Shown here: positions 1-47,353 of the stretch, one piece after another
Layout: every line of letters starts with the position of its first letter
Numbering within the stretch: position 1 is the first letter of the stretch
Assembly: GCF_000250735.1 (NCBI RefSeq)
Contig: NZ_AHZV01000258.1
Span: 1 to 47,353, forward strand
Length of the DNA: 47,353 nt
Reading direction: 5' to 3'
Origin: Anaerophaga thermohalophila str. Valhall
GTDB lineage: Bacteria; Bacteroidota; Bacteroidia; Bacteroidales; Marinilabiliaceae
The notes under the pieces: model-generated
What the model was told of the DNA's origin: nothing
Seen by the model: only the letters and a program-made list of their open reading frames with translations
Databases searched by the model: none
Made by a program: the position numbers and the translations under genes

Positions 1-2
1 TA

Positions 3-3167
<3,165 letters not shown>

Positions 3168-3170
3168 AAA

Positions 3171-3200
3171 TAGTGTCGTATCATACATGACACGACACTA
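3171..3200. repeat. 30-bp near-perfect palindrome
   Basis: TAGTGTCGT at 3171-3179 pairs with ACGACACTA at 3192-3200, and the inner TCAT/ATGA also pairs, leaving a 2-base loop and one mismatch. It begins 3 bases after the stop of the GH2 gene. No T-run follows, so it may be a 3' stabilising hairpin or protein-binding palindrome instead of a terminator. Confidence 0.6.
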
Positions 3201-3242
3201 GAATTTATACAGGAGCGATAAAATTTACCCTGAAATAGAAAG

Positions 3243-3290
3243 AGGTTGTCGGAAAAATTAACTTTTTAAGGCAGCCTTCTTTTTTTTATT
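3243..3290 (+). terminator. Rho-independent terminator between convergent genes
   Basis: AGGTTGTC (3243-3250) pairs with GGCAGCCT (3270-3277), including two G-U pairs. An inner AAAAA/TTTTT pairing extends the stem. A T-rich run follows directly at 3278-3290. It lies between the plus-strand GH2 gene and the minus-strand diflavin reductase, whose stop codon is at 3289-3291. Confidence 0.75.
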
Positions 3291-4968
3291 AATACAAATC
3301 CATTTGCAATCTTTTCTCATCTTTCATGCGCTGAATATATTCTTTGGCCTGACGGATGGTTAAATTTCCTTCCGAAACAACAATTTCTTCAAGGGCTTCT
3401 TTAACGCTTTGCCCCATCGTACGTTTATTCCCGCAAATGTATACCGTAGCTTCTTTCTTGTCGATCCATCGGAACAACTCCTTTTGGCGCTGTTTCATGC
3501 GGTGCCGGACATAAATCTTGCTATCCTGATCGCGTGAGAATGCAGTGTCGAGCCTTGTTAATATGCCGGATTGCAAAAAGTTTTCCAATTCTTCACGGTA
3601 GAGAAAGTCGCTTTTGGAATGGCGATCACCAAATATCAGCCAGTTTTCTCCAATGGCACCGTTGCTTTGACGTTGTTGCAAAAATCCCCTGAAAGGTGCA
3701 ATTCCGGTACTGGTAGCGATCATTATTACGGGTTTGGCATCGTCTTCAGGAATGCGGAATTTTTCATTCTTCTCCAGGAATACGGGAACGGAATCACCTT
3801 CATCGATACGGTCTGAAAGATAAGTGGAGCATACCCCGGTGTGATGCCGTCCTTTTTGTTGATATTCAATCAGTCCTACCGTAAAGTGTGCCTCTCCCGG
3901 GAACATATCCGGGCTGTTGGCCACGGAATATAACCTGGGATTGAGGCGCCGTAAAAGATCGACCAGTTGCTGTGGATTGATGTCTCCGGGGAAATCGGAA
4001 ACCAAATCCAGGACATCACTGGTTTCACAATATTTATCCAGAAGCTGTTTGTCTGATATCAGTGTTTTGAGGTTGCCGTTTTGAGACAGTTCCGAATATT
4101 TTTTCACCATTAACGGTGTAATCAGGGTGATCTCGTATTCTTCCACCAGGGCTTCTTTTAGCAGACGCGGACCTCTTGCAGTTTCGACGGTAGTGGAACC
4201 GTCAAATTTCAGATGTTTCAGTAGTTTGTCGACCAGCAGGCGGGAGTTGTGGACATAGATGCCGAATGAGTCGCCCGGCTGAAAGTCGCTGCCAAACTTT
4301 TCCATCGAGAGGACAAGATGAAGCGTCCGCTTTGGGAAGTCGGGGTTGGTCAACGGTTTTATCTCTTTTACTTTGGCATAGAAAATATTTGAGTCCTCTG
4401 CATCCACCCGGTTTATTTCAAAAGCAAATTCCTTTTTGCTTTGGGTAATTGTTTTAGGAAGAACAGCTTCGAAGGCTTCCACCGACTGGCGAACCCACAG
4501 CATGGCATTCTCTTCATAGTCGATGTCGCATTCCACGAGCGGCGATATTTCCTTGGCGCCCAGCTGAAGCAGACGATTTCGGAAGTCGTGGCCTGTTTTG
4601 CAGAAATCTTTATAGCTGCTGTCGCCCAAAGCAAGCACGCTGAATTTTACTTCTCCGGGAATTTTAGCTTTATCAGAATGCATATAATTGTAAAAGTTTT
4701 CGGCTACAGCCGGAGGGTCTCCCTCACCGTGGGTGCTGACGGCTATCAGGATGTTCTTCATGTCGGTAATAACAGCGGGATTCATGGCGTTCATATCGTG
4801 AATTTCACTGGCAATGCCCAGGTGCCTGGCATAATCGTAAGCCAGCTGTGCTGCCGACTTTGAATTACCGGTACGGCTTCCGTAAATCACATGAAGTATG
4901 GTTTCCGGTGTAGCAGCATTTCCGGTTGCATTGGTTGGTATGTTTTGTGTTTTGGTTGTTTGTGTCAT
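3289..4968 (-). CDS. NADPH-dependent diflavin reductase, CysJ-like (sulfite reductase flavoprotein type)
   Basis: The 559-residue protein has three consecutive domains. The N-terminal flavodoxin domain (about 25-165) carries the FMN-loop motif YGSRTGNSKSAA. The middle FAD-binding domain carries RLYSVANSP and GVCSTYLSD. The C-terminal NADPH-binding domain carries STGIAPFRGFLQQR, FSRDQDSKIYVRHRM and YICGNKRTMG. This is the CysJ / cytochrome-P450-reductase layout, transferring electrons from NADPH through FAD and FMN to a partner. No CysI hemoprotein is adjacent, so the physiological partner is unknown; assimilatory sulfite reduction is the family default. No signal peptide is seen, so it should be cytoplasmic. 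The ATG at 4968 is followed by a Thr/Asn-rich leader of about 20 residues before the flavodoxin fold. Confidence 0.88.
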   Translation of the reverse strand: MTQTTKTQNIPTNATGNAATPETILHVIYGSRTGNSKSAAQLAYDYARHLGIASEIHDMNAMNPAVITDMKNILIAVSTHGEGDPPAVAENFYNYMHSDKAKIPGEVKFSVLALGDSSYKDFCKTGHDFRNRLLQLGAKEISPLVECDIDYEENAMLWVRQSVEAFEAVLPKTITQSKKEFAFEINRVDAEDSNIFYAKVKEIKPLTNPDFPKRTLHLVLSMEKFGSDFQPGDSFGIYVHNSRLLVDKLLKHLKFDGSTTVETARGPRLLKEALVEEYEITLITPLMVKKYSELSQNGNLKTLISDKQLLDKYCETSDVLDLVSDFPGDINPQQLVDLLRRLNPRLYSVANSPDMFPGEAHFTVGLIEYQQKGRHHTGVCSTYLSDRIDEGDSVPVFLEKNEKFRIPEDDAKPVIMIATSTGIAPFRGFLQQRQSNGAIGENWLIFGDRHSKSDFLYREELENFLQSGILTRLDTAFSRDQDSKIYVRHRMKQRQKELFRWIDKKEATVYICGNKRTMGQSVKEALEEIVVSEGNLTIRQAKEYIQRMKDEKRLQMDLY

Positions 4969-4983
4969 TGTTGTTAGATGCTT

Positions 4984-5054
4984 GATGTAAGATTAATAGA
5001 TGTAAGATTAATAGATATAAGATTAATAGATATAAGATTAATAGATATAAGATT
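4984..5054. repeat. 15-bp tandem repeat, about 4.7 copies
   Basis: The unit GATTAATAGATATAA is repeated from 4991 to 5050 (first copy with one change), preceded by a partial copy at 4984 and followed by GATT. It lies upstream of the diflavin reductase and downstream of the radical SAM gene on the minus strand. It is a plain AT-rich minisatellite with no recognised function. Confidence 0.85.
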
Positions 5055-5071
5055 CTACCCGTCTACCTTCT

Positions 5072-5148
5072 GACCCTGCTCCATGCCCTCTGCTCCATGC
5101 TCCATGCCCCATGCCCCATGCCATCTGCCCCATGCCCTCTGCTCCGTG
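5072..5148. repeat. Heptanucleotide repeat tract (CYCCATG), about 11 units
   Basis: From 5072 to 5148 the sequence reads as successive 7-mers close to CTCCATG, CCCCATG and CCCTCTG. The 7-base phase is kept across the whole tract although individual units vary. Related tracts occur at 44622-44697 and, on the opposite strand, at 45783-45810. Confidence 0.85.
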
Positions 5149-5178
5149 CCCTTCGATTCCGGTCGGAGACGTTAACTA

Positions 5179-6459
5179 TCATCCAACTAATTCAGGGGCT
5201 TTTACATCTTTGAGTTGGTCTACCCATGTGGCTTTTTCGTCATATTCCATCAGGAAAGGTTTAAAGGTTTCGCGATAATCCCGATGCCGGATGTATTGCA
5301 TCATAAAGTATTTTCTGCCGTCAGTCGGATTGGTGACGATACCCATAATTTGCACTTTCCCTTTTGAGGCTGACATGGTAGGGCCGGTCACTGTTTTGGC
5401 AAAGCTGCCGGTTTCGCGGATGGCTTCCTGATAAATCCGGTAAATATCGGCCAGTGGTATGCTAAAGTAGTTGTATGGGCCAGTCTCCCGCTCGATAAAC
5501 ATATAATAGGGGATAAGCCCCAGTTGCACCTGACGCTGCCACATGCGCGCCCAGTCTTCGCTTCGGTTGTTGATGTGGTTCAGCACCGGGGCCTGTGTTC
5601 TGATCTCGGCTCCTGTTTGGCGTATGTTGCGAATGGCTTCCTGTACCACTTCGGTCTCCAGTTCGTTGGGGTGATTGAAGTGTCCCATGATGGATAGATG
5701 AAGACCACTGTCGGTGATATGTTTCAGAATATCCAGTATCTGACCGGCCTCTTCGTTGTGTCTGGGCAAGAATGTGAAAGGCCAGTAGCTTAGAGATTTT
5801 GTGCCGAACCGGATGTTTTGAAGATTTGGAATTTTGGCATCGATGAGCGCATCAATATATTTTTTCAGCGTTGCAGGGTCCATCACCATAGGATCACCAC
5901 CGGTAAAAAGGATTTCATTGATGCTTTCGTTTTGTCTGATGTATGCGATCACCTTTTCAATTTCGCGCATGGAGAATTTCATATCCAGGTCTTTGATGAA
6001 CTGCGGCCATCTGAAACAAAAGGTGCAATGAGCATGGCAGGTCTGTCCCTGGCTGGGGAAAAACAATACAATGTCTTTGTATTTATGTTGCATCCCTTTC
6101 AGTTCCTCGCCATTCAGCTCAGGAACATTTGTCATTTGCTGAGCCGGATGCGGGTTCATTTCCATGCGGATGTCATAAATCGTTTTGTTCACCTTTCCGT
6201 TGGCCGACGGATCATTCAGCGCTTTTGTCAGCCTGTTATACTGATCCGTGGTGAGCATATTCCTGTTAGGGAAATTGAGAATATAGACGGGGTCGTCTTC
6301 ATAGTTCTCCCAGTCGATGAGGTAATCTGTCACATAATTATTGGTTTTAAACGGGATCACTTTGGAAACAATGTCGATTTCCGTTTTGACCTTTTCCGGA
6401 AGATAACGCATGTACTCAATTTCACGGAAATTCCTGGCATTGTAGGTTATGAACTTCAT
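5179..6459 (-). CDS. KamA-family radical SAM protein
   Basis: The 426-residue protein contains the radical SAM cluster motif CHAHCTFC (Cys141, Cys145, Cys148), which should hold a [4Fe-4S] cluster, followed by the ILFTGGDPMVMD segment typical of lysine-2,3-aminomutase-like enzymes. The overall pattern and length fit the KamA family. I do not find the PGGGGK motif that binds pyridoxal phosphate in canonical lysine 2,3-aminomutase; the equivalent C-terminal stretch reads TGPTMSASKGKVQIMG. Function is therefore probably not simple lysine aminomutase and the substrate is unknown. The gene stands alone, divergent from the ECF sigma factor. No signal peptide is present. Confidence 0.82.
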   Translation of the reverse strand: MKFITYNARNFREIEYMRYLPEKVKTEIDIVSKVIPFKTNNYVTDYLIDWENYEDDPVYILNFPNRNMLTTDQYNRLTKALNDPSANGKVNKTIYDIRMEMNPHPAQQMTNVPELNGEELKGMQHKYKDIVLFFPSQGQTCHAHCTFCFRWPQFIKDLDMKFSMREIEKVIAYIRQNESINEILFTGGDPMVMDPATLKKYIDALIDAKIPNLQNIRFGTKSLSYWPFTFLPRHNEEAGQILDILKHITDSGLHLSIMGHFNHPNELETEVVQEAIRNIRQTGAEIRTQAPVLNHINNRSEDWARMWQRQVQLGLIPYYMFIERETGPYNYFSIPLADIYRIYQEAIRETGSFAKTVTGPTMSASKGKVQIMGIVTNPTDGRKYFMMQYIRHRDYRETFKPFLMEYDEKATWVDQLKDVKAPELVG

Positions 6460-6718
6460 GGCATTAAATTTTTATTGCTGAGCCTGCTCCTGAATGTTAT
6501 TTTTAGGAGTGGACTCATTTTGTTAGAAAATCTCTCTGGTGTATTTGCTATGAAGTTGCCTGAAAACAATCTTGAAAGGAAGTACAAACAGGTAACCGCA
6601 GAAATACGGATATTGTTCAAGCCGGGAAGAGAATTTAAAGGACTCTGAGATTGGATCGTTGTTAAAAAGTATTAATTTCGCAATCATTTAAAAGTGTTTC
6701 TTTGTGTAAAAGAATGAG
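6460..6718. other. Divergent intergenic region, no gene assigned
   Basis: This stretch separates the radical SAM gene (minus) from the sigma-factor leader (plus). A 32-codon reading frame (6550-6648, plus) is present, but I see no family similarity or convincing ribosome binding site and do not call it. Promoters for both flanking genes should lie here; none matches the consensus well enough to name. Confidence 0.5.
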
Positions 6719-6862
6719 TGAGTGTGGTATAAAAAGAGATATTTTTGTCAAAATCAAGGCGTTTTAAATTTTTTACCTGAGTTAACTTGTTGTTAATGAG
6801 GATGCAAATAATTTAAAACAACAGAGAGTTTGGAAACGAAGATGTTTTTTAGCCCGCACTCA
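6719..6862. mobile_element. MITE-like palindromic element, family 2, copy 1
   Basis: This 144-bp sequence is closely similar along its whole length to 32412-32555. Its ends are imperfect inverted repeats (TGAGTGTGG at the left; AGCCCGCACTCA at the right, the reverse complement of TGAGTGCGGGCT). Inside, GTTTTAAATTTTTT faces a related AATTTAAAAC, so the element can fold on itself. It has no coding capacity. It ends 18 bases before the ATG of the ECF sigma-factor gene, so it forms most of that gene's leader; only the AGGAG at 6871-6875 lies between. Confidence 0.65.
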
Positions 6863-6880
6863 TGAGTAAAAGGAGACAAT

Positions 6881-7453
6881 ATGCAGCAAGAAAAGCTATT
6901 TATCGAGTTGAGCAAAGGAAACAAACGGGTTCTGGATGAAATATATAATCGTTATCACCAAAAAATATTCGGGTTTGCATTATCTTACTTAAAAAATGAA
7001 GATGACGCCTATGATATTGTCCAGGAAGTTTTCATTAACCTGTGGAACAGCCGGTCTTCTTTGAAAAAAGACACCAGGATTGAGCCGTTTATTTTTACTG
7101 CTACCAAAAATGCCGTCATCTCATTGTTCAGGAAAAGAGCCACCGAACAAAGATACCTGGAATACCTGGGCAGTACCGTCGTCTCCAATAATATGGGAAC
7201 CAACGAACAGATCGACTACAACTTTCTTGAAGAACAATACGAATCGTTGATATCACAAATGCCCGAAAAGCGCAAAGAAATTTTTATTCTCAGCCGAAAG
7301 AAGGGGTTAACAAATAAAGACATTGCCAGCAAATTGGGAATTTCCGAAAAGACCGTAGAGAATCAACTGACCAAAGCACTCGCTTTTTTAAAAGAACATT
7401 TTAGCGCCGATGGTTTTCTTGGATTATTGTTTTTTTATCTTTTTATAACGTAG
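6881..7453 (+). CDS. ECF-type RNA polymerase sigma-70 factor
   Basis: The 190-residue protein has an ECF sigma region 2 (YHQKIFGFALSYLKNEDDAYDIVQEVFINLWNS, about residues 24-56) and a region 4 helix-turn-helix (MPEKRKEIFILSRKKGLTNKDIASKLGISEKTVENQLTKALAFLK). The length and the hydrophobic C-terminal tail (FLGLLFFYLFIT) are usual for Bacteroidota PUL-associated sigma factors. AGGAG at 6871-6875 gives a well-placed ribosome binding site. With the downstream FecR-like gene and STN-bearing SusC it forms a trans-envelope signalling unit: substrate binding at SusC is passed to the anti-sigma factor, which releases this sigma factor to transcribe the susCD operon. Confidence 0.95.
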   Translation: MQQEKLFIELSKGNKRVLDEIYNRYHQKIFGFALSYLKNEDDAYDIVQEVFINLWNSRSSLKKDTRIEPFIFTATKNAVISLFRKRATEQRYLEYLGSTVVSNNMGTNEQIDYNFLEEQYESLISQMPEKRKEIFILSRKKGLTNKDIASKLGISEKTVENQLTKALAFLKEHFSADGFLGLLFFYLFIT

Positions 7454-7812
7454 AAGTAGCGGAATATTTGCAGGGCAATACCGCAAAGTTGAGAACCGGT
7501 TCGTTCTTTAAAAATCTACCTTCGTGGCATTAAAACAGGATAACAATGATTTAAAATCCTAACAACAATCACACGAACATGGCAAGGGTCACCACAATTA
7601 GAATATCTATAATGGCTACTATGTGGGTTCTTCCGAAATCTTGAGAGGTTTAATAAGTAAATTTGGTTCTACCTCTCGATTACTGATATCTGAAAAATCT
7701 CTCACCCTATTTTATCTCGTCTTCAATTAGTTGCAAAAAAATGTCAAAAAAATCTTAAAAAGGAATAGGGGATCAACCGTTCCTTTGCGTTGAATTATTA
7801 GAAGCAATTAAA
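7454..7812. other. Intergenic region between sigma and anti-sigma genes
   Basis: The 359-base gap holds no open frame with family similarity. Its 3' part carries the candidate ECF-type promoter described separately; the rest shows no clear structure. Confidence 0.6.
7754..7800 (+). promoter_or_regulatory. Candidate ECF-sigma-dependent promoter of the anti-sigma/susCD operon
   Basis: An A-rich stretch is followed by AATAGGGGAT at 7764-7773 and then, after a short spacer, by GCGTTGAATTATTA (7787-7800), directly ahead of the anti-sigma gene. As I recall, A-rich sequence followed by AGGGG is common upstream of Bacteroidota FecR-type genes controlled by their own ECF factors. The placement fits autoregulation; this is an inference from pattern only. 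Confidence 0.4.
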
Positions 7813-8847
7813 ATGAAAGAAATTTTACAAAAATATGTAAACGGTGAATGTACTGCCGATGAATTTAAGAAGGCGGTAACCGTTCTTGCAGGATTTACGC
7901 GCCAGGGTACGCTTAATGATTTTATGCACAGGCACTGGATTGATTATACTGGCGAAAAAGCGGAGGGAAATCCTGATCGTTTTAACCAGGTATTAAATCA
8001 GATTCATCATCAGATAAACATTTCGGAAGAAAAGGAATCATTTACCCGCAGATTTTATCTTACGTTTTCCAGGGTGGCTGCTGTTCTTTTATTGCCATTG
8101 CTTACGGCTTTAGCGCTTTTTCTCTTTCAGTACCGCGATAGTGACAGAGTGGCAATGACAAAAATGACAACGCCTGCCGGTATTCAAAGCCGGGTGGAAT
8201 TACCTGACGGATCGCGCGTCTGGCTCAATTCGGAAAGTGAAGTTCATTTTCCGGTATCTTTTAAAGGGCAAAAAGAACGTAAAGTAAAATTGATTGGTGA
8301 AGGTTTTTTTGAGGTAGCATCCGACAGAAAGAAACCATTTATAGTATCAGCCGGTGATGAATTGGATGTTATGGTTACCGGAACTGTGTTTAATGTATCG
8401 GCTTATGAGAACGAACCCGATGTATCGGTCGCCCTGGTTGAGGGTGGCGTCAAAATACAAAAAGGAGCCGATAAAAATCGCAGTGTGCTGGCTGAAATGA
8501 AGCCGGGTGAGGTAGCCCGCTTTGATAAAAGTTCCGAAAAAATAAGCGTTTCCCGTGAGAATGATCTGGAACCATATACCGCCTGGAAAGAAGGCCGTTT
8601 TGTTTTCGTCAATGAACCGTTTGAATCTGTTCTCAGAACGATGGAAAGGAAATATAATGTAAAGTATAATATTGAAGACTCCCGCTTGCTTGAATACCGT
8701 ATTACAGCGACTTTTCTTGACGAAACACTCGAAGAGTTCCTGAGAATAATAACGTTATCCTCACCTATTGAATATGAAATACACAGACCGGTTGGGAAGG
8801 AAAATAATGTCTTTTGCAAGAGAGTCGTTACTTTGACAAGAAAATGA
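7813..8847 (+). CDS. FecR-like anti-sigma factor
   Basis: The 344-residue inner-membrane protein has a cytoplasmic N-terminal region (about 1-80), one transmembrane helix (about 87-105), a periplasmic FecR domain starting near residue 119 (RVELPDGSRVWLNSESEVHFP, KVKLIGEGFFEV, VFNVSAY) and a C-terminal DUF4974 domain (about 263-335). In this family the N-terminus holds the sigma factor and the C-terminus contacts the STN domain of the partner SusC. The order sigma, anti-sigma, STN-SusC, SusD is the standard one. Two hairpins lie between its stop codon and the susC start. Confidence 0.94.
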   Translation: MKEILQKYVNGECTADEFKKAVTVLAGFTRQGTLNDFMHRHWIDYTGEKAEGNPDRFNQVLNQIHHQINISEEKESFTRRFYLTFSRVAAVLLLPLLTALALFLFQYRDSDRVAMTKMTTPAGIQSRVELPDGSRVWLNSESEVHFPVSFKGQKERKVKLIGEGFFEVASDRKKPFIVSAGDELDVMVTGTVFNVSAYENEPDVSVALVEGGVKIQKGADKNRSVLAEMKPGEVARFDKSSEKISVSRENDLEPYTAWKEGRFVFVNEPFESVLRTMERKYNVKYNIEDSRLLEYRITATFLDETLEEFLRIITLSSPIEYEIHRPVGKENNVFCKRVVTLTRK

Positions 8848-8859
8848 TTATAAAACAAA

Positions 8860-8887
8860 ACAGGAAAGTGTTGCAGCACTTTCCTGT
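8860..8887 (+). terminator. 11-bp hairpin between anti-sigma gene and susC (attenuator-like)
   Basis: ACAGGAAAGTG (8860-8870) pairs perfectly with CACTTTCCTGT (8877-8887) around the loop TTGCAG. No long T-run follows, so it may cause partial termination or RNA processing. A shorter hairpin with the same loop follows at 8897-8914. Confidence 0.65.
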
Positions 8888-8896
8888 CCATTAAAT

Positions 8897-8914
8897 ATCT
8901 GTTTGCAGACAGAT
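8897..8914 (+). promoter_or_regulatory. Second hairpin with identical TTGCAG loop
   Basis: ATCTGT (8897-8902) pairs with ACAGAT (8909-8914) around the loop TTGCAG. It lies 30 bases upstream of the chosen susC start at 8945. An alternative TTG start at 8903 falls inside this hairpin, which argues against that start. Confidence 0.5.
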
Positions 8915-8944
8915 AAATGTTTAACACGTAAACTTTTCAAATTT

Positions 8945-11900
8945 ATGAAAAAATTTTGTCATTGGCGAAGGGACTTTGCAGAGTTCCTTCCCCGGAAAGT
9001 ATTGTTAGCTATGAGGCTATCTTTAGGTTTGTTTTTGTTAGTCAGCTTTCAGACCATTGCCTCCGTTACCTACTCGCAGGATACGAAGGTTACTGTAAAG
9101 ATGAATCATGCACAGGTAAAAGAAGTGCTTAAGGAGATTGAGCGCTCTTCGGAGTTCTACTTTGTCTACAACAATGAGTTGATTGATGTAGAAAGAGTAG
9201 TCAATGTTGAGGCCAGAAATCAAAAAATTAAAGACATTCTTGACGCACTGTTTAGTGATGAAGGAGTGAGCTATACCGTTATGGGACGGCAGATTGTACT
9301 TTCGCCAGAGGAACTTATGGCCGAAAATATTGATCAGCCGCAGCAGAAAACAGTTAGAGGGACGGTGGCAGACCAAAAGGGTGAGGCCATACCCGGAGTA
9401 ACAGTCACTGTTAAAGGAACGACCCGGGGAACCATTACCGATGTGGATGGAAATTTCTCGCTGAGTATTCCTGCCGATGCTGAGGTTTTGGTATTTTCTT
9501 TTGTGGGGATGAGAACCCAGGAAGTACCAATTGAGGATGAAAATACTTTTAATGTTTCTTTGGAAGAAGATTTGGTGGGCCTGGATGAAGTTGTTGTGGT
9601 TGGATATGGTACTATGAAAAAAAGTGATTTGACGGGAGCTGTTGCAAGAGCAGATATGTCTGCTTTAGATAACTCCCCAAATGTCAATGTCCTACAAGGT
9701 CTGAAAGGGACAGTTCCTGGCTTAAATATTGGAGCGGTAACTACAGCCGGGGGTAATCCCGAAATATCTATTCGCGGACGTAACTCTATATCAGGGACAA
9801 CAAGTCCTTTGATTGTTTTGGACGGGATCATTTTCCGAGGTGAATTTACGGATATTAATCCAAACGATATTGAATCAATCGATGTTTTGAAAGATGCGAG
9901 TAGCTCAGCTATATATGGTTCCCAGGGTGCTAACGGGGTGCTTTTAATTACCACAAAGAAAGCAGAAAGAATGTCTAAACCGGTGATTGAATATAGTGGT
10001 AAGTATACTACGCAGAGTTTGATCAATAAAGATATTAATCGATTGGATCGTGAAGGTTTTCTTAATCAACTTGCTGATGTTTATATCTCCGAAAGCAGAA
10101 TGGGCGCTGATTTACTACAAAGAAATCCCGATTTTGATGTTGTGCCATTGTTCCGTGACGGAGCGGTTGCAGAAGGTTATGCTGACGAGACTGACACCGA
10201 CTGGTGGAATTTGCTCTCAAATCCGAATCCTTACATTCAAGATCATAGTTTAAGTTTGAGAGGGAAAAATGAACTCACAAGTTATTTCGTATCGTTTGGG
10301 TATACTGATCAAGAAAACATGGTCAAGAATGATACTTACGAAAGATATAGTGTTCGTGTTAACCTGAATGCAAATGTTACCGATTGGTTAAAAGTTGGAA
10401 CACAATCGTTTTTTAATGTCAGCGATTTTTCAGGAAGTGATCCCGGGTTTTCCAGTTTATGTTACATACCCGCCCTGGTTAATCCATACAACGAGGATGG
10501 TTCCTTTGTGGAACAGATTTATTTAGGGAACACTAATCCATTATTAACAGTTAAGAATCCTGATGAGGATATTCGCCGCACTCTTTCTGGTAATTTCTTT
10601 GCAGACATATCAATCCCCTGGATTAGCGGGTTAAATTATCGCATTAACTATTCCAAGAACATGGTTACCTATAAGGATTACAACTTCAATCCTTATGCTA
10701 ATTCCGGGTTAGGAAGTGCTAATAAGTATATTGCCAATCGCGATGAGATGACTTTTGATAATATCATCAGCTATGAAAATGATTTTGGGTTGCATTCAAT
10801 ACAAGGAACTTTTGTTTATGGAATTGAAGAGCGCAAATATGAAAACACAAACGCGGCATCAGAGAATTTTACTGATAAGACCCTTGGCTATAATGAATTG
10901 CAAGCTGGCCAGTCCGATCTGAATTCTGTTTCGTCAGATGCCTGGAAAGAAACCGGGTTGTACAATATGTTGAGAGCGGTTTATACCTATAATGATCGGT
11001 ATATTCTAACAGGAACTGTTCGTCGGGATGGTTTTTCAGGTTTTGGAAGTAAAAACAAGTTTGGCGTTTTTCCGTCAGGAGCCATTGCATGGCGGATGAG
11101 TGAAGAAAATTTTATCAGGAACAACTTTAACTGGATTGATAATCTGAAGCTGCGTTTGTCTTATGGTACCGGTGGTAACAGAACAATAGGCAGATATGCT
11201 ACTATGGCTCAAATAACATCGGAATTGCCTGGTGACCGAACCGGCGGTTACCTTTATGGTGATGGTGCTACCGGAGAATTGACTCAGGCCGTGCAAACAC
11301 TGGCTAATGAAGATTTGAAATGGGAAACAACAGCTTCTACTAACCTTGGCGTAGACTTCTCATTTCTTGGTGGAAAGCTTTTTGGCAATTATGAATTCTA
11401 CATCTCCAAAACCACAGACCTTTTATATGACATCAATATCCCCAGTATGAATGGTATATTCCAAACATCCATTCCAACAAATATTGGTGAGTTGAAAAAT
11501 GTTGGTCATGAAATAAGCATTACTGGTGTTCCTGTAAAAACGAATGATCTGGAGTGGACAATTACAGGTAATTTTTCTACAAACAAAAATGAGGTCGTGA
11601 CCATACTTGGACTTGACAATGATGGTGACGGAAATGAGGATGACCTTATCTCAAGCAATATTTTTATAGGCGAATCACTGGGAACAATATATGATTATAA
11701 TATCATAGGTATGTGGCAGGTATCTGATTACAATGCCGGTAATATTCCAAACGGATTTACCTATGGGACTTATAAAGTGGAAGATATTAATGATGATGGA
11801 GAATATACACCTGAAGATGACCGAAAAATACTTGGGTACTCAGATCCCCTTTATCGGTTTAGCATTCGAAATACTTTGAAATATAAAAATTTTGAATTGA

Positions 11901-12358
11901 GTGCTTTCATCAATTCAGTTCAGGGAGGGAAAGATCATTATCTTGGGCAGCCGGCAAGTGAACTGCCAATTCCTGATCACCTTACCAATAACAGTTATTT
12001 TAAGTTCGACTACTGGACACCAGAAAATCCTGATGCCAAATATCGTCAACTCGGTTCTTATACTCCTGCTCTCGGGGCTGACTTCTCTCCTTATGTTTCA
12101 CGTAGCTTTATTCGTTTACAGGAGTTATCGCTTGCGTATAACTTTTCTTCTGAATTGTTAAGTTCTATGAGTATAAGTAGGGCAAAAGTATTTGTATCAG
12201 CAACTAACTTGTTTACAATAACCGACTGGGATGGTTGGGACCCGGAAGCCAATCAGGGGTTAACATATAACCTTAAAACACCAACTGATGGTGAAGACCA
12301 ATATAGTGCTTACCCAACCATGAAAGGATTTACAATAGGATTAAACTTTGAATTCTAA
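8945..12358 (+). CDS. SusC/RagA-family TonB-dependent transporter with STN signalling domain (PUL A)
   Basis: With the ATG at 8945 the product has 1137 residues. The start gives MKKFCHWRRDF followed by a signal peptide ending near VTYSQ, the usual form for this group. Domains in order: secretin/TonB short N-terminal (STN) domain (about 40-122), carboxypeptidase-regulatory-like domain (about 135-215; VRGTVADQKGEAIPGVTVTVKGTTRGTITD), plug domain preceded by DEVVVVGYGT, then the outer-membrane beta-barrel ending in aromatic-rich GLNFEF. It should import oligosaccharides across the outer membrane with TonB energy and, through STN, signal to the adjacent FecR-like protein. It is followed 12 bases later by its SusD partner. 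The distal part is visibly richer in AT than the GH2 gene downstream. Confidence 0.96.
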   Translation: MKKFCHWRRDFAEFLPRKVLLAMRLSLGLFLLVSFQTIASVTYSQDTKVTVKMNHAQVKEVLKEIERSSEFYFVYNNELIDVERVVNVEARNQKIKDILDALFSDEGVSYTVMGRQIVLSPEELMAENIDQPQQKTVRGTVADQKGEAIPGVTVTVKGTTRGTITDVDGNFSLSIPADAEVLVFSFVGMRTQEVPIEDENTFNVSLEEDLVGLDEVVVVGYGTMKKSDLTGAVARADMSALDNSPNVNVLQGLKGTVPGLNIGAVTTAGGNPEISIRGRNSISGTTSPLIVLDGIIFRGEFTDINPNDIESIDVLKDASSSAIYGSQGANGVLLITTKKAERMSKPVIEYSGKYTTQSLINKDINRLDREGFLNQLADVYISESRMGADLLQRNPDFDVVPLFRDGAVAEGYADETDTDWWNLLSNPNPYIQDHSLSLRGKNELTSYFVSFGYTDQENMVKNDTYERYSVRVNLNANVTDWLKVGTQSFFNVSDFSGSDPGFSSLCYIPALVNPYNEDGSFVEQIYLGNTNPLLTVKNPDEDIRRTLSGNFFADISIPWISGLNYRINYSKNMVTYKDYNFNPYANSGLGSANKYIANRDEMTFDNIISYENDFGLHSIQGTFVYGIEERKYENTNAASENFTDKTLGYNELQAGQSDLNSVSSDAWKETGLYNMLRAVYTYNDRYILTGTVRRDGFSGFGSKNKFGVFPSGAIAWRMSEENFIRNNFNWIDNLKLRLSYGTGGNRTIGRYATMAQITSELPGDRTGGYLYGDGATGELTQAVQTLANEDLKWETTASTNLGVDFSFLGGKLFGNYEFYISKTTDLLYDINIPSMNGIFQTSIPTNIGELKNVGHEISITGVPVKTNDLEWTITGNFSTNKNEVVTILGLDNDGDGNEDDLISSNIFIGESLGTIYDYNIIGMWQVSDYNAGNIPNGFTYGTYKVEDINDDGEYTPEDDRKILGYSDPLYRFSIRNTLKYKNFELSAFINSVQGGKDHYLGQPASELPIPDHLTNNSYFKFDYWTPENPDAKYRQLGSYTPALGADFSPYVSRSFIRLQELSLAYNFSSELLSSMSISRAKVFVSATNLFTITDWDGWDPEANQGLTYNLKTPTDGEDQYSAYPTMKGFTIGLNFEF

Positions 12359-12370
12359 AATTTACCAGAC

Positions 12371-14062
12371 ATGAAAAAGATTGGAATTATAATAACATCT
12401 TTATTACTAATGATGATTTGGTCATGTAATGAAGATGAATGGCTGAAGGAAGAGCCTTTATCATTTTATACAACTGAAAATTCATATACAACTACAGTTC
12501 AGTTTAGGCAGGCATTGAATTTTCTATATGACTATCTGCGTGAGATGCATTGGGTAAATGGTGATCAGACTGTTGTTATGTACTTTGGTGATTTAGCCTA
12601 TGGTGGAACCGATTACCCTGATCAAAAGTTCAACAATCTGGATGCTTTTCTTACTCCTACCACTTATGTTTCCGAAACTTATTGGGATAGGGCATATATC
12701 TCTATTTCCAATGCCAACACGATTCTTAATCGAATAGAATTAACGAATCAGGTTAGCGATGATGATAAAGAAATAATTAAAGGTGAGGCTTTGTTTTTCA
12801 GAGCTTTATGGTATAACTTTTTAGCAAATCTTTATGGTGGAGTTCCTATTACTCTGGAAGAAGAGTCTTCTCCAAGAAGAGATTATGAAAAAGCGACTCG
12901 CCAGAGTGTATATGAACAAGCTCGGTCTGATCTGGAAGAAGCAATAGGACTGCTCCCCGATATTGATGATGTGAGTGATGGGATGGTAAGTTTGCAGGCT
13001 GCCCAACATTTGCTTACAGAAGTGTACATTTCGCTTGAAAATTATACCGCAGCTATCAATACTGCAAGTGCAGTAATAAATCATCCGTCAATGGGATTGA
13101 TGACATCACGCTTTGGGACACGAGCTGAAGAACCAGGAGACCCATATTGGGACTTGTTTCAATATGGAAATCAAAACAGGGAAAGTGGAAATACCGAGTC
13201 TATTATGGTATTTCAGTATGAGTATAAAAATTCAGGATCAGATTATTCACTGGATCATCCCCGCTTTCTATTGCCTTTTTACTGGAATTTAAATGTTGAA
13301 GCTGCTGATGGGGGCGAGGTACTGGGGTTTACTGATTTTACAGAAAATAAAGGCGGACGCGGTATTGGTGTCATGCATCCTACAGATTATTTTTTGTACG
13401 ATATATGGGGAGAAGATGGAACCGAGGATTACAGGAATTCTCCGTACATGATTGCTCGTGATTTTAAAATAGATAATCCTGAAGCTGCAGGATTTGGCGA
13501 ATGGATAATTGCAGACGGATGGCTTCAGGAAAGATTTGAGCTGCGCCATTTTTATCCATTTATATTGAAATTTTCACGAACAAGTAATTTACCGGATGAC
13601 GCTTACGCTAAGAATACGGATGGATCTATTAAAACAACAGCATTAGGCGAAAAAGTTCTTGCCTATTCATGGGGGAGTCTGAGTGCTAATTCATCCTTGA
13701 AAGATGAGTATTTTTACCGATTAGCTGAAACTTATCTGTTGAGAGCTGAAGCATACTTAAAAAATGATCAGCCAGATATGGCATTGAATGATATTAATGC
13801 TTTGAGAGATAGGGCAAATGCTACGCCTGCTCAATTATCCGAGATTGACATAGATTATATTTTGGATGAAAGAATGAGAGAACTATATTTCGAGAGGTTC
13901 CGATTAGAGACATTATGTCGAATGGGAAAACTTGTTGAGCGTGCCCGTGATCATAGTCCAATAGGTTATAATGTAGGCGATCATCAGAATTTGTTCCCGA
14001 TTCCTTATAGTGCGATTGAAACGAATATTTCTGTTGAAATAGAACAAAACCCCGGGTATTAG
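12371..14062 (+). CDS. SusD/RagB-family outer-membrane glycan-binding lipoprotein (PUL A)
   Basis: The 563-residue protein starts with a lipoprotein signal (MKKIGIIITSLLLMMIWSC, Cys19). It has the usual SusD features: helical TPR-like stretches (GEALFFRALWYNFLANLYGGVPI; RLAETYLLRAEAYLKNDQPDMALNDINALRDRA) and the C-terminal ending DHQNLFPIPYSAIETN...EQNPGY. It forms the lid over the SusC barrel and binds glycan at the cell surface. The gene is 12 bases behind susC and followed by a strong terminator. Its base composition is very AT-rich (for example 12721-12780 has 16 G/C in 60). Confidence 0.96.
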   Translation: MKKIGIIITSLLLMMIWSCNEDEWLKEEPLSFYTTENSYTTTVQFRQALNFLYDYLREMHWVNGDQTVVMYFGDLAYGGTDYPDQKFNNLDAFLTPTTYVSETYWDRAYISISNANTILNRIELTNQVSDDDKEIIKGEALFFRALWYNFLANLYGGVPITLEEESSPRRDYEKATRQSVYEQARSDLEEAIGLLPDIDDVSDGMVSLQAAQHLLTEVYISLENYTAAINTASAVINHPSMGLMTSRFGTRAEEPGDPYWDLFQYGNQNRESGNTESIMVFQYEYKNSGSDYSLDHPRFLLPFYWNLNVEAADGGEVLGFTDFTENKGGRGIGVMHPTDYFLYDIWGEDGTEDYRNSPYMIARDFKIDNPEAAGFGEWIIADGWLQERFELRHFYPFILKFSRTSNLPDDAYAKNTDGSIKTTALGEKVLAYSWGSLSANSSLKDEYFYRLAETYLLRAEAYLKNDQPDMALNDINALRDRANATPAQLSEIDIDYILDERMRELYFERFRLETLCRMGKLVERARDHSPIGYNVGDHQNLFPIPYSAIETNISVEIEQNPGY

Positions 14063-14092
14063 CCATAGTTTGTTGATTAAGTATGATTAAAC

Positions 14093-14123
14093 AATCTTCC
14101 CCGGTTATATATCGGGGAAGATT
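14093..14123 (+). terminator. Rho-independent-type hairpin after susD (PUL A)
   Basis: AATCTTCCCCG (14093-14103) pairs perfectly with CGGGGAAGATT (14113-14123) around a 9-base loop. It sits 31 bases after the susD stop and should separate or attenuate expression of the downstream GH2 gene. Confidence 0.75.
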
Positions 14124-14239
14124 ATTCTATCAATGAAAGTGCTTTTATTTTACTTTTATATAAAATTATGTTCTAACAATACAAGATTAACTAACTATTC
14201 AAATTCATTGATGTTTTGGACTCATAAAGCCTTCAAATC

Positions 14240-17143
14240 ATGACAAATTCAAATTTTCATTCGAACCTTCGGTCTTTTTTTGAAAAGACTCTTCCCTTGT
14301 TGTTAAGCATTATTCTTTTCGCTTGCAATAATGGAAATGAAAAGAAAGCTGATTCATTTGCTTCTGTTCGCGAGCGGATTTCCATAAACCAGGGTTGGCG
14401 CTTTTTTAAATACAATTCAATAGAAGATGCCGACAGCCTGATTTACGATGTTCGTCCGCAGAATTTTGACAGGAACGACGTAAAAGATGCCGACGCGAAG
14501 CCCACGGAGGCGGTTGCTGTTGAGCGCAGGCAAAAGGTGTTGAAACCCTGGGTGATGCCGTCGGGCAATGCTTTTTTAAAAGATAGTTCGGCGCATTATC
14601 AGCGACCCGAAGGCAATCCGGGAAAAGATTTTGTATTCGTTCAGAAGGATTTTGACGACAGTGGATGGGAAATTGTGAATCTCCCTCACGATTGGGCCAT
14701 TGAAGGGCCTTTTATGGAAGGTTGGGATGTAGTAGTAGGCGGTGGTATGGGGCGACTTCCAGGTCCGGGGGTGGCCTGGTATCGCAAAGAACTCAGTATT
14801 CCTGCTTCTGATGAAGGCAAGCGCTTCTTTTTACAGGTAGACGGGGCCATGTCTTATTCCATCGTTTGGTGCAACGGACAAATTGTTGGCGGTTGGCCTT
14901 ACGGGTACAATTCCTGGCGACTTGATCTCACACCTTACGTAAAACCCGGCGAGGAAAATCAATTGGCTATCAGGGTTGATAATCCTCCGCATTCATCACG
15001 CTGGTACCCGGGAGGCGGTATTTATCGCAATGTCTGGTTGATAAAAACGGCGCCGGTTCACATTGCCCAGTGGGGAACTTTTGCTTCCTGTCGTGATGTC
15101 TCCAATGAAACGGCAACAGTCGATTTTGATGTAGTGTTAAAGAATCAGTCATCTGAAGAATCGACTGTTGAAGTGCGCACCGATTTCTTTCTGCTCGATG
15201 AAAATGATAAAATAAACGGCGACGTAGTAACCGGCATTGATCCGGTGGCCATTACCATACAAGCCGGGGGAGAGCAAAGGATCAGTCGGTCGGCTGTTAT
15301 CGAAAACCCGAAGTTATGGGGGCCACAGCCAACGCAAAAACCGAACCGGTATATGGCTGTAACCTCGGTATTTCAGGATGGCGACAAGATTGACGAACTC
15401 GACACAAAGTTCGGAATACGATCTCTTGAATTTGATGGCGACAGCGGTCTTTTTGTCAATGGCGAACGAATATTCATAAAAGGGGTGAACCTGCATCATG
15501 ATTTGGGGCCGCTTGGCGCGGCTTTCAACAAAAGAGCGGCGGAGCGGCAGCTGGAATTATTACAGGAGATGGGATGTAATGCCGTTCGTATGGCACATAA
15601 TCCGCCGGCCCCTGAATTTCTTGACCTGACCGATAAGATGGGATTCCTGGTTGTCAATGAAATTTTTGATGTATGGAAACGAAAAAAGACACCGCTTGAT
15701 TTTCATCTGATTTTTCCCGACTGGCACGAACAGGATATGAGAGCCTTTATCCGGCGCGACAGGAATCATCCTTCTGTGATACTTTGGAGCATGGGTAATG
15801 AAGTTGGAGAACAGTATACAGGAGAAGAAGGAGCTGAAGTGGGTCACCGGCTTTACGATATTATCAAAGAAGAAGACAATACCCGTCCGGTAACCGCTTC
15901 CATGAATTATGCCAAGCCACACATGCCATTTCCTGAAACGATGGATGTGATCAACCTCAATTACCAAGGCGAAGGCATCAGGAATACGCCTGCCCATGAA
16001 GGGTTGGATGGGATCCGGACGCCGCCTTTATATCCTGATTTCCATGAAAAATTTCCCGACAAACTGATCCTAAGCAGTGAGAATGCGGCAACTGTCAGTA
16101 CACGGGGGGAGTATATCTTCCCGGTTCAGAAAGGGACTAGTTTGCCCGTTCAGGAAGGGCAGGGCGGTAATAAGGAAACCGGTTATGTCAGCGATTATGG
16201 AATTTATGCCGTGGAATTCGGGTCGTCTCCCGATAAGGTGTTTAAAGCTAAAGACCAACATCCCTTTGTGGGCGGTGGTTTTGTGTGGAGCGGTATTGAT
16301 TACCTGGGAGAGCCTACGCCTTATTATTTATCAAGGAGTTCTTATTTCGGCATTATTGATCTGGCCGGATTCAAAAAGGATCGCTTCTATCAGTATCAGT
16401 CTCGGTGGCGCCCCGACCTGCCGGTGGCGCATATATTGCCGCACTGGAACTGGCCCGAACGCGTTGGAAAGGTTACGCCCGTGCATGTCTTCACTTCCGG
16501 CGATGCAGCAGAATTGTTTCTCAATGGTAAATCTCTCGGACGTAAAGCCAAGGGAGCGTATGAATACCGATTGCGATGGGATGATGTGGTTTATGAGCCC
16601 GGCGAGTTGAAAGTTGTGGCTTACAAAAACGGGGAGAAATGGGCCGAAGATGTGATGAAAACAACCGGTGAGGCGGCCAAAATAGAGCTTTCAGCCGACA
16701 GGCCCGAATTCAGGTTTGATGGTGATGATCTATGCTTTGTAACGGTCAGGGTAACCGATAATGAAGGGTTGACCGTTCCCCGTGCAAAGCAACTTATCCG
16801 GTTTAGTATTGACGGCCCGGGTGAAATTGTAGCTACAGCCAATGGTGACCAGACCAACATGGTGCCGTTTCCGTCGCACAAGCGACAGGTGTTTAATGGC
16901 CTGGCTTTGATTATTGTGCGTGGATTGGATGATTCAAAAGTGCCTGTCCGGTTAAAAGCGGAAGGTGAAGGGCTGCAAAGTGCAGTTATTGAGATGAGAA
17001 ATTCTCTACAGCTTAATCATAAACAACGAAATCACGAACATACAAACCGCCACAATGGCTCCGCCGATAAAGGCGAAGCCGGTACCGCCAATCATATAAA
17101 AGAAGCCGATGCTGACAGGGCCGAGTGTTTGGCCAATACGTAG
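14240..17143 (+). CDS. GH2 family glycoside hydrolase lipoprotein (beta-galactosidase type, PUL A)
   Basis: The 967-residue product has a lipoprotein signal with lipobox LFAC (Cys30). It shows the GH2 sugar-binding domain (GWRFFKYNS...LPHDWAIEGPF), Ig-like domain and TIM barrel, then C-terminal DUF4982-like and Ig-like domains. Acid/base Glu521 lies in WSMGNEVGEQ and the likely nucleophile Glu614 in LSSENAATVSTRGEY. The last recognisable strand is near LKAEGEGLQSAVIEM (about residue 920). The final 45 or so residues (NSLQLNHKQRNHEHTNRHNG onward) are polar, low in order and encoded antisense to the convergent MFS gene, so the natural stop was probably lost. The exact substrate is not known; beta-galactosidase or a related beta-glycosidase is likely. 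Confidence 0.9.
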   Translation: MTNSNFHSNLRSFFEKTLPLLLSIILFACNNGNEKKADSFASVRERISINQGWRFFKYNSIEDADSLIYDVRPQNFDRNDVKDADAKPTEAVAVERRQKVLKPWVMPSGNAFLKDSSAHYQRPEGNPGKDFVFVQKDFDDSGWEIVNLPHDWAIEGPFMEGWDVVVGGGMGRLPGPGVAWYRKELSIPASDEGKRFFLQVDGAMSYSIVWCNGQIVGGWPYGYNSWRLDLTPYVKPGEENQLAIRVDNPPHSSRWYPGGGIYRNVWLIKTAPVHIAQWGTFASCRDVSNETATVDFDVVLKNQSSEESTVEVRTDFFLLDENDKINGDVVTGIDPVAITIQAGGEQRISRSAVIENPKLWGPQPTQKPNRYMAVTSVFQDGDKIDELDTKFGIRSLEFDGDSGLFVNGERIFIKGVNLHHDLGPLGAAFNKRAAERQLELLQEMGCNAVRMAHNPPAPEFLDLTDKMGFLVVNEIFDVWKRKKTPLDFHLIFPDWHEQDMRAFIRRDRNHPSVILWSMGNEVGEQYTGEEGAEVGHRLYDIIKEEDNTRPVTASMNYAKPHMPFPETMDVINLNYQGEGIRNTPAHEGLDGIRTPPLYPDFHEKFPDKLILSSENAATVSTRGEYIFPVQKGTSLPVQEGQGGNKETGYVSDYGIYAVEFGSSPDKVFKAKDQHPFVGGGFVWSGIDYLGEPTPYYLSRSSYFGIIDLAGFKKDRFYQYQSRWRPDLPVAHILPHWNWPERVGKVTPVHVFTSGDAAELFLNGKSLGRKAKGAYEYRLRWDDVVYEPGELKVVAYKNGEKWAEDVMKTTGEAAKIELSADRPEFRFDGDDLCFVTVRVTDNEGLTVPRAKQLIRFSIDGPGEIVATANGDQTNMVPFPSHKRQVFNGLALIIVRGLDDSKVPVRLKAEGEGLQSAVIEMRNSLQLNHKQRNHEHTNRHNGSADKGEAGTANHIKEADADRAECLANT

Positions 17144-18151
17144 AATCATCCCGTTGATGGACATAAAACCTGCACGGACATTAATAGGGGCATAGGTAAC
17201 CAACACATTCGGAACGCTTGGTATCATTATGCCATGGGCTATGCCGAAACATATAATGGGAAAAACGAGTTGCCATGCCTGCGAGACAAAAGCAATGGCG
17301 AGCATCGATACACCATAAAGCACAAATCCGAGTTTGAATATCCGGAGCGGTTTCAGGTGACGCTGAATTCGTCCCAGCTGGGATGATACAATGGCGGTTA
17401 CGACCGAAAAAGCAGACATTGTAAGCCCGATATGCCACGCTTCTGCATGGAACCTTTCTTTTAGTAATTGCGGGAAATAAGTAAGATATGAACCATATAA
17501 AATAACAAACATGAGGATATTGATCAGAAAAAGTCCCCATACGGTTTTTTTGTTAATGTAACTCCATACTTCTTTGATGTAATCGGAAAGGGAGACCTTT
17601 TTTGTTGGTTCGGGATTTTTCAGGCAAAGCATCAGTAATATTGCCGTGGGAATTGCCAACAAAGTCAGCAAAAAAGGGAATTGCCACCCGGCCATGGCCA
17701 AAGCTCCGCCAATGCCGGGATATATTGCAGTTCCGATGCTTAAGACACTTGCGTTGTAGCCCATAACCGTTGCACGGCGTTCGCCGGAAAACAAATCGCC
17801 AATCAGTGTTACATTCAACGAGCCAAGTGGTGCGGCTCCCAATCCCTGGAAAAAACGTAGAGCCAGTAATACTTCCCAGTCGCGGGTGAAGAAGCAGGCA
17901 ACTCCTGAAGCACCAAATAAAAGCAGTGAGGGTAACAGTATTTTTTTGCGGCCCCATTTATCGGCCAAAAGACCGGCAAATGGAGCTAAAAAAATACCGG
18001 GAAACGTGAATATCGTTATCAGCAATGCTACCTGGGTGGGAGTGATGCTAAAGCGTTCTACAATTTGCGGTAATGCAGGTGTTATACTGGCAACCCCCAT
18101 AACCGCAACAAGTGTGATTAAAAATATGACAGTAATATTCCTTCTATCCAT
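17006..18151 (-). CDS. Major facilitator superfamily transporter
   Basis: With the start at 18151 (MDRRNITVIFLITLVAVMG) the protein has 381 residues and about 12 hydrophobic segments. The loop between helices 2 and 3 carries the MFS signature GLLADKWGRKKIL. It resembles drug/metabolite-proton antiporters of the DHA1 type, but the substrate cannot be read from sequence. An upstream in-frame ATG at 18187 would add 12 residues without hydrophobic character and is less likely. The last 138 bases overlap the 3' end of the convergent GH2 gene. It may export or import sugars released by PUL A, but its opposite orientation makes that link weak. Confidence 0.88.
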   Translation of the reverse strand: MDRRNITVIFLITLVAVMGVASITPALPQIVERFSITPTQVALLITIFTFPGIFLAPFAGLLADKWGRKKILLPSLLLFGASGVACFFTRDWEVLLALRFFQGLGAAPLGSLNVTLIGDLFSGERRATVMGYNASVLSIGTAIYPGIGGALAMAGWQFPFLLTLLAIPTAILLMLCLKNPEPTKKVSLSDYIKEVWSYINKKTVWGLFLINILMFVILYGSYLTYFPQLLKERFHAEAWHIGLTMSAFSVVTAIVSSQLGRIQRHLKPLRIFKLGFVLYGVSMLAIAFVSQAWQLVFPIICFGIAHGIMIPSVPNVLVTYAPINVRAGFMSINGMILRIGQTLGPVSIGFFYMIGGTGFAFIGGAIVAVCMFVISLFMIKL

Positions 18152-18267
18152 GAATTGAAAATTTTCGGGCAAAGGTATGAAAACCATAGATTTTTGGATA
18201 CAAGATTCCAGATGAGTCGTGTATATTATTAAGACAAATGACTATTAAAAATACCCCAAATAACCAT

Positions 18268-21200
18268 CTATTGATTTATATTCTCTCTCTGAAACTCGCT
18301 GGGTAATTTCCCAAATTGTTTATGGAAGCATTTAGAAAAATAAGAAGCATTGTTAAAACCGACGAGATAACATATTTCATTAATACGGTATTCGCCTTCG
18401 ATGATCAGGCGTGCAGCTTTTTTTAGTTTATACACACGGATGTAATCATTTGGGGTCATCCCTGAAATACCTTTTATTTTACGTTGAAGATTAGAACGGC
18501 TCATCGACATAGCATTGGCCAAATGACTAATTGAATAATCGGGAGTGGTCATATTGTGCTCTATCTCATCGTTAAGTTCGTTTAAAAATTCTTCATCCTT
18601 TTTGTTGTTTGCGATGCTTCCGTAGGGGACAAAAGGTGAGTTGGCAAATTTTTCGAGCAGTCGTTCGCGGTTGCGAATGAGGCTGTGTATCTGTGCCTTT
18701 AGGTAATCTACTGAAAAAGGTTTCTCAATATAACTGTCTGCCCCTACATCCAGCCCCTGTATTTTGGTCTCAACGTTGGTCCGTGCAGAAAGGAGAATGA
18801 TGGGAAGATGGCTGTATTGTTTGTTTTCGCGCGTTTTCTGAACCAGCTCAAGACCGTCAACTTCAGGCATCACAATATCACTGATAATAATATCGATACT
18901 TTCGTTTTCAAGAAGCTTCATGGCTTCTTTACCGTTAGAGGCTTTGTGAACAATGTATTCCACCTTCAGGTTTCGTTCGAGAAAATTGCACAGGTCTTCA
19001 TTGTCTTCCACGATCAGTAAGTTGGGTTTTCCGTTGGCATTTGAGAGGGATGAATCCGACTTTTCAGTTATTTTTTCCGATACAGACTTTGAGTCGGATT
19101 TAACGGTCATTTTGCTTTTGCTCAGGTTGGTGCTTATTCTGACGATAAAGACAGAACCCTGTTGATGTGGGGGGGTTTTCAGAAAAATTGTACCTTCGTG
19201 TTTTTCGGCCAGTTGTCTTGAAAAGGCCAGCCCGATGCCCGTTCCGTATTTTTTATCGTCTTTGTTTGTTCCTTCTATCTGGAAGAATGGATCAAATATC
19301 CGATTCCGGTATTTTTCTTCAACTCCCGGGCCATCATCTGTTACAGAAATCTCTATGAAATCATCCTTTTTCCTGAGGTCAATGACTATTTTTTCATGTG
19401 CAAATTTCAGGGCATTGGTCATTAAATTACTAATGATCTTTGTTAAGGCTTCGCGGTCAGCATTAAAAGTAAGCGGCTCTTTAGGTGTGTTTGTCTGAAG
19501 AGTAATCTTTTTTTGAGAGGCTGCGGCTTTAAATCTGTAGCAGACATCTGTTATCAGTGTGTTAAAATTAACCGGTTCGAAGTTTGGTGTATAACTGTTT
19601 TCTTCAATTTTACGAAAATCGAGTAATTGATTGACCAGATTTAGCAGTCGCTCTGCATTTTTGTCGATGATCTTAATGTTTTCATTTACTTCCGGTTGAA
19701 CGGGACCTGCTGTTTTGATGCAATCGAGGGGAGCTTTAATAAGACTGATGGGGGTACGAATTTCATGAGCGATGTTGGTAAAAAAATTAATTTTTGACAG
19801 GTATATCTCTTTTTCTTTCTTCACTCTGAATTCTTCAAGTTTCTTTTCATGTTTTGTATGCGAGATTTTCAGGTAAACTCTTGCGATGGACAAGACCATG
19901 ACGATGAATAGAACAAAATACAAAGCATAGGCATAATTGGTTTTCCATAGGGGCGGAAGAATTTCAATGACCAGAGCGTCTCCTTCATTATTCCAGAGGC
20001 CATCGTTATTGGAGCCTTTTACTCTGAAAACGTATTTACCCGGAGCTAAGTTGATGTATGACACCTGGTTTTGACTACCGGTAGTTATCCAGTTGTTGTT
20101 GAGATTTTCCAGAATATAAGCATCCGGTTTTTTGAACGTGCCTGAAAACTGAGGTTGACAAAACTGATCCGGAATGAAGCCTGATTATGTTTCAGTCTGA
20201 TTTGTTTTGTGGTGTGCAGTGTCCTGTTATAGGAGGAGTCTTCTTTTGAGGAGGCGGGTTTATCAAGCAGTTCAAATTTTGTGATAAACACGGGAGGGAC
20301 ATATTTGTTCTTTTTGAGTTCGTTTGGATAAAAAGCATTGAAACCGTTGATTCCACCAAAATAGAATTTACCGTTGCTTGCTTTATATGTTGAGCGATAA
20401 TTAAACTGGTTACTTTGCAGACCATCTTCCTGCGTATAGGTTTTAATGTCGAGAGTAGCAGGATTTATTCTTGAAATACCTTTATTTGTGCTTACCCATA
20501 TGTTACCATGGTTATCATCTACCACGCCGTAGGCTACATTGTTGGGCAATCCTTTGCTTTGATCGACAGTCAGAAAATCATCCGTATCATAGTTGTATTT
20601 ACAAATTCCTCTACCTTCGCTCGAAAACCAGAGCCTGTGCTGCTCGTCCTGGTAAACATCGGTAATCTTATTAAAGCAAAGGGAGGTTTTGTCTTTAATA
20701 TCGTGCCTGTAATTTATCCACTTTTCAGTATCACGATCTCTCTTAAATACGCCTTCTCCATAGCAGGCAACCCAGAAGTTTCCCAGGTGATCTTCTGTCA
20801 TGTCATAAACAAATCCCGTAATTTCAGGGATACGGGTAAAATTGTCTTTATCCGGATTATACCGGCTCAATCCGAATGGCGTTCCCACAAAAAGAGTCCC
20901 TGCTTTAGACTGATACAGTGAGAAGATGCAATTGTCGTTGATGGTGTTCGTGTCGTTTTCGTTGTATTGGTAGTTCTTAAATTTGCCGGTATTCAAATCC
21001 ATTAAATCAAGTCCCCTTGAAAATGTTCCTATCCAAAGCCGGTTATTGTCCAGCACCAAAGCATGTATATTGTGATAGCTGATGCTGTTTTTATCATCAT
21101 CGGGAAGATAGGATGTGAATTTTTTTGTTTTGGTATTAAAATAGTTCAGTCCTCCATCCTCGGTGGCTATCCATAAATTACCAGCCGGGTCTTCGCAAAA

Positions 21201-22310
21201 CTGACTGACAGCTTTGCCTGACAACGAATTCTTGTGTTGTTTGGGATAATAGTGTTCAATTATTTTGCTATTGGTAGAGATATAATGCACTCCACCAAAA
21301 TAGGTTCCAATCCATATACCTTCCTCCCGGTCTTTGTATATGGAGTAAACGTTCTGGTCTCTCAGGCTGTAAGGATCGCCCGGGTCATCCACTCTGCTGT
21401 ATTCAAGTGTCTGTTTATTGAAGAGGTAAAGCCCGTCATCCGAACCTACAAGCAGTTCATTTTTCTGATATTCGAAAATAGCTCTGATATGGGTGATGTA
21501 AGTTTCGTCATCTTTCCCAAAGTAATTTGTAAACTCATTGGTTGTCCGGTTAAATCTCACTAGTCCTCCTGCCCAAGTCCCAAGCCATAATTCACCGTCC
21601 GAGTCTTCCGATATAGCCAGTATCTCGGGGTCTTCGATCGGACTCTTCTCATCACGCGATCCATATGTAACAAAGGTGTTTGTTTCTTTATTGTAAGCAC
21701 TTAACCCATTGCGTGTGCCTATCCACATGGTGCCGGCATTATCGCGGTAAATTCTCCAGACAAGATTTGACCCGATGGTAGGACCCCTGTTCCCCTGGGT
21801 ATATTGAACCAATTCGTTGGTGGACTTGGTATAACAAAAAACACCCTGGGTCATTGTTCCAATCCATATTTTGTCCTGGTTTTCTGCTTTAATGGATGTT
21901 ACTGCGGAGGTGACAGAAACTCCGTCTTTTGTCTGATAGTTGAATTTCTGGAAGGCTTCGGTGACAGGGTCCAAAATATAAAGCTGTTGATCGGTGCCTA
22001 CCCATATTTTATTGTCTTCATCCTGGAATAAGGTGCGCACAAAATTATTTCCTATAGATTGCGGGTTTCCGGGTTCATGCTTGAAGATTTTGAACTCATT
22101 TCCGTCAAAGCGGTTTAAACCATCTTTTGTACCAAACCACATAAAACCCCGATTATCTTGCAATATCGTTTGCACGGTATTTTCCGAAAGTCCGTTGTTA
22201 ACCTGGTAGTTCTTGAATTTGAAGTTATAGGCGGTAATTGTCATTCCGTTTATAAGTAAAAGGAAAAGACATATACTTCCTGCTTTTTTCCAGTCGACTT
22301 TATAGCGCAT
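18268..22310 (-). pseudogene. Hybrid two-component system regulator (HTCS) split by a frameshift (PUL B)
   Basis: Two adjacent frames together make one about 1347-residue HTCS. The upstream part (start 22310, MRYKVDWKKAGS) has a signal/anchor segment and many two-component-regulator propeller repeats (for example GFMWFGTKDGLNRFDG; IWVSTNKGISRINP). The downstream frame has the rest of the Y_Y_Y domain, a transmembrane helix, a histidine-kinase core (FFTNIAHEIRTP, His100 of the downstream frame), an ATPase domain (DDGPGV; GTGIGLA), a receiver (LLIVEDNED; ISDIVMPEVDG) and an AraC-type DNA-binding domain. The junction is at about 20124-20133, where the upstream frame ends in FQARSKNR and the other continues as DAYILENLNNNWITTGS. 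The shift is -1 at an A AAA AAC heptamer. Real mutation, assembly error or recoding are all possible. It should sense a glycan breakdown product and activate the divergent susCD operon. Confidence 0.88.
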
Positions 22311-22325
22311 TGTTCTGAGTCTTGT

Positions 22326-22491
22326 TAGTGTCTGTCCATAAAGTACCACTTGCTTCGTTACGCTTGACGCCAAAATCCTCATTTACGATGAGTAAACTCC
22401 GGTTTTGGCGGCTTCGCAAGCCTTGCAATTGGCACTTTCTGAACAGACACACATATTGTGAAAATTTTTGCGAGTTTATAGACGAACACTT
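22326..22491. mobile_element. MITE-like palindromic element, family 1, copy A
   Basis: The left end is TAGTGTCTGTCCATAAAGT and the right end is the reverse complement of a degenerate AGTGTTCGTCTATAAA. An inner CACTTTCTGAACAGACACA near the right also pairs with the left end. Related copies lie at 36420-36588, 39950-40116 and 44319-44487, with a short derivative at 44249-44318. There is no coding capacity. It begins 16 bases upstream of the HTCS start codon, so it has probably displaced or rebuilt the HTCS promoter. Confidence 0.75.
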
Positions 22492-22606
22492 GTTAGTAAA
22501 TGCCAGTCTGATTTATTCAAAAGTTTCGTTGTAGATAATTTATGAATAGATCAGGTTAAATAAAAGAATTCTTTCTATTCTCCAATACAACAATCTGGTC
22601 GGGTTA

Positions 22607-22692
22607 TGCAACAATTTAGGCACCGGTTGCTTCAAATGAAAAAAAATATCAGAATTGGTCAGCAGTTGTTATTTTTTGCCTAAAAAGTTGCA
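22607..22692. promoter_or_regulatory. Inverted pair of 16-bp motifs, candidate HTCS operator
   Basis: TGCAACAATTTAGGCA (22607-22622) and the reverse complement of TGCCTAAAAAGTTGCA (22677-22692) match at 14 of 16 positions. Centres are 70 bases apart and the pair ends 109 bases before the susC start. Position and symmetry suit an AraC-type regulator; binding is inferred. Confidence 0.4.
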
Positions 22693-22801
22693 TTAAAATG
22701 TTAACAAATGTTGTTTGTTTGTGATGTGGTTACTACCCCGATGAGAAAAAGTAAAGATCACAAAATTTGGTCATTAATTTTATTATTAAATCAATTTTAC
22801 T

Positions 22802-25789
22802 ATGAAAAGAATCTTGTTTTTGATGTTAATGTTATTACCGGTGTGCCTGTTTGCTCAGACAAACACACTAACCGGTAAGGTTGTAGATGCTTCCGGCGCA
22901 CCCATTCCGGGGGTAAACATTATTGTACAGGACACTCAGAAAGGAACCATCACAGATACTGATGGAAACTTTTCGATTGAAGTAAATGAAGGTCAAACCC
23001 TTGTATTCTCTTTTATTGGAATGGAGCAACAAGAAATTGTTTATACCGGTCAGTCTTCTTTAGATGTTACAATGTATGAGAGTTTGCGATCGCTGGATGA
23101 GGTAGTTGTTATTGGATACCAGACTGTGAAGAAAGCAGACCTGACAGGTGCTGTTTCGGTTTTTAAGCCCGAGCAGATGAAAAATACAGTTGTAACCGGA
23201 AGTGTTGGCGATGTTTTGGGAACAGTTCCGGGTGTTTTTAGCCGGACTGAGGGCAAGCCTGGCGCTGAAGGCTGGATTGAAATCCGTGGTACCAAATCTT
23301 TTGGTTCGAGTAAACCCCTTTATGTTATCGATGGAATTGCTGTTGAGGGAGGTGCCAACAGAGATTTTAATTTTAACGATATTGAGTCGGTTCAGGTTCT
23401 TAAGGATGCTTCTGCAGCAGCAATTTACGGATCGCGTGCAGCAAACGGGGTGATTATCATAACCACCAGGAGCGGTCAGGAAGGCCCGATGAAGATTGAT
23501 GTTTCGGCCAAAAAAAGTTTTCAGTGGTTGCCTCGTTACGATTTAACGAACCGTGAAGAGTGGATAGAATTGAACGACCTGGCTTTCGAAAACGGTGGAT
23601 ACGAACCTGCCAACCATTTTGATGCCAATACCGATTGGCAGGATGTTGCCTTTAAAACCGGTCATGTTGATGACTATAATGTATCTTTTTCCGGAGGTAC
23701 AGAGACTGGCACATACTATGTTTCTTCCAATTACCAAAGCAATTCCGGAACCACTGTCGGAACAGAAAGCGAAAGGATTACTCTCCGGGTAAATACTTCC
23801 GTTTACAGGGATTTTGGAGAAAATGTCAGATTCCGTATCGGAGAAAACGTGATCATCAGTAATTATCAGATTGACGAGCTGGATACCAATCCTATAATTG
23901 ATGTTTGGCGGATGTTACCAACAATACCGGTGTATAACGAAGACAATCCCGGCGGATACGGGTATGGCGACGGTTCAAGAGATGTTACTTTTGGTACAAA
24001 TCCCTTAGCCAAAGAAGACCTTACAGTTACTGAGAATAAAAATTTAAGAGTTCGCGGTAACATTTTTACCGAACTTGAATTATTTGGCAATCTCAAATAC
24101 AAGTTCAATTTTGGTTTCGAAACAAGCTCGGATGAGCACAAATATTTAAGAAAGGAAGGCAACTGGACCTTTAATCAGCCATGGGACCCTTCCTCACTGA
24201 ACAAGAATAAAGCCAGGTTCAATTCGCTGGTATACGATAATACTCTTGAATACAACAATACTTTCGGAAATCATACCATTGGGGCCGTTGCAGGAACCAG
24301 TTTTATGGATATTTCTTATGAGCAGTTGTGGGGAACCAAAAACGACTTGTTGCGATTTAGTGATGGCACCTATTTTGACCAGTTGGATGCTGCAATGAAA
24401 GATCCCAAAACAGGTGGATTCAAAGATATGGAAAGATTATTTTCTGTGTTTGGACGGTTTAATTACACCTTTGATGACAGGTATCTGCTTAGTGGAACGA
24501 TTCGTCGTGATGCATCATCAAAGTTCGGACCTGATTATCGTGACGGTGTTTTTCCCTCTATTGCAGGAGCCTGGAGAATCAGTAACGAAGGCTTTTTTGA
24601 TGTTGACTGGATCGATGATATGAAGCTACGGGCGAATTATGGTGTTCTGGGAAGTTCCAATATTGGCCCCTGGGATTGGGTTGCCTTCATCAATTCTTTT
24701 CCCCAGGCGATCTTTGGAACCGATCAACACATCGAGAACGGTCAAACTCAGGTAAAACTGGTTAACGAGGATTTAAAATGGGAGGAACTCCACGAGTTCA
24801 ATATAGGTGTTGATGCAACTATGCTGAATAACAGGCTGGAGTTGTCTGCTGAGTATTATAAATCAGAGACACAGGACGTTCTGACAGGAATGCAGATACT
24901 GATGTCGACCGGTAATAATGGGGGTAATCCCAATGTAAACGCTGCAACATTAAAGAATACCGGATTCGAATTTTCTGCTACCTGGCGCGAAACTAAAGGC
25001 GACTGGCGATATTCGGTCAACACAAACATTTCTACAGTGAAAAACGAGATTTTGGAACTTGGATATGGCCGCGAATATTTTACCCAATGGAATACTCAAT
25101 CGCATGTTGGAGAGCCTATTGGTGAGTGGTACCTGATAAAGATGGACGGAATATTTCGTTCAATGGACGAGGTACTGGCACATACCCATGAAGGAAACCT
25201 GATTCAACCCAATGCACAGCCCGGAGATATCCGATTTGAAGATTACAACAATGATGGGATGATTACCGACGCAGACCGTCAGCATGTTGGCAGCCCGTGG
25301 CCCGACCTTCACCTCAGTATTAATGGTACTGTAGCCTGGAAAGGATTAGACTTTCAGTTGCAAATGGCCGGCGCTTTCGGGCATGAAGTATTTAACGGAC
25401 CGCGCAGTGGAATGGACAGATTCGATGACAATTCCAATTACAGAGCCGACTATGATCCATGGACACCCGACAATGTTGAGGCGGAGGATCCCAGACCAAT
25501 CTATCAGGATGGCCGTAATGCCATAGGCAACCAGTCACGCTGGATAGAAGATGGCTCCTACCTTCGAGTGAAACAGATGGCCCTGGGCTATACTTTTCCT
25601 GAAAATATCCTGGGCAATTCGGTTGAAAACCTCCGGTTGTTTGTTAATGCCCAGAATCTGATCACTTTTACTAAATACACCGGGTTAGACCCGGAATTCC
25701 GGAACGATAACATTTGGGAAAGAGGGCACGATTATGGTGCTTTCCCTAATCCAAAATCAGTGACAATCGGTGCTCAGTTAACATTTTAG
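22802..25789 (+). CDS. SusC/RagA-family TonB-dependent transporter (PUL B)
   Basis: The 995-residue protein has a clear signal peptide (MKRILFLMLMLLPVCLFAQ), a carboxypeptidase-regulatory-like domain (LTGKVVDASGAPIPGVNIIVQDTQKGTITD, about 22-100), the DEVVVIGYQTVKKADLTGAV segment, a plug domain and a long outer-membrane barrel. Unlike the PUL A transporter it lacks an STN domain, which agrees with control by a hybrid two-component regulator and not by a sigma/anti-sigma pair. Its SusD partner starts 52 bases downstream. Expected role is import of oligosaccharides, probably arabinan-derived judging from the enzymes downstream. Confidence 0.96.
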   Translation: MKRILFLMLMLLPVCLFAQTNTLTGKVVDASGAPIPGVNIIVQDTQKGTITDTDGNFSIEVNEGQTLVFSFIGMEQQEIVYTGQSSLDVTMYESLRSLDEVVVIGYQTVKKADLTGAVSVFKPEQMKNTVVTGSVGDVLGTVPGVFSRTEGKPGAEGWIEIRGTKSFGSSKPLYVIDGIAVEGGANRDFNFNDIESVQVLKDASAAAIYGSRAANGVIIITTRSGQEGPMKIDVSAKKSFQWLPRYDLTNREEWIELNDLAFENGGYEPANHFDANTDWQDVAFKTGHVDDYNVSFSGGTETGTYYVSSNYQSNSGTTVGTESERITLRVNTSVYRDFGENVRFRIGENVIISNYQIDELDTNPIIDVWRMLPTIPVYNEDNPGGYGYGDGSRDVTFGTNPLAKEDLTVTENKNLRVRGNIFTELELFGNLKYKFNFGFETSSDEHKYLRKEGNWTFNQPWDPSSLNKNKARFNSLVYDNTLEYNNTFGNHTIGAVAGTSFMDISYEQLWGTKNDLLRFSDGTYFDQLDAAMKDPKTGGFKDMERLFSVFGRFNYTFDDRYLLSGTIRRDASSKFGPDYRDGVFPSIAGAWRISNEGFFDVDWIDDMKLRANYGVLGSSNIGPWDWVAFINSFPQAIFGTDQHIENGQTQVKLVNEDLKWEELHEFNIGVDATMLNNRLELSAEYYKSETQDVLTGMQILMSTGNNGGNPNVNAATLKNTGFEFSATWRETKGDWRYSVNTNISTVKNEILELGYGREYFTQWNTQSHVGEPIGEWYLIKMDGIFRSMDEVLAHTHEGNLIQPNAQPGDIRFEDYNNDGMITDADRQHVGSPWPDLHLSINGTVAWKGLDFQLQMAGAFGHEVFNGPRSGMDRFDDNSNYRADYDPWTPDNVEAEDPRPIYQDGRNAIGNQSRWIEDGSYLRVKQMALGYTFPENILGNSVENLRLFVNAQNLITFTKYTGLDPEFRNDNIWERGHDYGAFPNPKSVTIGAQLTF

Positions 25790-25841
25790 GTGTTCAATAT
25801 TGGATAGATTTTGAGCTGTTAAAAAATAAATTATTAGAGAT

Positions 25842-27413
25842 ATGAAAAAGTTATTGATATATATTTTTTCCATTGGTTTGCTTCTCTCGTCCTGCGAGGA
25901 TGCTGTTGATGTAAGCAATCCGAATAATATTGAGGTGAGAAACTTCTGGCAAAACGAGGCCGATGCCGAAAGTGGTGTTAATGCCATCTATAATATGTTT
26001 TACAAGCCGGGAACTTACTCGCGTTGGATATGGTTCCGTTTTGACCTTGCCTCCGACGAAGGTTTTAGTTCCAGCCCCTGGATTGAACTGGCAGACTGGA
26101 CCCGTTTTATCTACAACAATTACAATTTTTGGGAAGGCAATGGCTGGACTTATCGCGATTGTTACGAAGCCATCTTCCGTGCCAATCAGGTGTTGCATTA
26201 CGTTCCTGATATAGAATTTGAAGACCAGCAAAAGAAAGACCGGCTGCTCGGACAGGCTTATTTCCTCAGAGCGCTCTACTACTACAACCTGGCCATTCTC
26301 TGGGGTAGTGAAAACAACAGTTTGTCGATTGTATTGGAACCATCTAAACCGGGTGATTCTCCTGAAGGACATCCTGTATCTGATGTTTGGGCACAGGCAG
26401 AGAGTGATCTTGAAAACGCTGTTGCTATATTACCTCCACAATGGGACGATAGCAATGTTGGACGGGCAACGAAAGGTGCAGCCTATGCTTTGAGGGCCAA
26501 ATGCCGGATGCAACAGCACAAGTGGGACGAAGCACTCCAGGACCTGGAATGGCTTGTAGACGGTGAAGGCGCTCAATATTATGACCTGGTCGCTAATTTT
26601 AAAGATAACTTCACTCATTATAATGAGAATAACGTTGAATCCGTTTTCGAAATTCAGTATTCCGATGTTCATAAGGCACCTGCCGGTGATGGAGATTTTG
26701 ATATTGATCCCAACCTTGGTCTGAACCGGGGACAGTTTTTTGCACCTCCCGGAATCGGATGGACTGATGGCGAAGTGCGTCCATGGATTGTTGACGAATT
26801 CAGAAGTGAACTAAATCTTGATGGAGGATATGATATCCGTTTGAGGGAAAGTGTTTTCTATGAACAGATGGCGGATGATTTCCCCGGGAATGACAGGATT
26901 TATCGTTTTGGCATGGAAGTGTGGAACCAGGATAATTACCAGGGACGTGTTTTTGTAAGGAAATACGGAACCGATTACTATCGTGATTTTGATGATTATC
27001 ACAGTCCTGTTAATGTGCGGTTAATTCGTTATGCGGATGTGCTTCTGATGTATGCCGAATGCATTGCCAACCTTCCTGCCGGAAACCTTGACGATGCAGT
27101 GGCAATGGTTGACAGAGTGAGGGCCCGGGCCAATATGCCAAATCTTGAAGTAAATTATCCCGAAGCTACCCAGAATAATGAAGCTTTTCTGGAGCGTTTG
27201 CAAATTGAGCGTTCGCTTGAGTTATGTCTCGAAGGACACCGCTGGGCCGACTTAAGGCGTTGGGGATTAATGGAAAATCAGGATGGTGTTAATGAACTGG
27301 CTCAAAGGGATCCCGATTTCAACAACTTTGTAGTGGGAAGACACCACTGTCTCCCAATTCCTTCAAGTGAAGTTAATAACAATGAGAATCTTGAACAGAA
27401 TCCCAATTATTAA
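25842..27413 (+). CDS. SusD/RagB-family outer-membrane glycan-binding lipoprotein (PUL B)
   Basis: The 523-residue protein has a lipoprotein signal (MKKLLIYIFSIGLLLSSC, Cys18) and typical SusD features: N-terminal NFWQNEADAESGVNAIYNMFY, the helical region GQAYFLRALYYYNLAILWG, and the C-terminal block ERSLELCLEGHRWADLRRWG followed by HHCLPIPSSEVNNNENLEQNPNY. It should bind glycan at the surface and cap the adjacent SusC barrel. A GC-rich hairpin lies between it and the enzyme genes, which fits the higher expression usually seen for susCD relative to downstream enzymes. Confidence 0.96.
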   Translation: MKKLLIYIFSIGLLLSSCEDAVDVSNPNNIEVRNFWQNEADAESGVNAIYNMFYKPGTYSRWIWFRFDLASDEGFSSSPWIELADWTRFIYNNYNFWEGNGWTYRDCYEAIFRANQVLHYVPDIEFEDQQKKDRLLGQAYFLRALYYYNLAILWGSENNSLSIVLEPSKPGDSPEGHPVSDVWAQAESDLENAVAILPPQWDDSNVGRATKGAAYALRAKCRMQQHKWDEALQDLEWLVDGEGAQYYDLVANFKDNFTHYNENNVESVFEIQYSDVHKAPAGDGDFDIDPNLGLNRGQFFAPPGIGWTDGEVRPWIVDEFRSELNLDGGYDIRLRESVFYEQMADDFPGNDRIYRFGMEVWNQDNYQGRVFVRKYGTDYYRDFDDYHSPVNVRLIRYADVLLMYAECIANLPAGNLDDAVAMVDRVRARANMPNLEVNYPEATQNNEAFLERLQIERSLELCLEGHRWADLRRWGLMENQDGVNELAQRDPDFNNFVVGRHHCLPIPSSEVNNNENLEQNPNY

Positions 27414-27454
27414 GGAATTTATAAAGGATTAAAGGTCCTTTGAATAATTTTTAA

Positions 27455-27490
27455 CGGATGCGGTGGGAGATGGTATGCCTGCCGCATCCG
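27455..27490 (+). terminator. Intercistronic hairpin between susD and GH43 (PUL B)
   Basis: CGGATGCGG (27455-27463) pairs perfectly with CCGCATCCG (27482-27490) around an 18-base loop, followed by AAAATTTT. With only a short T-run it is more likely a partial terminator or mRNA-stability element than a full stop. Confidence 0.6.
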
Positions 27491-27510
27491 AAAATTTTAA
27501 ACTTTGAATA

Positions 27511-28494
27511 ATGACAAGAAAAGCAATACTATTTCTACTTGTTTTATTGGGAAGTGCTTTATTTTATGCTTGTTCTGATCGAAAAAGTGATTCTTCTGAC
27601 AATTCTGGTGACGCTGCTACAAAAGTTCCTTTAGGTGACCCGTTCATTATGTACCATGAAGGTGTTTATTATGCTTATGGGACCTTTTCGGAAGATGGCA
27701 TTATCGTATTTACTTCAACCGATCTGAAGAACTGGGAAGTGCCAGATGGATTGACCAATGGTTTGGCGCTTCATAAATCTGATGTGTGGGGTGATCGTTG
27801 GTTTTGGGCGCCTGAAGTTTATCATGTTGACGGGACTTTCTATATGTATTTTTCTGCTGATGAACATATTTGTGTAGCTACCAGTGACAACCCGCTGGGG
27901 CCGTTTAAACAGGCAGAGAAAAAGCCGATGATAACTGACGAGAAATGCATCGACAATTCTCTTTTTGTTGATGAAAACGGGACCCCATGGCTTTATTTCG
28001 ACAGGTTTAATGATGGTTTGAATATTTGGGTGGCCGAACTGACCGAAAATCTTCTTGAAATAAAACCGGAAACCATGAAACCATGCATTCATGTTTCTCA
28101 GGAATGGGAGAAGATATGGCCACGGGTGAATGAAGGTGCTTATGTTATCAGACACGATGGACTTTATTACATGACTTATTCGGCCAACAGTTATGAGAGT
28201 CAGTTCTATGGCGTTGGCTTTGCTACTGCTGAAAGTCCGGCAGGCCCATGGGTGAAATATGAAGAAAATCCCATATTGCAAAAGCCCGGCAACCTGGTTG
28301 GGGTTGGACACAGTGCAATGTTCAGAGACAAAGACGGTGTTCTCAGAATCGTTTTCCACGCGCATAATAGCGATGAGAGCATTCATCCTCGTCACATGTA
28401 TATCAGTACAGTGAGCTTTAAGGAACGCAATGACGATCCGGATGTGATGGTTGTTGATGAGAATTATATGGTTCCCCAACTGAAAACGGATTAA
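27511..28494 (+). CDS. GH43 family glycosidase lipoprotein (alpha-L-arabinofuranosidase/beta-xylosidase type)
   Basis: The 327-residue protein has a lipobox FYAC (Cys21). It is a single five-bladed GH43 propeller with the three expected acidic residues: Asp43 in PLGDPFIMYHEG (base), Asp148 in CIDNSLFVDENG (pKa modulator) and Glu208 in VNEGAYVIRHDGLYYMTYS (acid). WAPEVYHVDGTFYMYFSA is a typical family motif. No accessory domain is present. The next gene starts 2 bases after its stop codon, indicating one operon. Arabinofuranosidase activity is the best guess from context; beta-xylosidase cannot be excluded. Confidence 0.9.
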   Translation: MTRKAILFLLVLLGSALFYACSDRKSDSSDNSGDAATKVPLGDPFIMYHEGVYYAYGTFSEDGIIVFTSTDLKNWEVPDGLTNGLALHKSDVWGDRWFWAPEVYHVDGTFYMYFSADEHICVATSDNPLGPFKQAEKKPMITDEKCIDNSLFVDENGTPWLYFDRFNDGLNIWVAELTENLLEIKPETMKPCIHVSQEWEKIWPRVNEGAYVIRHDGLYYMTYSANSYESQFYGVGFATAESPAGPWVKYEENPILQKPGNLVGVGHSAMFRDKDGVLRIVFHAHNSDESIHPRHMYISTVSFKERNDDPDVMVVDENYMVPQLKTD

Positions 28495-28496
28495 TT

Positions 28497-30248
28497 ATGA
28501 TTTCTGAATTAAGATTGTTCTCTTTTTGTGTGCTTTTGTGCCTGTTTTCTTCATCTTGTAAGGGGCAGAATCAGGAAAATAGTATTACAGATTTCGAGCG
28601 AAAGACAGATGATCCGCTTGACGGCATTCGTATAGCATGGGACTATAGTTCACTGAAGCGCCTGGCGCCACGTGACGGGAGGCAGCTTTCATGGGCCGGA
28701 TATCCAAGAGTAAAACGATTGAATAACGGCATGTTGGTGGCCGTTTATGAGACCAATGGCAATGTGGAAATCATCAGCAGTGAGGACAACGGTCTTACCT
28801 GGAGTGATCCGTCCATACTTTTTGAAAAACACATCCGTTCATCTGTTACAATAAGCAAAGCCAACGGTGAGTTGATTCAACTGTCAAACGGTGATCTTGT
28901 GGCCGGATGCAATTACCGCCCTTCGAATGATGGTATTGCACCATTTGCAATAGCAGTGAAGCGGAGTTCAGATTTGGGGAAAACCTGGTCGGAATCGCAG
29001 GTAATTTATGAAGCCGGTAAAGATTTCAGAAATGGATGCTGGGAACCGGCCTTTTTGCAACTCCCATCCGGTGAAATGCAGGTTTATTTTGCCAATGAAG
29101 CTCCTTATACGCAGTCTGATGAACAGGAAATATCCATGTTAAGCTCTTCGGATGAAGGAAATACCTGGAGCGGAGAGGCTGTCACTGTTAGTTTTAGAAA
29201 AAACCATCGCGATGGTATGCCTGTTCCGGTTATTGGAGGGGACGAAATACTGGTGGCGATAGAGGATAATGCATCAGGGCAGTTTAAACCCTGGATTGTA
29301 AGGACACCTCTTGATAAACCCTGGATTAAGCCGGTTGACGGAGATTCTCCAAATCGTGAAGCGGCTCATCATGAGGAACTGCCCGATCAGGTTTATGCCG
29401 GGGCGCCTTATCTGGTAAGACTTCCTTCCGGAGAATTGCTCCTGTCTTATCAGACCACCCGTGGCAGAACCGATAATTGGGAACTTTCTACTATGGAAGT
29501 TGCAATTGGAGATTCTGAGGGGCGCAATTTCTCAAGGATTACGCAACCATTCGATGTCCCGTTGGATCGCGAAGCCAAATGGAATTCCATTTCGCTTTGG
29601 GATGAAAATACCGTTGTCGCTGCTTCCACTACCAGCTTTAGAAATCCTGCCTGTGAGGTGTGGACCATCCTGGGACATATCGTAAAAGAGCCGGTCGCTC
29701 CGGTCAGTCCGGTGTCTGTTGACGGCCGCCTGAATGAAAACGAATGGAAAGAAAGATTTCCGCTTTTTATAGGGCATAAGGGGATGGTCAATGCCCGGGC
29801 CGATATTGCCCGGGATGACGATTTCTTGTATTTCGCTGCAAAAGTTAATTATGAAAGTTCTGAAGCGATTCCCGGAACAACCGACGACGATGGTGTTACT
29901 ATTTATGTAGATGCAGGAAACTACAACCTCACGTCTCCCGATTCCGGTCTTTTCAGAGTTTTCTGTAATCGCAATGAAGAATTTCGCTTTCACGAGGGGA
30001 GAAAAGGCGAATGGATTCATAAAGAGGCTGAAGGAATAAAATTGTCAACACAGGATTTGGAAAACAAAGGATACCGGTTGGAACTTGCCATACCTTTTTC
30101 TGCACTGAATTACCGGGAAGGAAATGACATCCGAATAAATGTAAAACTCAGTTACCGGGATAAAGATGGCAGCATAACCGAAGAGAATATTGTTCATGCT
30201 GTTGATGATGCTTCAAATACCTGGTGCAGGGTGAAAATGAAACCATGA
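28497..30248 (+). CDS. BNR/Asp-box propeller protein with C-terminal CBM9-like domain (GH33/GH93-like)
   Basis: The 583-residue lipoprotein (FSSSC, Cys21) has an N-terminal sialidase-like beta-propeller with three Asp boxes: SEDNGLTW (about 96-103), SSDLGKTW (157-164) and SSDEGNTW (217-224). From about residue 405 a second domain (VDGRLNENEWKERFPLFIG..., DDDGVTIYVDAGNYNL...) resembles CBM9 / DOMON-like carbohydrate-binding modules. Automatic annotation would probably say exo-sialidase, but I do not see the sialidase arginine triad clearly. The AGYPRVKRLNNGMLVAVYE opening and the arabinanase neighbours make a GH93-like exo-arabinanase a plausible alternative. It is translationally close to the GH43 gene upstream. 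Confidence 0.72.
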   Translation: MISELRLFSFCVLLCLFSSSCKGQNQENSITDFERKTDDPLDGIRIAWDYSSLKRLAPRDGRQLSWAGYPRVKRLNNGMLVAVYETNGNVEIISSEDNGLTWSDPSILFEKHIRSSVTISKANGELIQLSNGDLVAGCNYRPSNDGIAPFAIAVKRSSDLGKTWSESQVIYEAGKDFRNGCWEPAFLQLPSGEMQVYFANEAPYTQSDEQEISMLSSSDEGNTWSGEAVTVSFRKNHRDGMPVPVIGGDEILVAIEDNASGQFKPWIVRTPLDKPWIKPVDGDSPNREAAHHEELPDQVYAGAPYLVRLPSGELLLSYQTTRGRTDNWELSTMEVAIGDSEGRNFSRITQPFDVPLDREAKWNSISLWDENTVVAASTTSFRNPACEVWTILGHIVKEPVAPVSPVSVDGRLNENEWKERFPLFIGHKGMVNARADIARDDDFLYFAAKVNYESSEAIPGTTDDDGVTIYVDAGNYNLTSPDSGLFRVFCNRNEEFRFHEGRKGEWIHKEAEGIKLSTQDLENKGYRLELAIPFSALNYREGNDIRINVKLSYRDKDGSITEENIVHAVDDASNTWCRVKMKP

Positions 30249-30361
30249 AAATCTTTATCCCCCGAAGAGAGCATAACAATTAATGGCTGGCGATAATGCA
30301 GGTGGCAAATATCTGGTTGGGTTAAAAAAATTAAATGATTTGAATTTGATAGATAAGGTTT

Positions 30362-32407
30362 ATGAGAAATATTAAATATTGGAGTTGCAGGTTTTTGTTT
30401 GGACTGGGATTCGTGACATTGTTTGCAGGAAGTGTTTTTTCACAAACAAATGAAGAAATGCGGGCCGAAATTATGTTGAAAACGCCCGGAAATCCGGCGA
30501 AAAGCTATATCCTGAGGATTGGAAACACGGATAAAGACAATAACTTCCGTTACTTACCGGATAAGGACATTCCGCTGGAAATAACAGGAAAAACAAAGAC
30601 CCTCGGGAATTCTGTATATTATAGGATAACATTGACTGCCCGTGAAGATGTATTCTTTAATTTTAAACAAAGTGTGGCTGCCGGCCAGGCTGAACATGAA
30701 AATTGTAAGTTCCTGATGCCGGGGTTTTGGTATCGTCACAATCTTCGTTCGCCGGAAGAAGCACCGTCATTTCACACAAGTGACAGCTGGCTGGTAAGAG
30801 AAGACCGTTTGAGTTCACCCCTTACCGGTATTTTTGATGAAAGTACCGGCCGTTATTATACGGTTTTGAGGAACGATGATATAGATACAGTATCATATAC
30901 AGCTATTCATCACGGTGAAGTTATACTCTCGGGCGAAAGTGATTTAGGCTTTACCGGTTTTGAAAATATTCATGACAAAGCCTGGATGTCGTTCGGATTT
31001 CCTCACCGCGAGATTCCTAAAACTTACATTCGCAAGCTGACACTTGCTCCGCCGGTTGTTGCATTTGCCGGGCTAAAAAAAGGAGAAACCAAAATCCTGA
31101 ATTGGATTGTAAACAGCGGCCATGCCTCCGGCTTCTCTGATTTTGTGGCTCAGGTATGGAACTATTCGTTCAGCCATTTCAAACCGATGCCGGTTGAACT
31201 GGATTATTCGGTTAAAACGGTGAAAGAGACACTGGCAAACTTTTTTATCGAAAGTTATGTGGAGACCGAAGACCTCAATTACTTTTCCGGTATCCATTTA
31301 CGTACGGATGATTGCTCAGATATGGGAGGTGCTGAGGTTGGCTTTATAGGCAGGGTACTACTGAATGCTTTTTTTGCACTTGAATATGCCCATGAAACAG
31401 ATAATCCCGGGCTTAAGCAGATTGCAGAAAACGTTTTGAAAAGTTATCTGGAAAAAGGATTTACAGATTCGGGGTTTTTCAGAGAATCTATCAACTATCA
31501 TACTGATGAAGAACCTGATGTGTATAGTATCCGCCGGCAATCTGAGGGGGTTTATGCAATTCTTAAGTATCTGGATTTTGAGAGGAAGCAAGGGAGGAAG
31601 CATCTCGAATGGGAAAAACGAATCAGAAAGTTATTGGATAATTTTCTAAGACTTCAGAACGCGGATGGCAGTTTCCCGCGTAAGTTTAAAAATGATTTTG
31701 AACTGGTGGACGCGACGGGAGGAAGTACTCCTTCGGCAACAGTGCCTTTGGTTATGGCTTCAAAATACTTCAATGATAAGGAATACCTGGAAAGTGCAGA
31801 AAAATCGGGAGAATATCTTGAAAACGAGTTGATTTCCAGGTCCGATTATTTTTCTTCCACACTTGACGCCAATTGTGAGGATAAAGAGGCCTCTCTTTAT
31901 GCATCAACGGCTATGTATTATCTGGCTCTGGCTTCAAAAGGGAGGAAGCACGATCATTATGTTGCGCTTGCCAAAGAGGCTTCCTTTTTTGCCCTTTCGT
32001 GGTATTACATGTGGGATGTTCCTTTTACCCGTGGACAGATGTTAGGTGATATTGGTCTGAAAACCCGCGGATGGGGGAATGTCTCGGTTGAGAATAATCA
32101 TATTGATGTATTCATCTTTGAGTTTGCCGATGTGTTGAACTACCTTGCAGAGGAGACATCTGAACCGGCATTCAATGAATTTGCTGAAGTTATTAATACT
32201 TCAATGCTGCAACTATTACCTTATCCAGGCCACATGTGTGGTATTGCCCGTACCGGCTATTATCCCGAAGTGGTTCAGCACACCAACTGGGATTACGGGA
32301 AAAACGGAAAAGGTTTTTATAATGACATTTTTGCACCCGGATGGACTGTTGCATCCCTATGGGAAATGCTTACACCAGGAGCGGCAGAACGGTTTATGCT
32401 TGATTGA
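30362..32407 (+). CDS. Unrecognised secreted protein, probable beta-sandwich plus (alpha/alpha) toroid, putative glycan-active enzyme
   Basis: The 681-residue product has a signal peptide ending near GSVFSQ and no lipobox. I do not recognise the family. Residues about 30-290 look beta-rich (RIGNTDKDNN..., NSVYYRITLTARED). From about 300 the sequence is helical with repeats such as GFIGRVLLNAFFALEYAHE, ILKYLDFERKQ, FLRLQNADGSFPRKF, SATVPLVMASKYF and ASLYASTAMYYLALASKG, as in (alpha/alpha)6 toroid glycosidases and lyases. Conserved-looking acidic or aromatic patches are HLRTDDCSDMGGAEVG and WGNVSVENNHIDVFIFEFADVL. It lies within the PUL B enzyme run, so a role in cleaving the same polysaccharide is inferred. 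No catalytic residue can be assigned. Confidence 0.6.
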   Translation: MRNIKYWSCRFLFGLGFVTLFAGSVFSQTNEEMRAEIMLKTPGNPAKSYILRIGNTDKDNNFRYLPDKDIPLEITGKTKTLGNSVYYRITLTAREDVFFNFKQSVAAGQAEHENCKFLMPGFWYRHNLRSPEEAPSFHTSDSWLVREDRLSSPLTGIFDESTGRYYTVLRNDDIDTVSYTAIHHGEVILSGESDLGFTGFENIHDKAWMSFGFPHREIPKTYIRKLTLAPPVVAFAGLKKGETKILNWIVNSGHASGFSDFVAQVWNYSFSHFKPMPVELDYSVKTVKETLANFFIESYVETEDLNYFSGIHLRTDDCSDMGGAEVGFIGRVLLNAFFALEYAHETDNPGLKQIAENVLKSYLEKGFTDSGFFRESINYHTDEEPDVYSIRRQSEGVYAILKYLDFERKQGRKHLEWEKRIRKLLDNFLRLQNADGSFPRKFKNDFELVDATGGSTPSATVPLVMASKYFNDKEYLESAEKSGEYLENELISRSDYFSSTLDANCEDKEASLYASTAMYYLALASKGRKHDHYVALAKEASFFALSWYYMWDVPFTRGQMLGDIGLKTRGWGNVSVENNHIDVFIFEFADVLNYLAEETSEPAFNEFAEVINTSMLQLLPYPGHMCGIARTGYYPEVVQHTNWDYGKNGKGFYNDIFAPGWTVASLWEMLTPGAAERFMLD

Positions 32408-32411
32408 TTAT

Positions 32412-32555
32412 TGAGTGTGGTATAAAAAGACAAATTTTTGTCAAAATCAGGGCGTTTTAAATTTTTGTACCGGAGTTAACCCGTTGTTAATGAGGATGCA
32501 AAAATTTAAAACAACACGGAGTTTGGCAACAAAGATGCTTTTTAGACCTTACTCA
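32412..32555. mobile_element. MITE-like palindromic element, family 2, copy 2
   Basis: This copy has the same 144-bp length as 6719-6862 and aligns to it without obvious large gaps. The left end is TGAGTGTGG; the right end reads ACTCA. Internal GTTTTAAATTTTT and AAAAATTTAAAAC are exact inverted repeats here. It begins 5 bases after the stop of the toroid-protein gene and may act as its transcript end or split the following GH43 gene from the operon. Confidence 0.65.
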
Positions 32556-32696
32556 TATTTGGATTTAATAACTTCCTGACATAGCCCAACTTATTGCGAG
32601 GTGTTTATTAATATTTTACAAATCATCTTACATCTTGTATTTAAAAATCTAACAATCTATTATTATGAGTAATAACCAAATATAAAATTTGTACCA

Positions 32697-33722
32697 ATGA
32701 AGAAATTATTTCTGTTACTGATAATAGCAACCGTTGCTTATGCAGGATATTCCTGTAATAACAACGACAAAGGCGATACAGAAAAAGAAAATGACGATTC
32801 AAAGACAGACGTATACAGCAATCCGGTGGTTAATTACAGCCTTCCCGATCCTACCATAATCAGAGACCCGGAAGGAACTTTCTATTTGTATGCCACCGAA
32901 GATATTCGCAACATGCCCGTTCACAAATCCACTAATCTGGTAGACTGGGAGTATATAGGGACGGCATTTACTGAAGAAGGACGGCCCGACTTTGAGCCCG
33001 ACGGTGGATTATGGGCCCCCGATATAAATTTTATTAACGGGAAATATGTTCTCTACTATTCCATGTCGGTATGGGGTGGAGAATGGACTTGTGGCATAGG
33101 CGTTGCTACGAGTGAAACACCGGAGGGGCCGTTTACCGACCATGGCAAGCTCTTTCGGAGTAATGAGATTGATGTTCAGAACTCGATTGATCCTTTTTTT
33201 ATTGAAGAAGACGGGAAAAAATATCTGTTTTGGGGAAGCTTCAGAGGTATTTATGCCATAGAATTGAGCGATGACGGATTGACCCTGAAACCCGGAGCCG
33301 AAAAGCAACAAATTGCCGGCACTGCCTATGAGGGGGCTTATATCCACAAAAAAAATGACTATTACTATTTGTTTGCATCGATCGGCACTTGTTGTGAAGG
33401 CATTAACAGTACTTACACAGCAGTGGTCGGTCGTTCACAAAATTTGTTTGGTCCCTATTTCGATAAAGAGGGAAATAGTATGATGGACAACCATCACGAA
33501 GTGTTCATTCGTGGCAATAATCGTTTTGTGGGCACCGGGCACAACTCCGAAATTGTTACCGATGACGCCGGAAACGACTGGGTTCTGTATCATGCAGTGG
33601 ACGTAAAAAATCCCGATGGCCGGGTATTGATGCTCGACCGGATAAGATGGAACAACGAATGGCCCGAGGTTTTAAACGATACTCCCGGAGTTAGTGATCT
33701 TGAGAGACCTGTTTTTGATTAA
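32697..33722 (+). CDS. GH43 family arabinanase-type glycosidase lipoprotein
   Basis: The 341-residue protein has a lipoprotein-like signal (AYAGYSC, Cys20). It is a GH43 propeller with Asp51 in SLPDPTIIRDPEG, Asp165 in NSIDPFFIEEDGKK and Glu212 in YEGAYIHKKNDYYYLFASIGTCC. GGLWAPDINFINGKYVLYYS, the CCEGINSTYTAVVGRS segment and the late GHNSEIV histidine motif are close to endo-1,5-alpha-L-arabinanases, which makes arabinan the likely target. No CBM is attached. The gene is separated from the upstream operon by a family-2 MITE and is directly followed by a GH172 remnant. Confidence 0.9.
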   Translation: MKKLFLLLIIATVAYAGYSCNNNDKGDTEKENDDSKTDVYSNPVVNYSLPDPTIIRDPEGTFYLYATEDIRNMPVHKSTNLVDWEYIGTAFTEEGRPDFEPDGGLWAPDINFINGKYVLYYSMSVWGGEWTCGIGVATSETPEGPFTDHGKLFRSNEIDVQNSIDPFFIEEDGKKYLFWGSFRGIYAIELSDDGLTLKPGAEKQQIAGTAYEGAYIHKKNDYYYLFASIGTCCEGINSTYTAVVGRSQNLFGPYFDKEGNSMMDNHHEVFIRGNNRFVGTGHNSEIVTDDAGNDWVLYHAVDVKNPDGRVLMLDRIRWNNEWPEVLNDTPGVSDLERPVFD

Positions 33723-33883
33723 CTGGTCAAATTACTATTCAGGATTTGGGATGGCGTCACGATGGTCGTTACAATGATCAACAATCTGATATTTCTTCTA
33801 CATGCTTTTGGTATCAGACAGAACCTCATGCTCCGTTTCCGGCTTTACCTGAAAAAGATGATTTGGAAATACCCCGGTGGTAA
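33722..33883 (+). pseudogene. C-terminal remnant of a DUF2961/GH172 gene
   Basis: From the last base of the GH43 stop codon an open frame of 53 codons runs to TAA at 33881. It encodes TGQITIQDLGWRHDGRY followed by DISSTCFWYQTEPHAPFP and ALPEKDDLEIPRW. The WYQTEPHAPFP-x-LP ending is, from memory, characteristic of the C-terminus of DUF2961 proteins, now GH172 (furanose-active enzymes). No start codon or upstream portion remains, so nearly all of the gene has been deleted, with the junction next to the GH43 stop. The assignment rests on the tail motif alone. Confidence 0.68.
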
Positions 33884-34207
33884 TTGAATTTTAAATATGG
33901 TACTACTCTTATTTTAGTGGTTAATATTCTTATTATATGAAACGCTGTTTAAATGTAGTTTAATATAATTCAATAGATCGTTAGATTTTTAGATATAAGA
34001 TGTAAGATAATTCATCAGTATAAATAATGTCTAAGTTATTGGTCTGATGGAACTCGTATGCAAGCATTTATTTATATTCTTGTTGTGGGAAACCCTGCCA
34101 TGCTCGTTTCGTACAACCTTGATATACTGTATTTTAACAAGCAAACCTTTTGGACACAAACAATTGGTTTGCAACGTTTTGCAAAAGTTTAACGGAGTAT
34201 TAATAAT
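33884..34207. other. AT-rich intergenic stretch
   Basis: No gene is seen. It contains a LacI-like inverted repeat and a sequence shared with the GH3 upstream region (34168-34201). Confidence 0.5.
34168..34201. promoter_or_regulatory. Inverted repeat plus 21-bp motif shared with the GH3 upstream region
   Basis: TTTGCAA (34168-34174) and TTGCAAA (34179-34185) form an inverted repeat with a CGTT spacer. Overlapping it, GCAAAAGTTTAACGG then AGTATT (34181-34201) matches 41813-41833 at 20 of 21 positions. These lie about 330 bases upstream of the GH2 gene at 34533 and about 200 bases upstream of the GH3 gene, suggesting a common operator or promoter-linked site. Confidence 0.35.
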
Positions 34208-34417
34208 TTAAATGCAATTGAAATATAGTTGAAATGGGAATGTGGTTGAAATATTGCCCTTTTTGATAGATGCAACTGATACTGCTGCTCTGTTTATTTG
34301 CTGTACAAGAGCTATTTTCCCATCTGAGGGGGGGAAACCGCTTAACTTATAAATATCCTTTACCAACTCTTTTGGCAGCTGATAAATTTCCAACTTCTGA
34401 AAACTAAAATACAACAT
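34208..34417 (-). pseudogene. Truncated four-helix-bundle (S23-type) protein gene
   Basis: The frame begins FQKLEIYQLPKELVKDIYKLSGFP and continues QQINRAAVSVAS, matching the N-terminal half of the widespread four-helix-bundle proteins related to 23S rRNA intervening-sequence ORFs. After AAVSVAS the expected NIAEG segment and the C-terminal two helices are missing and the frame ends in unrelated sequence (IKKGNISTTFPFQ). Short direct repeats of TTGAAAT flank the truncation (about 34216-34255). It is probably non-functional. Confidence 0.7.
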
Positions 34418-34532
34418 ATAAACTATATTAAACTATATTTTAACTACATATAAACAAATTTTAAGTTATCATTAAATTCGTGGTAGAACTCTTTTTTTAA
34501 ACACTCATAAGTTATTACAAAACATAAAAGAT

Positions 34533-36347
34533 ATGTCAAAAACAGGTGTCTTGTTAGTCAGCGTATTTATGGTGCTGGGGCCCGGTACATCAGCACAATG
34601 GACCCCGGCCGGTGATAAAATAAAAAGCCGGTGGGCAGAAGAAATCAATCCGGAAAATGTTCTTCCGGAATATCCACGTCCAATAATGGAACGTTCAGAA
34701 TGGAAAAATCTGAATGGTTTGTGGAAATATGCCATAGTTCCACGAGAAGAGGGCGAGCCTTCCGACTATGATGGAGATATACTGGTGCCTTTTGCAGTAG
34801 AATCAAGCCTGAGTGGCGTTCAGAGGAGAGTTGGTGATGAGAATGTCATTTGGTATAAACGCTCTTTCGATGTTCCTGCATCATGGAAAAAGGAAAAACT
34901 GTTGCTCCACTTTGGTGCAGTTGATTGGAGAGCCGATGTCTGGGTTAATGATATTAAAGTTGGAAGCCATGAAGGGGGCTACACACCATTTTCTTTCGAT
35001 ATTGCTCCATTTCTGAATGAAAGGGGAACTCAGGAGATAAAAGTTAAAGTATGGGATCCCACAGACCGTGGGCCACAACCTCGCGGGAAACAGGTTACTA
35101 ATCCGGAGGGAATCTGGTATACGCCTGTTAGTGGTATTTGGCAAACCGTCTGGCTGGAGCCGGTCTCCAGAAAATATATTGCCCGTTTACGTACTACTCC
35201 TGATATTGATAAAAACAAGGTATTTGTTGATGCGGAGGTATGCGGGGAAAGTTATGGCGATGTTATTCAGGTGATAGTTAAGGATGAGGGAGAGGTTATT
35301 GCAAAAAGAAGCGCTTCTGTAACTGAGGTTTTAGAACTTGATGTTGAGTCTCCAAAACTTTGGACCCCTGACAATCCATATTTGTACGATATGGAAGTTT
35401 TCTTGCTCCGTAACGGAGAAGTAATCGACAAGGTTGAAAGTTATTTTGCCATGCGTAAGGTGTCAATGAAACGGGATAAAAACGGTATCGTTCGTTTTCA
35501 GCTCAACAACGAGAATATTTTTCATTTTGGAACACTTGACCAGGGATGGTGGCCTGACGGTTTGTATACGGCTCCTTCTGATGAAGCTTTAAAATATGAT
35601 ATAGTAAAGACTAAGGATTTGGGCTATAATATGATCCGAAAGCATGTAAAGGTAGAACCGGCACGTTGGTATACGCACTGCGACAGATTAGGAATATTGG
35701 TTTGGCAGGATATGCCTAATGGAGATGTTGGTCCCGTTTGGCAAAGAACAACCTATTTTGATGGCATGGAATTTCAAAGAACTGCCCGGTCTGAAGAGAT
35801 TTACAGGAAAGAATGGAAAGAGATCATGGACTATTTATATTCCTATCCAGGCATTGCTGTATGGGTTCCCTTTAATGAGGGGTGGGGACAGTTTAAAACT
35901 AAAGAAATTGCAGAGTGGACTAAAGAATATGATCCGTCTCGTCTTGTGAATCCTGCCAGTGGTGGCAATCATTATCCTGTTGGCGATATTCTGGATATTC
36001 ACAATTATCCCGAGCCGAAATTGTATCTCTATGATGCTATGAGAGCTACTGTGCTGGGTGAATATGGGGGAATAGGGTTGGCATTAAAAGACCACCTCTG
36101 GGCCCCGGAGCGTAACTGGGGTTACGTTCAGTTCAAGTCGTCAAAAGAGGTTACCGATGAGTACGTACGTTTTGCGGAAGAACTGAAGAAACTGGTGAAG
36201 GCTGGTTTTTCGGCTGCCGTTTATACCCAAACCACTGATGTAGAGATGGAAGTCAATGGTCTGATGACCTACGACCGGAAGGTTGTTAAGGTAGATGAAG
36301 AACGCATAAAGGCCATTAACCGGGAGGTGATTGATGTCGTTGAATAA
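34533..36347 (+). CDS. GH2 family glycoside hydrolase (short form, secreted)
   Basis: The 604-residue product has a signal peptide (MSKTGVLLVSVFMVLGPGTSAQ) without a lipobox. It has the N-terminal sugar-binding domain (WKNLNGLWKYAI; VPFAVESSLSGVQ; WYKRSFDVP), an Ig-like domain and the TIM barrel, ending soon after the barrel with no C-terminal extra domains. Acid/base Glu449 lies in VPFNEGWGQ and the nucleophile Glu510 in TVLGEYGGIG. This shorter GH2 group includes beta-galactosidases, beta-glucuronidases and arabinopyranosidase-like enzymes, so the substrate is uncertain. It is a single gene with its own terminator and shares an upstream 21-bp motif with the GH3 gene. Confidence 0.9.
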   Translation: MSKTGVLLVSVFMVLGPGTSAQWTPAGDKIKSRWAEEINPENVLPEYPRPIMERSEWKNLNGLWKYAIVPREEGEPSDYDGDILVPFAVESSLSGVQRRVGDENVIWYKRSFDVPASWKKEKLLLHFGAVDWRADVWVNDIKVGSHEGGYTPFSFDIAPFLNERGTQEIKVKVWDPTDRGPQPRGKQVTNPEGIWYTPVSGIWQTVWLEPVSRKYIARLRTTPDIDKNKVFVDAEVCGESYGDVIQVIVKDEGEVIAKRSASVTEVLELDVESPKLWTPDNPYLYDMEVFLLRNGEVIDKVESYFAMRKVSMKRDKNGIVRFQLNNENIFHFGTLDQGWWPDGLYTAPSDEALKYDIVKTKDLGYNMIRKHVKVEPARWYTHCDRLGILVWQDMPNGDVGPVWQRTTYFDGMEFQRTARSEEIYRKEWKEIMDYLYSYPGIAVWVPFNEGWGQFKTKEIAEWTKEYDPSRLVNPASGGNHYPVGDILDIHNYPEPKLYLYDAMRATVLGEYGGIGLALKDHLWAPERNWGYVQFKSSKEVTDEYVRFAEELKKLVKAGFSAAVYTQTTDVEMEVNGLMTYDRKVVKVDEERIKAINREVIDVVE

Positions 36348-36374
36348 AGATTATTGAGGCTAAGCGTTAACTTG

Positions 36375-36408
36375 CCCCGGATGCACCAGATGCATTCGGG
36401 GTTTTATT
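36375..36408 (+). terminator. Rho-independent terminator after GH2
   Basis: CCCCGGATGCA (36375-36385) pairs with TGCATTCGGGG (36391-36401), with one G-U pair and a 5-base loop, followed by TTTTATT. It is 27 bases after the stop codon. Confidence 0.85.
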
Positions 36409-36419
36409 CGGCAGAATAA

Positions 36420-36588
36420 TTCGTGTCTGTCCATAAAGTGCCATTTACTGTGTTACGCTCGTCCGAAAATTACTCATTTACGATGAGTAAACTCCGTATT
36501 TTCGGACTTCGCAAGCCTTGTAAATGACACTTTCTGAACAGACACATGATAAGTAGGAAACTTTTTCTACTTTACAGACAGGCACTAA
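36420..36588. mobile_element. MITE-like palindromic element, family 1, copy B
   Basis: The 169-bp element starts TTCGTGTCTGTCCATAAAGT and ends with the reverse complement of TTAGTGCCTGTCTGTAAAGT. It has the same internal plan as copies A and C, with CTCATTTACGATGAGTAAAC in the middle. It lies between the GH2 terminator and the 3' end of the dnaE2-like gene. Confidence 0.8.
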
Positions 36589-36617
36589 TTCGGAAAAGAT
36601 AAGAAAACCGTCAAAAA

Positions 36618-39554
36618 TCACACCCCCCTCGGGTCAGCCTGCAACGGCAAAGCTGCCATCTTTTCTACCTCTACGGAGGGCTGTCCGAACTCACTGACAA
36701 TTTTCCCCAGAATCAGATAAACGCCGTTTCCGGTGAATGGCCACTGCTTCAGAACCTGTGGAAAATGAACGGTGTCGAAAAATTCACCGTTGGCATCGAT
36801 GAAAGTGGCAAAGTGCATGATTTGATGGTTGACGGTTCGTACATATTTTATGGTGACCAGTTGTCCTGCCATGCGCACCCGGCGACCAATATTTTGCTCC
36901 AGGTCGCGGGCTCGGAGCTCACCACGAAACGATGTTTTCAGCATATCGAAAAAGGAACTTCCCACGGGAAATCCCAGCAGTTCTATTTCATCGTAAGCAT
37001 CTTCGATACGTTGTTGTTCGAAGCGGGGCATCCGGTAGTCGGGCGATTTAAGCGAAAACAGGCGGGGCAGCTTTTTTTTCTTTTTCTCGCCCGACAAAAG
37101 CAGGTGGGCCTGCCACAACAGTTCGGGTTTGCTCTTGCCGGTAAAGCGAAAAGCACCAAGGCGTATGAGAAGTATTAGTTGTTCGCGGCTGATGCCTGTG
37201 CGTTTGATGAAATCTTCCAGATTCTGATAAGTGCCGTTGCGCTGCCTTTCTTCAATGAAGTTCAGGATGGTTTTTGTCTCCAGATCGTTTACATGTACAA
37301 ACCCCAGGAAGATGTCCTTCCCCGATATTGAAGTGGCGTATTGACCGCGGTTTACGCATGGCAGGTGAATATTGGCCCCCCATCGTCGTGCTTCATTCAC
37401 ATAGAGCCACGTGGAATAAAATCCGCCAAAATTATTGATTACTGCCACCATAAATTCCAGCGGATAGCGGGCCTTCAGGTATAAACTCTGAAAACTCTCC
37501 ACGGCATAGGATGCTGAGTGGGCTTTTGAAAAAGAGTAACCTGCAAACGACTCAATTTGTCGCCATACTTCCGACGTTAGAGCTTGCGGATAACCACGCT
37601 GCCGGCAATTTTCGAAAAATTTATTGACAATGGCCTGAAAAGCCGCTTTGGAACGGTATTTTCCGCTCATGGCGCGGCGCAATACATCGGCATCGGCCAG
37701 GTCGAGTCCGGCAAAATGGTGACACACTTTAATGACATCTTCCTGGTAAACCATCACTCCGTAGGTTTCGCTGAGCTGTTCCTTCAGTATCGGGTGAGCA
37801 TATTCAAACCCTTCGGGATTGTGAAACCGCCGTATGTATTCCCGCATCATACCTGATTTTGCTACGCCCGGCCGGATGATGGAGCTGGCAGCCACAAGCG
37901 TCAGATAATCATCGCAACGTAGTTTTTTAAGCAATCCCCGCATGGCCGGACTTTCGATGTAAAAACATCCCGTTGTTTCACCCTTTCTGAGAAGTTCCCT
38001 GACCTGTTTGTCTTTCTTAAATTTCTCTACCTGGTGCATGTCGATTTCTTCTCCGTGATTTTCTTGCACGATTTCGATGCAATCGCGGATGTGTCCGATG
38101 CCCCGCTGGGAGAGAATGTCAAATTTTTCAAAACCGATGTCTTCGGCGGTGTACATGTCCCACTGGGTTGTCGGAAATCCTTTTGGTGGCATGTCCAGTG
38201 CGGTATAGTCGGTAATGGGAGCATCCGAAATAAGAATGCCGCCGGCATGAATGGTGCGCAGATTGGGAAAACCGGCCATCTGTTGTCCCATTTGAAGGAT
38301 TGTTTTTCCGACTGTGTCCGGTTCAAAGCCTGCCGGACGGGCCACCAACTGGTCAATTTCTTCTTTCGGCAGTCCGTACACCTTTCCCAGTTCACGAATG
38401 GCTGCCCGTGCCTGAAAGGTGGAGACAGCACCCAGTAGCGCCGTGTGCGCATTACCATAGCGTTTGAAAATGTAATTCTGAACTTCATCGCGCTCACGCC
38501 AGGAGTAATCAATGTCAAAATCGGGCGGAGAGGTGCGTTTGGGATTCAGGAAGCGTTCAAAGTAGAGATTTAATTCAATCGGATCCACATCGGTTATTTT
38601 CAGGCAATAGGCAACCACACTGTTGGCGCCACTGCCCCGTCCCACATGATAAAATCCACGGGAGAGGGAATACCTGATGATGTCCCACACAATCAGGTAA
38701 TAAGCTGCAAAACCCATTTTACTGATGATTGAAAGTTCCTTTTCCACTCTTTGGCGAGCCACCGAATTGTTGTTCCCATACCGCTGCCGGAGGCCGTCCA
38801 TTGCCAGTTGGGCGAGCAGAAGCTCATCATCACGACGGCTGCCTGTGTAGGTTTGTTTGTTTTTACTGCCTTTGAAGTCGAAGTCAAAAGAGAGCCGGCT
38901 TAACAGGTTATCTGTTGTTTTTACGATTTCGGGACGGTCGGCGAAAGCTTTCATCAGTTTTGCCGGTGGCACCATCCAGTCGTAAGGAGATGCCACGTCA
39001 TCGGGAGTCAGACGGTCGAGCAGAGTGTTTCGGTCAATGGCTCTCAGGTGGCGGTGCAGTTCCATCCCCCGGCGATTGGCAAAAACCACCGGTTGCCAGA
39101 TGAGAAGACGATCCTGACGGTTTCGCCAGGGAGATGTAAGCAATTGCTTTAGTTGAAAATGACGGATACCGATGTATTCATTGTCGTTCAATTCGGACGG
39201 CTGCCGGCTGCCCCAGGGCCATACTATAAAAGCATTTTCAAAAGCGGGTGGCTTATCGGGGAAGGGTAATCCCTGCAGGCGGTAATGACTTAAAAAACGG
39301 TTTAACTCGCCAAACCCTTTGAAGTTTTTTGCAATGCCGGTATAAAGCCATTTGTTGTCGTTTCGAAACTCGATGCCCGCCATCGGGGTAATGTTGTTTT
39401 CGCGACACGCTTTTACAAATTCAAAAATACCGGTTGTGTTATTGATATCGGTAAGAATAAGTGCACTAATGCCCTGCTCTGCAGCCCTGGCTGCCAGCTC
39501 TTCGGGGGAGAGAGTCCCGAAGCGGAGACTGTAGGATGAATTACCAATTATCAA
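36618..39554 (-). CDS. DNA polymerase III alpha subunit, DnaE2/ImuC-like (5' end remodelled)
   Basis: The 978-residue protein has an N-terminal PHP domain, the C-family polymerase core with GRGSGANSVVAYCL and catalytic aspartates in PPDFDIDYSW (Asp345, Asp347), a helix-hairpin-helix region and a C-terminal OB fold (RVRMAGQLVTIKYV). The length and the nearby dinB match the error-prone translesion cassette of Bacteroidota, not the replicative DnaE. The start is abnormal: no ATG is available, and the frame opens at TTG (39554) right after a TAA inside a 14-bp tandem repeat. The expected beginning (Met, then an H-x-H PHP metal motif before YSLRFGTLSPEEL) is replaced by MIIGNSS. Translation efficiency and PHP integrity are therefore doubtful; the core is intact. 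Confidence 0.88.
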   Translation of the reverse strand: MIIGNSSYSLRFGTLSPEELAARAAEQGISALILTDINNTTGIFEFVKACRENNITPMAGIEFRNDNKWLYTGIAKNFKGFGELNRFLSHYRLQGLPFPDKPPAFENAFIVWPWGSRQPSELNDNEYIGIRHFQLKQLLTSPWRNRQDRLLIWQPVVFANRRGMELHRHLRAIDRNTLLDRLTPDDVASPYDWMVPPAKLMKAFADRPEIVKTTDNLLSRLSFDFDFKGSKNKQTYTGSRRDDELLLAQLAMDGLRQRYGNNNSVARQRVEKELSIISKMGFAAYYLIVWDIIRYSLSRGFYHVGRGSGANSVVAYCLKITDVDPIELNLYFERFLNPKRTSPPDFDIDYSWRERDEVQNYIFKRYGNAHTALLGAVSTFQARAAIRELGKVYGLPKEEIDQLVARPAGFEPDTVGKTILQMGQQMAGFPNLRTIHAGGILISDAPITDYTALDMPPKGFPTTQWDMYTAEDIGFEKFDILSQRGIGHIRDCIEIVQENHGEEIDMHQVEKFKKDKQVRELLRKGETTGCFYIESPAMRGLLKKLRCDDYLTLVAASSIIRPGVAKSGMMREYIRRFHNPEGFEYAHPILKEQLSETYGVMVYQEDVIKVCHHFAGLDLADADVLRRAMSGKYRSKAAFQAIVNKFFENCRQRGYPQALTSEVWRQIESFAGYSFSKAHSASYAVESFQSLYLKARYPLEFMVAVINNFGGFYSTWLYVNEARRWGANIHLPCVNRGQYATSISGKDIFLGFVHVNDLETKTILNFIEERQRNGTYQNLEDFIKRTGISREQLILLIRLGAFRFTGKSKPELLWQAHLLLSGEKKKKKLPRLFSLKSPDYRMPRFEQQRIEDAYDEIELLGFPVGSSFFDMLKTSFRGELRARDLEQNIGRRVRMAGQLVTIKYVRTVNHQIMHFATFIDANGEFFDTVHFPQVLKQWPFTGNGVYLILGKIVSEFGQPSVEVEKMAALPLQADPRGV

Positions 39555-39568
39555 TTACCAATTATCAA
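39541..39568. repeat. 14-bp tandem repeat (two copies, heptad-based) at the dnaE2 start
   Basis: TTACCAATTATCAA occurs twice in a row (39541-39554, 39555-39568), itself two heptads TTAYCAA. It covers the start of the dnaE2-like frame and lies next to the stop of the four-helix-bundle pseudogene. Similar heptads occur at 40125-40163. Confidence 0.85.
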
Positions 39569-39934
39569 TGATTGTTGATTCGGGTGGTTTTGATGATTGA
39601 CAAAAAGATACGTCCTATTTCGTCGGCATCTTCATGGAGCGTTGCATATTTTGAATCATCTAATAGTTTCACTGCCTTTAATAACTTTAGCCAGAATTGA
39701 GTCTCTAACGTTTCTTTGTAGGCAATGCTGATTTTATTAGAGAAGTCATTTCCTGAAATAGCTCCGTTTGCTTCAGCCAGATTTGCTCCGATGGATGTTC
39801 CGCTTTTCAATAATTGTCTGGCCAAATCAAATTCCTTTTTTTCTGATTTTAACCATTTGCAATAGGTATATACTCTTATTGCAAACTCTTATTGCAAAAT
39901 CAAAAGCTTTTTGATGGACTACATTTTCTTTCAT
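39565..39934 (-). pseudogene. Four-helix-bundle (S23-type) protein gene broken by a 13-bp duplication
   Basis: Read from ATG at 39934 the frame gives MKENVVHQKAFDFAIRV and then shifts. The cause is a perfect 13-bp tandem duplication, CTCTTATTGCAAA at 39873-39885 and 39886-39898 on the plus strand. Removing one copy restores VYTYCKWLKSEKKEFDLA joined to RQLLKSGTSIGANLAEA, the standard family sequence, through to IFLSIIKTTR at the C-terminus. The intact gene would encode about 118 residues. The family is cytoplasmic and of unknown function. It lies between dinB and dnaE2, with a MITE 15 bases upstream of its start. Confidence 0.85.
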
Positions 39935-39949
39935 GATTTTTTAATTTTT

Positions 39950-40116
39950 AATTGTCTGTCCATAAAATACCACTTGCTGCGTTACGCTTGCCGCCAAAAT
40001 CCTCATTTACGATTAGTAAACTGCGGTTTTGGCGGCTTCGCAAGCCTTACAATTGGCACTTTCTGAACAGACACACATCTTGTGAAAATTTTTACGAGTT
40101 TATAGATGAGCACTAA
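39950..40116. mobile_element. MITE-like palindromic element, family 1, copy C
   Basis: The left part reads TTGTCTGTCCATAAAATACC and the right end is the reverse complement of TTAGTGCTCATCTATAAA. The interior is nearly identical to copy A. It sits between dinB and the four-helix-bundle pseudogene, inside what is usually a dinB-dnaE2 operon. Confidence 0.78.
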
Positions 40117-40124
40117 TTAAATTA

Positions 40125-40163
40125 ATTGATCATTGATCATTGATAACTGATCATTGATAATTG
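40125..40163. repeat. Heptanucleotide repeat tract (ATTGATM)
   Basis: Successive 7-mers ATTGATC, ATTGATC, ATTGATA, ACTGATC, ATTGATA occupy 40125-40159, running up to the stop codon of dinB. They are related to the TTAYCAA heptads at 39541-39568 read on the other strand. Confidence 0.8.
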
Positions 40164-41306
40164 TTAAACCGCTCTTCCAACAGCCCCGACCCCAAACCGA
40201 TGGCGTACATAGTCCAGCGTTCTGTACAGCTGTACCTGCCGGGGGGTATCATCAAAAAGGTCGAGTTGCGGGGCACCACTTACCAGATGGGATAATCTTA
40301 CGCCAATCAGGCGTATTCTGACACGGCGTGTGTAGAGCCGCTTCAGCAAATCTTTGGCAACCGGGATCAGCAGGTGATCAAACGATGTGTAAGGCACCAT
40401 TTTTTGAAGGGTTCGGGTATCAAAATCACTGTATCTGATTTTTACGGATATGCATCCTGTCAGTTTCTCGCCGGCGCGTAACTGGTAAGCCAGTTTTTCG
40501 GTCATTTTGATAACGTGGGCTGTTAATATCTTCATATCTCCCGTATCCTGATCGAAGGTGCGTTCACTGCTGATGGATTTTCGTTCGGTGTAAGGTTCTA
40601 CCGGGGTAGGGTCAATGCCGTTGGCCCGTTGCCAGATGACAATGCCGTTTTTCCCGAGGGCATGGCGTAACATTTCAGGAGGCATATTACCCAGGGTTTC
40701 GATGCGATCGATTCCCATGGAACGCAGCAGCTTGTAAGTGGCTGGTCCGATCATGGGAATTTTACGGATGGACAGGGGCCACAGAAACGGGCGTACTTCA
40801 TTGAAAAGCACCTGTTTTTCACCGTTTGGTTTGGCCTCGCCTGTGGCAATTTTCGAAACGGTTTTATTAACAGACAGACCAAAAGAGATGGGCAATCCGG
40901 TTTCGCGCATGATTTTGTTACGCAATTCCCGGCTCCATTTCAGGCATCCGAAGAAACGATCCATGCCGGTAAGGTCCAGGTAATGCTCGTCAATCGAAGC
41001 CTTCTCGTAAAGCGGCGCCGATTCATCGATAATTTGGGTAACCATGCGTGAGTAGCGGCTGTATTCTTCCATATCGCCACGAACATAGAATGCATGCGGG
41101 CAAAGTCGCCTGGCCAGTTTCATTGGCATGGCCGAATGCACACCAAAACGCCGCGCTTCGTAGCTGCAGGCTGCTACCACTCCCCGGTCGGACATGCCGC
41201 CGACAATGACAGGCATTCCCTGAAGGCGACTGTTGAGCAATCGTTCTACCGAAACAAAAAATGAGTCCAGGTCGAAATGTACAATGTGCCGATTATCAAG
41301 ATTCAT
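40164..41306 (-). CDS. dinB: DNA polymerase IV (Y-family translesion polymerase)
   Basis: The 380-residue protein shows the Y-family palm motifs HFDLDSFFVSVERLL (Asp12) and YEKASIDEHYLDLTG (Asp106, Glu107), the helix-hairpin-helix thumb segment IRKIPMIGPATYKLLRSMGI and a C-terminal little-finger domain. It should bypass lesions in the cytoplasm with low fidelity. The C-terminus ends ...RHRFGVGAVGRAV and lacks an obvious clamp-binding extension. It is oriented toward the dnaE2-like gene and was probably once in a direct operon with it. A 15-bp palindrome lies 40 bases upstream of the start. Confidence 0.94.
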   Translation of the reverse strand: MNLDNRHIVHFDLDSFFVSVERLLNSRLQGMPVIVGGMSDRGVVAACSYEARRFGVHSAMPMKLARRLCPHAFYVRGDMEEYSRYSRMVTQIIDESAPLYEKASIDEHYLDLTGMDRFFGCLKWSRELRNKIMRETGLPISFGLSVNKTVSKIATGEAKPNGEKQVLFNEVRPFLWPLSIRKIPMIGPATYKLLRSMGIDRIETLGNMPPEMLRHALGKNGIVIWQRANGIDPTPVEPYTERKSISSERTFDQDTGDMKILTAHVIKMTEKLAYQLRAGEKLTGCISVKIRYSDFDTRTLQKMVPYTSFDHLLIPVAKDLLKRLYTRRVRIRLIGVRLSHLVSGAPQLDLFDDTPRQVQLYRTLDYVRHRFGVGAVGRAV

Positions 41307-41345
41307 ACATCGATTTTGATTATTAATTAATCTTCCAGATGATTA

Positions 41346-41360
41346 CAATTTAATAAATTG
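41346..41360. promoter_or_regulatory. 15-bp perfect palindrome upstream of dinB
   Basis: CAATTTAATAAATTG is a perfect inverted repeat with a single central base, 40 bases upstream of the dinB start. Because dinB is commonly under LexA control, this could be an SOS operator, but I do not know the LexA box for this organism. Confidence 0.3.
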
Positions 41361-41514
41361 ATGTGAAAAAGAAAAATTTATGTGCATTCAGGTGGGAAGA
41401 ATAAGCGTGTGCAAGTTGCTTCGGGGTTATCGATTGGAAGTATATTTCTCGTCAACCGGCCATTTTCGGTTCTTGCTTTCCGCCTGTTAATGCTTCCGCC
41501 GGATACGATTAATA

Positions 41515-41572
41515 CGATTAACTTAATCGGTTCTTTCGATTAAGGCTTTCGTAAGTTTTGATTAACTTAATC
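41515..41572. promoter_or_regulatory. Two copies of a GATTAACTTAATC palindrome
   Basis: CGATTAACTTAATCG at 41515-41529 and GATTAACTTAATC at 41560-41572 are perfect palindromes sharing 13 bases, with centres 44 bases apart. A looser CGATTAA half lies between them. A dimeric regulator could bind both sites on one DNA face. Confidence 0.35.
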
Positions 41573-41723
41573 GATCGAAAACGATGCACCGGCAGGGAAA
41601 TGAGCGGATGAGAATCCCCTAAATCCATCCTCCCCGATTCCGGTGGGGGGCTTCGCTTCTCGTCTCCGACGAGTCATTTTTTTAATGTTTTGCTATTTCA
41701 ATAGTCAGTTAAAAAAAGCCTAA

Positions 41724-41747
41724 ACGCAGAGCCGCAATGACGCAAAG
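41724..41747. repeat. Octanucleotide repeat, three units
   Basis: ACGCAGAG, CCGCAATG and ACGCAAAG follow one another. Similar octads are, from memory, scattered widely in intergenic DNA of this phylum. Confidence 0.5.
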
Positions 41748-41812
41748 TTTTTATTATGAGAGAGTTGTGATTTGCACCATTAATTATGTAAACAATTAAT
41801 TACCAGATATCT

Positions 41813-41833
41813 GCAGAAGTTTAACGGAGTATT
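41813..41833 (+). promoter_or_regulatory. Second copy of the 21-bp motif, upstream of GH3
   Basis: GCAGAAGTTTAACGG followed by AGTATT matches 34181-34201 at 20 of 21 positions. It lies 197 bases before the GH3 start codon. Confidence 0.35.
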
Positions 41834-42030
41834 GTATTTTTAACCTTTCAATAGAACGCCATAATTTTTATATCTTTATTAGTGGCAATGTTCCGTTCGA
41901 TCTCGTAACTGACTGTAAATTATCTGTTTGAAATTAAATGTCTCTGTCTGTTAAGGTGCAGGATATCAAGGTTACACGGATCATCTATTGAGCGAGGTTA
42001 ATCAATCCAAACAACTAAAATCATAATATC

Positions 42031-44211
42031 ATGAAAAAAACTCTATGGCTATTAATGGCTTTTGCCTTTTCGTTTTCATTAAAAGCACAGGAAGATTGTT
42101 CCTTCAGAGATCCGGATATCTCATTGGATGAGAGGGCGGAATGTATTGTAAGGCAGCTGACCGTTGAAGAAAAAGTAAATCAGCTGATGAATGCCACTCC
42201 TGCAGTTGACCGGCTGGAGATACCGGAATACGACTGGTGGAATGAGTGTTTACACGGTGTAGCCCGTGCCGGAAGAGCCACGGTTTTTCCGCAGGCTATT
42301 GGTATGGCAGCTACATGGGATACCACGCTGGTGTACCGCGTTGGAGATGCCATTAGTACAGAGGCCCGGGCCAAATACAATGTATTTTCGAAACATGGTT
42401 ATCGCGGACAATATAAGGGATTGACCTTCTGGACGCCCAATGTCAATATTTTCAGAGACCCCCGCTGGGGACGCGGTCAGGAAACTTATGGTGAAGACCC
42501 GTTTCTGACCTCCAGAATTGGTGTGTCGTTTGTAAAAGGATTGCAGGGGAATCATCCCAAATATCTGAAAGTGGCCGCTTTGGCTAAGCATTATGCCGTT
42601 CACAACGGACCCGAAGCATTGCGACATGAATTCGATGCGAAAGTCAGCATGAAAGATTTGTGGGAAACTTATCTGCCAGCCTTCGAAGCTTTGGTTAAAG
42701 AGGCCGGGGTGGAAGGTGTAATGGGGGCGTATAATCGAACCAACGGCGATCCCTGTTGTGCACACCCTTATCTGATGCAGGAAGTACTCCGTGAAAAATG
42801 GGGATTTGACGGATATTATGTTTCCGATTGTGGCGCCATCATGGATTTTTATACCGGGCACAAAATTGTGGATACGCCGGAAGAAGCTGCAGCAATGGCT
42901 CTTAATGCCGGATGTAACCTGAATTGTGGAGACACTTATGCTTCGTTGTTAAAGTCTCTCGAAAAAGGCCTGACAACGGAAGAAGAAATTGACAGGTCGG
43001 TGAAACAATTATTTAAAACACGTCTTCGATTGGGACTTTTTGCGCCCGAAGGCGCTGTGCCGTATGATACGATTAGTACTGACGTGATACGCTCAAAAGA
43101 GCATCAGAAACTGGCACTTGAAGCAGCCAGAAAGTCTGTTGTACTTCTGAAAAATGAAGCAAACACACTTCCGGTTGCCAGGGATGTCAAAAAAGTTTAT
43201 GTAACAGGCCCGACGGCTACTCACGTGCAGGCATTACTGGCCAATTATTACGGCGTCAGCGAGGATATGACCACCATTCTTGAAGGCATTGTCGGAAAAG
43301 TGAGTCCGCAAACGTCTGTTCAATACAGGCAGGGGGCTTTGTTGTATGAAGCCAACCGTAACACCATGGATTGGTTTTCGGGGGCAGCAGCCAGTGCCGA
43401 TGTGACGGTAGCGTGCCTGGGGATATCTCAGCTAATTGAAGGTGAAGAAGGTGAGGCTATTGCTTCAGAACATAGAGGTGACCGGGAACGTACCAGACTG
43501 CCACAAAACCAGATCGATTTTTTGAAGCGAATTCGTGCCAGTGCAAAGAAACTGGTGGTTGTTATTACTTCGGGAAGTGCCATTTCACTCCCTGAGATTT
43601 ATGATATGGCCGATGCCTTACTTTATGTATGGTACCCCGGCGAACAAGGCGGGAAAGCCGTTGCCGATGTGCTTTTTGGCGATGCTGTTCCATCCGGTCG
43701 TCTGCCTGTAACAGTTGTTAAATCGGTAGATGATCTGCCTCCTTACGAGAATTATGATATGAAAGGCAGAACTTACCGGTATATGGAAGTTTCGCCTCAG
43801 TTTCCGTTTGGATTCGGACTCTCATATACCGATTTTACTTACAGTAATTTGACTTTGGAGAGCAACAAAGTAAAATCAGGAGAGTCGGTGAGACTTAGCT
43901 TCGATTTAACCAACGAAGGCGAATATGATGCCGATGAGGTTGTACAGTTCTATATTACCGATGTAGAAGCATCCGTTAATGTTCCCAAACAATCGTTGAT
44001 TGGTTTTAAAAGAGTTGGCCTGGCCGCAGGAGAAAGCACAAAGATCGAATTTACTGTTACCCCGAATATGATGAAGATAGTGGACAATAATGGTGAGAAA
44101 ATACTGGAGCCTGGGGAATTTAAAATCTATATTGGCGGATCAAGTTATTCGGAAGTGAACGATGAACTTGGTGCTGTTGAAGGTTTAACAGGTCGTTTTG
44201 AAGTGTTGTAA
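42031..44211 (+). CDS. GH3 family beta-xylosidase/beta-glucosidase
   Basis: The 726-residue protein has a signal peptide (MKKTLWLLMAFAFSFSLKAQ). The GH3 N-terminal TIM-barrel domain opens with YDWWNECLHGVARAGRATVFPQAIG, a pattern typical of the beta-xylosidase branch. The nucleophile is Asp266 in GYYVSDCGAIMDFY. The GH3 C-terminal alpha/beta sandwich follows, with SVVLLKNEANTLPV and WYPGEQGGKAVADVLFGDAVPSGRLPVT, and then a fibronectin III-like domain (FGFGLSYTDFTYSNLTL...LIGFKRVGLAAGES). Expected role is release of terminal beta-D-xylose, or glucose, from short oligosaccharides in the periplasm. It is a single gene; an upstream motif is shared with the GH2 gene at 34533. Confidence 0.93.
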   Translation: MKKTLWLLMAFAFSFSLKAQEDCSFRDPDISLDERAECIVRQLTVEEKVNQLMNATPAVDRLEIPEYDWWNECLHGVARAGRATVFPQAIGMAATWDTTLVYRVGDAISTEARAKYNVFSKHGYRGQYKGLTFWTPNVNIFRDPRWGRGQETYGEDPFLTSRIGVSFVKGLQGNHPKYLKVAALAKHYAVHNGPEALRHEFDAKVSMKDLWETYLPAFEALVKEAGVEGVMGAYNRTNGDPCCAHPYLMQEVLREKWGFDGYYVSDCGAIMDFYTGHKIVDTPEEAAAMALNAGCNLNCGDTYASLLKSLEKGLTTEEEIDRSVKQLFKTRLRLGLFAPEGAVPYDTISTDVIRSKEHQKLALEAARKSVVLLKNEANTLPVARDVKKVYVTGPTATHVQALLANYYGVSEDMTTILEGIVGKVSPQTSVQYRQGALLYEANRNTMDWFSGAAASADVTVACLGISQLIEGEEGEAIASEHRGDRERTRLPQNQIDFLKRIRASAKKLVVVITSGSAISLPEIYDMADALLYVWYPGEQGGKAVADVLFGDAVPSGRLPVTVVKSVDDLPPYENYDMKGRTYRYMEVSPQFPFGFGLSYTDFTYSNLTLESNKVKSGESVRLSFDLTNEGEYDADEVVQFYITDVEASVNVPKQSLIGFKRVGLAAGESTKIEFTVTPNMMKIVDNNGEKILEPGEFKIYIGGSSYSEVNDELGAVEGLTGRFEVL

Positions 44212-44248
44212 TCATATCCGAAATAAATGCCCGTTTACAGATTGTAAA

Positions 44249-44318
44249 TTAGTGTTTGCCCATAAAGTCCCATTTGCTGTTTTACGCTTGCAGCTGGCAC
44301 TTTATGGGCAGACACTAA
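44249..44318. mobile_element. 70-bp deletion derivative of the family 1 MITE (copy D1)
   Basis: TTAGTGTTTGCCCATAAAGT at the left and the reverse complement of TTAGTGTCTGCCCATAAAGT at the right enclose only 30 bases. It directly abuts copy D2 at 44319. Confidence 0.75.
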
Positions 44319-44487
44319 TTAGTGCCTGTCTATAAAGTAGGGAAAGTTTCCTACTTATCATGTGTCTGTTCAGAAAGTGTCATTTACAAGGCTTGCGAAG
44401 CCGCCAAAAACGCAGTTTACTTTTCGTAAATGAGTATTTTGGCGGCAAGCGTAACACAGTAAATGGCACTTTATGGACAGACACTAA
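44319..44487. mobile_element. MITE-like palindromic element, family 1, copy D2 (inverted)
   Basis: The 169-bp element begins TTAGTGCCTGTCTATAAAGT and ends with the reverse complement of TTAGTGTCTGTCCATAAAGT. It is inverted relative to copies A-C and its termini are well preserved, so it is the best copy for defining the ends. Confidence 0.82.
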
Positions 44488-44815
44488 TTATACCTGAATT
44501 TTTGCAGGCAAACGGCTGCTTGTTTGCAAAAATTTGGATTATAGTATTTCATCATACAATAGATCGTCAGATTACTGATTTAATTTGTCCGATTTATTGG
44601 AGTAATATTTCCCGCTTTATTCTCCATGCCCCATTCTCCATGCCCCATTCTCCATGCCCCATGCTCTATGCCCCATGCTCTATGCCCCATGCTCTATCTT
44701 CTGCCTTTCGGCGACTTTTCTCCAACAATCCCTTGTTTGGTTAAGATCGAACTACAGATACTTTTACTTTTTCTTCCAAAAAATTCCGATTTTTACAGCT
44801 TAATTTTCTTCATAT
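44488..44815. other. Intergenic region upstream of the AEC permease
   Basis: Apart from the heptad repeat at 44622-44697 I see no gene or clear signal here. Confidence 0.5.
44622..44697. repeat. 14-bp tandem repeat (double CTCCATG/CCCCATK heptad), about 5.4 copies
   Basis: CTCCATGCCCCATT occurs twice, followed by CTCCATGCCCCATG, then two copies of CTCTATGCCCCATG and a partial CTCTAT. Each 14-mer is two heptads, the same unit as at 5072-5148. Confidence 0.9.
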
Positions 44816-45769
44816 ATGGAGTCACAGGTTATTGCAGAGCAGGTTGTCATTGCAGGCATGATTGTATTAACAGGTACGGTTGGCAGTTGGGCCAAAATTA
44901 TTACTGAGCAGATACGTTATGCTATCTCAAGGTTAGTTTTTAACATTACGTTGCCGTTATTGATCGTCACTACGATTTCCCGGATGGAGATGTCGCATGA
45001 GGTGCTTGTCAATGGATGGTGGGCATTAGTGTTTACCGTTGTGTCGATACTTTTGATGTATGGTTTTGGTAAAGTGTCTTCCCGGCTGTTTCGTTTGCCC
45101 AACCGTTCAGCTGCTGTGCATGAGTTGCATACCATGTTTGGAAACATTGTGTTCCTGGGCTTTCCGCTGATAGCCGCTTTATACCCCGAGGGGGAAAGCT
45201 TATTGTATGCTTCCATCTATTATATGGTATCCAGTTTTATGCAATGGACTTATGCGGTATTTCGTCTTAAGGGACAGAAGGATGTGCCGGTGCTTGACCG
45301 CTTTAATAACCTGCTAAATCCCAATACGGTTGCATTTGCTGTCGGGATATTGCTTTTCTTTATTCAGTTTCAGTTACCATATCTGGTATATCAGCCTTTT
45401 CGAACAATCGGGAATGCTACCAGTCCGTTGGCACTATTGTATATTGGAGCTACACTTGCAGGAACAAATTTGAAGGGGATACTCAAACGTTACGATATTT
45501 ATGTTTTGAGCTTCAATAAGTTGTTGTTAATTCCTTTTGTGCTATTGCTGATAATTAACTTTTTTGTAAAACAGGTTGGAATTGATTTTGGCGATATGCC
45601 CGGCACCATAATCGTACTTGAAACCGCTATGCCATGTATGAGTATGATAGTGATAATGGCAAAGGCTTATGGCGCTGCCGATGACCTTGCTTCTGAAAAT
45701 GTGTTTTTCACTACTGTCCTTAGTCTTCTTACTCTTCCTGTTGTATATTTTCTTACTACGGCGGTTTGA
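44816..45769 (+). CDS. AEC (auxin efflux carrier) family permease
   Basis: The 317-residue membrane protein has about ten hydrophobic segments arranged as two halves, with the family-like segments LVFNITLPLLIVTTISRME in the first half and GNATSPLALLYIGATLAGTNL before the second. The family includes bacterial malate and other organic-acid transporters as well as plant PIN-like proteins; the substrate here is unknown. It has no obvious operon partner. Heptad repeats flank it on both sides (44622-44697 and 45783-45810). Confidence 0.86.
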   Translation: MESQVIAEQVVIAGMIVLTGTVGSWAKIITEQIRYAISRLVFNITLPLLIVTTISRMEMSHEVLVNGWWALVFTVVSILLMYGFGKVSSRLFRLPNRSAAVHELHTMFGNIVFLGFPLIAALYPEGESLLYASIYYMVSSFMQWTYAVFRLKGQKDVPVLDRFNNLLNPNTVAFAVGILLFFIQFQLPYLVYQPFRTIGNATSPLALLYIGATLAGTNLKGILKRYDIYVLSFNKLLLIPFVLLLIINFFVKQVGIDFGDMPGTIIVLETAMPCMSMIVIMAKAYGAADDLASENVFFTTVLSLLTLPVVYFLTTAV

Positions 45770-45782
45770 GGGTGGATTGCAG

Positions 45783-45810
45783 CATGGAGCATAGAGCATG
45801 GAGCATGGAG
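45783..45810. repeat. Heptanucleotide repeat tract, reverse orientation, four units
   Basis: CATGGAG, CATAGAG, CATGGAG, CATGGAG are the reverse complements of CTCCATG-type heptads, beginning 14 bases after the AEC stop codon. Confidence 0.85.
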
Positions 45811-45908
45811 AATAATATCTTGTCTTTTTCATCTGTGTCACCGATCTAGCAACAACATTTGTTTTTGATTAAAATTTCCGACTTTTGTGAAGACAATCTT
45901 ATTAAACA

Positions 45909-47195
45909 ATGACTTATCAGGAAACCATTAAATATCTTTTTGAGCAGCTGCCTGTGTATCAGCGCAGCGGGAAGGCTGCCTACAAAGCCGACTTGAAAAA
46001 TACGCTTGAACTGGACAATCATTTTGGTCATCCTCACCGGCGTTTCAGGACAATTCATGTTGCCGGTACCAACGGAAAGGGGAGTGTCTCACATCTGCTG
46101 GCCTCCATTTTACAAAGTGCCGGGTATCGCACCGGCCTCTATACATCGCCTCATTTATTAGATTTCAGGGAGCGCATCCGTATCAATGGCCGGATGATAC
46201 CTGAAAAGGAAGTGATAGATTTTGTTGCGGTTAACCGTGACATCATAGACCGTATTCATCCTTCTTTTTTCGAGATGACGGTGGCTCTGGCTTTCGATTA
46301 TTTTTACAGGGCTGAAATTGATGTGGCAGTTATAGAAGTCGGTCTTGGCGGCCGGTTGGATTCAACAAATATTATTACACCCGACTTGTCGGTGATCACC
46401 AATATAGGGATGGATCACACCATGTTTTTGGGAAATACACTTTCCGCTATTGCAGGGGAGAAGGCAGGTATTATCAAAAACAATGTTCCGGTTGTAATCG
46501 GGCGCCGGCAGGAAGAAATTGCGGATGTTTTTTGTCAAAAAGCAAAGGAGATGAAATCGCCGATTTACTTTGCTTCACAGATGATCGGTTTAAAAAAAGT
46601 GCGGGAGGATGACACTTTTCAACATATATCGGTGGCTTCCGATGCTCTTTCCGGGACATTCAGATTGCCGTTGCTGGGAAATTACCAGCAGGAGAATCTT
46701 CTGACAGTGCTGGCATCGGTTGTAGAGCTGAGAGAGGCAGGTTATTCTGTTACCGATTCTGCAATCCATCGAGGCATAGAAAAAGTAACGGAGCAAACAG
46801 GACTGGCCGGCCGATGGCAAGTTATATCCCGCAAGCCTCTGGTGGTTTGTGATACCGGCCATAACGCCGACGGAATAGAGCGGATATCAGCACAATTGAA
46901 ATTGATTACGGCTGATAAAACCCACATAGTTTGGGGGATGGTCGACGACAAGGATGTGCAGGGAATTATGAAGCTTCTCCCTCAGAATGCACTTTATTAT
47001 TTTACCCGTGCATCCATCCCTCGTGCAATGGATGAACACATTCTGGGCAAACTGGCCGGGGAGGCAGGATTAAAAGGAGAAACTTACCCCGATGTCAGCG
47101 CGGCGGTGGCTGCTGCCCGCGAAAATGCATCAGATAACGATTTGATTTTCATTGGAGGGAGTACTTTTATTGTCGCTGAGGCGCTTGAAAAATGA
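45909..47195 (+). CDS. folC: Bifunctional folylpolyglutamate synthase/dihydrofolate synthase
   Basis: The 428-residue cytoplasmic ligase has the Mur-ligase ATP-binding loop HVAGTNGKGSVSHLLASIL (about residues 48-66), followed by the folate-site block GYRTGLYTSPHLLDFRERIRINGRMI, the VIEVGLGGRLDSTNII motif and NIGMDHTMFLGNTLSAIAGEKAGIIK. The C-terminal domain contains VVCDTGHNADGI. It adds glutamate to dihydropteroate or folate in an ATP-dependent reaction. Length is normal. The gene is independent of the PULs and is followed by a tRNA gene with its own promoter. Confidence 0.96.
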   Translation: MTYQETIKYLFEQLPVYQRSGKAAYKADLKNTLELDNHFGHPHRRFRTIHVAGTNGKGSVSHLLASILQSAGYRTGLYTSPHLLDFRERIRINGRMIPEKEVIDFVAVNRDIIDRIHPSFFEMTVALAFDYFYRAEIDVAVIEVGLGGRLDSTNIITPDLSVITNIGMDHTMFLGNTLSAIAGEKAGIIKNNVPVVIGRRQEEIADVFCQKAKEMKSPIYFASQMIGLKKVREDDTFQHISVASDALSGTFRLPLLGNYQQENLLTVLASVVELREAGYSVTDSAIHRGIEKVTEQTGLAGRWQVISRKPLVVCDTGHNADGIERISAQLKLITADKTHIVWGMVDDKDVQGIMKLLPQNALYYFTRASIPRAMDEHILGKLAGEAGLKGETYPDVSAAVAAARENASDNDLIFIGGSTFIVAEALEK

Positions 47196-47203
47196 CTTTA
47201 TTG

Positions 47204-47235
47204 TTTGGTGGTTGAAAAAAACTCTTCTATATTTG
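47204..47235 (+). promoter_or_regulatory. Bacteroidota housekeeping promoter of tRNA-Val
   Basis: TTTG (47204-47207) and TATATTTG (47228-47235) are separated by 20 bases and match the Bacteroidota -33/-7 consensus TTTG / TAnnTTTG. The tRNA starts 20 bases after the -7 element. Confidence 0.75.
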
Positions 47236-47254
47236 CATCGCTTTTGAGAAAACA

Positions 47255-47329
47255 GGGCGATTAGCTCAGCTGGTTCAGAGCACCTGCCTTACAAGCAGGG
47301 GGTCAATGGTTCGAATCCATTATCGCCCA
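47255..47329 (+). tRNA. tRNA-Val (anticodon TAC)
   Basis: The acceptor stem GGGCGAT (47255-47261) pairs with ATCGCCC (47322-47328), with discriminator A at 47329. The anticodon stem CCTGC/GCAGG encloses CTTACAA, giving anticodon TAC at 47290-47292. The T-arm loop TTCGAAT is present. The CCA end is not fully encoded (CCG follows). Confidence 0.96.
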
Positions 47330-47353
47330 CCGCAATCACTTTTAGAAAGTTTG

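Follow-up and report, generated by a model that had tools for sequence, protein, structure and literature searches.

The window analysed here, a stretch of 47,353 nucleotides from Anaerophaga thermohalophila str. Valhall, raises the question of what lies between two polymerase genes, dinB and dnaE2, and whether the parts of this intergenic block belong together. The upstream gene dinB (40164–41306, minus strand; ORF of 380 aa) encodes a Y-family polymerase (Pfam IMS, E = 6.9e-45), and the downstream gene dnaE2 (36618–39554, minus strand; ORF of 978 aa) matches DNA_pol3_alpha (E = 9.9e-69); Pfam thus confirmed the polymerase families of both neighbours, whose names are those given in a preliminary description of this DNA. 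The order claimed there for the minus strand (dinB stop, heptad array, MITE, S23-type gene, heptad array, dnaE2) was confirmed by the ORFs, the repeat search and Pfam. The block at positions 39539–40167 (minus strand) in this gap is a single element composed of a broken S23/IVP gene, inverted heptad arrays and a nested MITE. Its 5΄ arm in operon sense (40123–40167, minus strand) is a degenerate heptad array with the unit AATGATC/AATTATC (Tandem Repeats Finder, period 7/14/21) and overlaps the stop codon of dinB. The S23/IVP four-helix-bundle gene (PF05635; 39565–39934, minus strand, start codon read by eye) matches the profile over 39607–39891 (E = 2.6e-22) with one internal stop, and its frame is broken at a 13-nt tandem duplication (39872–39898, no strand assigned; Tandem Repeats Finder, period 13, 100% match). 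The 3΄ arm (39539–39579, minus strand; ATTGATA/ATTGGTA), the inverted partner of the 5΄ arm, was identified by Tandem Repeats Finder (period 7/14 at 39539–39569), inverted repeats and the predicted fold, and runs into the start region of dnaE2, the listed ORF of which begins at a TTG inside this arm.

The same kind of unit flanks the S23 gene on both sides, as had been noted before, the 'ATTGATM' and 'TTAYCAA' heptads being one kind of unit on opposite strands; however, the arrays are inverted, not direct. In the repeat search, 39541–39579 and 40123–40167 formed an inverted repeat of 39 nt with 82% complementarity and a spacing of 549 nt. As RNA, the two sides of this element form a stronger duplex with each other than any of the 80 combinations with a side from another S23 locus, and the predicted fold closes with the paired arms (z = –11.3, with the MITE hairpin included; z = –12.3 at another locus, L109; 20 shuffles each). 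The MITE (39953–40119, minus strand), which had been regarded as an insert beside the cassette, is instead nested inside the element and belongs to a separate repeat family, with further copies found by sequence match at 22329–22490 (94%), 36424–36546 (82%) and 44361–44483 (89%, opposite strand). We rejected the MITE as part of the S23 unit: in the stretches examined, it was near the gene at only two of the eight S23 loci of this genome (G000), namely L005 and L002 (at a distance of about 120 nt in the latter). Among ORFs of ≥60 aa, only the S23 frame was listed between the arms, and no transposase gene, and the S23 protein is 65% and 63% identical to those of L123 and L115, respectively. A target-site duplication was looked for at dinB–dnaE2, where the array edges merge into the target, and none was established. 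An Rfam scan of the window found only a tRNA, and the element sits between protein genes, not in an rRNA helix. It has three features of an intervening sequence (IVS): an S23/IVP ORF (with a broken frame), a complementary closing stem and an orientation of the ORF that matches the host transcript. We consider the block likely to be an intervening-sequence element of the S23 (IVP) kind, an S23 gene between inverted arms of degenerate, mostly 7–8-nt units, for which movement, RNase III processing and binding of the arms by S23 are inferred.

Arms were complementary at most of the S23 loci tested. Own-arm complementarity reached P ≤ 0.05 at 92 of 131 loci, where 6.6 would be expected by chance, and in 52 of 72 site clusters; no significant arm complementarity was detected at the other 39 of the 131 loci. 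These loci were what remained of 191 S23 genes after the exclusion of 2 that scored low against the profile and 58 in which a side was shorter than 25 nt. The flanking-array check suggested in the preliminary description gave a positive answer, as S23 genes often carry arrays, and more so than two control gene sets (ParE and dinB). Alignment of one side to the reverse-complemented opposite side gave scores >15.25 for 57/96 S23 genes, 1/26 ParE genes and 4/27 dinB genes from the same genomes, and two of the 27 dinB controls scored >21. Genes with <300 nt on a side were dropped from this comparison, leaving 96 of 103 S23, 26 of 30 ParE and 27 of 29 dinB genes (72 of 88 in another S23 set), and the profile scan of the genome contigs comprised the best 80 of at least 587 matches, with a bias to one S23 subfamily. 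Direct scores >15.25 occurred in 23 of the 96 S23 genes, and direct similarity exceeded inverted similarity at some loci (e.g. L103, L059, L069 and L241). Compared with cross-locus pairs, duplex energies were significant (P < 0.05) at 46 of 92 loci; this null is a hard one because 5΄ sides share a purine bias. The G–C skew was positive on the 5΄ side at 80 and negative on the 3΄ side at 71 of the 92 loci.

In Bacteroidota, the element is mostly found between same-direction genes and in their direction: the S23 gene shared the direction of both neighbours in 65 of 76 resolved site clusters and was opposite in 3. A copy from Azospirillum (L253) with arms of heptads (by eye) lies inside a 23S rRNA gene (PF05635 at 1998–2333, E = 1.7e-33; LSU rRNA at 786–3984), and S23 elements are therefore operon relatives of rRNA intervening sequences. 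Among the cyanobacterial plasmid copies, 3 of 14 (L240, L242 and L247) are antisense to both neighbours; the inverted score was low (7–12) in 6 of the 14 copies measured, and the direct score was lower or similar in 5 of these. Such antisense copies would fit a model in which the arms act in DNA, so that the element is moved or copied as a DNA hairpin, as REP/RAYT and single-strand transposons are, and inverted gene conversion or template switching keeps the arms complementary. The numerous inverted array pairs without S23 in one genome (G018) agree with this possibility, as do arms that differ at one shared site yet remain complementary. A wobble test for selection on sense RNA was weak and gave no clear bias (117 G:U versus 92 A:C mismatches; 20 versus 13 loci), and the duplex was stronger in sense at 52 and in antisense at 40 of 92 loci. 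However, both the predominance of sense orientation (65 versus 3 site clusters) and the location in 23S rRNA fit a need to live inside transcripts, and S23 is not a known nuclease. Movement as a DNA hairpin is thus a serious possibility, although on balance not the probable one.

Alleles with and without the element coexist. The search for empty sites that had been proposed earlier was carried out, and alleles lacking the element were found at both dinB–dnaE2 and hisA–hisF. The distance between dinB and dnaE2 is 612 nt in the occupied genome (G000) and 11 nt in G018, and only 5 nt, stop included, separate the last dinB codon from the dnaE2 start in a same-genus relative (G001). This last junction holds a perfect 16-bp palindrome containing one AATGATC unit; an origin of arm units from the target palindrome is unsupported as a general rule because the units follow S23 type, and at the dinB–dnaE2 site itself it is not ruled out. 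The hisA–hisF junction carries the element in 8 of 28 genomes, with two S23 protein/arm types. Occupation of the his operon position in several genera could also mean that hosts took up S23 for a function of their own, with the arms as regulatory hairpins of the operon, and S23 is indeed under purifying selection where measurable (dN/dS of 0.05–0.10 in the 4 of 12 pairs measurable, two of these with dS near 2). Nevertheless, the flanking genes checked with Pfam belong to unrelated families, the copies L004, L005, L006 and L008 are broken or truncated, 20 of 28 genomes lack S23 at the his junction, and arms differ at a shared site, all of which make a host function unlikely.

The arms and the S23 gene form one unit, and particular S23 types tend to be paired with particular arm units. 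The proteins of L108 and L109 are 99% identical, and the main homology between these loci spans array to array, with unrelated flanks. Among pairs at unrelated sites with S23 identity ≥60%, the arm unit was common to 23 of 50, against a permuted mean of 2.7% (0/2000), and at the his site gene type and arm unit switch together. Genomes carry several copies, with 8 S23 loci in G000 and up to 15 PF05635 matches in G036; 2rld and 2gsc are relatives of the S23 profile with solved structures. The earlier proposal that four-helix-bundle genes and heptads form a unit accordingly holds insofar as gene and repeats travel together, as seen in the L108/L109 homology and the sharing of arm units; however, the repeats are not confined to the S23 gene, because arrays also exist without it.

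Such arm-like arrays without S23 are common, occurring at about 11 places in G000, at many in G018 and, by eye, at the dinB–dnaE2 junctions of G009 and G007. Tandem Repeats Finder located three in the window (no strand assigned). One, at 5076–5152 (CTCCATGCCCCATG type), has its top arm matches in L085_4904, L004 and L117, which belong to one S23 group. The others lie to the left (44622–44694; top arm matches L117 and L004) and right (45781–45810) of a transporter gene (44816–45769), the right array being the inverted partner of the left (score 26 against its reverse complement). The window also contains a second, decayed and interrupted S23 element at about 33897–34489 (minus strand), antisense to both neighbours; its arm units, read by eye, measure about 10 nt, and its S23 domain lies at 34265–34399 (E = 2.9e-7, below the curated cut-off). 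The four-helix-bundle remnant previously described at 34208–34417 is part of this larger copy, a member of the family with arm units of this length; blastn relates it to L002 (89% identity over 227 nt, 86% over a further 72 nt). Arrays without S23, together with the different copy numbers of orthologous arrays (L007 versus L070/L071), could indicate that heptad arrays are independent slippage repeats of intergenic gaps, into which S23 merely inserts or near which it persists; heptanucleotides are also reported to outnumber other classes of long simple repeats in most genomes of one survey (PMC4679880). This explanation is at odds with arms that are mutually reverse-complementary at most S23 loci tested and few control genes, with arm units that follow S23 type at unrelated sites, with homology covering arms and gene in L108/L109, and with the joint switch at the his site, and we regard it as improbable.

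Equally improbable is a role of S23 as a reverse transcriptase accessory like Avd of diversity-generating retroelements, which belongs to the S23 family, with the element moved by reverse transcription in trans: five sub-cut-off PF05635 matches (three in G036, one each in G021 and G008) lie ≤0.7 kb from a reverse transcriptase and sense orientation would fit an RNA intermediate, but PF00078 matches occur in only 22 of 41 genomes, and such a partner was rejected as a general requirement because two genomes with 6 S23 copies each (G018 and G022) lack a PF00078 match. Whereas weak PF05635 matches adjoin reverse transcriptases, the nearest one to a studied S23 locus is 2.3 kb away (L061, G037). 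G000 has three PF00078 matches, none of them on the window contig, so that the reverse transcriptase adjoining Avd in diversity-generating retroelements is lacking there.

Intervening sequences with an S23 gene are known from the 23S rRNA of Coxiella, Leptospira and others, with GACAGAT heptamers preceding the S23 gene in Coxiella and cleavage of this intervening sequence by RNase III in vitro (PMC4990558). The operon elements share with them a sense S23 ORF, stem-forming inverted ends, sporadic presence and, as in Coxiella, heptamers adjoining the ORF; they differ in lying in gaps between protein-coding genes, in having arrays on both sides and units that follow S23 type, and in occurring in several copies per genome. 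TAACTGA and other heptamer repeats are known in Beggiatoaceae, Cyanobacteria and Bacteroidetes (PMC4679880). Like S23 arms, they are mostly intergenic 7-nt tandem arrays found sporadically in the same phyla, with indels in steps of 7; unlike them, they were described almost wholly as direct repeats, and the main text of that paper contains neither 'S23' nor 'four helix' (PMC4679880). REP/REPIN repeats with RAYT proteins resemble S23 elements in that a protein gene lies between inverted repeats of its own and gene-less repeats are dispersed elsewhere, but RAYT is a transposase and S23 units are tandem 7–8-mers; the window element, which encodes S23 and not a RAYT (HUH) protein, is not a member. 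Cyanobacterial STRR are further 7-nt tandem arrays akin to heptamer repeats.

If the block is an S23 intervening-sequence element, the S23 protein would recognise its own arms, and the arms of read-through RNA would pair in a long stem, with the S23 gene looped out; these steps are inferred, without RNA, protein or binding data. RNase III might cut the arm stem, as it is reported to do in the intervening sequences of 23S rRNA, and such folding and cutting would allow the insertion to be tolerated inside a transcript. We know of no catalytic activity of S23. The unit presumably moves via host enzymes, a route proposed because no gene other than S23 was recognised within the element and S23 is not known to act as a transposase or reverse transcriptase. 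On this reading, insertion at the dinB–dnaE2 junction was followed by decay of the S23 gene, with the MITE landing inside. These results point to the dinB–dnaE2 package as a type widespread in bacterial operons and a little-noticed kind of mobile element. More tentatively, and with slightly less than an even chance of being right, S23 elements may form a cross-phylum, transposase-less mobile class whose four-helix-bundle protein recognises 7–8-nt hairpin-end repeats, enables spread, in sense orientation, into operons and rRNA genes, and gives rise to arm-only hairpins.

S23 proteins were still described as having no known function in a 2016 paper (PMC4990558), and a 2015 paper gave no mechanism for the heptamer repeats found in Cyanobacteria and Bacteroidota (PMC4679880). 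The correspondence of arm unit with S23 type connects these two questions, S23 function and the origin of heptamer repeats, and predicts that an S23 protein binds its own arm, for which there are no binding data. It also implies that a selfish insert that forms structure lies between the genes of many operons, with possible effects on the expression of the surrounding genes. If true, a cross-phylum S23 class would be a source of the unexplained heptanucleotide repeats in Bacteroidota and Cyanobacteria.

The element at 39539-40167 lies on the minus strand, in the order dinB, heptad array, MITE, four-helix-bundle S23 gene, heptad array, dnaE2. The names dinB and dnaE2 come from the preliminary description, made from the sequence alone, and our matches (Y-family polymerase and DNA polymerase III alpha, respectively) agree with them only at the family level. 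The S23 gene matches PF05635 (E 2.6e-22) with one stop inside the frame, and the frame break coincides with a 13-nt tandem duplication. The two flanking arrays, hereafter arms, form an inverted repeat (39 nt, 82%), and in the predicted fold of the minus-strand RNA (39535-40170) they make up the closing stem (z –11.3, 20 shuffles, MITE hairpin included); the side-to-side duplex exceeded 80 of 80 pairings with other loci. The encoded protein is 65% and 63% identical to those of loci L123 and L115, and the 5' arm, not the 3' arm, resembles the arms of these loci above the 99% level. The MITE (39953-40119) is nested in the element, and its family, which has inverted ends, occurs at three further places in the window (22329-22490, 36416-36590 and 44247-44491) and outside it beside L002, in L260 (genome G023, 93%) and partially in L010. 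Several S23 genes of the window's genome (G000) and of its closest relative (G001) have another repeat nearby (GGTCTGATGGAACTCG ... CATGCTCGTTTCAT, read by eye, variants included), seen at about 34010-34110 and in L001, L006 and L042; S23 elements may gather such repeats.

The preliminary description had read this block as an insertion into the translesion operon, and the spacing in relatives bears this out, since element-free alleles exist. The last dinB codon and the dnaE2 start are separated, stop included, by 612 nt in G000, by 5 nt in G001, whose dinB is 98% identical to that of the window, and by 11 nt in G018; the dnaE2 ATG lies equally far from the conserved part in G001 and G018. Of 30 dinB loci examined, 13 contained both genes, and coordinate comparison placed no S23 match at the junction in the 12 loci other than that of the window. 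Some junctions, for example in G009 and G007, carry arrays without S23 (by eye). The empty G001 junction (L010) contains a perfect 16-bp palindrome including one copy of the window heptad, which could represent a target preference, an excision scar or chance.

Occupied and empty alleles were also found at the site of L001, where both neighboring genes match PF00977; from gene order, we take them to be hisA and hisF. A his query matched 49 of 61 genomes, and 28 of the 30 loci kept were resolved: S23 with arms was present in 8 and absent in 20, with gaps of 5–123 nt in 19 of the latter and 267 nt in G009. By eye, some S23-free gaps are not clean, as G044 (123 nt) contains arm-like heptads and G013 one AAGGCAGAAG. 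Among six S23 genes compared at this site, two types were distinguished (46–53% identical between types), the first with TAGTCA-like arms (L001, L049) and the second with AGGCAGA-like arms (L040, L042, L043, L046); the arms in G048 and G043 fit these two arm types by eye. G000 and G001 carry different types despite their common genus. Because each type has its own arm unit, gene and arms are replaced together.

That four-helix-bundle genes and heptads form a unit, as proposed beforehand, was supported by loci at unrelated sites. L108 and L109 of G018 encode 99% identical S23 proteins at unrelated sites, and their main alignment (1310-1903 versus 1312-1903) runs from the left array through the right array; the remaining alignments correspond to arrays of the same arm unit elsewhere in the two stretches. 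Among pairs without a common flank and with S23 identity of at least 60%, 23 of 50 had a common unit in at least one arm (permutation mean 2.7%, maximum 12%, 0 of 2000 reaching the observed value), and among pairs below 40% identity, 93 of 5704 did. Of 12 S23 pairs, 4 gave dN/dS values (0.05, 0.05, 0.05 and 0.10), with dS close to 2 in two of these; dS was saturated in the other 8 (pN 0.08–0.19 versus pS 0.76–0.87).

PF05635 was present in 33 of 41 genomes, G000 included. We aligned the 5' side of each gene with the reverse complement of its 3' side (inverted score), and took 95% and 99% levels from cross-locus alignments. In the first set (97 loci, 103 genes, 96 with 300 nt on each side), inverted scores exceeded these levels in 57 and 30 of 96 genes and direct scores in 23 and 14; tandem arrays beyond shuffles occurred on both sides in 39 of 96, and 96 of the 106 arrays had a period of 7, 8, 14 or 15. 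For controls from the same genomes, the corresponding values were 1 and 0 of 26 (inverted), 6 and 5 (direct) and 0 (both-side arrays) for ParE, and 4 and 2 of 27, 5 and 1, and 2 for dinB. In a second set, comprising the best 80 of at least 587 matches in named records, 72 of 88 genes had flanks; of these, 39 and 22 passed the two levels in the inverted and 12 and 5 in the direct alignment, and 13 had both-side arrays. When the sets were pooled and each locus was tested against arms from other sites, complementarity reached P ≤ 0.05 in 92 of 131 loci (6.6 expected; 52 of 72 by site cluster) and P ≤ 0.01 in 47. Of 92 5' sides, 80 had a positive G-C skew, and of 92 3' sides, 71 had a negative one.

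S23 genes lie predominantly in sense to both neighbors (++), rather than antisense to both (--) or mixed (+-, -+). The counts (++, +-, -+, -- and unresolved) were 81, 8, 3, 1 and 10 in the first set (n = 103), 67, 3, 2, 0 and 16 in the second (n = 88, from the best 80 loci of at least 587 matches), and 140, 10, 4, 3 and 34 when flanks of at least 150 aa were used (n = 191). With loci grouped into site clusters by any common flank (n = 97), they were 65, 5, 3, 3 and 21 (binomial P = 3.6e-16 for 65 versus 3). In the same genomes, ParE (n = 30) gave 13 ++, 4 --, 3 +-, 2 -+ and 8 unresolved, and dinB (n = 29) 6 ++, 5 --, 15 -+ and 3 unresolved.

Arrays also occur without the gene. The window arrays 5076-5152, 44622-44694 and 45781-45810 were compared with both sides of 191 S23 genes, and their best arm matches were L004, L117 and L085_4904, which constitute one S23 group. 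Matches to CATGCYCYATGCYCYATGC numbered 22 in G000, 4 in G005 and 2 each in G001 and G023, with none in three other genomes, and those to TTAGGCYRTTAGGCYRTTAGG 36 in G018, 3 in G001 and 0 in five others; backward control patterns had none. In 8 of 9 G018 stretches, about a dozen inverted array pairs 140–370 nt apart were counted by eye, and no S23 was recognised among ORFs of at least 80 aa within them; these pairs could be arm-only derivatives. Stretches L285-L293 of G018 (contigs C38, C12 and C40) contain dense inverted octad-array pairs, mostly on a 66-kb contig; these pairs, in many cases nested with another unit, TCTGGC, are possibly arm-only hairpins. In the window, the inverted solo arrays 44622-44694 and 45781-45810 flank a gene for membrane transport (44816-45769, PF03547); here the 5' array is the C-rich one, the reverse of most S23 elements. 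A 15-nt tandem array (GATATAAGATTAATA, 4984-5054) resembles those next to a fragment of S23 in G001 (L072, L073; score 35).

The comparisons establish that the arms have the potential to pair, that they form a unit with the gene and are cognate to it, that insertion in Bacteroidota is in sense, and that empty alleles and an rRNA copy exist. By inference, S23 may recognise the arms, the stem in read-through RNA would be cut or would at least shield the insert, and the element may move via host enzymes. A DNA-hairpin route, instead of arms acting at the RNA level, is not ruled out, because the wobble test of RNA versus DNA selection gave only a weak difference (117 G:U versus 92 A:C mismatches). 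Reverse transcriptase was rejected as a general requirement: PF00078 occurs in 22 of 41 genomes and in neither G018 nor G022, which have 6 S23 copies each. Sub-cut-off PF05635 matches lie less than 0.7 kb from reverse transcriptases in G036 (C250, C646, C23), G021 (C29) and G008 (C23); they are presumably Avd of diversity-generating retroelements.

A search for plasmid-borne S23 returned 29 records, 23 of them cyanobacterial. Among 14 cyanobacterial records, 10 were annotated in sense to both neighbors, 3 antisense to both (L240, L242, L247) and 1 mixed (L251); L238 is a near copy of L239. Seventeen regions were taken up and arm scores measured in 14 without a null: the inverted score was at least 15 and surpassed the direct one in 7 (L240, L244-L248, L250), was 7–12 in 6 (L238, L242, L243, L249, L251, L252; direct above inverted in L238 and L251), and 29 versus 69 direct in L241. 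In L241, L243 and L246, S23 lies in sense inside CRISPR loci of cyanobacterial plasmids, between cas6 and cas4 (type I-D) or between cas10 and a Cmr3-family gene (type III-B).

In the open-licence literature, which mostly leaves out subscription papers, none of the matches listed describes S23 genes that lie within operons between inverted arrays of heptads. TAACTGA heptamers of Beggiatoaceae, Cyanobacteria and Bacteroidetes are described in the accessible parts of PMC4679880, which do not mention S23 and consider a repeat-binding protein as a possible mobile element. As far as its available text goes, PMC5524665 places a Flavobacterium columnare four helix bundle protein, located between guanylate kinase and nicotinate adenylyltransferase, in a phage-element table, and a figure legend of PMC10910872 names the 23S rRNA IVP. 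In the portions of PMC4990558 available, the Coxiella 23S intervening sequence has GACAGAT heptamers ahead of its S23 gene and is cleaved by RNase III in vitro, and an earlier proposal is cited that intervening sequences may be mobile, with the ORF as a mobility component. The Coxiella protein is there held to be probably unmade and decaying, whereas selection is seen in the S23 genes here. Azospirillum lipoferum 4B (L253) carries a PF05635 gene (E 1.7e-33, 1998-2333) within LSU rRNA (786-3984), with arms, by eye, of heptads AGAGGACGGATGACAGAGGACGG and a near complement. With one locus here and one paper on the rRNA side, this position and the Coxiella heptamers make operon and rRNA elements look like one class.
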